Shown here: positions 1 through 64,000 of the stretch, piece by piece | How the letters are laid out: each line of letters opens with the position of its first letter | Numbering within the stretch: position 1 is the stretch's first letter | Origin: Epinephelus fuscoguttatus | Taxonomy: Eukaryota > Chordata > Actinopteri > Perciformes > Serranidae | Assembly (NCBI RefSeq): GCF_011397635.1 | Contig: NC_064755.1 | Location: 23,728,559 to 23,792,558, forward strand | Direction of reading: 5' to 3' | Length of the DNA: 64,000 nucleotides | The notes under the pieces: generated by a model | Seen by the model: only the letters and a program-made list of their open reading frames with translations | What the model was told of the DNA's origin: nothing | Databases searched by the model: none | Made by a program: the position numbers and the translations under genes

Positions 1-1585
1 AAAGAATTAAAAACATGCACATCAGTCACAAAATTTAAAAGATGTTTAAAACTAAGGTATTCAATAAATATAAAATATTTGGATAAAGCAAGCCAATTAT
101 TAGTACAAATTGAAGATTTTGCTTAGATTAATATTATTTATTGTTTTCAGTTTAGATAAAAAAATCATTGTTTAAAACTGTGCCATCCCGTTATCTTGTT
201 CTGTTTCTGTAACTTTCCTTCTTGTAAATAGGGTAGGCAATAATAAGCTGTTGCTTCAGCCTACGCCTTTTCGTCCATACTTAATATAGAAATCCTAATT
301 GTATGTATGTAAATATCATGTTCTGCTACTACTACTTACCACACATCCTTAAACATTTACAGCAGTTAAATGCAATATGCACATTACTGAACATGAATCC
401 AAAAACATCATATATAACAGTAAAACACTGACAGCAACCATTTTATTGCACAATAACGAATTAATACTTTAATTTCAGCAACGCATCTGAATTCTTCTAC
501 CACCACTGGAAGTACCTTTACATTAAAAACACCCATCAAGTTTCAAATGTGTTTGTATTTAATGGATTTTAAACTGGATGTCACTCAACACTGTTAATTA
601 TAAAACGTATAAAATGCTCTATAAAATATAAGAGAATGAGTAAAATGGCCCATCATAAATTCGTTAAGCCCAAGGTAACATCTCTCATTGCTTGTTTGTT
701 CAATTTTCATTTATTATTGCTGGTTTTGGCAGCAGTGCAAACCTCAGATATTCTTGTTACTTTCCCATAAGAAAAATAAAAGCAGCAAATCTTCATAGCA
801 GCAAACCTGGAACCAGCAGATCTCTCTTATCTGCAAAACTTTATTGCTTAAAAAAACAGTTGCAGATGAATTTCTTGTCAAATTTCTCTTGTCAATCAAC
901 TAATCAACTATTTTTTCAGCAAGTGTCAATCATTTACTTTCCTCCTAGATGGACATTTGTGGATTTAGATTTTTGTACCTATTCATAGTTTCTATTTCTT
1001 TTCCCCAAAATTGGCATCATTCCAACAGTATTACTCACTGAAAACTGCAGATGTATTCCTTGTACACATACCCCTGGTTAGGAATCATTACCGTACAATA
1101 TATTAGCAAAATACAGCATTTCTCTGAAAAATCTCCCCAAAGAGAAGCAAGAATAAATCTAAATTACTTTCTGCACTAACCCTAAGGGCACACAGCCTTC
1201 TGTTGTTGTATTTCATTATGTAGCCCACTAAAAAAAATCACCACAACTCTATTTGAAGAGGACCCTTACATCCTCAGCCATCTGTATCAATATGAAGGTG
1301 GGTGGTTGTGAATGGATGACAGCTTTTTTCTGCTTGTGGTTGCACTTGTTTGTTTCTTTCTGTGCTAGTTAATGTCTGTGTGACAAAGCAGTGCAGTCTT
1401 TTTTGCTGTAATGTGTGTTGCAATCACCTGTGACATCAGTATGTTTGGATGGCAGTGAGCCACACTAACACCTTATGTTACATCCCAGAAATATGGCTGA
1501 GCACTTCACAAGAAGTCTAACAGTCTGTAGGTGTTACATTTTCTGTATGTGCAGCAATGCCAGATATCGAGTATTGAATTCTTAC
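1..1585. other. AT-rich stretch with no recognisable exon
   Basis: I see no exon with believable splice sites and protein-like content on either strand. The 98-codon open frame near 0.7-1.0 kb on the plus strand is low-complexity and resembles nothing I know. If the signal-peptide exon at 1.6 kb starts a gene, this stretch would be its first intron. Confidence 0.5.
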
Positions 1586-1645
1586 CTGTGAGTGTGTCTC
1601 ATTGAAGCAGAGTGTGAGCAGCAGGAGGAGTGAGAAGAAGGCCAT
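1586..1645 (-). CDS. Lone signal-peptide first exon
   Basis: Twenty codons run from an ATG to CAG|GTAAGAATT, a strong donor, in phase 0. The peptide MAFFSLLLLLTLCFNETHSQ is a textbook signal peptide: a short n-region, an L-rich core and a polar end. No downstream exon is visible between here and the left edge. Two readings fit. It may be the first exon of another minus-strand gene, perhaps a tandem relative of the FN3 gene, whose own first exon also ends with Gln in phase 0. Or it may be an alternative first exon inside the FN3 gene, because the last visible FN3 exon (2365-2525) also ends in phase 0 and both could splice to the same next exon. The sequence cannot decide. The exon itself looks real; its gene assignment is open. 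Confidence 0.6.
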
Positions 1646-1932
1646 GCTGGGTAGCAGAGTTAGCTTTAGTTTAGACTCAGCTGGTTAGAGGCCTCAGCAG
1701 TAGAGCTGCATCCAGTGTTAGTGCACAATCGTTAGGTCTACAGGTAATCCACCGAGCTGAAATAACTCCAGGTATAGAGGCTGGTTAGTGGCATGAGTAA
1801 AGGTCACAGGGTTAGTTGTCCAGGCATTGCATATTAACAACTCGTGGTCTTGAGGTATTCCAAAATTTTAGTGGCAAACCAGGGAGGGCAGTGGGTCCTC
1901 TCATTAGCACAAGGCTAACGTTCTCCCTCTGG

Positions 1933-1960
1933 TCTCTCTCTCTCTCTCTCTCTCTCTCTG
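1933..1960. repeat. (CT)n microsatellite
   Basis: Pure CT dinucleotide run lying about 300 bases upstream (minus-strand sense) of the lone signal-peptide exon. GAGA-type tracts are common near promoters, but no function can be assigned from the sequence. Confidence 0.9.
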
Positions 1961-2364
1961 GGGAGAGCTGCTTAAGCAAATGAATCATTCAGGGTTGAGC
2001 TCATGAGGCCAACTTAATAAATAATGAGATCTATTACTCAACTCTGTGCTCTGTGTGCTCTGTGTGTGTGGTGTGTAAGGTTACATTTTGGGGGGTATCT
2101 GACACCTGGCAGCCGGGAGGAGACGGTATGGGGCGGGATTTGGTTGAATGGGAGGAGAGATAATGCACGTATGTTTGTGTAGTTTGGACAGTCAGTATCA
2201 TAACTCAGCTGCAAGTCCAGAGCTCTGCAATGCCAGTCTTCCTCCCCTGTTACTGCTCTTCATAACACTGCATTGATGATTTTTAGGTGAACTGCAGCGT
2301 CTGCAATGATTCAGTGAAAGACTGAGCCAGTGTGTGTGTTCACTGAGTGTGTGTGTGTGTGTAC

Positions 2365-5300
2365 CTGAATGAATCCATCACGTGCAGGGTGCACTGTCAC
2401 TTGTCCCTGGTTTGGTAGCAGGTTGACTTGATAATGATCCACACACCCAGCAGCCTGCTCCCAACGTAGCGAGAATGCACGTGCAGACACATTCACCACA
2501 CGCACTCCTCTTACACGGGCTGGCACTCATGAAGGACAGGAAAGGGAGAAATGGAGTCAGAGAGGTGGAGAAAGTTTCCGTAATTTAATGAAAAAGGTTG
2601 ATAAAGGCGGCTGATAATAATGGGGTGGTGACCGGTGCAGCCCTTGTAATATGGTCTACCTGTGGTTACAGTCAAAGAGGCAGCGCTCCCCGCTGTCATG
2701 CCTCTCACTCTCTCAGCGCTCACGTTGTAGCTGCAGCCGTCCACCAGGCCTGTAACCACGGCAACCCACTCCTCCTTGGGTACGGTGAGTGTGTTTGTGA
2801 CTGAGGCGTTGGCCACAGTGACTCTGTGAAAGTCAAACTCTCCAAACGCACTGTCCCAGCTCACAGAGACAGAAGAGGAGTTCATGTTGTCTAAATGAAG
2901 GGCACATAATCCTGCTGGGCCTGGAAAACAATGTTTTCAATTTTACAACAGTTTTTATCACTTAGGCCACAATTTAATTATTTATTTGTGTTACGAGGGC
3001 ATGATGCTCTAACTTAGAAATAACCAATAACTTCTCCATCCTGACAGGCCTGCCGTTTCCAAAAATACTGTACAGAATTTTGGCCTGTGTGTATGAGTGT
3101 TTCTTACGTGTGCTGAACTCTTTGTGGACTGCTTGACTGGTGTCGGAGCCCAGCACACTCTGAATGCTGACACCATAGTCTGACCCTGGGATCAAATCCC
3201 TGATCTCATAACGTGCGCCCTGGACAAGCACTTCAATCCATGATTTCCTGTCCACAGACTGCAGGCCAAAAACAAGCTGAGAAAAAAAAAAAGAAATCTT
3301 CAGAGTTCTGTTAAGGCTTTACAAAACCCAAGTGAAGTTTCAATTACTGGACGCAAAAACATGACGATTTTTTTTTGCTTTTCCAAGTCAGTATATCAAC
3401 TAATGTCTCTTTTTTATTTCTTTTAATGTAGGTTTGTGTTGTGCATGCATGTAATGTGCTTGGTCATTCTTCCTGGCCATGTCTCTATGGAGGTCATACA
3501 TCTTTAAAGGGTTGGTAACCAAATCTGTGGTGTGCCGACAATGGTTGCTAAGTAACCAACAGGTAAGTGCAGAACCTGATGCAAGTGGCCTCATTTGTCC
3601 TTGAAAAACATACAATTTTGAGAAAACCAATTGACACTGACACACATCATTATCTGTCTGGAAATGGCGTGGCAACGTATAATGCCTGCTTTCCTTCAGT
3701 GATTGTTATGTGGAACTAAACAGGCGCAGTAGTATACGTGTCTTACCTTGTACAACTCCACCTCTCCTGGTGGTGGTCTCCAGGTGACAAACACAGATGT
3801 CACTACCTGCTCTGAAAGAGTCACTTCCTGTGGCACCTCTGGAACTGGGACAAGATTACTATTAGAATGTGACACCATGTACTCACACATAATCATCACT
3901 GTCTTTGACTCTCCAGCGCGGGGGAATACTGGAGGCTAATTTTTACAGTAATATAAATAATTTCTTTGTGTAAACATGTGTAAAACTAGAGAAGTGCTCT
4001 CAGTAGAGTGCAGATCTCCACCAGGTGTGTTTGGGAGCATGTAAGCGGGGAGCAGGGGCTGCAGGGCAGGCTGTGTGTCCAACATGTGTGCATGAGTGTG
4101 GCGGAATGAAGGGGAGACAAAATGCAGGTTACATTGTCAAGTCTAACAAGAGTAGACAGGCTATATGAAGATAAATGTTGGACACAATGTGCAATAACAC
4201 CTCTCACTACCTTCCTCTCCCCTCCCAAGCAAAGAAGACTTGAATCTCACTCAACTGTCCCTCCCAGCTCCCTAACAGTCAATATGGTGGCAAAGACAAC
4301 TAAATTTGGGATTTTTTCATCTTGTATTGTGCCTAACTTTGGTGGATCATAACATATCAGGTATGAAATGAAAATAAGACCAGACTTTTCTTTGGATGTC
4401 AATTTTTGTGATACGACAATGGCTAAAATATGGCCTGCAACAGACTCAATAAAACTTATTTTATCATAGCCAATTGCTCAAAATGCCTTTTACTAAGTAA
4501 TTTTGTCCATCACTTGTGCCCCCTACCAACTCATTAAGAGGATCAAAGAGTCAGGAGTAAATCACCGCATGAAAGAGCAGTCAATAAAACTGTTTTTTCA
4601 AACACTGTGAATCACTGCAACCACGAGAGGTCCTTGAGCATGCAGTCATAAAAGTGCACAAACAATATTAGGCTAATGGGTCCAGTAGTTTGTGAGATTA
4701 CCTGTGGACAGACAGATATACACGTGCACATCCATGACTGACGCATTATCCTCTTCAAGCTCACCCCGAGCATAGATAACAATTAAAGTATAATCAGCAT
4801 TATGACTGTCCAACAGCTTTATGAGTAAAGTTTAAAGCCAAAGACACATCATCTCTCTTTCAGCTGGTCCCTTTATGCTCCACAGCTTGCACTCTAATTT
4901 TTATTTTGACAATGATTTATTTCAAACGACCGTCCTACTCTGACACAACATTGCAATATAATGTTAACAGTGAAGTGACCTAAGGCTGAAACTGAGGAGA
5001 GATAAAAAATAATTTCCTTTTTGTCTCTCATTGTTAACACGGACATCTGCACTCCTTCCAGAAATCTTACTGTCTTAATCTAATATGTATTTTAAATTGT
5101 ATTTGCACATTTCTGCTCTCTTCTGACTGTTCATTTCCTGCGACATTTTGTAATCCAAATAATTTTCTTTCTCCCCCTCGCTCCCTCCCACACACATGCA
5201 AATGTGGGCACAAACACGACTGATATTTGGTGCCAGATACTGCATGTCTTTCACTGTGTAACTTACTCGTATGGAGGATCACAGTGGCAGGATTACTCTT

Positions 5301-8300
5301 TCTTTCCCCGCTGGTGCTAATCACTTTAATTGTATAAAGACTTCCAGGAGCGAGGCCTTCAAAGCTGTAAGATCTGTGAACACACACAGCACACGGTGTT
5401 TTAAAGCACAAGCTCTGAGTAATCTGTGTTGCACTCAGTTGTCATCAAAGAAAGTTTAGATGTGGTGATTGGAATTCTAGTCTCACAAAACTGTAATAAT
5501 TTGTGCACTGCCTGTCAAGAGTGAGACTGACCTGGCCTCCTGATGAGAAATGATCAGCTCTTGGCTAGATGTTCTGTTTTTGATTGACAGGATGAGTCCG
5601 TTCGCAACTCCCTTGACCGTACTCCAACGAATGCATATGGATGATGTGGTTTTATTGACAAGAGACACCTCTGCTGGGCTGGGTGCTGGCATATAAAAAA
5701 AACATTACACGTAGTAGTCTGAATAAAAGAATATTGAGCAGTGTGAGTACATGTGTGTGTTTGTGTGTGTGCTTACCTGCAGTGATGTTAATGGTAACAG
5801 GGGAACTGTCTGTGAAGGACTCCTTCTCTGTTCGTACAGCAAAGTAGTAGAGTCTGCCCGGAGTCAGACTAGAAAACACTGCACTCTGACTGGACACCTT
5901 CTGCACCTGTAGCACACACAAGATATATCCAAAGAGCCTTATTATAATTCTCACAGTAACAGTATTAGTTAGAGGGCACGTTAATGTTTAATACATAAAA
6001 TCATGCTAACTACTGCTCACATGAATCTCAAGGAGAAAACCTGCATTTTTTATTTACCATGTATGAATGGTCACAGTTGAGGCAGACGACCTCATATCTG
6101 TGAGCGTGTCCTTGCGCAGGATCCCAAAGCAGCTCTATGGATGAATCCGTCACCACGCCTTCCCTCACTCTGTTTGGAGGAGCCAGACCTAAAATCACAA
6201 ACCATATCCCACAACACATACTGTAATTAATACTTTAACATACTGAAATTACTAATTCTCTTTGGTTGGGGATATTTTAAACACCTGGGGATTATGTGTT
6301 TATGCCTAATTTATAAAAAAGAGCTAAATCATTGCAGTAATGATGAAACTGATATGTTTAGAAGCCTTTACAAAAAAAGCAAACATCATATTAAAGGTCT
6401 GGTGTGTAGGATTTAAAGGCAAGTGGAGGTTGCAGAACTGAAACTTCTCCTGTGTGCAAAGCATGTAGGATAACTACTGTGGTCGATGTGAAAACACAAA
6501 AACCCCAAAACCCCAAAACTGGAATGGCCCTATCTAGAGCCAGTGTCTGGTTCATCTGTTCTGGGCTGTGGCAGAAACAGCATGGCGGACTCCATGGACA
6601 AGGACCAGCTTTGTATGTAGATATAAAAGCCTCATCCTAAGGTAATTAAAACACAACAATTCTTATTTTCAGGTGACTATAAGCTAGTGAAAACATATTT
6701 ATGATTATCATATATGATTTCTGCCAATAGCTGCCGCTAAATCTGACACAGTGGACCTTTACATTCTAATAAAACAACAGGATAAAAGACACCACATACA
6801 TATCTATGTAATTTTGTTTTCAAAACAGATTTAAAGATGATATTTAGGGCTTCAACTAAAGATTATTTTCATTGACAAAGACATCTTTTATTTAAGAAGC
6901 TTGAAATCAGCAAACATATGGCTTTTTAATAACAAAAATAGTTCTCAATTAATTTTCTGTTGATTGACTAATGGATTAATCAACTGATTGTTGTAGCTCT
7001 CATAAGATATTATCTACGGGCAACCCCAAAGACAGAAATTTACGTCCAATGTCTGAAAACATGGATGCTTGACACATATCCTCCTCCCGGCAGCACAGAA
7101 GATCTTTACAATCAGCACAGTGTCAAGGTGGGCACCCAAGATTAGTGTCACCAAGTCAGCATCTGACTTAAGTTAAAGCTAGAAAATAGTTTTTGCAGAA
7201 TATTGTGATGTCACAGTAAAGCTGACCTTTGTCCTTTTGGATATAAAACAAGATCTTCTCATCCTAATGTTCTATTTGACATCTGTGTGAAATGGTGTCA
7301 TAAATAGCATATGAATTTTTGAGTTATGGCCAAAAACAGTGAGGTCACAGTCATCTTGACTTTTGACCTTTGACCACTAAATTGTAATGAGTTCATTCTT
7401 GAGTCCAAGTGGATGTAAGTACCAAATTTGAGGAAACTCCCTCAAGACCTTCTTGAGATATTGCATTCACGAGAATGAGATGGATGCAAGGGCACAGTGA
7501 CTTTGACCTTTGACCTATAACCTATAACCACCAAAATCCAATCAGTTCATAATTGAATCCAAGGGGACATTTGTGCCAAATTTGAAAAAATTCCCTCAAG
7601 GCATTCTTTAAAGAGATGAAGATGTGAAAAAGTACTTTAAATTGATGCCAAATGAGGACAGCTAAAGTGGTGCAATCATGAAGAGAAAAAGTGATCAATA
7701 ACAGAGATCATTAAAGAGATAATTAAAGTGGAGATCAGTCCATATATTTATGCTGATACCTTCAAGTTAGAAGCATTTGTAATATGTCTGCTGCCACTGG
7801 CAATCCCACCTGTATGTGCATCAGTATGTACTAGTATCAGCAGAGGTTACTCACTTGTTCTGACGGGGCAGGTGTAGTAAGGTGGTCCCATCTGCTCCCG
7901 GCTTGTACTGTACACCCTGAGCTGCTGCTCTGATCCTGGACTGAGGTTGCCAACAGTTATGATATGAACACCGGCAGGGAGGGCGTACCAGTCGCATGTG
8001 TCCCCGCAAAATCCCTCACACACAGTGTCACACACTCCTGGACATACACACACTTTAACTCCGTCAACCAGCCCCAGCTGTGGACGCTGGATGTACAGCT
8101 GTGCGGAGTTTGTGCCCACTGAAAGAGGGACTGCCACCTGGACTGGCATTGGATCTACACATAGAGGGAGAAACAGAGACAAAGATAGATAATAAAATGA
8201 CTTGTATGGTAGATAATAATTTTCCAGTCCGTCTTTAAACAATAGTCAGGTGACTGTATGAACACTGAAACATGTTTTGCTTGCTGTAATCACTCCTTCT

Positions 8301-11300
8301 GTTCATACTGGTCATGGGGGACAAAACACAGTCCTCCTTCTGTCAGCTGTGTATTAAAGTTCATCTGAGGCTAATATGAGGCTTCAGCTTTGGTAAAAAT
8401 CAAGTTACAGACTGTTTAGTACAAAATACCCTCTTTTTCTTACTCTCCTTCCGCTGCAACTCAACAGGGAAGCACCGTCAGGGGGAGTTTTACTCTACAG
8501 GCTATTACTTTGGAAGATACCCACTGGCTACCTCCGACTACTGAGGCCTTGTTTAAGCTTCAGATAAAGTTTTGAATGCATTTGTGCACAAAGAGAGGAC
8601 TCTGGTTTTGTCTCCCAAAACTTCCATTGAACACACATTTGGAAGGAATCTCACGGCCAACATGAAGAGAAATGACTACAGCAAAAAAAGAATGATATCA
8701 CTGTTCAAATAGACACCTGATAATTGTTTTAAAACAGACTTGAGAACTTTTAATCTTATCCTTTAAAGCAGTGGTTCCCAACTTGTTTCCATAATTAATA
8801 TAATTCATATTACATTAAATGCAGAACAATAACATTAAAGAACAACTATTAAACTGTCTTATGGTATCTGCATAATACATTTTGTGTTAATCTTAGTAAT
8901 TGTCTGTGTACGTTCTCCCCATTGTGTTTAATTTGGTCTGATCAGCCACTATGTACATTGTTTTTTTGTTTCAACCTCTATTAAGGGCTCTATAACACCA
9001 GTTTTGTTATCCTTAGTCATTTGCTTTGTAAAATTTATTTTTTGGGAAAATAAAGCGACCTTCTTTGAACTTTAAACTTGTGTTTTTGTGCTTTGGCTCC
9101 TTGGTTCATGACAGGCAAGGGGCATAATTGCTTAGTAGATCCAATCAGAGCTGATCAGATCAGATCAATGGATGAGAGGAGCAGCTGCTATAGAGGCTAA
9201 CTTTTAGACCCAGTGCATTGAACGGTTAAGTTTCATTCCCACTGTGCCTGATGTTCTGCTGCTTTGTCTTTGCCCAGAGTATTCTCTGTGCTGCGAGAGT
9301 GTGGTGCAGTGAATAACCAGACAGGAGGCTATATATTCCAGCAGTGCTCCTGATGAATGGTCCAGCTCTTAAAACAGAAAATCAAAATGTGGCGACAGAT
9401 GTTTTCATCGTGGTGGGCTGCCACAAAAAAAAGGGATGTAAACCCTGACTGTAGTTTTCTCTACAGCAATATATGAAATGCTGGGATACAGGCCAACTGT
9501 ATATTTTAAAAAGCTTTCTTACACCCCTTAAAATCAAGAGGCACTAGTAAGCCCCTGTGAAGCTTTGGTGACCCTTAGGGGGGTCGGGACCCCCAGGTTG
9601 GGAACCAGTGCTTTAAAGGCAGTATTGTTGTTTCTCTTACCTGTTGTGTGTGTAACACTGGTCTTCTTGCTCCTGTCCTCTCCCCTCAGTGTGACAACTC
9701 CAACTTCATAAGTTTGACCTGGAGTAAATGTGCCCATATTAACACACACTGACTCATTTAACCAGTTTACACCAGGACTGGACTGGTTTGTCCACAGTGA
9801 GATGGGAGCAGGGTAAATGTGTGGGTGGGACGTGATGTAATAACCATCTGGTGGGTCATCTGGTGGATGATTCCAGCAGACTGTCAGATTTCCTGCTGTG
9901 CTGAATACCTCCAGACCACTGGGAGTCCTAACAGCTAAAGGGGTAAAAGAGGAGAATGTTAATTTTGTTGTCAGCTAATGTGGGTCAAAGGTAAGTTATC
10001 TGCATATTACTATTATGTATGTTTTTTTTGTTTGGACAATTACGTGATGTAAATTTTAGAACATCGCCAACTTATCGACTTTGTTTGACAAAATACATGA
10101 GCAAAGTTCAATTTATGCAAACTAGTAAGAACAGGCACAATCAGGTTTGCCTCTCCCTTGTGTTTCCTGTTTCCCCTTCCTAGTGTCTCACGTGTTTTTT
10201 TGGCGCGGCCTCCTGATTCCCTCCTCCTGCAAATCCTCCTGATTGCCAGCAGCTGCTGGACCTGCACACCTGAACCACATCTACAATTAAGCTCGTAAGA
10301 TACAGACATCTAGGCCAACTTCTGGATTTTGAACACGTTGTCTTTTTGGACATCAATTCAAACTTTGTTCTGTGTCTCAGGTTCACCACGCAAGCCTCAA
10401 CCGTAACCCGCCACATCCAGCTTCATTCATGACTTTTGCCTCCGGATTCAGACTGCTCTGCCTTCAACTAGTCTGTCTGCTCCGCTTCACCATTCCCAGC
10501 CCACCTCAGCCATCATTTCATTCAAACCTTCAGCTCCACTTCTTCAAACTACAATAAACTGTCTCAAACCATTCAGTTTCCTGGTTGTGTTTGCATTTGG
10601 GTCCTAAGTTGAACTGCCACAACAACTGCATAGACAGCTCACTTTTATGAAAGGTCGACCTTTCCAGCAGTGAAAGTGCAATCAGTGCTAATGGTCACAA
10701 ATGTATCACCAGTCACATTAACAGCACAATGGCTTCACAGCCAAAGTCCATTCAAATCTCAGTTTGCATTGTACTGGCTGATTGAATAAGGCAATGACGG
10801 AGAATTAGTGCATTGTCACTGTAAAAATTTTCATTTGTATATTTTGCCTGAATTTTCAAACAATACCTTTCCAGATTTCCCAAAAACTGAAATGAATCAT
10901 TTTGACATTTTGACATGTCATAGTAAGAAAAGCACAGGTGTAAATAATAAAATGAATGATGGCTGAATTCCATTTAATTGTGTGTTTCAGGGTTCTGGTA
11001 TTGTTCACGCTGGCTTGCTGTCACACAGTCATGGCTTACTGGGACACTTGAACAGAGCAGGGCCATCACTAATGTTATTAGCTACTATGACAAGTCAAAA
11101 TGGCTGCTGTGAAAAAGGCCTGTTACATGCTTACCAGTCTGTGCAGTCACAAGCGCTTGTCCGCAGCTCTCTATCCCGTGCTGGGTGACTGTGTAAACTT
11201 CAACACTGTATTTCCTGTAAGACTCCAGCCCTCCAATCACAGCGGTGTATGACTGCAGCCCACCAGTCTCAGACAATCTGGAGATGTTGGTCATCCCAAG

Positions 11301-14300
11301 TATCCTCTGTTGTCTTGAAGACATGTCCACATAGCGCACAACAAATGTCCATCCAACCCTTGACTGTGCATCCGTCAGCATCCAGTGAACAGCAATCTGA
11401 CTGACGGTAATGTGGCTGATGGTGACATTTTGAGGAGGAAGAGGTCCTGTGAGAAGAAAAAACAAACATTTGCGGTACATCTGTTAGAATAAGATATGGC
11501 TTGCGTAACTTGTGTGTGTGACAGGTTGTCAGCAGACTCACTAGTGTACGCAGTCCGTGTTTGTCCTAAGATCCAGGTGGCACCAGCAGGGTGAGAGACT
11601 CTGAGGGTGAAAGAGTAGACGCTCCCTGGAGACAAACCTGCCACAGTTACCCCCCTGGAGGAGAGGGAAATTGGGACCCTGACAACTTTTTTTATACTTC
11701 TCTGGCTCTGTATCCCCTTTATGTCCTCTGACTTCCTGCTTCTATCTTCTTCACCTTGACCCCACTCTCCATCTGCCTCCTCTTGGTACTGGAGGCATAT
11801 CCCAAAGGATGAGAGGCTGAGAGAGTTCAAGGATGAGAGGTCACTCCAGCGAAGCTCTACCTGTTGCTCTGTCACCTGAACCAGGTCAAAGGAGAACGAG
11901 GCAGGGGCTGGAGGGACTGTGGAAGAGGGAGAAGAAGAAGAAATTGTATGGTTTGACTTAACTAGTAAGTGTTTTGCATTACTTCTTTGCCCTTAGATTA
12001 AGAAATAATGGATAAAGGGTTATGCACAGTAAATAATGTGGTTAATAAAGATACATTATTCAAGTTATTTACTCTGGTACTGGCAGATGAAGGGTAAGGG
12101 GATGTTACAGAAGAAAGGAGTGAGAAAGTATCCTGCTCCTGTAGCATTCCTTTGAAAGGCAAAACAGTCTGTCTGATTGGCTGGCAGTAATGACATAGTG
12201 TTTGTCAGGTTATAGGCTGAGCCATCAGACCAGACAGGATGTCCCTCCTCCTGCAGGGGTGACAAAAGAGAGGTATTATGCACTGCACTCAATATATACA
12301 CATGACAGACCCAACCAGCTCACTGTCATTAAAGTGAAAGTTTCAAAAACAAAACTCCTCTTTAGGGAGTAACTGCTGCCGTGGGGCTTTTCCTGTTTAG
12401 AAAGGAAACTTCTTCTCCAGAAAATTACTTTCCAGTGATTCAGCAGTGGATTACCATTACACAGTCTTACAGTCTTATGTCTGCACTGCCTGAAATTGAG
12501 TCTAAAACCCTCTGAGGTCTTATTAGGTCTATGCTTTTGTATATACCACAATACGTGAGGACCTCCCTGCAGGCTTCGGCCAATGCAGCCCGAGAGAAAA
12601 GTGTCATTTTGGCTAGATAGGCTGCTTTTGAAATGTTATAATAATCTGTTAAATCTGTATTTTCTTTAACTACTCAATCATAAACAAAATCCTACAAAGG
12701 GTATTAAAACTTTATGCCTCATTACTTAAGTATACTCATTAAACAAACATCTATTTGGCCATTTCCTTTTTTAATGACTTGCAATTTTCATTTTTCACTA
12801 TGCAAAACAATGAGTGAACATCAATCCAGTGCACAAATACAACTCACATCCTAACCCACCCTCCCTCCTTACCCAGTGTAATACCCAGAACATGAGGGAC
12901 AAACGACAATTCATCAATAATGTGACTTCATATAAAGAAAATCAGTAGAAAATAAATACATGAGTTAAGCAAATACATTAATCCTCAGAATAGATGGGGA
13001 CTTTTAAGAACGTAAAAACATACAATCCACCTGACAGTACTTGTGATTCAAATACTTCCACTGTACTCTTACTCTTGTGCAGTATTTGTAATTTCCTATA
13101 TGTAGGTTCCTTTACACATAGAGTCTAATGCCATGCACACTACAGGAGTAGACTTTAGTGTCGAAAGTGTCCTGCAGCGTTTGTGTGACAAAATGTCGTG
13201 CAGGAATGTTAAACTACACTGCATGATATTTTTAAATCTACTGTCTGCAGGGGCATGTGTCTTGACACTATATATGTACCAGTGTAAGAACAAGTGGCGG
13301 CATATTGTTTGTGATGGAACAGAATTTTATTCATTATGCCCTGTCATGTCTCTCTTTGGTTAATAATGTGTGTAGTATATTCATGATTTGCGAGCCACTC
13401 TATAGGTAGGATGACCCCTCTGGGTGACGGGTGGGACTAGTATGTTTTGTTGTTGTGATGGACTATATGTCGATCATGTGATCCAAATGATTTGCATGAT
13501 ATAAGATAAGAATTGCAAGTCATAAAAAAAAATCTACTTTCTGCAGTTCACACTCTACCAATTCCACCATATCATACAGGACCACATAATGCAAGATTTT
13601 GAGTCTTGCAAGACAGAATAAGCAGTGTTTTGTAAATATTTAATCAAAAAGGTTTTCTTGACAAATTCCTTTTTAAATTACTAACTATAAAGTTATTCAT
13701 GAATATTCATGAGAATTCTCAAATGTGATCCATTGTGAGAAAATGTTAATAAATAATATATAAATGTGCACATTCTCAAGGAAACATTAGGTATTCTGAC
13801 GATGTAAATGGAAAGGCACAATACAAAGTAATTATTTATTATGCCTCTGACTGATAGGATGAGAAGAAAATATTTTATATTCCTAAGTGCCACTCCTTGA
13901 AATGTTTCTGTAATTAGGCTACCTGCTGGTCAGTAAGTCCGGTCCACAACAGCAGCAGGTTGTTGTGGCTCAGCAGGTGAGAGGATATAAAAAGCGCATC
14001 TTCCAGGGTCTTCAGATCAGCCAGGTGACTTCCAGCTGCCAGATTTTTGCAGCTGTGCTGGGCATTGCTCCAGGTCAACCCTGTCTTTCTCACAGTGTAG
14101 CAGCTTCTTCCATTGGCCAACCAGTCAGTAGGGCACTGAGCTGAAGACAGAAATTATCAGCAACTAACACCGGCAGATTCTCTGCTGCCTGCAGTTGGTT
14201 TTAAAATTAATGATAAAGTTGTGGTTATGTAATCCTGATGTGTACAATACCTGTTTCCATGCCAAAGCTGAGTCCTTGCTTTATCATCATATTCAGGTGT

Positions 14301-16329
14301 TTTAGGAATGTGATCACCACGACTTTGGCCTTGAAGCGTGTACCAGGGTGGAGACCTCTCACTGCGTACTTAGAGTTTTCCTCCGATGAGTTTATGTTTA
14401 AGATGTGTGTGACAGATTGTGTGTGAGTGTCGTAAAGACTCAAGGTGGATAGCTGTTGTTGTTTGTGAGGTTTCCACGTGAGGAGAGCAGTAGTCGTCGT
14501 GCTGTATACATGGAAGGAGGACAGGGAGACTGGGGCTGGACACAAATACAGAGGGGAAGGAGCACAGACTACATGAAAGATGTTAACACCATGAGCATTA
14601 TACCAAACACTATTTAAGTATGTTCATTTTCTCCATCAGGGCTGTGGTATTCAGAGTTCATGGACACTCACTGAAGTGAAAAGTCTTTGCCGCAATAGTC
14701 GTATCATTTCTGCTGGCTCTCAGTGTGATGTTATATCCTCTCGGGTCCTCGACCAACTGCAGTGAGATTTTGCAGTCAGGGGAGCATGCTGAATGATCAA
14801 TGGGATCCACATACACCTGCAGAGATGGGATTATTAATTTAGCTCCCTAACTACTGTAAATAAGTTGAACAAGAGTACATCTGCATTATCTCCTGGACCA
14901 ATATTCTCACCAGATGGTTACTTGCAGTCCTGCAGGTGACTGTGTAGGTGTCTGAATCTCTAGTGGAAGGGAAGGACTGGAACACAACTTCAACCTCAAC
15001 AGGGTTTAAATGCTTCTCACAGGTCAGGAGGACCACCTGAGAAAGAGGAAAATGACATGTGTCACAGAAGCCAAATGTACTTTGAGGTCCAGTGTGTAGG
15101 ATTAAGGGGCCTATAATGGCAGAACTTGTATATAATACTCATAACTACATTTTCATTAGTTCATAATCGCCTGGAAATGAGAACTGTTTCGATTCGTTAC
15201 CTACTGGCTGGGACAAGATGTCAAAATGATGTTAGAAAGATGTTGGACTCAGGTTGACAATATCTTATGAATGTTAACATTATTTTTGCAGACTTTAGGT
15301 TTTGGTCTCCGTACATCCCGACTAAATGACGGTATTCTATGTCGAGATGATGTTGACATGAGACATTTGAAGAATGTCGAATTTTGGTTACTTGACAACA
15401 CAAATCAAAACCAAAATATCAACGCCAGTTTTCTACATCAATTGATGGTGGGATTATACACTGTCCTGACATTGAATTCAGGTCAACTGACGTCACAACC
15501 TGGATTCAACCAAATTTTGACGTCTAAAGACATTGGTGGTCAGCTGGGCTTAAAATGAGCCATTAATATCTACATAAGACGAGGATCCTTCTACAAAGTC
15601 CGACATGTTGTTGCTACAGTAACCCAGAACGCTGGCTGTAGACATGGCAAGCCACATTTTCGTGTCAGCCACCGTAATTCTCCTACACGCAATCTGCAAC
15701 CTCACTGCGAGATGCCACTAAATCAGGCGCTTGCACAGACAGACCCCAGGTGGTAATCAGGCACCTGCCGTTATGGCTGCTGATTAAATGTCTTTTTTTA
15801 AAATATGGTACATGGCATCAATTCTAAATTAAAAGCGTGTTGTAATGTCCGCAAACTGCATTTGAGTTCTAAATCTGCGAGAACGCACAAGCCCCTGCTC
15901 CTCACTCTTCACCTTCCCTCGTCACAGTCACCACAGAGAACAGACGCAGCTCAAGTGCCCAGTGGAGTGGCATCCATGTCTCCTTGACCTGCCTTCATCG
16001 GTGACAGCCTGCCAGGTAATGAAAGTGGTTGTCCTAAGCCTTGACATTGTTTTTCACTGATGTAAAATTAAACCATTCATGGGTGTATGGGGTTTGAAAT
16101 AACTAAATACGTAAAAGTATGTGATGGGTGCCCTTTTTTCGCATGAGCACCTGCTCCCTGAAATGTCTGTGCACTGCCCTGCACTAAATCCTACACACAG
16201 GAGCTTTAAATACGATTACAATACACCTGTGAAGACAGATAAACATGATACACAGCAGAAGAGAACAGCAGGCCTTTCTCTTACCTGGCATAAAGTAGCA
16301 AGTAACCACAGACGCTCTGTTCCACCCAT
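2365..16329 (-). CDS. FN3-array protein with embedded C-type lectin-like domain; 3' end not in window
   Basis: Eighteen exons join in phase to 1,163 codons: 16285-16329, 14911-15036, 14672-14816, 14251-14535, 13923-14140, 12073-12250, 11542-11916, 11135-11446, 9641-9934, 7855-8154, 6058-6188, 5777-5906, 5532-5685, 5267-5373, 3747-3844, 3108-3276, 2660-2920, 2365-2525. Order: signal peptide (residues 1-15), a four-Cys region coded by two exons (16-105), FN3 (106-200), a C-type-lectin-like domain (201-332), then about nine FN3 domains. The first four after the lectin domain are single-exon and several later ones are split in two. Domain borders are phase 1, as in class III receptor tyrosine phosphatases (PTPRB/H/J/O/Q). 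The last visible FN3 is cut in half with a phase 0 donor, so more exons must follow; no membrane segment or phosphatase domain is in view. Position beside otogelin suggests PTPRQ kinship, but the lectin domain is not part of PTPRQ as I know it. A soluble FN3/lectin protein is the alternative. Confidence 0.85.
3845..5266. other. Intron of the FN3 gene, no exon seen
   Basis: Flanking exons are phase compatible (1 to 1), so no exon is required here, although a symmetric FN3 exon pair could be missed. Part of it (about 4.3-4.75 kb) reads like old dispersed-repeat sequence ending in cagacagatata, but I cannot name the family. Confidence 0.5.
6393..6764. mobile_element. Short inverted-repeat element, GGTCCAGTGTGTAGGATT family, copy 1
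   Basis: It begins aaaggtctggtgtgtagga and ends aaatctgacacagtggacct, which are imperfect inverted repeats of each other. Inside are the fragments agccagtgtctggttcatc and catggcggactccatgg. A longer copy of the same family is at 15.09-16.21 kb. Both are non-coding and lie in introns of the FN3 gene. Confidence 0.7.
7200..7620. repeat. Diverged tandem repeat, unit about 145-150 bp
   Basis: Repeated landmarks are (g)gtcaca-gt near 7210, 7350 and 7493, tgacctttgac-like strings, gagtccaagtgga / gaatccaagggga, and caaatttgaggaaactccctcaag / caaatttgaaaaaattccctcaag. The first unit is the most diverged. This fits a common fish intronic repeat; no coding potential. Confidence 0.65.
7855..8154 (-). 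other. FN3-like exon with a six-cysteine insert
   Basis: The single exon (phase 1 to phase 1) has FN3 hallmarks: a PVQVAVPLSVGTNSAQL start and NLSPGSEQQLRVYS near its end. Between them lies the cysteine cluster CVCPGVCDTVCEGFCGDTC, six cysteines in 19 residues, followed by WYALPAG. A further Cys is in PPYYTCPV. Ordinary FN3 domains have no such cluster. The reading frame is certain because both flanking junctions are in phase. Confidence 0.8.
8769..9610. mobile_element. Non-autonomous hAT-like element with 8-bp target duplication
   Basis: Ends are CAGTGGTTCCCAAC at the left and, read inward from the right, CACTGGTTCCCAAC (13 of 14 match). The element is flanked on both sides by the exact 8-bp duplication CTTTAAAG (8761-8768 and 9611-9618), the duplication length typical of hAT elements. 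The 842-bp interior has no transposase frame. It lies in the FN3-gene intron only about 22 bases beyond the donor of exon 9641-9934. Related ends occur at 56.7-57.0 and 60.5 kb. Confidence 0.8.
10040..10630. mobile_element. Possible retroelement fragment (LTR-like)
   Basis: Pyrimidine-rich sequence holds an aataaa (in acaataaactgtctc near 10552) followed by ggttgtgtttgcatttgggt, a style I associate with ends of fish retroelements. No reverse transcriptase frame and no clear terminal boundaries are visible, so the family is unassigned. It lies in an FN3-gene intron. Confidence 0.3.
10915..11100. mobile_element. Palindromic-ended short element, copy A
   Basis: The left end gtcatagtaagaaaagcaca and the right end agctactatgac are inverted repeats. 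The interior carries ggtattgttcacgctggctt and actgggacacttgaacagag, shared with copies near 27.0 and 61.2 kb. The right end lies about 35 bases from the donor of FN3 exon 11135-11446. Confidence 0.7.
12073..14140 (-). other. C-type lectin-like domain coded by two exons
   Basis: Exons 13923-14140 and 12073-12250 make about 131 residues. The CPTDWLANGRSCY opening gives the long-form first disulfide pair. WSNAQHSC, a WTGL core in place of WIGL, and a final FFCNIPLPFICQYQ supply the rest of the fold. The sugar and calcium signatures EPN or QPD and WND are absent: the loop after WSDGSAYNL has no such triplet, and CFAF follows. So the fold is clear, but calcium-dependent sugar binding is unlikely. 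The domain sits between FN3 domains and is bounded by phase 1 introns, so it is a shufflable module. Confidence 0.88.
12251..13922. other. Intron splitting the lectin-like domain
   Basis: AT-rich, with no exon-like frame and no repeat I can name. Flanking exons join in phase 0 within the lectin-like fold. Confidence 0.6.
15089..16213. mobile_element. GGTCCAGTGTGTAGGATT family, copy 2, interrupted by a nested insertion
   Basis: It begins ggtccagtgtgtaggatta and ends aatcctacacacaggagctt (inverted). Recognisable internal blocks are cataactacattttcattag, tctacataagacgaggatcc and ttctcctacacgcaatctgc. Between about 15200 and 15549 the family sequence is broken by about 350 bp of unrelated repeat-like DNA (atgttgacatgagacattt, ttgacgtctaaagacattgg). 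The outer element fills most of intron 1 of the FN3 gene. Confidence 0.65.
16285..16329 (-). CDS. Exon 1 of the FN3/lectin gene, short signal peptide
   Basis: ATG at 16329-16327 follows in-frame TGA codons. The exon reads MGGTERLWLLATLCQ and ends CAG|GTAAGAG in phase 0, matching exon 2, which starts Val-Val-Leu-Leu-Thr-Cys at 15036. The hydrophobic core is short (WLLATLC) but continues into VVLL across the junction, which makes a plausible signal peptide. I chose this start because no other upstream ATG joins exon 2 in frame. Confidence 0.6.
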
Positions 16330-17387
16330 TGGAAATGTCACTCCATGTCATCACGCACACCTTCCAGCAGTCACTGATCCACTACGGTCACTTCCAAGGA
16401 GACAAACAGCAGATCCTAGCAGTGCTTACAGCCATTGGTAGGCTCATACACCAACCCAAGACATTTGCCTTGTGTGTAAACATCTGCTGTGGAAAGTCCC
16501 AAACTATTTGGGTCACTGAGGCAAAGCTGCAGTATCAAAAAGTGTGTAACTTTTTTAGACTTAAAAAAGTCTTTGAAAGTAGCTTACATATTCCAAGCTG
16601 TCTTAAATCCTGAGAAAATCTGGTCTTGGTTTCACTTCAGTTTTACGCAAAGCCTGGAATTTGAATTTCGCGCGCACTTGAAGTCAGCGTCCAGTGGCTG
16701 TTACCTCCGAGAGGCAAACCCTTATGTGAAGGAGAGAGAGAGATGTATGAGTTCAACCCAATTTGTTCTGGCTCTTTGTTGGGATAAGAGCAGTTCACCA
16801 TGGCAACCACGGGCACATGGCCACTCCAGTGCCTGGGCTCCTGAGGAGAGGAGAGAGGAGAAGAGAAGAGGAGAGGAGGGGAGGCTGGGGATGTGGGGGC
16901 ATACTGAGGAGGAAAAGAGAGGGATAAGAGAGATGTGGACAGGCTTTGTGGGAAATTGAGATGTTAAAACCAGCAGCTTCACGCCTCCGGATGACCAACA
17001 GTCAGACAGCCACTTACAGTCTTAGACAGGTCTAAGATTTCTTTTCATAACCTCGAAAATAAACACTGGTGCAGTGGTGAGAACGGTTTGGCTCGGATGT
17101 GGGGTGTGGTGGAAGCGTAGGCCCGCGTGGAATGACAGGAATGTGAAAGGGAGAAATGATTGACAGACAGAGAGCTGAGTCCACTGAGGGGTTCTGTTAT
17201 GAAGAGGTGACTCCCACACGGCAATAACCTCCCAGAGGTGAAACACAAACACGTGTCAGCACTGCGAACGCTGAATCAGGATGAGTGTGTGCGTTTAATA
17301 AGGGTTTGAGGATGAAAATACCCAAAGGGGGTGTGAAAAGGACACACTGCAGGTCATGAGGACAGAGACAAAGACACTGTTAAATCT
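16330..17387. other. Intergenic and promoter region of the FN3/lectin gene
   Basis: About 1 kb lies between the FN3 start codon and the probable poly(A) site of otog. It holds a purine-rich GA tract near 16840-16890. The 156-codon plus-strand frame at 16489-16959 passes through this tract and has no family resemblance, so I do not call it a gene. No TATA box is obvious. Confidence 0.5.
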
Positions 17388-17393
17388 TTTATT
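17388..17393 (-). terminator. Probable poly(A) signal of otog
   Basis: AATAAA on the minus strand (TTTATT on the plus strand), about 550 bases beyond the TAA stop at 17941. It is the first exact AATAAA I see downstream of that stop. Confidence 0.5.
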
Positions 17394-17940
17394 CCCCTAC
17401 TTCAAAATACAGAAACTACAAAAAAAGCGCAAAGGTCACATTTTCGAAACTCATTAAACTTTTCTAAGGACACAAAGCTTCGTATTACACTTTCATTTGC
17501 ACAAAGGCTAAATGTATTTCCTAGGACAAACCAAAATGCATATACAGAGTTTGAACCCAATAGCAGATATAAAAAATGCAACAACTTCTGTGTCAACATG
17601 ATATCAATTGTTAATATACAGTAGGATAAAAGGCTAATGGCATCGTATCATCACTTGAGAGCACTAGAAAGCTGACTGGGTTGGCACTGCAGGTCTTAAA
17701 GAAAATAAAGACTAATGTGCATATAAAAACTACTTCAAAACAACCTCCCACTTAACATCAGTTATTTTCAATATCTTTAAGTTACAGCTATGACTCAGGG
17801 TCAGTGTAAAGTGTACCATAGTGACAAATAAAATGAAACATGGCTGGCTTTTATGCTTGTTAAAAAATCAAACCCTCCTCATTTATCCATCTATTCATAC
17901 ATTCTCTGTATTTGTTGTGCTCTCGTATATTATTTTGTTT

Positions 17941-20009
17941 TTAGTTCCATTGGCAGGAACAGTCCAGAGGTTCTTGGAAGTTGTACTCCACGACTGTGGC
18001 GTTGCGAGAGCAGTAGAGTGTGACAGAGCGGGTTTGGAGTCCGCTCTCCCGGCAGCACTTACAGAACCGGGCGTGACTGTTGATGTTAAAGTTGAATATG
18101 GTGGCAGATGGGCATTTCCCATCACAAGAGTAGACTGTTACCTATAAGAGGAAGGGAGATGATGACATCAAGAAGTATAAAGCAATAATTGTCGTTTAAA
18201 ATAATGTTTATTTGCCAACTTAGCCTCTTCATTTTAGGTTAGCATCTCTCCTGTCTCACCGGTGCGTTGCTCCTGCAGTCATCTTTTCTAATGGTCGTCC
18301 GAATGGCCACACGTTTGCATGTCTTAGCATCCTCTTTACCTACACACACGTTCACACAGAATTAAGACGCATACACAGAGCAACACTCAGAAGTCACTCC
18401 AGACACCAGTACTTTCAGAGCAATAACATCACTGACACAACATGCCATTTAACATCAGAAAACATAAAGATGCAAGTTCAAGCACATACAAAGAAATGTG
18501 CACACACACAAACATACTGGCAAACATATGCTCAAACACAAACACATTCTTTGATCGTTGTACCGCAGAGATCTGTCACTCACACAACCCTGAAAGACCT
18601 ATTGAGCAGGGCTCTTTGTTGCCCAGCAGTAGGAGCTCGCTTTGATTGACAGTTGGGTGACGGGGGGCACAGTTCTCTCAGCAGAGATCTGGCTCTCCTA
18701 TTGGCTACTGACCTAAACTTAACCTTACTTTTAAGCCAATCAAAGCTGGTGTAAAGGATTCTGTGTAAGGCTGGAATGTGTGAAAGGAGTAGATGAACTC
18801 CAGTTTCTTTTTAATGGATAACTGGAGCTCATTTTATCTCACAATTTGATTTGTTAAAGGCTCTCTCTTTTATATCCTCTCTATCATATTTAACATTGCA
18901 TATTTGAGGTTTTGATGTTGTTCATGTACTGTGTTTGGGGATTAATCAGTGGAAGGAAGAAAATGAAAAGACAAGACACACCAACATAAAAATAGACTCA
19001 CACCACACACATTCACGCAAAGCTTGAAAGTGCAAGTGAATGAGTCACTGAGTGTCAGGATGCCAGAGAATCACAATAAGGTGGTGGTACCTGTGTCACA
19101 GTTAGTACTACCAGTGGGTGTTACAGGATTAACGGTAAATGGTAAAACACCCACTCCAGAACCTTGGAGCATCGTCAGGATCACAGCAGTCCGGTTCAAA
19201 GAACGTCAGGAGAACACACACACAAGGTTATGCTTGGTTCAGAAAACACAGTTCACTGTCACACACAAACACACACAGGACGGAATCAGTGCAGCTGGCA
19301 TGCACATGGATTTCGCTTCTTCTTTGGGCCACTCCGGGCAGCCAGCCAAGGAACTCAGTCATTTGATGTACTACAAAGAGCAGCACAGCAGGGCAAATTC
19401 TAACCCCTGCACCATCTCGCATCCTCATTGGTAAAACGCTCACCGTGGCGCACCCTGATTGGACAAACTGCAAGGTCACGGCAAAAGCAGGCAAGCGGGC
19501 GAGGCTGCAATGCCGAATCCACAGCGAGAGAAAATGTCACCACTGCATGTTTTTAAAGCTTTAATCCGCACAACAAAAATATCTTATTACTGAACATCAT
19601 TTTGTAAAGTAGACATGAAGAACACTTTGCATGTCAGCGTCTTGAAACCACAAGCTCAGGAAGTTGTATGTTAAATTAGTAATTATATTAAATGTTGTCA
19701 TATCCACCAAATATTCCTTCTGTCTGAGCTGTGCAGGCTCTTGAATATGCAAACAGATGATTTGAGGCCAAACTTTGAAAGCCAGGGATTGTGGGAAATG
19801 TAGTGAAAGGCCAACAACAGACTTTATCTCCACCCTCTACAACAGGCCACACCCCCATCCACTCAGCCAATAAGCCCATCCACTGCCAGGCAACAAGGCG
19901 CTCACCCCTCCGATTGGCAGCTCAAAGCAATACCAGTAGCATCAAATAAACTGGGAAACTCACATGTCCTGCAGCAACCGTCCACATAGCTCTGAACCAC
20001 ACCGCCACT
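17941..20009 (-). other. otog: otog C-terminal cystine knot (CTCK)
   Basis: Exons 19964-20009, 18260-18339 and 17941-18141 read [60 protein letters not shown] and end DCSCQWN-stop. The Cys spacing (CxGxC, CxCC, final CSC) is that of the mucin and VWF dimerisation knot, so the protein probably forms C-terminal disulfide dimers. Confidence 0.92.
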
Positions 20010-23000
20010 CTGCAAGAAGACAGTAAGACAAGAGACCGAGGTTAAAGCTTAAGATGGTGACTTTTGGTCACTACATCCTGACAGTATAACATGAGACTGT
20101 TAAAAAAAATCATGTTCCCCTGCCTCCTCCTAGTGCTCCTATTGGCATTTGCATGAATCCATCAATGAAAACAACCAATCAGAGCAGAGACGTCTCTAAC
20201 ACAGCTGTAAATCATGTCAATCACTGCTTGTGAACTGCAGTCAAACTGTCAAACTGGGCAGCGCTGATCAATATGAGTCAAGATTCTGTAACTGCATTGC
20301 CTGCTTCTCACCTCAAATGTTGTCAGGAAAATTCAGATATATATTATATTTACAGGTCCTGACCTGAATACACTCTGTGTCATTAAAAGGTGGGCAAACC
20401 ACCCCAGAGGCAAGTATCACCGCTCCCACTGCTGTTTCCATGCAGTCGTAACGTGTGCAGTTCTCCACCCAGGAACTCCCTGCCTGCACACAAAATCAGA
20501 ATCAGTACTGCTCAAAAAGTGGAGCATTGAGCACGTGTGAATGTGTTTGTCCTTACAACGAAAAGCTCTGTTGTCCCGTTTTCGTTGGTGAAAGTACAGG
20601 AGACATTTTTGCAGGAGCCACAGCACACCTGAGGGTCCGTGGATGTTACGTACACCTGGTGCTAAAAAGATGAGGGGAATGCAGACGTTAAGGTTGAGCA
20701 CAAGATGCAGAAGGGAGGATAAGTGGATGGGGCATGGTGTAAAACATAAAATACTGCTTTTCACAATGACTATGTGATCTATCAAAATATTACATTAAAT
20801 GTGTTTGGATACATACTGGCCCACATTTTTGAGAGCAGTTGACAGAGGTAATTTCCATGGCATAGAAGCCAGAGTCTGGATCCTTGTGATGAAGGCAGTG
20901 GACGGTGTAACACAGCTCCCCTTCAAAATACTGAACCAGAGACTGGCCTGGGCCCAGCACTGTTACCCCTTGGAAAAGACACACCTCTGCCTTCTCTATA
21001 CACACACAAAAACATACGATAATATTCATGCTGTACCATAAGTGACAAATACAAAAATTTCCTAAGATTTTTTTTTTTTTTTTGTCTTTGTTTGATAGTT
21101 CAGGTATGACAGTAAGGACACAGCCTTAGTACATGAGGCGCATGCTCTACCAGGTGACCTCCTGGGCACCCTAGGATTTAAGACTTTTTTTTTTAAATCA
21201 TCTGCAGGAACCCTGCTAATTGTCCCACTAGTGTCAGGTGTGAGTCTGTGAGCTTTCATGCTTGTGTTACACATACGGCACATATGCTGAGGACAACCGC
21301 AGTTGGTACTGCTGTCTGGAACCTCGACCACCACTTCCCCCTGAGAGAAAAACAAATTGCTGACTTAACAGAATTTTCTCTCTTTTTCTTCTTAATAGCA
21401 AAGACCTGATTAGACAGTGACTTGTGATGCAGCTTTTTGCTGACTTACCACCTGACAGATGGGGAGAGAGCTGTCCTCACATTGGCATTCTGGGAGTGAC
21501 AGAGAGAAAGTTAAAGAGAGAGGTGGCGTGAAGTTTATGTAAGTATGTGACAGGCATAATAACTTCAAGATAAGATCAATCCAGTCATCAACTCAACACA
21601 CATCAGCAACAAACAGGATGTATATGTATGTATGAGAGTGTTTTTGAGCGTGTACCGCAGTGCTGCTGCGGGCAGCAATGCCCCGGGATAGCAGTTTGAA
21701 CCAAAGTGAGACCAGGTGCACAGGTCACAGATGATTCAGGGCACAGGTTGACATCACATACTGCAACACATGAGAGAAAGTATAAAGATGACTTTGAAGG
21801 TACACACACATATATACACACACTCTCACACACTTACCACAATGGTACTGTGGACAGCAGCTGCTGATAGTGTTTAGATCCACGGCCAGAATTTCTCCAT
21901 GTGAGCATGTTGGAATAGGTTCAATACATGACTCACACACTGCCCCAACAGAAAACACAAACAACAAATTCAGTTCTGTTGCTGTAATTGATGGTGGTGC
22001 CAAAGATGGAGACACAGCAGATGGCCTGCCTCATACCAAAGATTTAAGTTTTAGACTGACCCGTGAACCACAATTAAAACTTACCACACAGGTAAGAGTA
22101 GCAGCAGGATTTCTCCCCCCTGACCTCCACTAGGAACTGATCTTCCCTGCAGTTGGGGGCGGACACAGGTGGGCATGCCATGGGGTCACACTCTGAGGAA
22201 GACCAGTCACAGCAAAGTGTTTAGTGAAAGTAAAAGTCCAGGCCAAATGTCACACTAAACAAAAAGTTTACAACAAAACTTTGCAGGCAAGAGTTGAGAA
22301 ATTAAAATTTGTTTTCACCACATCTGTACTCGGGGCAGCAGGACAGAGCGCTGTAACCGATCACCAGTCTGTTTCCATTATCACAAGGTGGAGCTTCGCT
22401 GTCACAGATGGTCATGTTGCACTCTGACAAGTAGTGAAGGAGCAAAAAAGGCAATAAGGAAATATAGCTGAATGGGTCATATGTTCACTGAAATGTAATG
22501 ATTTCTGTTTTCTGTTATTCTCACGTCTTTACAGTGAACAAAGGATCCAAAAAAGGTGAGCATTCTTTATGAAGATTGGGGAATGCTCAGCACTCCCCAG
22601 ACACATGCATTTTTGCTAGGGGTGTGCCATATTATCTCATTCACGATAATACCAGCATAAATTTTAATATGATATGAAAAATCCATATCGTGATACTTAC
22701 AATATTTCCACTTGTTGACAAATTGACATCATACTGTTTCCCACAGCAACAACAAGCATGGCTGAAAGCGAAATTATTACTCACTCTGCGGTGGTTCCAA
22801 AAAGAGGAGCAGCTTCAGTAGTGTGGAATAAACTGTGGTATCGTTAGGCCTGGGCATCCTGAATGTTTTATGAACAGCTCCGGACTTCTCAGACTCTTTC
22901 AGTGAGTTACAGCTCAGAGGGAATTCATGTTATCGCACGTATTGCCCACCCTTTATTTTTGCTAAAACCACAATATTGTAAACACTGATGAGTAGCGTGC

Positions 23001-26000
23001 CTGCACTGTTTTAGTGAAAATGCATATGTTAGGGCAGTACTGAACATACAACTAGATAAATGAAACTTCGATTATACTGCGTGAGCTGTGTGAGAGTTTG
23101 TGAGCGGCTGTTTTGTTACAGTTTTGTTGTTTTTAAACGCAGCCCCCCACCGTGACGACAATTCATCAAGAATGTTTGAATTCTTTGTTCACTGTGGAGT
23201 CATGTGAGAAAAACAAAGTTTTCTTCACAAGTTTTATGTAAAACAGGGTGAGTATTTGACACACAAATTATCATTTGGGGAGGCGGTGAAGTATTCCTTT
23301 AAAAGCAGAACAAAGGGAGAAGATTAAACCACCATCTCTCAAATACAGCCTCCAGAAGTTTGTTTTTTGGATCAGATGCTTTGCTTGGCAAAGACTTTAA
23401 TCTCTAAACTTACCACAGATCTTCTTTGGGCAGCAGGCTCCTTCTTCCAGTACATCCAGTACATACTCTCCCTCCCTCTCACACAGTGGCGTCGGCACAG
23501 AGTTGCAGTCTGGCTCGACAGCCACCACAGAGCCATTCTCCATACACTTGTACAGACAGCAGCTGCGAGAGGAGCCATTCCACACCTCGCCCGGGGCCCG
23601 GGGGTTGCCATCATTATCTGTGCACACTGGATACATCAGAACCAAGTAAATACACCGTATGTGAGTCTAGGAGTGATATAAGGCACAGTCCAAAACTGAT
23701 TCAGACTCTCTGACAGTGCAGCTTTCGTCACAAAGGCATGTAATTACTCTGTCACTCACCACAACGGTCCTCAGTTACACAGTAAGGGGAGTCAGCGCGG
23801 TGCAGGATGGTTCCACTGCGGCACACACACTCCTCTCTGATGAAGGAGCAGGTGGTCTCCTCATAGTACTCTCTGTTCAGACAGGTGCGACTGGCGCAGG
23901 TGCTCACACATGGCTGATACTCCTTACCGGGGGGACAGCGCAATGCTACAGGATGACAGGCACTTAGCAATGCATGAGCAAATGGGAAACACGAATGGGT
24001 ACATCTGTGTTATGTGTGTGTCATTTCTTTGCCCGTGTCTCCTTACGGCAGAAGTTGTGTCGTCTCCAGCTGATGCACACTTGATGTGTGTAGCAGACCG
24101 CCACGTACGCAGCCAGGAAGTCACATTGATGATCCTTGTAGTGCAGATCCCCCGCCCACATGATGTCGCAGAACTGCTCTGGTGGGACCTGCAAACTCAC
24201 AAGCAGGGCAAATTCAGTTAGGGCTTTCATTATTTTCATTATAGATTAATCTGTTGATTTTTTCAGATCACACAATTGATGGTTTGGTCTTTAAAATGTC
24301 AGAAAAAAGGTTAAAAATTGAAATGTCACACAGTGATGTTATCAAATAACACTGTAGCTACCTTGCTGTGGCATGGCATGAAGGCTCTCTGGTAGAGCAT
24401 GGAGAGACAGGTGGAGCAGTCCCCGATAGTGCAGTTGTCTCCGACTCTGCGTGTGTGTTCGGTTTCATCTGTGGTGTGGACTCTCCAAGCCTGCAGGAAG
24501 AGCACCATGTCTCCCACCTCTCTGACAACTGTCCCATTGGGCAGCTTCAGGTCATCTTCTGGGTTCCCGTCACAACAACCTGACATAACGGGCAGACAGA
24601 TGGCCAGTGTAGGTGTGTGTGTGAGTTATATCGCTGCATTGTCAGCTAGAAATATATATGTGAAGCAAGATGATGTCTGTGTGAAACTGCTTCATTAAAC
24701 TACATGGCTCTCAACATCTCAAACTGTCATATCCCATAAGGACTCACGTCAAAGTGATGCTGCTGTTTAGACATTAAACCTTTAGGTGGTAACAGCTAGC
24801 GCTTAGATAAATGACGCTGGTGCTGATCTGGTCAAAGCTAGTGTGTGTGTGTTTGTGTAGACTCACCACACAGTCCTCGAGTTGGCACAGATGCATTATA
24901 AGGAGCGTTGTACTGCAGCACCATGATGCCAGTGCTGTGATACCACTGTATGCTGATCCCGCCAGGTGTGTGGATCAGATACATGCTGCCTGTGTCTTCC
25001 ACGTAAAGAGAGTGACGGGAAAATGGAAGCCTAGCAGGTCGGTAGTTTACTGTCACCTAGACAAAGATGGACAGACAGGCACAGAAGAACCACTTTATTT
25101 GTGTGGAATAAGTTGAACTTGTGGCACTGAATTAAGTAAAAAGACTCACCTTGCGATCCAGTCGGTTGATAATGATTCTATAGGAGGAGGTAGTAATGTT
25201 CAGCTTCTTAAAACACAGACCAGATGTTCCACCTGTAGGACTCTGTAGGGTAATAAAATTAGAAAATGTAATGATACAAGATAATATTTATTGAATAAGT
25301 GGCAACTTTCGATTTTGATGCAAACAAACTTGACCCTTCTCTAAGCCCCTCCCTAGAACAACCACCAGTCTCCAATATCTGAGTTTAAGTAAATGCAGGA
25401 AGATATGGTTGGGCCACGAGAAGACACAGGACTGATTTCACCCAGCTGTCTTTCGCTGTCCGTGGGCAGCTCTGCTCTCTCCCAGCCCTGGCAGCTTTCC
25501 ATGCAGCCTTGATCTCCTGGACCCAGCCGCACACAGCAGCTTGTTTTCCTGCTGAATGTGTGTGTAGGATTACTTCCAGTAGAAGACACACTGATCAGCT
25601 GCAGATGGATGCGGGTTGATTATTGAAGCATGTTTTGTTTAATAGCTAATATTAAGTCGTGTTTGATTGTGTGAGGGACTGATTAAATCTGACTTAACCC
25701 AAATATTTACCGGTGCTTACAAGTATCACGTGAATGCCTGCAGCTACCAACTTCTCTGAAAGTGCTTAATCTGCAGACAAACATGTCCACATTTAAGACC
25801 AGTCATGCAAGTGCAGCATACAAAATCACCTAGTTTAAAAGTCACTAAAATCACTCGCTTCAAGCCCCAAACAAAAAGCCACATAAGTCAGCAATGCTAA
25901 GTAATGGGCTTATGATCAGACACTCATATCATGTTTCTTCTTCTTCCGCCCTTGCCAGACAGGCCTAACAACAGTAACCAAGAGGGGTGGGCCTTAGCGA

Positions 26001-29000
26001 AGGGTCAACTGTAAGGAATGATAGGGAAAAAAGAGAAGAGACTGTACTCACCGTTCGTCTGATGGAGTTTACGCTCTACAAAGAAAACAAAACATTTCAC
26101 AAAAAATATGGTTTTCAGATGTCTTTTTTTCAGACACAGTTCATATTTAATTTTTTGTATGTTACCTGGCTGGTCGGACATTTCTCAACAGTGCCAATAA
26201 TCGTCTCTCTGGGCAGGTTAACCAGGATGTAGGATCCGTTATCATACAAGGCCACGTTGTTGCCATCAAATGTGATAACTCGCAGGTCTGACATCACAGT
26301 ACAGCGACCTGGCAAAAGCATCAGTGACATCAAACACACATCGGTGCAACAAATTCTCATCACTACACATGCCTTTTACTGAATCACTGGGAAAATCTGA
26401 TTTTTAATGTTAACAACCACGCTTACAGGGGCACTGCCACAGTGGACAGCAGGGGTCTGTGTTGATGAGGATGGGCAGGCCCAGCAGACTGCACTGGGGC
26501 TGGGTGGTGTTGTAGCGACAGTGTAGAGAGGAGTTGTGAAGCAGCAGCTCTCCATTGAAACAGATCAGCTCAACGCACTCATCAATGCGGTAGGAGTACG
26601 GAGGCTGTGGAGACAAAGACACACAGTTTGCTTTTACAAGGCTTGTTTACACATCACAGCACATCTTAATAGCCATCTGCAGAGTTTTTTGCATCAGTAA
26701 ACACAAATATTTGCGTTTTTATATATTGAGCTGTTCTTTTCCAGTCTCCAAGTCTTCCCATTACATAGTGCCTACCTGTACTGTATATACAGACTGTTAT
26801 GGATTCATACCTGTGGTAACAGTTTCCATATTGCTGATATAAAAGTATTTTACAAGTAGCGCATAAAACATTTCATGACTTATACAACATTTCTAAGAGT
26901 GGAGCAAACCTTTTTCACTGATGTGTTTTCACAGTCACACTAATTAAAGCAAAGCTGTCAATATAATGAATGATGACCGCATTTAATTAAGCCGGTGTGG
27001 TTTTAAGTCTTGGTATTGTTCATGCTGACTCACTGTCACACTGTCATGGCATACTGGGACACTTGAATAGAGCAGAAGCATTGTTAATGTTATTAGTAAT
27101 ACCTGCACGTTTCAAGCAAGTCAAAATGTCTGTGGTAAAAAAAGACAAGCCTGTACTGAAATAATCACTTTAATGGTAAATTCATTCATGTGAGTAATCA
27201 ATTACATACTACACCTAGCAGAACTGTCCCAATTTATCAAGTTCAGTAAACAAATTTATCTTCAAGATGCTTATATGCAGGTTCATGAAAAGTGTGTTTG
27301 TGGCCGTGTACTGAACTTTAACTACAACACTTACTGTGCATGGGGTAGTGGGCCAGATGAATGGCTGTGTGGTTGTCGTTTCCTCTGTCACAGGAGAGGT
27401 GTCAGGGCTTGGGATTACTTCTGTGGTTACTGGCTCAGTAGTGGGCTCAATGGTTGTAGGAAGTGGTGCTGTGGTTGTCACCACAACTGTTGAGGTGTCT
27501 GTTGGAGTGGTGGTCGCTGTGGCGACCATTGTAGGCGAAGGTGTAGGCTGAGTAGTGGTTGTGGTTTCAGTGGTGGTTTCAGGGACAGGGGTGGTGGAGG
27601 TGAGGGCTGTTGTGATGGCTGTGGTGGGTGGTGGCGGAGTGGTGGGGGAGGTTAGTGGAGGTGGGGTGGAGGTTACTGGGGGTGTTGGCGATGGTGTTGA
27701 GGGTGTGATAACGGTGGTGGAGGTAGGAATGGAGGGTGAGGTGGTAGAAGAAATAGTGGTAGGGGGTGGAGGAGAGGAAGTTGAGGGCACTGTTGTGGCC
27801 TCAGTGGATACAGTGGAGGGTGTTGCTGTTGTGCTGGTGGTTGTTGTGACCCCTGTGGTTATCGTAGTTTGAGTGGGGGTCATCTCAGTCGTGCTGAGAG
27901 TGGTCGTCTCTGGCAGTGTTGAGGGAGTGAGAGTGGTAGACATAACAGTGGTGGGAGGGGCAGTTGTAGATGGAGATGTGGTGAGCGGAGTGGTGACGCG
28001 CTCAGTTGCTGATGTAGTACTGGGAGTAGCGGGAGTGGTAGTGGTGGTTGTGGTTGTCGTGGGCCTGCCAGTAGTGGAGGAGGTGGTAGTAGTTGCTCTG
28101 GTGGTGGTTGTGGTGGTGGTCGTAGTGGATGTGGTTGTTGTAGTGGTGGTTGTGATTCTAGGCCTTGCAGGGGTAGTAGTAGTCGTCGTAGTGGTTGTTG
28201 TGGTTGTAGTTGAAGTAGTTGGTGGAGCTGTTGTAGTTCTGTTGGACCGCGTCACATATGCAAACGGTGTTGGAGTTGGGGGAAGGGACACACCTAGTAC
28301 AGACAATTAATATTGTAAGTACATATTTTATATTGAGTTTTGAAAATGCATTTAAGTTTTTTGGCGCCATTGGACAAAAATTCTATAATAGCCTTTCAGC
28401 ACATTGTAATTCAAATGGTCGAGTTCTGCACCTCTATCCTGTGACTGGAGACTTTTGCCAATCACAAGTCATTTCAGAGGCTGCTCCTATTGGCTGTTCA
28501 ACAAACACAGATGCGTGTGCACATGCCTTCAGATGATGAAAGCCTGATTCAACGGCAGAAAATCCTACAGAAGAAGTTGCTATTCCAGCGCTGGCAACAA
28601 CGGCCTATACTGCAGAGCAACCCATAAAAGGGAAGACGGACTTTTCAAAAAGAGGGTCTTAAGCCCTATTAGCACGGGACTAGTATTACCAGGGAGCCTC
28701 ATGTGATTTAGAAACTACCCTCCCATGTCTGTGTACCATGCGGCACATTTACATAAGCCTGTCTGTATTTTACTCAAATTCACTGTCATTATCCCCCGGA
28801 TATAATGCGCACAGTAATTTGTATCTCCACTCTCCACAGAAACACTTCACAGCACCACTAGCAGTGATTTAAAGTATTAATCTCCTTTTTTATTCTTTTA
28901 TTAAATGTTGGTAAACAAAAATAACAGATTCTGACACATATTGTCACATGTCATCCATCTCATCATCTGTCGAGATTCTCTCTTCTGACGGGTTTGAGCC

Positions 29001-31015
29001 TGCTCTTTCTGCGAATGGGTTGCAGCTTTGTAGGAAGATGAGCCTCCTGCACCCAAAATGCTGTCAAAACTTCAGCTTATAATTGCCAGAACAACGTCCA
29101 TAGTTCTTGACTGGAAAAGAGGCAGAAAAGAGGTGCAGAGAAAACAAAAAACCTTATAACAACCCCAAACTCCGGGATGCCGATTTGCATGGGACTTATA
29201 TTATCACATGACCTCTGTGTTGGGCGAAATATGGTAGGTAATTTGCCGTGAAATTGTTACAATCTCTGCATATAGTACAAATTACCAGAGGCCCCAGGTA
29301 ATACTAGTCCCATGCAAACAGATCTTAAAAGAGAGTCTGACAATAAAACACAATAAAATACGTGATAATATCGGCAAAGCATTTCAGAGATGGAGAGTAA
29401 ATGTTGCTAATAATTTAGCCTTCTGCTAACTGTAGCCAAAAGCTCACAACTTGCTAATTCAAGTCCATGTTTACGTAGGTATAGCCTTGAGTCACAGCAT
29501 GTCATCTCACATGGCTTTATCGGTCCACAGGTTTGCAAAAAAAACAGGACAGTAACTCTCATTGAACTGCTGCTATATAATGGCATCAGAATCACAATCA
29601 TGATTGGGATGATTGGTGAATGACCAATACTCATACAGGTTACTGCATGAGGCATAACATAACTTTTTAAAAGCACTTTTAAGACAAAACACTCGTCTGT
29701 TGTACTCACAGTCCTCTGAGTAGACACATCTTCTAGTGACTTCATCAAGGACCATATTCTTGGGACAACGTGGGAAGCAGCCCTCTACACTGTAACATAC
29801 AGACACTATTTCAGCACCTGAGCTAAGCTTTGATTATGTTGGTTGAATAATGAGTGCCTTTATTGAGACAAGCCTCTTACGGAGGCAGGAACTGGCAGCG
29901 GGTGGCATCTGGATCACTGCATGTGTGGACACAAGGGCTCGCACAGGCCTGGTAACGCCACTCACACATCATGCGGTAAGGTATCACAAAGCTGCTCTCT
30001 GCCAGAGAGGAAAAACACCAGATTAGTTATTTTTTTGTGTATGTAAATAGATATGTGTTGGGTATATGTGTGTGTTTCTGACCCTCCAGTGTGAAGCTGC
30101 TGCTGGCTTTGAAGCCCTCTGAGGTGTCATATCTCTGAGCTCGTGCAGCAGTGCGTGTCAGTGTCAGAAAGATTCCAGGTTGGCCGACGAGCTCAAACGA
30201 GGTGTGACCTGGCAGAAACAGCCCCTGGTGCTGGATAAAGGTTGACCTGCGACCAAACTCTGGCCCTCGACTCCAGCGCTCCAGCTGAAGCCGGCTGCGT
30301 CCTGACACGACAAGGAAAAAGTTTGGTCTTTCTGCAGACTCCAGTGACACCACAGGGACACCTGCGAAAATAAGCGAATGGGAGTTAATTTACCCCAAAA
30401 ACACAAAGACTAGTCATGTGTTATTGTGTGATTGTGGGTGCTTACGTGATGTTCTGTCCTTCTGCAGGCCTGCTGTGATCATGAAGTTGAACAGTAAGCC
30501 TGGGGCAGGCAACTGCCCTGGTCTCTCTCTCACCAGAGGAAACACTGAGCTGCTGGTGCGATTCACTCCAAACATGGTGTCATTATAAACAGCACTCACC
30601 AAGGAAAATGGGCCATCGCCTAGCTCTGTGGGGAAGCGAGGAAAAGAGAAAGGAAATTAGTGCGGTGACAAGCTGGCAGGGAATCAGAGTGTGTAAGGTT
30701 TGGAAACAACAATCAACAAAATAGCTCTCTGAAAACAACTAGCCCTCACTCATACTTACCTTGATTATAGTATTCACAATCATAGGCTGAAAGAGAGCAA
30801 GAAAATATTTTGAAAATTCAATAAAGAGATGTAAAGAGTGAGAGAAAGACAGTTTAGAAGTTGTAAAGCATTTCAGTAGCTCTGAGATAATGCGTGACTA
30901 AGATGAAAAACAGCACAACATTGGTGTATGCACAGAGGGACTGCTGAAAATGGGTCAAAGGGGTAAGCAGGGGTCATATCTCAGACCAACACAGAGTAGA
31001 CTGACATACTATGAT

Positions 31016-31057
<42 letters not shown>

Positions 31058-32496
31058 CACGACAGACAGAGGGCGATCTCCAGCGTATTGTGACTCCCTG
31101 TTGACAGCATTTGTGTGCATAAGCAGCGATGGACGTACAGAGACACTCGCAGTCTCCCCCGCGGTTACAATTGCAAGTGTCTGTCAGGCAGTTCCTATAG
31201 AACCAGGCCACATCCACCTGGAGGGTACGCACAGCACGTATACGTGGTCATACACAAACACACACAGACACACATACACACAAACAATCGTAAAGCGAAC
31301 CAGGCCAATCTCGCTGGGAGAGACTGTTTAGGGGGTGAGTAGTTTTCAATAATTCAGACAGCGAAGGAGTGATGAGATTTCAGGACAAAGGAATGTGGGT
31401 CAACCTCTGGTGCAGAGGGGATCAGATGAGCTCTGTGACACACAGACAAAATGCATCAGCAATGAGTTTGTCTGTCCAAAGGCGATGGTAACTGGGCCTT
31501 TGTGTTTTTGACATTGGCGACTGCAATGCACAAAAACAGCACACAATGTGAGAAGCACAAATATTGATTAGGTAGGGCGGGGGCTGCATCCTGAGTGGAG
31601 CAGCTGGCTGGCAATTGAATACAGTCATGTTATTGAAAAGGTAGTTTGGAGTGATTCAGTCATTTTCTTATTTTTCTATATTGATTATGAACAATCCAAA
31701 AACAATCTGTGTTAACAAAATCTGTGATATACAACTTAAACAATCCCTATATTACCCTCAATACAAATGTTATTTTAAATGACTGCTGTAAGTGCATCAC
31801 TTCTACAACAGCATGTGTCAACTGCCAATAAAAAACAAGTACCTGTAAAGCAGGATGTCTGATTGTGTTCTCTAGCACAACACAACATTTCTGTCACACC
31901 ATGAATCTCACTTGTCCCTTAGTTTCAGTTAAGACATCATTCAGATTTTATACAACAAGCCAGACAAACTGAGTGTGTCTTTGCAGAGCAAGGACACTTA
32001 CATTATGAAAAGCCAGAAAAAAACATGTTTTTCTCAAGAAAGCAAGTTTTAGAAATGACTTCCTCGGATGGGTGCTTTTCGCTCCAATTTGGACGCGGAG
32101 AAAACTTCAACAAAGTCACTAAAACAGGGATGTTTGGCTGACTTCACTGGTGTTTTTAAATCTGACTTCCCTCACATCTGTTTTGAAAAGAAGTCTGAAG
32201 ATTGAGACTGAACGTGACAGCCACTTCTCTTGTCTGAATGCAAAATGGAAAAACTCTGTGTCATTTAACCATGAATTTAAAGATCAATGCTTCAGTGCAG
32301 CTACTACCCTTCAAATCCATTTATTTGTGTGAAACTGTCTTTTCTACAACGGCCCAGGCAAAGGAAAAATCTCTGTCTGGTAAAGTGCTGCATAGTGTAG
32401 TGAAATACAAGAAATACAAGGCCAAGTTTTTCTCCCTACACCATAAACAAACATACCAATATTTTATATATATATTAGATAGACAGACAGATAGAC

Positions 32497-32552
<56 letters not shown>

Positions 32553-34284
32553 TTATGTGCATTTCATGCATGTTATTTTTGTTGTCCTGAAAGTATTTTG
32601 ATCTGATAAAAAATGTACAAAATATCTCGGCAGAGAGAAAAGCAACAAACATTCTCTCAAAGTGCACATGGATGTCTTGCACTTTAGTCACTCTCTACAC
32701 AGAACAAACTGCCAGGAATTGGTCTCTGAGCGAAGTCATAAAAATTGAATGCAAAGGCACCAAATAACACAGTATTCACTTGCTCCATGCTGCTTTATAG
32801 CAGGAGCAATCAATGTTTTTCAAGCTAAGGACCCCTTAGCTGAAAGAGAGACGGTGCAGGGACCCCCACTACAGATACTGTATGAAATTGAGTTGCACTT
32901 GAGATACTTCTCGAAATATTTTTCAGTCTTCTCTCATTGGCACATGTCTAAAGCTGCTCAGACAGCAGCAATTGTAGCATGGCAAGGTGCGTTAGCTTCA
33001 CCCATTGCAGTTTCACTGGTGGTTTCTCAGTTGGATAGTGTGTCAGAATCTCTTGTTAGAAAAAGGTACAAAACGATACACTGCTGGTCAATATATGACC
33101 AAAAAAAAAGGTGCTTCCTCACATGACTGCACACGGATTTGTGGGTAACAGTTAGCCTATCATTAATGCTGTGTACTGTAAATTAAAAAGGTTTAAATTA
33201 TCTTGTCTAATAATATATTGGATTGATGTTAATGTGTATTTTCAGACACATAAGTTTTGGGAAATACAGTACATAAATAAATAATAATAGTCATTGAAAA
33301 ACTAAATTAAAACTTATCAATTATCTTATAAATTATCATGAGGCAATCTGGCGGCACCCCCTGTAGTTACTGTGAGGACTCCCTAGGGGTCCCTGTTGGA
33401 AATCCAGGCTTTTAAAGTATACTGTGCAGTGTTATGCAGTGTTATCGTTTATTGTTAAAGCCATCCCTAAATTCACCCTCATTTGGCATTTCGCCTCGCT
33501 ATATTTCCAATTTTTTTTTTTAGCGCCGCGTCTCTTGGATACCTGCTGTTTACAGTCTGGTATCAGGTCGCTACCTTTATATGAAGCCCCGACCTCACCT
33601 GAGGGCTGTGGACATACCCCCCCAAGTCAACATTTCAGGCACAGAAGATAAGAAGAAAATCCAGGCAGAGGGCAGAGTCTCTGCAGAAAAACACCCCCCC
33701 ACACGCTTCTAGTCTTGAGAAGTCTTGAATCTTGAATAACAAGAAGCACACAGGTGCAATGTGTGTGTTTTGCACTGAGAAGCGACTAATGCTCAAATCA
33801 GTGCCATGACAGCACCTGCTTACAAGGAGATGTGCTACTAAACAACAAAAATCTTTACAGTGTGAACAATAAACCATCACTCATGAAATTATTTATATAT
33901 ATGTAAATGCATCACATGTGAGAACAAAGGCACTGTAACAGACACATGCAAGGATTAGTTCTTGCATGTCTATTAAAAGTGTAAAGTGTCAGTTACTATA
34001 AAAGTCAAGTGAGTTTATGTGGTGGCCCCTGTACATATATACATAGCTCCATCTGCTGGCCACATAGAGAAATACAATAATGTCATATAACATACAGGTG
34101 TGTGAGTCTGTTCTTGTGTGTAGCCCCGGATCTGCTGTGGTATTTATCTCTGAGGAACAGTGTATTCCCTGGGATCAGTTAGGAGTTGTTCCCATAACCC
34201 CTAACCAACCCCTATTCCCCTGCTGCAAGCAAGATAACCTTTCTGCAGCTCACTCTGTAGCGACGTTTGTGTGCGTGTGTGTGA

Positions 34285-34329
<45 letters not shown>

Positions 34330-37300
34330 TGTGTGTGCATCAGTTCAATGGCACTCACCACGTTGTGACAAGGTGCAAAGACATCGCTGTAGAGGAGAGC
34401 ACACTCCCTCTTGGCGTACGGCTGTCTGCCTAAGTCGCCTTCACACGGTCGCTCAACTACATAGTCACTTTCACACTAAAATGCACACAACACACACGCA
34501 CACACACACAGAAGGCGATCAAGTGTCTGATTACTCTTAAATATCACAGTGGACTCGAGGGAGTCAAACCCACATAAATTACAGGGGAAACAGAGACGAG
34601 TGAAAGAGTGAGTGGGAGACACACAAAGATAGAAAAGGGAAAGACGGTAAAGGAACAATGACTGGAGGAGAGGAGCTGGGGTGACTCATACCTGTCCCAG
34701 AGCCCAGCTATCTCCAAAGGTCTGTGCATTATTGACTTCCATGTGGCTGGAGGTGGTCATATCATTCACTGTCACACTGTCAAAATTTCCACATAGCCCA
34801 CTGAGAAGGCCCTAATTGACAGGAAAGACACTGAGTCATGTTTTCAGATTCCTTTCATAATAACAGTCTACACATTCAGTATGAACAAAGATATATATGT
34901 ATATCAGAGAAAACTAAAATCATTTTTCATCTGAAAAATGTACTCCTAGTCCAGACCTTCCACTGAGGTCCAGCTCTAATGTGCACAGTTGTCTTGCGGT
35001 CCCAGAGGATGGTCAGGTCCTGATTGGAGAAGTGGACCACAGTGTAGTAGCCGGCTTTCCAAAGCTCAAACTCTGACCCACGACCGACAACAGTGGACGG
35101 GCTCTGAGGCAAGACAAAGTAGATTAGTATCAGTTAAAATCACTGGAGCTTTCCTGATATATTAATTTGTAAGAGGAAAGGAGACACAGGTGCATTGCTT
35201 GATTGGTAAAGAGAGAGTGTGACTGTGTGTGTTTCGTCCGTACAGGGTTGCCAGAGTTGTCAGTGAAGTAGATTTTGGTCAGGCCCACGTGAATGACCAG
35301 TATTTTCATGCACACAATGCCACTCTCATAGCAGTCCTTGTTTTGGGCAACAATGGACACCTCGGTTTCTCCTGCACTCTGGTGAGAGGGGAAGACAAAA
35401 TATTACTCTGAGAAAAGGAAGATTCATCTCTATTCTTTGAACACAACACAATGTTTTTGTTTTGTTGTTCATAATTCCCTCTTATACTGTTGCCACATCA
35501 GCTGGAAATGCAATATCTGAATACCACATCGTAGATTCAAGCTAGAAATCTGATTCTCCTTGTTCAGGAAACAGTGTCATTCTGGGTACACGAGAGGTGA
35601 CGAGAAGAGGAAGCAACTCTAGGCTATTAAGACACAGCTTTGACCTGCCTCCCCATTCTTTTCAGGTCTGCACGGTGGCCGGCAGCCTGCTGGTGGGTCT
35701 GAATTGGAATGCCTGTTCTGCTAATTCTAATTCTATATCCCTGGGAGCGCAGGAGTCCTGGGGTTTGAAGTGAACACTGGTCTCTTTGTGTCGCTACGGC
35801 TTTGCACAACGTCTGCTAGCATTACCGTGGTGCAAACCCACCAGCGCACACACACACATACACACCTTAATCTGCTCTAATTAAAAACCACTCTCTCTTC
35901 CAGGTTTAGAAACAAGCTTGGATCTTCTTTCCCAGATCCAAATCAGTCTTGGCTAGGAAAAGTGGAGGATGCTCCTCCTTTGCACTTAAACACATACCAT
36001 CTCACACACACAAACACACTTCTCTTACACAGCCTATCAAAAGCACTTTGAAACCACCTGATTAACATTCCAGTGCCCGTAAATGTGTGTAAATGCTACA
36101 ATGTACTGACAGAAAGAAGTGTTTCATCTGGTCTCGCTCTACTGTGCTGTGACAACATGCTGTGATTGGTGTGACGAGGTCGGAGGTCATGGTTAGGGTT
36201 GGTAATAGCCAATCAGAGCATAATAAGGTGGGACTAGGTAAAACACTGTCGTTGCTGGGTACAGTTTAGCATCTACGTCTAAGCTGATGACGTCATTTTA
36301 CAACCACACACAGAATCTACTCACTTTAAGCAGGTAGACCTGACAGTCAGAGTGGTAGTCATACTCAAGGCCATCGAAGGTGTGGTAGTGTCTGTCGCTG
36401 TAGACGGTACATACAGCTGGACATGGCGAGTAGCTGCAGTTAAAATAGCCACGGTGACACACACTGAGGAGACGGACAGACGGGTGCACATGCGGAGAGT
36501 AAAGAGAAACTCATTGTGCTGTGAACAATACAACTTTATGTTCTGAGTCACAGTTTGTTAGAGTTCTAATCCTACACAGAAAAAAATGCATATGCAGTAA
36601 AATCTCAATACAGAAATAATATGATTGCATCACTGCTTATTCTGGTGCTTCTACCTTTGGGAAAAATACAAATGGGGAGTAAAACACAGGTGTATACCAT
36701 TTATAACATGGAGTTTCCACGGTTTCTCCAGGGAGGTATTCAAGGCCCAGCCAGGCACAGGGGCAGTTCTCTGGATAGTAACACTCGCTGTTGTGCAGCA
36801 CCAGCCTTCAAAGATAAAACATAACTCAGTTAGGAGGTAGAGAACATGCAAGCACCTGATTGAAAACCCCTTTTGCAGTACACAGGGTCATTCTATTCTA
36901 AAGATCATTCTCCACTCTGTGGAAGTCTGATATTAATAATGTGCGCATTGTTGGCTATAACATACTGTAATATATGAAATGATCTCTTACACGCTTAGAA
37001 ATTATGAGCAACTGATCATAAATTAATGCACACACACCTGCAGATGTACAAGGCTTCACTTAATTATAACTACTGCAGTGCCTGCTTGGCCTCTAGTAGC
37101 AGCTTTCTCAAGAATCACTAATCCAAACAACTTTATCCTCAACACTGCTTGAATTACATTATTCAGGGTTTTGGCAGCTTAAACTGTAATGTCATCCAAA
37201 CAGCAGGTTCTACTAAATGACGTGACTTTCCACAACACCCAAAGAAGCCTTCTCAAATTCCAAACACTCATCCATAAACTACTGTTTGTACATTAAGATT

Positions 37301-40300
37301 CCGATCATAACTTAGCCTTCAGATGGCAATGTTATCTGTTTTGAGGAGCTCTGATAGATGAAGCGATGTTGAAATTATTTTCCCACACAACAAAAGCTTC
37401 TCCAGGACTTTTTCTCTCATTTTCTATGACTAGAAAACTGTCTTTCCAGGATGCCTGGAAACCCTGCAACCCTGAGTAAGTTAATTTATGTAATAAGTTC
37501 TGTGAGTTATGTATATAGCCTGTGTTGATTTTGTTTACACTCGGGAATTATAGGTGTGGAAAGTAAATAAGGTCAAGGTGCTCTCAATGAAGGCTTTTAA
37601 TTTGCATTTGACAAAGGCACTTACTACTGTACAAGCTCTTACACCTTTAAAAGACTAAACCTGTGCTTTTATCCAGAAATTAGATGACTACTGACTAGCT
37701 TCTAGGCAGCCAGTAGTTTCAGTTGCTTTTATTACAATATGAAAATCACCTAGATCACCTAGAGACTTGATTTCGCTCACCATTACAGAATCTGCATGAC
37801 GATTTTTACATCATACTGAAATGAACAGGATCGTGACTCCCTGGAAGGTAGGAAACACTTAATAATATAGTATATTTGCCAATTGGACTGGAAAAATGAC
37901 TTTCATGGTCTTTGAAAAAGACAAATACACAATGATACTGAAAGGCAGCAGATGTTTTTTTTTTTTTTTTTTTTTTACCCAGGAGGGCAGACACAGCCAG
38001 GGATGCATGGTGTACTGGGAGGGCAGGTGAGGTTCAACATCAGGTTACGGCAGGTCGGTGCGCAGGCTACGCCTCCTCTCTGCTCGGTGCAGCTGTGGTA
38101 CACCTTCCCCTCCGGACACTCCCCGACCTCTACACTATCTGGCTCTAGAATCCGCATGCACAGACACACATACCAACACACGCACATACACTCAAGAAAA
38201 TCAATGCCCCGGTCGTCTTAAACATCAAACGCAACAGCCAGTCATGGGAAACAAGCTACAACCACAGACATAAGGCTCTTGATTTCAGCAAGAGGGACAC
38301 AGCCTGAAACGGCACTTTGTTGTTGGAACGAACGAGAGCAGGAACTGAAGGGAGGGGAGGGAGTGCAGAGAGGTTACCTTTTTCCTCTGGCACACACTCC
38401 ATCTTCCCATTTCTGCACAGGCTGATGGAGGAGACAGGAAGGGAGAGAAAAAGAAGTGAGTGTTTGGGAAAGAGAGTAATGTTATCAAACACAAGGTTAG
38501 TTTAAGTGCTCTACGTCTCATTTGACAATCACTTAAGCTTTTATTGCTTTCTCAAATGTATCCGACCGTGTGTGTCTGTGAGGATGCTGAGGACACTGTG
38601 TGCAGTTAGGACAGCAGCCAAAGTGAGTTTTTACTTTCAGTGAAGGTCAAGGCCAGCTGTGACTCACCAGGGGCCAGAGGCGCTGAAGGTCACCTCCCCT
38701 GGTTGTGACACACCACCCATGGAATAACAGTGACACTGAGACCTGAGGAAAAACTCGTGTCATTATTCTAATTACATTCACTAATGACGATGCTTTATTT
38801 TGTGTTGGTGTTTGCCCATGTGTGTGTTTCTGCCAAATCGCAATTGATGACCATTGTTAGGATGAAATATGAGGTGGCGAAATCTTACAGTTGCACACAG
38901 CGCTGGCGCACATCGTCATGGTAGCTGCCGTCTGGACAGCCACACCCCTCGGCACAGTCGTCAGGGGTACATGTCTCCGTGCTAGAGAGAGCACGACAGG
39001 ACCGCCCACACGACGACACACAAGAGTGGTACAGCATGCCCCCAAGACACACCACTCCTATGTAAATACACACACACACACACACACACACACAAAGATA
39101 TACACATTCTATATACTGTACCCCTAAGACAATACAATCTCTTTAACTGTTAGAGAAGTTTTTACTCTATGTGTACTGTGTGAGCCACTTCAAAGACAAA
39201 TTTCAATAAAGTTTTAAACAAACACAAATACTCAGTCCACACATGTAGCACAGTTTTAAACTGAGACCATTTCCAGCCGTACATTTCAAAGTATCTTAAA
39301 CACAACACAGTAACCCAGAGGCCAAATACTCACCACATTCAGAGACTTGTGATCTGAAATCAATGTCGACCCCGTGTTTGGAGCAGAGGTAAGCGTAGTG
39401 AGCGAGCGCTGTGCACAAACAGCTGCTCCCACATCGACAGGCCTGATAGCGGCACTGCTGCTGGTAGACGTTTGGACTGATGTAGCCATGACACGGGGTA
39501 AACACACTCCCCATAAGCACTTCACACTGGGATGCATAGTACACTAGAATACACAACAACAAACACACAACTCCATTTAACACATTTGAAATTCTAGTCT
39601 GAAGAAACTCAGATACCCTGCAACTAAACTTGTACAACTCAGTGTCATATTTATCAATCATATTTAGGATGTGATGATATATAGTGCAGTCTGTAGAGCT
39701 GCTGGCATTCAAAGGAGAATGCCACATAAATTAAGAATTCCATTGCGTTATTTCAATGGCCTTGGAAAGTTCAATAAATATTTGTGAGCAGGAGCTACTC
39801 TTTCTCAAAGCCAGAAACCAGAGAAGTAAGTCTCAAACTTGTTATGTAATAGGGTATAAATCAAGAGCTGCTCGATAGACAATGAATGAGAGCCAGATTT
39901 TGTGAACGGACAAATGGTTGGTTTCTTTTTTATACCTAAACAAGCTTTATTCTATTGTAATGTTCTCAGTCCTGAAACAGAAAATGGACCCATATACTCA
40001 GAACATTTCCCTGGCTGCTCTCAGTGTCATCTATAACATCTCTCCCAATTCATTGTCTATGGAGCAGCTCCAGACTTTATACCCTATGACATCACAAAAT
40101 TTTAGTTTTAGCACCCAAGTTTTTGAATTTAGGAGATATAACCTAATATTTTTGGACTGCTTTAAACCACTTGAATAACATCTATGATTTTAGTAGTTGG
40201 AGTTCCCCTTTAAAATAACAAGTACACCCAAAATAATAAAAACAGATGAAGCCATTATTACCATTGTGCTGGTTCATCTCACATGGGTCTATGATGGGCA

Positions 40301-43300
40301 GGTTGACTGGAGCGACACAAGCAGATGAAACCTTCCAGGCATTGGCATGAAGCTGAGGAGTGCCCTCTATCATTCCTGACGGTGACCTACATGCACACAA
40401 ACATAGTCATGTAAAGTGACATTTTCTACATTGATCATTAAGTAAGCACTTGCTCACAGGAAGTCATCTCGTAGATTGCCATTGAAGGTTCCACAAAGGC
40501 CCAGCGTCTGTCCACGCCACTGGCTGTCCAGCTGCAGATAGACCCGCCCCCCTCGACCATCATAGTGTAGCCTCAGGCCGATCCCTGCCTTCAACTGTGT
40601 AAACACAGAGGTCAGCTTCTGCACTTCCACTGCATCTATGTAAAGAGAAAATCAATGCCCATGATCGAGTAATAATTATTTTTATTGCAGAACAAAGAGG
40701 AATTATTTCAGTGTGATGTGACTGCATTTGATATGTAACAGCCCTGTGGTGTGCTAAATAGCTTTGTGATTCCTACCATCAGCATAGGGCAGGACAGGCG
40801 CCGGGTTGACACCCATTATCACCTCACCCTCTCTGGTCAAAGTGATCTGACGACTCACATCCTCATCCAATACCACTGTCACCGACTGAATACACACCTG
40901 CTGCTGTGGACACAAAGACAACACAGAAGGTCCTGTTATACCTACGCAGAAAGCATACTCCATGTTTGGTAAGTGTGTGAATGCATGTGTGTGTGTGTGT
41001 GTGTGTGCCAGTAATCATGTGCGCTACCTCTCCACAGGTAGTATACTGCAGTGTGACGGTGAATCTGCTGCTGCTGCGGCTCTTTGCCAGGACGTACTGA
41101 CACGCCCCCGGCTGGAGAAACATCCTACCGTCAAATGTCGTTACAAACAAGTCACCTACCACCGAACACTCGGCTACGAAGGGAGTAAAGGGTAAAGTAA
41201 TTAATCTTAATTTGCCATTTCCCCTTCAATAACTGCTCTGAAGGAATAAACTCACCTGTGCAGTTGTTCTCAGTGCAGTTCCACACTCCTCCCATGCACA
41301 CGCTGACAAAGAACAGTCAGTTAGCAGCACATCGGCAAAGATACAGTGCACACTCACGAGTGATTACAGTTCCACACTTACCAAACACTACATCCTTGTT
41401 GAAGCACATGTCCTTGCACATAAGACGTACCATGGTAAATACATGGACACTGAGAAACAGCGATACATGTTCCATTTTGTAGGATAAGACCTGTGGGAAG
41501 GAGGACTGCAAACTTTAGAGGTCAATCAATTAAACTCAATTTAACACAAATTGGGAAGATAATTAAATACCGTCAGGGCAGTAGCAGCCATCCAGACAAT
41601 GCAAGTTGGTTCCCAGACACTCTTTCTCAAATGTACAGGTGGGTGGGCAGCAGCTGATACAGTCTCTGTAGACAAAACTCTCCTCACAGCCATCATCTGC
41701 ATACAAAAACACACACACCTGAGTTTCACACAAAGGCAGATTACAGAACATGAGCATGGTATAAATGTTGCCCTAATATAAATGTGTGTGAAGCTGCCGA
41801 GGTAACTCACTACAAGAAGGGAAGCTGTCTCTCCACTCTCTTACTGGATATCCAACATGTGAGCAGGCTCGAGTGTACTCAACCAAGGCTCGACAAAATG
41901 TTTCCTCATCATCAGAACTGAAAGAAAAAACTTGGAATGTTATAAATATGAAATGTTTTTGGGGGGAAAGTTGCATTGATTTTATTTGAAGAGTCTCTAC
42001 AACTGAAGCCTATACTGCAGCTAGTGATGGATGTTTATTCTGTAAGGGTCTTACACTGGTAACAACACAGAGCAGAGAGGGTGAAGAAAGAGGTCAATGT
42101 ATCAATAATCAGCGTGTGTGTGTTTTGACTTACACGCAGAGGTCAGACACACAGCTGGCCACAAAGGGATTTGGGTCAATGTTTTCATGACAGGACAGAA
42201 ATGGGAAGAAGAGAAGTGCACTGCATTTCTCTATGGCGTCCTGCACACATTCACAATAAACACAGTATGGTTTGAATATTATGCACGTAATATGATACAG
42301 AGAACTACTGCAAAACAAAAACACTGCTGACACCAGCACTGCAGAAACACAACACACAAGGACAATTCTCTAAAAACTTAACAGAAATGACAGTTTTTAA
42401 TCTAAAAGGGATATTTCAGATTTTTTAGTGTAGGGTTGTGTGAGGTGCATATGCAGTGTACTACCTACAGCTGATTGGGGTCACACCCCAACAGTTTGGA
42501 GAAGCTGGCAGGAGTACTGCCACAGAAGCTAAGTGATGTACTGCTGTGGACAGGAGGAGCAGTGAAATATATGTTAGCCACCAAAAACAAGCTAAAAAAT
42601 AATTATCAGTTTATTTTAGTTTATTTAGAATATTATCACCACTTTCCCTTGCCGCCTGACATCCCTTCTTTTTTAACTTAGTTTTTATTTCAATTCCAGC
42701 AACTTCATTTTCCGAATTTCCATGCTGTTTTTTTTTTTTTTTTTTTTACAGCTGTGCCTATGTGATTTACAGCCAAACATTGAAATATTTATAATATTTA
42801 TAATTAAAATGAACCAAACACATCCCAGCTTTATGTATTCATTTTAAAATAGAATACAAGGTATAAATTAGGGAAAAAGGAGTCAGGTAGGGGAGATAAA
42901 GATACATATATGTACTGTAAAAAATGTGGGCGGATTTCGATCATTTCACTATGTTAGCATGGCTGTAGCAGGGCCCCAACTTTAATGAATATTTCTTTTT
43001 AGAGTCTCAAGGAGTAAATTATGTGTTCCATGTGGTAAATTTCCCATACCTTATCAGTCCAAACATTTTGATGTGAAACTGAAGCAACTTTGGTGTTTCA
43101 AAGGGTTAGTTTAGATTTACCAAAGTCACACAATAACACAAAATAACCGACTGAAGCAGCGGTAGACAGCAGCAGCACTTCCTGTTATGTGAAGTCAAAT
43201 TTACTCTTTCTGTCAAAGGAGTCTAGTGGCTGTGAAGAGAGCATAGATAACGGCTCCAGTTCCTCGTCGGAAAGTGCTGTCTGACAGCAAGTTTAAGCAG

Positions 43301-46300
43301 TGAAATTACTATAAATATAGCATACACTTAAAGTGACATTAATTTTTTTAGGTGGGCCTTTTTAAGGTGGTTAAAACACATTTTGCTGCTGCCCTTGTGC
43401 ACAGCAGCACATTCCTAAGTTCCCTTGACAACACTCCTGCCTGCTTCTCCAAAGTGGGGGCAAGGCAGCCACCATTTACTGTCGTTAATATAAGTACATC
43501 ATACAACCTCACTCCAAAAAATCTTAATTATCTCTTTTAATTTAATCATGACAGAGCTAAAATTGCTGGTTCTTTTATCAAGCAGTAGAAGTATGTATAT
43601 GGTATGCTGTGGTGACATGTATGCCAATAGTAATACTAGTAGAAAAAATGTGTCTGTGGTTCTTACATCCATGTCTGACTCAGAGTGGCAGGGCCCATTA
43701 AAGTCGAGGTCTACTGAGGGACAGGCTCTCTCATGAGGCAGGTCCACAGCCCAGCTGTTAGCAAACACTGCAGGCTCATCTGTCCGAATGCCTAAAACAC
43801 ACAGGCAACACAGTATATATGTACACCCAGCACACAGGCCACAAGTTGATGTGACATTCAAACATGCGAACAATAATTTCTGTTTCTACATTGTCATTAA
43901 AAATTCACATTAAACAAAGCAGAATACAATAAAATTCAAATTAAATAGGGCATTGAGAGGAAATATGATTAAAACTTTGTGTTTGTAAAAGTGCCATGCC
44001 TATAGTAGCTTTATAGTCAGGGCCCTTCCACTTGTTTACTCTCCTTCTCTGAGCTCATCCTTACTCAACTGGACATCTCTCTGCTCAAACAAGCAGGGGA
44101 CTGCAGTTCATATTACTGGTCATCTGAGGAAGGATTCTTGCTCCTTCCAGCCATTCAAACCCAAACTATTAGTTCTCCCCTATCCTTCCACTCCGGTGTC
44201 TTCGGGTCCCAGTGCTACTATAATTGACCACAATCAGTGTTGAGTGTATAATAATAATAATTGAGGTGAGTGGGTGCTGAGAGAAGGGATAAGAGGATGA
44301 GGGGCCGGTCAGGCCGGTCCTACCACGGGAAGTGGTGAGGTCATCACCAGCAAGATGGTTGAAGTTCCCACAAAGGCCACAGGGGGCACCTTGGTGCTCC
44401 TCACTCATCTTCAGGTAGACGCCTGAGCCTCCATCCCAGGCCAAAGAGAAGCCAAACACACTCTTCACCAGCAGGTAGTCGGCCAGTCGCTCAATAAACA
44501 CACCGCCTACAGTCTGAGGCAGACTTAGCCTGACATTTCAGAGACAGGCACATTCAGAGAGTGGCAGAAAAAGTTTATCATGTTCATAATGTTGAGTGTG
44601 AATGAAGTGGTAACAGTTCTTTTTCCCTTTCTGTTCTTAAATTTTGTAGCAAGATGTTTTTATTAAGGACTCTAAAAATCAATCTGTGTCTTTTTCTCTC
44701 TGCAGCAGAGTGAACACACACACACACAAACACACACACCTGCGGCCTCCCTGGTGGACCTGATATCCAGAGATGTGGATCTCTTCCTCATTTGGGAAGA
44801 ACAGGCTGAGTGCTCTTGGGCATGAATACACACTCCCGTCACACACTCTGCTGTTGTGGACCTGAAAAGACAAGAAAAAAAACGGTGGAAGAGAATAAAA
44901 GAAGGGTCACAGAGGGACAAGCATCGAAATGTATTAACAAGGATTAGCCACGGTCTGTAACCTGAGCTGTTCTAAAAAAAACAAACAAACAAAAAAAAAC
45001 AGTCATCTGTCAGGTAATGATGCTGCCACCATCTGCCACAAATGACTGTTGTGATATGCCCTCCAAATTGCTGCAACAACTTAATTCACTTAGGCTATGA
45101 TAATCAAACAATGTACGACAGAGTTAGAGACACTTTAGGAGCTTAATTTTGAAGCAAATAAATCAGCTATTAAAAACAATGTTACAAAAACTGTCATGTT
45201 AAATGCTATTAGAATTATTTGTCATCTTAAATTATAAGGCTGGTGATATCCTATATTTTTGTAATCGTTAACAAATGGTATGAAATCAACAAAATCAACA
45301 ATCTGTTAGTCTGTCTCTTAAAACTTCCTGTCTTCCCTAGCTTGTCAGTGGCTCTCAGCTCCAAGCCCAATTGTTCCTACTGACAATGTAAACCTTTACA
45401 AACACAAATAAATAATATATTTAAAAAAAAAAAAAAAAACAGCTGGGAATTACAGTTTTTAGCAGATATTACTCAAACGGGAGGAAGTAGTACACTTGTT
45501 GGGGGCTCATAATAAACTACAGTTTCCATTTCTTTGGTAGAAACACACAATAATGTTTTCAAATGTTTTTTGGAAATCAGTGGGGGTCTTTTGCATAAAG
45601 GAGTAGCTTTATCAGGCTAAACAATACTTGTTTGATCTATTGTTAGTTTTGTCTTTTCATTGGATTCATAGACAATGAAATATAAAGAATATAACCAGAC
45701 TTATCCCTTAAAATATGGGTGTTAAATACTGCATAAGATAACTAAGAGCTCTCAAAAAGGCCTGAGTCTTCTGTTCCTAAATTTTAACTGCCAGATTGTG
45801 TAATAGGTCATGAGGAATACAGTGTATGCTAGAAAAAGACAATTCAAAACTAACCAAAGAAATATGACATTGTAGTTTTTACAGCATTTATAATAACAGG
45901 TAATTAGCATGCCACCTACTGTTATATAACCCTTATCTAACTCCTGTTTGTTCAAAGATTATGGTTGGTTTGAGTAGTTAAACTGTACTTCTGCTGCTGC
46001 TGTACTAGCTTCAGCATGACTTTTACATTATTTTAGCTAGACTGCAAACATGGTGTCGCTGTAAAAGAGCCTCACTACCCTGCACAAATTCATGTTAAAT
46101 TCTGGTCAAATATTTAAGTGTTATTTCGATCTGTATGCTCTTACCCACACCGTGTACTGTGGTGCAGCTGAGTGGCAGTCCTGGGCCAGAATATAAGAGC
46201 AGGTTCCAGGGAAGTAGAAGTAGATTCCATCAAATGTTTCGTAATGGTGCTGACCCCACGACCTGCAGATCCCGTCTCTATCCTGGCCCTGGTTAGGTAC

Positions 46301-47172
46301 TGAGAGGAAAACGGCCAATTCATTTTGACAAGATCATTGTAATGATGAAGTGGCTTAGTTTCATGTGGTTACACAAATGAATTTCAGCAGAAATTGGCAC
46401 TTAGTTGAACTGAGAGGGCAAGTCATGCATCCTATCACCTTTTTCATCTTTTATTTCACTAAACTTATCAGTGGAAAATGAATACCTGGATTTTCTAAAA
46501 AGCCCTTTGTTACAGGAAATCCCCACAGCTGGTGATGCCAAGATGCTGCCTAAGAAACTCTGAGGGGGTGGGGGGCTGGTGACAGTGAGTCACATCTTCT
46601 AATCTTATCAGTGAGTGGTTTGTCATGCTAATGGGAATTCGAAATGGTACATTTTGTAAATGACTCTTTGCATATGTTAAATGCAAGATACCCATGATTT
46701 AATTCACACAATTTCCGTATCATATTTAACATTTTTAGAATATGTACTCTGTGACATCAGCTCTGTTATCCTGATCTTCAGAATTTGCATTACAGCTGGG
46801 AAGCTTGATTGATGATTTTTTTTTTTTTTTTTTGAGGAAGCTTATTGTTATGGCCCACTTTCATGCTACTATGTTTTATTTGATTGTGCTAAATACTTAT
46901 TTATCTTCCTAGAAATAGTCTATTTCAGGATGTCATTTTAAGCCTCAATCCAGTTACAAGTCCCTCAGGAACTATACTGGTTCAAACATGTGTGTCAACA
47001 CTAAAGTAGTTCATTCAAATGAAAAATATCCTTACAATAATGGTGACCTCAGATTGTCTGATATTCTATATAAGGGAGCTGTTCAGAATATAGAAACCAG
47101 AAACTCCATCACTCAGCCCTTACCCTATTACTTCAGTGCCAGTGATTTTATATCTGCTGCTTTAGGGAGTCT

Positions 47173-47263
<91 letters not shown>

Positions 47264-49120
47264 GGCGTGTGTGGGTGGATTGATTGGAGGCTGATGGATT
47301 TGTATCAACAAAGAGAGATAGAGAGAAAAAGAGAGAGAGATCTGGGGGAAATCTGATAATTAATACCGGAGTGTGTGCACGTAATTAACGTTTGTTGAAT
47401 GATCTGTGAGGCCGATGCGCACACACTAACGATCTCATACAATCTCATACACATTCCTGTATAACTGAGTGTGTAACTGTACACTGTGCGCAGTTATTAA
47501 AAAGTTGTAAGCCTTCTAACCAGCTAGTCTGCTGCATACCAGGAATGGTGCTTGTCAATTAACAATGAGGCTTCCATGTGGATGATACTCTGACGAATCT
47601 AATCTGACACCAAAGGAAGACATGTAGGTGTGTGTGTGTATTACTCACTGATCTGGCAGCGGTCTCCCAGTGCCTGGAACTGAGCACAGTCACACACACC
47701 GCCCTCCTGACACCAGCCACCATTGAGGCAGCCGCAATATTCTGGGGGAGAACACAACGAACAAACTCAAGTTCACTTTCCCCAGTCTATCTGAGTAAAG
47801 AAAGTTTTAGGCATCTGTGAATGGGTCGCTTCAGAAGCAGCAGATTTACCTGAAGAGGCATCTCTGGCTGTGTAGTTGTGTAAAATGCTGCGTGACAGAG
47901 TACCCTCCGACAGCAGCGGTCTGTATGTCTTGGAAAACAGTGAACAGTAAACACTTAGAGTAGTTCCTCAAATGATTCTCAAGCTTTGACAGCATCAGTG
48001 ACATAGCGCTGTAGCGTTTGGTGACCTGCTGCTGTAAGTTAAAAGTTGCATCAGTTTGAGTGGGAGAAAGTGTACGTGTTAGTGAGTGTGTCTTATTCTT
48101 TACAAAGACAGCTTTGTGCCGGTTAGGGTGCTGTGCGCATGTGGGTGCCCTGACCTCCTCTGGTTCTCTTAGGTGTAATGTACCAACCTCCTCCCCGAGG
48201 AGATCCCGTTTCCTCCGAAGTGCATTAGCCCTCCTGCACACACACACAAACATGCACATTAGTGGGGAGAAACAGTCAGAGGGGAGACTTAAGTGCACTT
48301 TACACCACTTGAATTCGGACTCCAAACTACTCTTTACTGAAACCTCACACGCACAAGTGCACATGCACACACACTCTTGCGCTGTCGCTACCACACACTC
48401 TAGTGACAGAAACAGAAAGTGTAAATTAATTCATCAGCCAGCTTAGAAAATTGTGTGAGAATTATCTGTGTAAAATCATCTTTTTTTTTTACTCACTCAA
48501 TATTACTTATATTTTAGTCACACTGTTATTGTACTGCATTTCATTCCTTTGATTTACCTCTGTAGTCTTCCTTCTGTCACTGAAAGTCGGCTCTGAGCTC
48601 CTAAACATAAAGGTACACATTCATTTTCAAAATAGGTATCAGCTACTTATCTAATATAAAATCATCTTGATAATGTAGCTAGATGTATCCAAAGAAACAT
48701 TTTAATAATTCACATCTGTGTCACTTGTAATGATTTAGCAGTTGGGTGCCATACAATAACATGAAAGGGCAGTGAGCAAGAGCAGCTTTATACAATACAT
48801 GCTTCATGAATGATGATTTAGAAAGGCAAATGACCTCTGACCTATAATACAGATAAACAGTAAGATAGGATTTGCCAATAATATTTATAAGAACTTGTAA
48901 TACAGTGATATTGTGACTTAATATAAAGATTTTTTCACCACTTATGGTAGACCGATGTCCCTCTATGTTAAATGTAGTTTACATAAATATCTGTGCAGCA
49001 AACTTTATTATCATAATATTTTGTAGAAATAAATCTGTAACACTCACCCTCAAGAAACAGTAAGTGGGAGACTGAAAACGACATAAGAAGAAATCGTTTC
49101 ACTGTCCACTTTAAGTTCAT
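17941..49120 (-). CDS. otog: Otogelin-type gel protein, complete, 57 exons
   Basis: Otogelin is a secreted, mucin-related glycoprotein of the tectorial and otolithic gels of the inner ear. The 57 exons I traced from ATG 49120 to TAA 17941 sum to 7,920 bases with no phase conflict, giving 2,639 residues. Order: signal peptide (about 1-25), basic stretch with RRKR, EGF (92-122), D1 (122-490), D2 (490-850), D3 (about 850-1211), AbfB (1221-1373), Cys-rich (1373-1440), Thr-rich (1440-1759), D4 (about 1760-2150), VWC-like Cys-rich modules (2150-2530), cystine knot (about 2532-2639). Human OTOG is about 2,900 residues and OTOGL about 2,350. I favour OTOG because of the long Thr/Ser/Pro region; OTOGL remains possible since the neighbours recall 12q21. 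D4 lacks the GDPH self-cleavage motif of some mucins. The microexon 26052-26075 is 24 nt and 30760-30786 is 27 nt. Confidence 0.85.
18340..19963. other. otog intron between two cystine-knot exons
   Basis: CA-rich, with several overlapping plus-strand frames (19024-19434 and neighbours) that are low-complexity His/Thr-rich shadows of CA repeats. Flanking exons join through a split TGT codon. I see no separate gene. Confidence 0.6.
20364..23626 (-). other. otog: otog C-terminal VWC-like cysteine-rich modules
   Basis: Exons 23414-23626, 22319-22423, 22085-22192, 21838-21939, 21656-21760, 21449-21489, 21277-21340, 20817-20995, 20557-20661 and 20364-20483. The repeating pattern ends in CCP-x-x-x-C ([33 protein letters not shown]), i.e. 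short VWC-type repeats, each about one exon with phase 1 borders. Later exons read [20 protein letters not shown] and [18 protein letters not shown]. Confidence 0.82.
22615..23300. repeat. Dispersed repeat fragment in an otog intron
   Basis: Begins aggggtgtgccatattatctc and contains atgatatgaaaaatccatat followed by cgtgatac, then ends near gtgaagtattcctttaa. I recall similar text as a common fish dispersed repeat, but cannot assign a family. Non-coding. Confidence 0.4.
23760..26604 (-). other. otog: otog D4 assembly
   Basis: Exon 26427-26604 is the Cys-rich lead-in. VWD spans 26166-26308, 26052-26075, 25150-25242, 24867-25056 and the start of 24362-24579 ([49 protein letters not shown]). C8 follows in 24362-24579 and 24047-24188 ([40 protein letters not shown]), and TIL in 23760-23945 ([20 protein letters not shown]). 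CGLCG has become RGLCG. No GDPH motif precedes TFDG. Confidence 0.88.
26935..27130. mobile_element. Palindromic-ended short element, copy B
   Basis: Shares ggtattgttcatgctgactc, actgggacacttgaatagag and attgttaatgttattagtaa with copies near 11.0 and 61.2 kb; the left end is degraded. It lies in the otog intron just 3' of the Thr-rich exon. Confidence 0.6.
27335..28293 (-). other. otog: otog mucin-like Thr-rich exon (959 nt)
   Basis: One exon codes 319 residues, mostly Thr with Pro and Ser, in blocks such as runs of 10-13 Thr, [18 protein letters not shown] and [16 protein letters not shown]. It is a dense O-glycosylation substrate, expected to be extended and hydrated. It enters after a TIL-like pair (29881-29998, 29710-29789) and leaves through WPTTPCT into [13 protein letters not shown] (exon 26427-26604). 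ACN-triplet runs at 28000-28230 make length variation likely. Confidence 0.9.
28659..29328. mobile_element. TTAA-flanked inverted-repeat element (piggyBac-like MITE)
   Basis: Both ends abut TTAA (28659-28662 and 29325-29328). Reading inward, the left end is GCCCTATTAGCACGGGACTA and the right end GATCTGTTTGCATGGGACTA; both continue GTATTACC. The 662-bp interior has no transposase frame. TTAA target choice points to a piggyBac-related non-autonomous element. It lies in the otog intron on the 5' side of the Thr-rich exon. Confidence 0.7.
30083..30625 (-). other. otog: otog AbfB (arabinose-binding-like) domain
   Basis: Exons 30446-30625 and 30083-30361. Typical AbfB features are [34 protein letters not shown] and [18 protein letters not shown], ending [13 protein letters not shown]. 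This beta-trefoil fold is known from fungal arabinofuranosidases and is a hallmark of otogelin and otogelin-like among animal proteins. A ligand cannot be read from the sequence. Confidence 0.85.
31018..31054. repeat. (GT)n microsatellite beside an otog exon
   Basis: A GT run of about 37 bases stops a few bases before the donor at 31059-31060 of exon 31061-31217, on the downstream intron side. Confidence 0.9.
32476..32552. repeat. (GATA)n microsatellite
   Basis: Tetranucleotide run agatagatag..., about 18 units with a few gaca variants at the left end. Confidence 0.95.
34270..34329. repeat. Compound (GT)n(GA)n tract
   Basis: gtgtgtgtgtgtgtgtgag followed by a gagagaga run, about 30 bases from the donor of exon 34359-34475. 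Confidence 0.9.
36806..37978. other. otog intron ending in a long T/A tract
   Basis: Unremarkable AT-rich sequence. At 37953-37976 a run of about 24 T on the plus strand lies directly against the donor of exon 37979-38144 (GG|GTAAAAAA on the minus strand). Confidence 0.7.
38378..41173 (-). other. otog: otog D2 assembly
   Basis: Exons 41028-41173, 40777-40903, 40458-40635 and 40262-40386 carry VWD ([54 protein letters not shown]). Exon 39334-39543 is C8 ([20 protein letters not shown]) and 38889-39057 is TIL ([20 protein letters not shown]). Exons 38668-38742 and 38378-38421 finish with [18 protein letters not shown]. The isomerase-like motif has lost its first Cys (LGLCG). Confidence 0.9.
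42241..43666. other. otog intron, no exon seen
   Basis: Flanking exons join in phase 0 between VWD and C8 of D1. It contains a poly-T run near 42729-42747. The stretch at 42460-42600 (ctacagctgattggggtcac) looks like a diverged repeat rather than an exon. Confidence 0.6.
44862..46144. other. otog intron, no exon seen
   Basis: AT-rich, with an A run near 45421-45439 and no exon-like frame. Flanking exons join YTVW to VHNSR in phase 0. Confidence 0.6.
47171..47270. repeat. Long (GT)n microsatellite
   Basis: About 100 bases of GT with rare interruptions (gc, gg), followed by a gagaga tract at 47316-47341. It lies in the intron between the EGF exon and D1 of otog. Confidence 0.95.
47649..47741 (-). 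other. otog: otog EGF-like exon
   Basis: Reads [20 protein letters not shown] and then FQALGDRCQ, a six-cysteine EGF pattern coded by one exon with phase 1 borders. It follows the N-terminal basic stretch and precedes D1. Confidence 0.85.
49048..49120 (-). CDS. otog: otog exon 1, signal peptide
   Basis: Starts [19 protein letters not shown] and continues LLFLEG, a basic n-region then a hydrophobic core, ending in phase 1 at GAGG|GTGAGTG. Exon 2 (48558-48600) and exon 3 (48155-48233) continue with [20 protein letters not shown] and then [10 protein letters not shown], an Arg-rich stretch with RRKR that could be a furin-type site. Exon 4 (47850-47928) adds an NYT glycosylation site before the EGF exon. 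Confidence 0.8.
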
Positions 49121-50100
49121 CTCAGAGTCCGAAAGGAAGTCCCGCCGAAAACGTTAACGGTGCATCTCAATGGTCCCGGGAGGAAAGGCTTTAGGATGTT
49201 TGGTAGCACCGGGACGATGCTCGGTCTTACCTGTGAAACCTACCCGGCGGCGACAGCCCCCCCTGAGCAGATGACGAGTAGCCTACACCTGTGTGGGCAG
49301 GTAAGCCTGCTCTATTCTCTGTCACTCCAACATCCTCAGCCAGCAGACAGGCTCGGTTACTGACTCGCCTCTGTGGTCTGTGTGTGTGTGTGTGTGTGAG
49401 AGAGTCGCAGGTTTGTCGCTCCATCACGGAAGTTTTCACCTCTAAAGTTAGGGTTAAAATTCTGGCTGACATGACCTGGGCGTGACACTTTTGACGTAGA
49501 CATAAGCGGAGGTCAACGGCAGTGCCATTGAACAAAACCAAAGATACTGGATTAGGTTTATCCACCGTCTTTGACAAAACACAAAACAGGGAATTTCCGG
49601 TTATTCCCATAACGTTAGCGTACTGTAACGTTAGTTGTGATGAATTTGGCAGACGGTTTTTAGGACGCCAACCACAAATAACGTTACCATTACACCAGAA
49701 GCTATATAACTTATGTGCCGTCAGACAGCAGAACAGTAAGAGTAAACTCGCAACTTACTGTAATGAAATCATAAAATCGTTATAGGTACAGCTAACACCA
49801 CGAAACAGACGTTAGCCTAGCTATCGTCAGTTGGGCTAGCTACAGTAGCTATCATTACGAAAGTTAGCTAGCTAGGTTAGCTATAGCTCGGTTAGCTAGC
49901 GTTCGTTATGTTCATCGTTGGACATTTAGTTTAGCACTAAATCCATCTTAAAATGCAACTTTATGGTAAATTGACCTTACCTTGTTTTTTTGACTTCTTG
50001 CCGACGACTAAGTTACTGTAACGATGCTAAAGTAAGCTAGCTAACATTAGGTCTGTTCAGTTTTGCTGCCATGCTGTTGAGTTGAGGAGTTGACACTCCT
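49121..50100 (-). promoter_or_regulatory. otog upstream region with TAACGTTAGC/GCTAGC clusters
   Basis: Between about 49600 and 50070 there is a cluster of GTTAGC, GCTAGC and AACGTTA words on both strands. On the minus strand, AAACAAG|GTAAGGTCAA at about 49981 is a strong donor that would end a non-coding first exon (about 49981-50090). That stretch also holds a short frame starting ATGGCAGCAAAACTGAACAG. The CpG content is higher than in the neighbours. It may be the true otog promoter and a leader exon, but no matching acceptor before the ATG at 49120 is convincing. Confidence 0.35.
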
Positions 50101-52639
50101 CTCACACTAGGCTATGTTGTATTGGATTTAATTGAAGTTTAAGTTGTTGGTGAAAGGGGTTATTGAATATTAAAGAAGTTATTTTTTATTATATAATTAT
50201 TAAAATAATTATTATTTAATTATTAATAGATAAAATGGAAAAAAATATTACCATATGCCTAACATTGGGCTAAACCTGAAGCACAGTAACGTTAATGTTA
50301 CCTCAGCAGATATGGTTTGCTGTGCTTCATTAAAGGTGTTTTTAATTCACTTGTTTTTAATTTAATTTTAATAATCAGCGCAATCCACTATATATTAAAT
50401 AGGCCACTTTATTTTACATGTGCAACAGCTTGATACAGTCTATTTTTTACACTATTTATTTTCAGTTTTATGGATGATGATGATTATGTTGTCCGTTTTT
50501 TATTTGCCTGTTTTAGTTGGCACCTGGTCAGATGTAGCACTCTTAATCTCGATGTGTTCTCTTTGTACAATGAAAGTAAAGGCTTTCTATTGCTATTTCT
50601 ACGTGCTGTGCTTTGTTTAAGTTGTATGAAACGATTAAATAATTGCCACATTTAGAAGCAGGATAGCAGTCTGCTGATTGTTGTATAAGCATATGCATGG
50701 TCTGTCAAAATGTACGCAACATCTGCACAATATAATATAGTCCAATGCAGTATACCATAGCCCAGGCTATTATTTTCTTGAATCACTGACGTCAACAGGC
50801 CTATATTTGGGACAGGTGTCTATATGGGACAGGCCTTTAATTCCTTTCACACTAAACTGTTGCTCAGCAAAGATGGGAAATACTATCAAATTGTTTATTT
50901 AAACCAGTATGAATATTACTTGTGTAAAAATTAGGCTTCGAATAACATTAATTATGGATCATTCATTTGATCTAGCTCTGATGGACAGGACATCAGTGAG
51001 GGACCAAGTTACGGCACTCGTTTGATGGCACCTGCTATACTGACACAACACCACTTTACCTGTCAAAACCATATTCACAACTTGCATTATCTTTTATGAA
51101 AAACCTTTCTGATTCTTTTGATCTTAGGACTCTTACGGACTAAAGGAATATAAATAACCTACCGGGTAAGAATAGATGCATAATTTGACTTTATGACAGC
51201 CTCAGACGTAGAAAGTGACCATCTTTTGCCATCTCTCTTGTTTACCATCCCAGTAAATCTGAAAGAATTATTCTTTGGTGCTCATGGTTTCAGCAAAATG
51301 AACTCAACAATTGAACTGTGGAGAATCTTACTGAGCTAACGATGTGTAGTATCTCCATATTGACAAAAGTTTAAACATTTGTAATTGTATGTATAAGTGG
51401 GTAGCCAAGGATCTGGCTTTATGCATCCAAAAACATCTATAAAAATGAACTTCTCGGCAACCAGACCAGACAGGGGTTTATTTGTCAAAACATAGCTACA
51501 CTGGGCTAGTAAAAAGGACTGGGCGTTTAATTGGCACTGGAATTTTAATTGAAGCTTTACTGTATTCCAATAACTGCGAGGCTTATAATGCTTCTTGACT
51601 TTGAAAAGATGACTCAACCCTCTCAAAATTATGATAAGGAATTATTTTTACCGTTCTGCATAGAGAGGTGTACACCATATGAGTGAGGATGCACTCTGAA
51701 CTTAATGTTGTTTTGATTCATATTTTATTGCCATCTACACTTCAAACTGCCAGGCTCTGCCAGAAGAAAATGTTATGAAGTGTGACCACACATACCATCT
51801 ACCAACACATTAGAGAGGATGGGTGATGCTTCACTTCTTATTTACCATGTAAGATTGAATAATCTTAGAAATGATGTATCACATTGGAAAGAATGTAGAT
51901 AAGAATTGTATTATTAGGAAAGTCCAAGTCCAAGACAGAGGGAAAATATTTGATCATATTCTTGTTGTGAGCCCGTTCTGCCACTTTGGCTGCGATGCTG
52001 CAGAGAAACCTGTCTAGAAATGATGATGCCAAGACACTTATGTTGGCATTTCTCTCAGTCTAGGCTGTACTCCAACACCATAACCGGTGTACTTTCCTTT
52101 TCATCATTTCATATCATGTAATTTTATTGTGAGATGTTGCAGTAAATTACAATCAAAGGAAATTGAAAACAACCACTCATTTAACTAGGAAAATGTAACA
52201 GTGAATGCTATGAATTTAGAAACAACAGCAGCCATATGAGGATCTCATTTCATTAGCCTTTGGATTGTCTCCCTCTGCAGGTTAATCATGTTCATATCAG
52301 GCTTAGCATGCATGTTTTTGATCAGCACAGAACAGAAGAAACACACAAAGGTTTTAAAAATCTGGTTTAATTTAATAGCACTGTACATAGTGATGCATCT
52401 TTGTTTAAAATTCTTTGTAGCAGTTTTGGTAGAAGCAGGAGGAGGGAAATACAGGAGGAAGAAGGTTTAGAGTCCACAGGAGTGACTTGAATAGTGCCAG
52501 GAGTGCAACAGGGAGGTTATTTTTAGGTAGTTTTACTTAATACAGGGTTTTAAGGAGAATTAAGGGAGAGGTAGGAGTATAAACTGGATGTAGTTGAGGT
52601 AAATGCTGCAAGGACACATTGCCCACTGGGGTCACAGTT
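50101..52639. other. Intergenic stretch between otog and the synaptotagmin gene
   Basis: AT-rich. I see no exon, RNA gene or named repeat. The synaptotagmin 3' untranslated region should occupy part of 52.3-52.64 kb; ATTAAA on the minus strand near 52366-52371 could be its poly(A) signal. Confidence 0.5.
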
Positions 52640-57554
<4,915 letters not shown>

Positions 57555-57587
57555 TATTTAAGGAAAGACAGCAGATCCAGAATTAAA

Positions 57588-59860
57588 CTTGCAGAGAGAC
57601 AGAGAAACAGAAGAATATTAGCTCGGCCCCTAAAATGACAACTTGCAATATGCAATATACAAAATAATGCACTTCAACAAAACAGAAATAGGCTCACAAA
57701 TGCCCTCCAAATGTGCAAAAATCTAATTTGAGGAACCAAACAGATCACATAAACACACATACACACCAGCGCGTTATTGATCAGATGTATTTGTAGCAAT
57801 AATCTGCTTCTAGACGCTGTATGACCACTGGTGTCAAATAACTTCTCCTGTTTCTGCTGGCCTGGCACTAACACTCGAACACAGGATATGCAAGCAGCTG
57901 TCTTTGCCAATCTTGCTGACATGCAGAGGGAGAGGGACAGAGGAGAGGAAGGGGACAGGTGAAGTTGAGGCATCACGCGTGGACCGCTGCTGTTCCACAG
58001 TGAGCTGCCAGGGGTAAGACTCACGGGCCAAGGTCACGCTCGGTATATGAGAGCAAAAGTCCCGCTGCCAAGACTGGACTCCCAAGTGCAAAAATGTTTT
58101 GATATGTTATTGTCTATTCTGCAGACATCACAGGTATTAAATATCTGGGGTTGAGTCAGCAGATGTGATCTCACACCCAAGCGGACACTGATCTCGGTTT
58201 ATGTCTGCTTTTTCTGAAAAGCTCAAACAGAAGCCACTGACAGCTGCGGGAGCAAACGGAAGAATTCGAGGTACATGCAAAGGAAGGCGTAATGATGCCA
58301 TTGGTGGCTTTTTCTCAAGTCTGCTGCAGAGGTGATAATGAGTGACTCAGTATCTGCACCATATGGTCCCCCAACTTCAGTCATTAATGCAGCTGAAACT
58401 CTTTCTACACCAGATCTAACAAGGTTGCAGCTTCATTACAGTGTATTAAATATGATGTCATGACAGATGAAAGCTCTTTATCTACAAATGTAAAAGTTTA
58501 AACAGACTTTTTTTAGCTTAACATTGGATATTTCCTTAACCTTGAGAAGATCTCTCAGAAGAAGCAAAAGAAAATCACTGAAAGTTACCAACCAATAAAT
58601 CACCCATGATGATTTTGTACCCCAGCCTGTGTTCGATAACGACCTGCACGGACCTTATTAAAATTTCTCTGCGTTCATGGTTTACACACAGTTACTTTTC
58701 ACTCAGCTCAGGCGCAAGAACTAAATCAAAGTACTTTTGATTGATGAAACAAAGAGGGTAAAAAAGGACCCAGAGACATACCTGTATTCGGTCGTCCCAG
58801 CGGCAACGTCCAGACTCACAGGTACTCCTTTTCCTTACAGAGAGGTGGAGGAGGAGGAGGATAAAGGCTGACAGGACCAGAAAGGGCAGGAGAGGCGGAG
58901 GAAAACAGTGAGGTAGGGAAGAGTTTATGTATCACCAGTTGTTAGACATCAAGAAGAAGAGTGTGAAAGCTGGAGCAAGAGAGAGGGAGGGTAGGGCAAG
59001 ACAGGGTTGGGTTTGGGATAGGTGGATTCGCAGCTCGGTCATCTTGTGTTGCTCCCCTCTGTGTGTGTGTTATGTGTTCGGGCGAATGTGTTCTTTTCTG
59101 TCCATTCAGGTCTCACGGGAGCTCGGGTGCTCATTTCTGACGCCCCAACTCTCGTGACCTCTGTCCCATCCCTACAGGTCACCCTCACCGGGCCACTGAT
59201 GCATATTCATTAGTGTAGTGACACGGCTTTTTAAAGGCTCGTTAGCATAGTGAGAGTTCAGCACTAGAGGACATTTACATTCAGAGTGGACAGCTCTGTA
59301 TGTGTGTGCGTGTCGGTGTGTGTGCATCTGTGCATCTGGCAGGAGCTGCAGAACTGTCTCATATTGTCTATGTATAGATGATGTTGCCTGATTTAGAAAC
59401 TTAGGATGTGGTTTCTGCAGCAACACGGAGATCAAGTTCCGGCCCCGCCCCTTTCACCTTGAGGTACCAGAGATGCACAGAGATACTGTACAGAAGGAGG
59501 GATGAGACAGAGGGAAAGAGAGAGGGGGTAGGGGGATGGGCAGCGTGACATAACCTCTGTCTGGGACATGTAGAAAAATACACTATAGAATTATTTTGCT
59601 TATGACAAACATTTTAGTTTAAGTGTGCTTTTTTATTTTATTTTTTGTGACACAGTCCAGAGGCCCATGTTTGAATCTTGAGCTGACATGAACAAAATCC
59701 CTCTTTTTGTCCACAGCACATTTATGTGTGTGTAAAATTAAGTTTTGCTTATTTATTGAGGGAGACTAATTAATACAAAGATCTCTTTTACAAGGGAGAA
59801 CAAATTACATATAAACAGCATCACAAGATAGTTAGTCAGAAAAGGCACTCATCATATACA
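57588..59860. other. Region upstream of the synaptotagmin gene
   Basis: Apart from the candidate leader exon near 58.8 kb I see no exon. Open frames at 57.67-58.09 kb (minus) have no family resemblance. A GGAGGA-rich stretch at 58840-58910 and a gtgtgt tract near 59300 are low complexity. Confidence 0.45.
58782..58860 (-). other. Candidate 5' untranslated exon of the synaptotagmin gene
   Basis: A strong donor GAATACAG|GTATGTCTC at 58781 and an acceptor-like CTCTCTGCAAG| just before 57587 would splice a leader onto the coding exon (57407-57554, ATG at 57554). No ATG lies between the donor and about 58860. The right border is a guess. Confidence 0.4.
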
Positions 59861-60275
59861 CAATCAATCAATCAAACTTTATTTAGTTATATAGCACTTT
59901 TTGTGCAAACAGAATGCAACACAATGTGCTCCACACAATGAAAACAATACCCCCCATAAATAAGTAAATAAAAAGTTAAAATGAATAAATAAGTAATGAA
60001 ATAGAAAAAACAGCTAAAAAAACAGATTTAAATAAATAAATATATAAATAAATAAATACACAATAATCAGAAATATAAAAAATTAAAAATTAGAATAAGT
60101 ACATAAATAAAAATAAATGAAAAATAAAATAATAATAATAATAAAATGAAATAAAAGACAGTTCAATTAAAAGCCAGGCTAAAAAGGTATGTCTTGAGTT
60201 TGCTTTTAACACTCTTTGCGGCCCTCAGGTCTTCAGGCAGGCTGCTCCACAGACGTATATACACAGACACCCAAT
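59861..60275. repeat. Retroposon-type fragment with A-rich AATAAA tail
   Basis: Starts atcaatcaatcaaactttat, then agcactttttgtgcaaacag and gcaacacaatgtgctccaca. I recall this style from 3' ends of fish non-LTR elements. About 200 bp of AATAAAT-like sequence follows, then agaca...gtatgtcttgagttt. No reverse transcriptase frame is present. Confidence 0.55.
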
Positions 60276-60491
60276 TTCAAAGTTAGAAATATTATTAAGA
60301 ATTCTGGTGTTGTGATTATTAGGACTGAATTCATCTAAGGATGCTAAATATTTCTATAAACAGAAGGTGTAGTTTTAGTTTATGAGGTGATTGTACAAGT
60401 AGGTAGATGGCTACATTACGGAGGAAGAAGTGGGTATACTCTTCTATATATTCTGTGGCCTTTTGGCTAATAGATGGATATACTGTAGACC

Positions 60492-60735
60492 AGTGGTTCC
60501 CAACTGGAGGGTCCAGATTTCTCCTTAGTCATTAGGTTGAGGTCCCACAGTCTAATACATTCAGCATCATACTTGCGCTTGGACATTTTGTTGAGCTGAT
60601 TAGCTGTCTCTGTGAAGTTGCTGTCCAGTAGTCACTTACTCTACAGCAGAAAACTGCACTTCAAGAGAAAAGGTCTGTGTTGGAAATTCACTGTACTTAA
60701 AAATAAAGTGTATTTTTTAGAGTTGACATGTTTGT
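60492..60735. mobile_element. Truncated copy of the CAGTGGTTCCCAACTGG element
   Basis: Left end ccagtggttcccaactgga and internal blocks are shared with 56712-57032. It stops after aataaagtgtattttttaga without a right inverted repeat. Confidence 0.65.
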
Positions 60736-60899
60736 ACTTACGCCGACAGGAAAGTGGGACAGAGAATAGGGATGACATGCAGCAAAGGGCCACAGGTTGG
60801 AATCGAGCCCGTGCTGCTGCAAAGGACTCAGCCTTCAGGTTGGGCGCACCTATTGAGCCAGAGGTCACCCCACTTAAGGCCTTTTTAAAGCTGTTTTGG

Positions 60900-61375
60900 C
60901 ATGTCCTTGTAGGAAATGCACAGGTGTTAGTGATAACATTAACGATGGCTTCGATCTTTCCAAGTTTCCCAGCAAGACGTGACACTTTGCCAGCTTGCTG
61001 AATAGCACACTAACCCTGACACAGAAGCTAGAGTTGAAGGGAATTCAGCTAACGTTAATTTATTCTTTACATCATCTGTGCTTTTAATGTGACCTGTCAA
61101 AAGGCCTGTGGTGCTGCAAATTTGCATATGGATTTTTCTGCACTATTATCAGCCCTGTAAAGGCAGGGAGATAGGCATTTTTCATGGCAGACATTGTCAT
61201 AGTAGGAGAAGCACAGGTGTATTTAATAATATTAATGATAGCTGCATTCCATTTATGCCAGGCCCTGGTGTTGTGTATATGGCTCACTGGAATTGCTTGC
61301 TGGCACACAGAATGGAACAGAGCCATCGTTAATGTTATCGGTTTATTTTCATTTGCTTGTCCTATGACTAGTCCC
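60900..61375. mobile_element. Palindromic-ended short element, copy C (two adjacent pieces)
   Basis: At 61193-61370 the ends gtcatagtaggagaagcaca and gtcctatgac are inverted, with agagccatcgttaatgttat near the right end. A second piece at 60910-60955 (aaatgcacaggtgttagtga followed by taacattaacgatgg) matches the same terminal sequence. The family is also at 10.9-11.1 and 26.9-27.1 kb. Confidence 0.6.
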
Positions 61376-61633
61376 TGGGTGTTTCTCACAGTCGAGGACG
61401 GATTCTTACGTGGCAGAATTCAAGGATGCTATGTAAGCAAATCCCTCCGAAGGACTGCTCCAATGTCAAGGATCCTTCAAATTCTACCGAGGACAGTCGT
61501 TCGTTCAGAGAATTTTCAATGATGCATGTGTGTATCCTCAGCAGGTAGAAAGTATTCACAATTCTTTGTGCACAATTTGCTGGATGTGAAGGTGGGGCCT
61601 CTCAATGAGAGCGCAGCAGGATTTAGATAGATA

Positions 61634-63229
61634 CAGTGGTGGAAAAAAGTTTTCGGACACCCTTAAAATTTTACACAATCTCAAATATTATCATGAAATA
61701 TTTGTGGAAAAATCTTTTTTGTATTTCAAAAGGTGTGGCTGCATTAGACTGATACAAACAAATACAAATTATATTGTTTTGTTTATTGTTTACAAGAAAG
61801 ACTAACAAAACTAAATTCTTGACAGTTTCAATATGTCAGTTCTCAACATTGTCGGTATCAAAGTCAACAAATAACAGAGAATGTGTTCAAAACTGAACAA
61901 AAAATAAATAAACCATCACATCATCAAATTAATATTTAGTAGTCCTGCCACTGGCACGTAGTAGAGCTCTAATCCTGGCTGGCATGTTCCCCACGAGCCT
62001 TTCACACTGTTGAGGGGTAATCTTGTCCCATTCTTCTTGAATTACTGCTTTTAATTCTTCTAAATTCTTTGGTTTATGCTTTGAAACAGACCTTTTGATA
62101 ATCCACCACAGATTTTCAATGGGGCTCATGTCCGGGGACTGAGCTGGCCACTCTAAGACCTGGATACTGTGCTCCTGCAGCCAAGTTCTACTGGCCTTGG
62201 ATGTGTGGCAAGGGGCATTATCTTGTTGAAACATCCGGTTTTTACCTCGACGGAACAGTGCACGCGCAGAAGGGAGCATGTGGGTTTCGAGAATGGTACA
62301 ATACTTGGTAGAGTTCAATGTGCCATCACAGACAGTGAGATGACCAACACCAGCAGCACTCATGCATCCCCAAACCATGATGATGCCTCCACCATGCTTG
62401 ACAGTAGGTACTGTACATGCTGGAGATAATGCTTCGCCTGGCCTTCTGCGTACCCTCACATTAGTAGGAGGAAGATAAAGCTGGAAACTGGACTCATCTG
62501 TCCAGTTCTTGTGTGCCTGGGCCCAACGACGCCGGGCTAACCTCTGTCTCTCATTGATCAGGGGCTTCTTGATAGCCTTGTAGGACCTTAAGCCATGATC
62601 TAAAAGTAGGCCACGTACAGTGCGGGTGGAACACTGGACACCAGTTTGGTTTGACCACTGCTGCTGAAGCTCCTGTGATGTCATTCGGCGGTTTTGCCTG
62701 CACATGCGGATCAGGATGCGGTCATTTCTTGCTGAAGAAACCCTTGGACGCCCAGATCTTGGTTTGTCTTCCAAGCTGTTGGTTCATCTGTATTTCTGCA
62801 GAGTGTATCCAACTGCTGAAGGACTGCATCTGCACTTCCTGGCTATCTGGCAGCTGTACCCTTCCTGGCTGAGAATCTTTATCTTCAGGCGTGTTTCCTG
62901 CGTTAGGTTCCTTGTTTTAGCCATTTTTGTGTCTGAAGAACTTTCAAATGTGCTGGCTTTATGTAGACACGAAGCTTGGCAACAAAAATTGTGTCTTTTA
63001 ATAAAAAGAACGACCTTCATCACTGGTACCAAAATGACCCAATACTCAAAATTTCTTATGTATTTTTATGGAACCAATCAATTTTAAGTTTTTAATGGCT
63101 TTTTTAGGATTTATTTAGTATTTTGGCTGTGACTGTACTAAAAGAAATTGCACTTGAAGACCTAAGAGTGATTCTTAATGCAATATTTCACAAATGCATG
63201 GGGTGTCCGAAAACTTTTTTCCACCACTG
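61634..63229 (-). mobile_element. Tc1-type DNA transposon, nearly intact
   Basis: The element is 1,596 bp with perfect 29-bp terminal inverted repeats (CAGTGGTGGAAAAAAG... at 61634 and its complement ending at 63229), flanked by the TA target duplication at 61632-61633 and 63230-63231. The transposase frame is on the minus strand. Perfect ends suggest a fairly young insertion. It lies in the intergenic space to the right of the synaptotagmin gene. Confidence 0.93.
61929..62924 (-). pseudogene. Tc1 transposase with one in-frame stop
   Basis: Reading starts MAKTRNLTQETRLKIKILSQ at 62924 and runs in one frame to the stop at 61929, about 330 residues, interrupted only by a TGA at 62784-62786 (YTLQKYR then TNSLEDKPRSGRP). 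It has two helix-turn-helix regions, the GRPR hook (SGRPRVS), and a DD34E catalytic triad: D in WTDESSF, D in QQDNAPCHTS, and E 34 residues later in DMSPIENLWW. Tc1 transposases cut and paste at TA dinucleotides in the nucleus. The single stop probably makes this copy non-autonomous, although its ends could still be moved by a related enzyme. Confidence 0.9.
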
Positions 63230-63699
63230 TATGTCATGTATTTGGAGTAATATCTCTAAGAGCTTTTATCATTCAAGCATAAAAAACATAGACAGAAACC
63301 TCATAATTTACACTTTCCAATGTGTCCACTGCCAAATAATGAGATTTTTATAGATTTTTTTTTATAGTTTTTAATTTGATCATTTATAGCAGTGATAGAG
63401 CGCTTAGTGCCACACTAGTTTCATTTAGCCTACCTGTTTGTTTTTTTAAGTAGGCCTATAATCCAGAAATATATTCGCACCAAAAGTCACGCAAATTTGA
63501 CAATACTGCTTACATTTGTTCAAATTGTACACATTGAATGTTAGAGAGTGCCCGAATTATCATAGTATCCTGAAACCCCCTCAGTCTGCTGAAGGTTAAT
63601 GATGCACACCTGGGGATACTCATTAGCCTGGTCCAGTGTGTGTTCACTTAATGCTAAGAAGGACTCTCTACTACCAACATCCTACCTACTCGCACATGC

Positions 63700-63711
63700 G
63701 TATAAAAAAGG
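63700..63711 (+). promoter_or_regulatory. Candidate TATA box
   Basis: gtataaaaaagg at about 63700-63711, roughly 185 bases upstream of the ATG-donor junction at 63895-63898. Spacing would put transcription start near 63735. Confidence 0.4.
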
Positions 63712-63734
63712 AACATCCCTGCACGGTCACTTTT

Positions 63735-63897
63735 GCATATGTAGTGTGTGTAGCAGGTTCTTGGAGATAGAAAGCAACTGACGCTGTCACACGCTAGGTG
63801 GCAGTAGTCATCTCTGATCTGAATTACATCTGCGCAGCAAACCACAGAAGAAGCCTCGTCTCTAGGATACGGAGAAAGCGTTCCTGTCGGACTGATG
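63735..63897 (+). other. Candidate first exon of a plus-strand gene leaving the window
   Basis: The sequence reads ...gttcctgtcggactgATG|gtgagttttct: a start codon directly against a strong GTGAGT donor, with no other ATG after 63808. The stretch is less AT-rich than its flanks and lies downstream of the TATA-like box. First exons that end at or just after the ATG are common in compact housekeeping and muscle genes. The coding sequence would lie right of base 64000, so the product cannot be named. Confidence 0.4.
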
Positions 63898-64000
63898 GTG
63901 AGTTTTCTCTGATTAAAGTATTGTTTTCTTGGGAAGGAATAGTTTCTTTTTAGCAGCTAGAGAGTCGTGCTTTTAATTAGTTTCAAGGGTTTGTGATAAA

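What the first reader, a model, noticed from the sequence alone, without database searches (positions are those of the whole stretch)
2365..16329. FN3-array receptor-like gene with a lectin-like domain inserted between FN3 domains
The order signal peptide, Cys-containing domain, FN3, C-type-lectin-like, then about nine FN3 domains is read from 18 exons in unbroken phase. Class III receptor phosphatases (PTPRB, H, J, O, Q) are FN3 arrays with phase 1 borders, but none that I know has a lectin domain. The lectin module lacks EPN/QPD and WND, so a protein ligand is more likely than a sugar. Lying against otogelin, it could be an otolith or hair-bundle matrix receptor.
Basis: partly seen in the sequence, partly recalled or inferred. 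Interest (0 to 1): 0.75.

Follow-up and report, generated by a model that had tools for sequence, protein, structure and literature searches.

The report
Lectin-bearing front half of fish PTPRQ
In a fish, the gene for the hair-bundle protein PTPRQ appears to carry a long extra front part with a lectin-like domain, next to a second, internal start that matches the shorter human protein; such a domain was listed once for pufferfish in 2004.

Summary
Eighteen exons (16329 to 2365, minus) join in one frame to 1,161 residues: signal peptide, a 4-Cys domain, FN3, C-type-lectin-like domain (CTLD), eight whole FN3-type domains and half of another. The gene does not end there. Left of the window lies PTPRQ on the same strand, colinear with human residues 17-2290, with TM exon and WPE loop. 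Its first body exon, 4.3 kb beyond the last window exon, is the missing second half of that FN3: apart 20.1 and 14.6 bits, together 37.5 (cut-off 25), phase 0 on both sides. Between them sits a short signal-peptide exon (1586-1645), also phase 0, resembling the recalled human start. So this is most likely PTPRQ with two starts: a short, human-like form and a long form adding the FN3/CTLD part. Four of the added FN3s have the short B-C loop reported for PTPRB; the body has PTPRQ's longer loop. Human PTPRQ, as recalled, begins with the same orphan half-FN3, which suggests an old long form. Precedent: a 2004 Fugu survey lists PTP-GMC1 (PTPRQ, recalled) among CTLD proteins, undiscussed. Transcripts and function are untested.

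The parts
16285..16329 (-). e1: ATG and first part of a signal peptide (MGGTERLWLLATLCQ|), donor GTAAGA, phase 0
   Evidence: weakest exon: poor ATG context, two out-of-frame upstream ATGs
14911..15036 (-). e2: rest of signal peptide and first half of 4-Cys domain
   Evidence: no Pfam match
14672..14816 (-). e3: second half of 4-Cys domain
14251..14535 (-). e4: FN3
   Evidence: Pfam fn3 25.5 bits, cut-off 25
13923..14140 (-). e5: first half of C-type-lectin-like domain
   Evidence: Lectin_C E 2e-11 together with e6
12073..12250 (-). e6: second half of C-type-lectin-like domain
11542..11916 (-). e7: FN3-like with a long charged insert
   Evidence: fn3 18.8 bits, below cut-off
11135..11446 (-). 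e8: FN3
   Evidence: best fn3 stretch 461-550 of the whole model; not scanned alone
9641..9934 (-). e9: FN3
   Evidence: in the nine-domain HMM, so that match is not independent; not scanned alone by Pfam
7855..8154 (-). e10: Cys-rich FN3-like domain (7 Cys)
   Evidence: no Pfam match; it was itself in the HMM
6058..6188 (-). e11: first half of FN3, loop code W4G4Y, phase-0 donor
5777..5906 (-). e12: second half of FN3
5532..5685 (-). e13: first half of FN3, phase-2 donor
   Evidence: no Pfam match alone
5267..5373 (-). e14: second half of FN3
3747..3844 (-). e15: first half of FN3, W4G4Y
3108..3276 (-). e16: second half of FN3
2660..2920 (-). e17: FN3, W4G4H
   Evidence: fn3 31.0 bits
2365..2519 (-). 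e18: FIRST HALF of an FN3 (fn3 3-44 of 84), W4G4Y, phase-0 donor CAG|GTACAC before a CA repeat; its second half is the first body exon of PTPRQ, left of the window (C4:23726493-23726607; L009 7935-8049, minus)
1586..1645 (-). candidate internal first exon of short PTPRQ: MAFFSLLLLLTLCFNETHSQ|, donor CAG|GTAAGA, phase 0

Best explanation
The 18 exons are the upstream 5' part of fish PTPRQ. The gene has two starts on one strand: e1 (long form, about 1,160 residues more: 4-Cys domain, FN3, CTLD, further FN3s) and the signal-peptide exon at 1586-1645 (short form, like human PTPRQ). Both lead in phase 0 to the same first body exon; only the long form completes the first FN3. Shown: exons, frames, domains, complementary halves, PTPRQ downstream. 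Inferred: that both forms are transcribed, that e1 is the true start, and that the CTLD sits at the far tip of an FN3 rod on hair bundles and binds a protein partner there (otolithic matrix or a neighbouring stereocilium) while the inner end keeps the lipid-phosphatase domain.
For: Half-domain fit: e18 fn3 3-44, recalled human start 46-81 of 84; e18 + real first body exon 37.5 bits against 20.1 and 14.6 alone and 16.7 for the short start; phases match. As a separate gene it would lack a 3' end: no AATAAA or ATTAAA on the minus strand from 2400 down to 846, no further FN3 exon in the window left of e18. Signal exon: one of 2 hits on both strands of the window at hydrophobicity 2.4; Markov-3 expectation at 2.6 is 0.033 per 64-kb strand, 60 runs; thresholds chosen after seeing it. 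Order syt1, otogelin family, this, PTPRQ. Intron codes 1:1, 1:0:1 and 1:2:1, three of the four that the paper gives for PTPRQ. Fugu PTP-GMC1 is listed as a CTLD protein.
Against: No transcript. The e18 donor is weak (0.36 by an approximate, recalled PWM, against 7.04 for the signal exon; the other model donors run from -0.61 to 7.04), so splicing to PTPRQ may be rare. At thresholds 2.8 and 3.0 the signal exon is not found by my scan, and at 2.4 an unrelated place (33877-33824) scores almost as well. Each half of the joined FN3 is below the fn3 cut-off alone, and I ran no control with other halves. Loop codes differ between the two blocks, as a fusion of two once separate genes would give. The Fugu survey lists a second protein, CFN3 (CTLD and FN3), which could be this block as a gene of its own.
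Confidence: 0.83

Rival explanations
1. Two genes: e1-e18 is a separate gene (perhaps secreted) whose 3' end I have missed, and PTPRQ starts at 1645.
For: Internal signal exon with a strong donor; weak e18 donor; change of loop code at the border; Fugu CFN3 is listed apart from PTP-GMC1.
Against: e18 is only half an FN3 and its other half is PTPRQ's first body exon in the right phase; no AATAAA or ATTAAA between 2365 and the signal exon.
Confidence: 0.12
2. The block is used only by intron retention: e18 reads through its weak donor and gives a soluble N-terminal fragment.
For: Read-through adds VHTHTHSVNTHTGSVFH and a stop; weak donor.
Against: No AATAAA or ATTAAA before position 845; ends inside an FN3.
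Confidence: 0.03
3. Assembly artefact or dead exons beside PTPRQ.
For: One genome only; no relative to compare.
Against: Eighteen exons open and spliceable; no run of 5 or more N between the window's left end and -62000; same strand as PTPRQ; an independent Fugu listing.
Confidence: 0.02

Closest known systems
PTPRQ (R3 receptor phosphatase of hair bundles)
   Same: Colinear over human residues 17-2290 (2,038 covered), TM exon, WPE loop, W7G3-4Y loops, next to an otogelin-family gene.
   Different: About 1,160 extra N-terminal residues with a CTLD. Human PTPRQ: 45 exons, 2,299 aa (PMC11956499, passage; my recalled copy has 2,290). The recalled human sequence has no counterpart of the block (best hit there E 0.34).
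Fugu PTP-GMC1 as listed by Zelensky and Gready 2004 (PMC514892)
   Same: A fish PTPRQ (name equation recalled) listed as CTLD-containing.
   Different: Named once in the main text, in a table; no domain order or start exons in the parts that I read; sequence not compared.
PTPRB, and another R3 gene of this genome (C4:17.374-17.397 Mb, not identified further)
   Same: Short B-C loops: 13 W4G4Y-type matches in that gene, 4 (W4G4Y/H) in the block.
   Different: WPD, not WPE, in that gene; no close copy of this CTLD found elsewhere in the genome.
Mannose-receptor-family CTLDs (LY75, PLA2R, MRC1)
   Same: Among the best PDB sequence matches of the CTLD.
   Different: General CTLD similarity; this gene has an FN3 array and, by the join, a phosphatase.

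Membership tests
PTPRQ | Single PTP domain with WPE in the WPD loop | tested here: met
   TSWPEHGVPES left of the window; PF00102 matches at C4:23692232-23694543
PTPRQ | FN3s with W7G4Y/W7G3Y loops | tested here: inconclusive
   Body met: 17 pattern hits (W or F, G or S allowed), 15 of them FN3s by eye, 0 short loops. N-terminal block not met: 4 W4G4Y/H, 0 W7, the other FN3s of the block neither
PTPRQ | Mixture of FN3 intron codes | tested here: met
   1:1, 1:0:1, 1:2:1 in the block; 1:1:1 not seen
PTPRQ | N-terminal block spliced to the body in mRNA | not testable with these tools
   Only frame, phase and domain completion tested
PTPRQ | Inositol-lipid phosphatase activity; hair-bundle location | not tested
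   Known for mammals and chick; nothing here
PTPRB | W4G4Y loops with a WPD phosphatase at the PTPRB locus | tested here: not met
   Loops partly met (4 of the block's FN3s), but the PTP that follows is WPE and the neighbours are an otogelin-family gene and syt1; the 4-Cys domain does not match recalled PTPRB domain 1 (18% of 2,000 shuffles reach the score)
C-type-lectin-like domain | CTLD by profile, Cys pattern | tested here: met
   Lectin_C 45.0 bits, cut-off 22.6
Sugar-binding C-type lectin | EPN/QPD and WND calcium-site motifs | tested here: not met
   Read from the sequence; motifs recalled

The most novel reading that the evidence does not exclude
The long, CTLD-tipped PTPRQ is the ancestral form in bony vertebrates, and an old internal start lets hair cells switch between a long adhesive and a short form; tetrapods then lost or hid the upstream exons, leaving human PTPRQ to begin with an orphan half-FN3. 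Remnants or live 5' exons could still lie between OTOGL and PTPRQ in birds or mammals.
Probability: 0.4. Interest if true: 0.75.

Novelty: new variant of a known kind. Interest (0 to 1): 0.5.

Why it matters
PTPRQ is a deafness gene and its protein is associated with the shaft connectors of hair bundles; the passages that I saw name no outer ligand. A domain of ligand-binding type at its tip in fish, a two-start gene structure, and an explanation for the half-FN3 at the start of the recalled human protein give concrete tests: splice-junction reads, exon knock-out, and a look at the OTOGL-PTPRQ interval in other vertebrates.

Tried and rejected
Relatives elsewhere: one viral-contig scan with 341 residues of the model (4-Cys domain to the start of e7), 6 pattern matches, none confirmed. 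Own genome (the tool scores only its best candidates): CTLD matched its own two exons (99 and 95% identity); the other 9 of 11 rows are all on C17 (27-35%, E 1.2e-8 or worse). Signal peptide + 4-Cys domain + e4 matched only themselves (4 rows). The e11-e18 block matched its own exons (8 of 40 rows); the other 32 rows were E 2.3e-4 or worse, 21-39% identity. So no second copy was found.

4-Cys domain as PTPRB domain 1: rejected. In the same call e13-e14 scored 39 against that recalled PTPRB domain (0 of 500 shuffles reach it); I make nothing of it, as both are FN3s and nine such comparisons were run.

Fold of e10: single-sequence model useless (pLDDT 37.5), no fold search made. I did not fold the CTLD or the 4-Cys domain, because they span two exons and the tool asks for letters read straight from DNA.

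Literature: 10 of 10 searches used. PTPRQ + C-type lectin + fibronectin type III gave 3 papers, which by title and start of abstract do not treat this. A sea-urchin lectin-bearing receptor PTP that I recall (PTPRLec) was not found. Nayak 2011 is not held; I saw only a sentence about it in PMC4065360 (three chick isoforms).

Full report
What is there. On the minus strand of the window, 18 exons from 16329 to 2365 join into one open frame of 1,161 residues, with AG at 17 of 17 internal acceptors and GT at 18 of 18 donors. Pfam gives fn3 in 9 stretches (E 1.8e-58) and a C-type-lectin-like domain for e5+e6 (E 2e-11). Order: signal peptide (e1 and start of e2), a 4-Cys domain without Pfam match (e2-e3), FN3 (e4), CTLD (e5-e6), then e7, e8, e9, e10, e11-12, e13-14, e15-16, e17 as whole FN3 or FN3-like domains and e18 as half of one. 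e10 has no Pfam match and e7 is below the cut-off, so 'FN3' there rests on spacing, the PG motif and an HMM that included them. The CTLD has six Cys and lacks the recalled sugar motifs.

What follows it. In the leftmost 2.4 kb of the window lies a short exon (1586-1645) that reads MAFFSLLLLLTLCFNETHSQ and ends in phase 0 with a strong donor. My scan for Kozak ATG, hydrophobic stretch and in-frame donor finds 2 such places on both strands of the window at threshold 2.4 (this one, 2.69, and 33877-33824, 2.62) and none at 2.8 or 3.0. A third-order Markov model of the window gives 0.033 hits per strand at 2.6, 0.017 in phase 0, over 60 runs. The thresholds were set after I had seen the exon, and the second place shows that chance or other genes can give one.

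I then fetched 80 kb to the left. It holds PTPRQ on the same strand: a chain of 32 colinear tblastn pieces covering 2,038 of 2,290 residues of human PTPRQ as I recall it, from residue 17 to the end; a TM exon, by eye; SAGVGRTG and the WPE loop. Chicote et al. 2017 (PMC5336234; Results read whole) report WPE for PTPRQ alone among the proteins that they analysed. Pfam PTP matches lie there too. The good fit of the recalled probe is itself a check of the recall. I did not splice the whole body by hand.

The join. The first body exon (window coordinates -1951 to -2065, that is C4:23726607-23726493) has acceptor TTTTCACAG|GCC, phase 0 in and phase 1 out, and runs on in frame into the next exon. It holds the second half of an FN3. 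e18 holds the first half: fn3 positions 3-44 of 84. Joined they score 37.5 bits (positions 3-72), over the cut-off of 25; apart 20.1 and 14.6; with the short signal exon 16.7. Any first half of an FN3 might do similarly with any second half; I ran no such control, so the weight lies on position, strand and phase together. The recalled human protein, too, starts with its signal peptide followed at once by fn3 positions 46-81: a half domain without its front. The simplest reading is that PTPRQ once had, and in this fish still has, an upstream part, and that the human-type start is an internal one.

Two kinds of FN3. Chicote et al. find nine residues between W and Y in most PTPRB FN3s (W4G4Y) and twelve in most of PTPRQ (W7G4Y, W7G3Y). 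By patterns that I wrote after seeing the sequences, the upstream block has 4 short loops (e11, e15, e17, e18) and 0 long ones; its other FN3s fit neither. The PTPRQ body has 0 short and 17 long, of which 2 are low-complexity and not FN3. On the opposite strand the same patterns gave 0 and 0 in the block, 0 and 1 in the body. Another R3 gene of this genome, with WPD, has 13 short and 3 long matches, one of the 3 low-complexity. So the long protein would be a mosaic: an R3 block that ends in PTPRB-like loops, in front of a PTPRQ block. The intron codes of the block (1:1, 1:0:1, 1:2:1) are three of the four that the paper gives for PTPRQ.

Neighbourhood. To the right lie a gene with otogelin-type domains (of 9 segments scanned, 4 match TIL, 1 VWD and 1 DAN; one TIL is below its cut-off; 3 match nothing) and a synaptotagmin-1 gene (PDB best hit synaptotagmin-1, E 2.5e-115). 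A tilapia paper places SYT1A, PAWR, PPP1R12A and RPS16 next to MRF4 in teleosts, with PTPRQ beside MRF4 in frog, chicken, mouse and human (PMC11727018, passages). That this window is the other post-duplication copy (syt1b-otogl-ptprq) is my inference, and so is OTOGL rather than OTOG.

Precedent. Zelensky and Gready 2004 list 'PTP-GMC1, protein-tyrosine phosphatase expressed by glomerular mesangial cells' and 'CFN3, protein with CTLD and FN3 domains' among Fugu CTLD proteins (PMC514892; outline, passages, section 11 part 1 and sections 24 and 31 read; each name occurs once in the main text). That PTP-GMC1 is PTPRQ I recall; PMC11349657 cites the 1998 mesangial-cell paper for PTPRQ (passages). 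I did not see the Fugu sequence. So a CTLD in fish PTPRQ is in print as a table line; the two starts, the half-domain fit and the loop mosaic I did not find in the papers and searches named here.

How it would work (inferred). PTPRQ is associated with hair-bundle shaft connectors, though it was said to be unknown whether it forms them (PMC4281357, passages; PMC9900141, passages), and three isoforms were reported in chick hair cells, changing with age (sentence in PMC4065360). Human PTPRQ is said to have 18 FN3s (PMC11349657, passage). A long form would put a protein-binding CTLD near the far end of a rod of more than 20 FN3s, the phosphatase staying inside the cell. The weak e18 donor beside a CA repeat and the strong donor of the internal start fit regulated use of the two forms. 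None of this has been tested.

Limits.

Noticed in passing
window 2340-2364: A CA repeat directly follows the weak e18 donor on the minus strand; CA repeats near 5' splice sites can regulate splicing (recalled).
   Followed up: no
window 52815-55655, minus: Synaptotagmin-1-like gene (C2 domain pieces; best PDB match synaptotagmin-1).
   Followed up: partly
window 17944 to about 47766, minus: Otogelin-type gene (TIL, VWD, DAN matches); AATAAA at 17393, about 1 kb upstream of e1.
   Followed up: partly
window 61929-62774, minus: Tc1/mariner-type transposase reading frame (HTH_Tnp_Tc3_2, DDE_3).
   Followed up: no
window 27215-28306, minus: 363-aa open frame within the span of the otogelin-type gene, without Pfam match.
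   Followed up: no
G000 C4:17374649-17392320, + (L024-L026): Another R3 phosphatase gene with 13 short-loop FN3 matches, six of them with the same 17-residue stretch, as in recent exon duplication.
   Followed up: no
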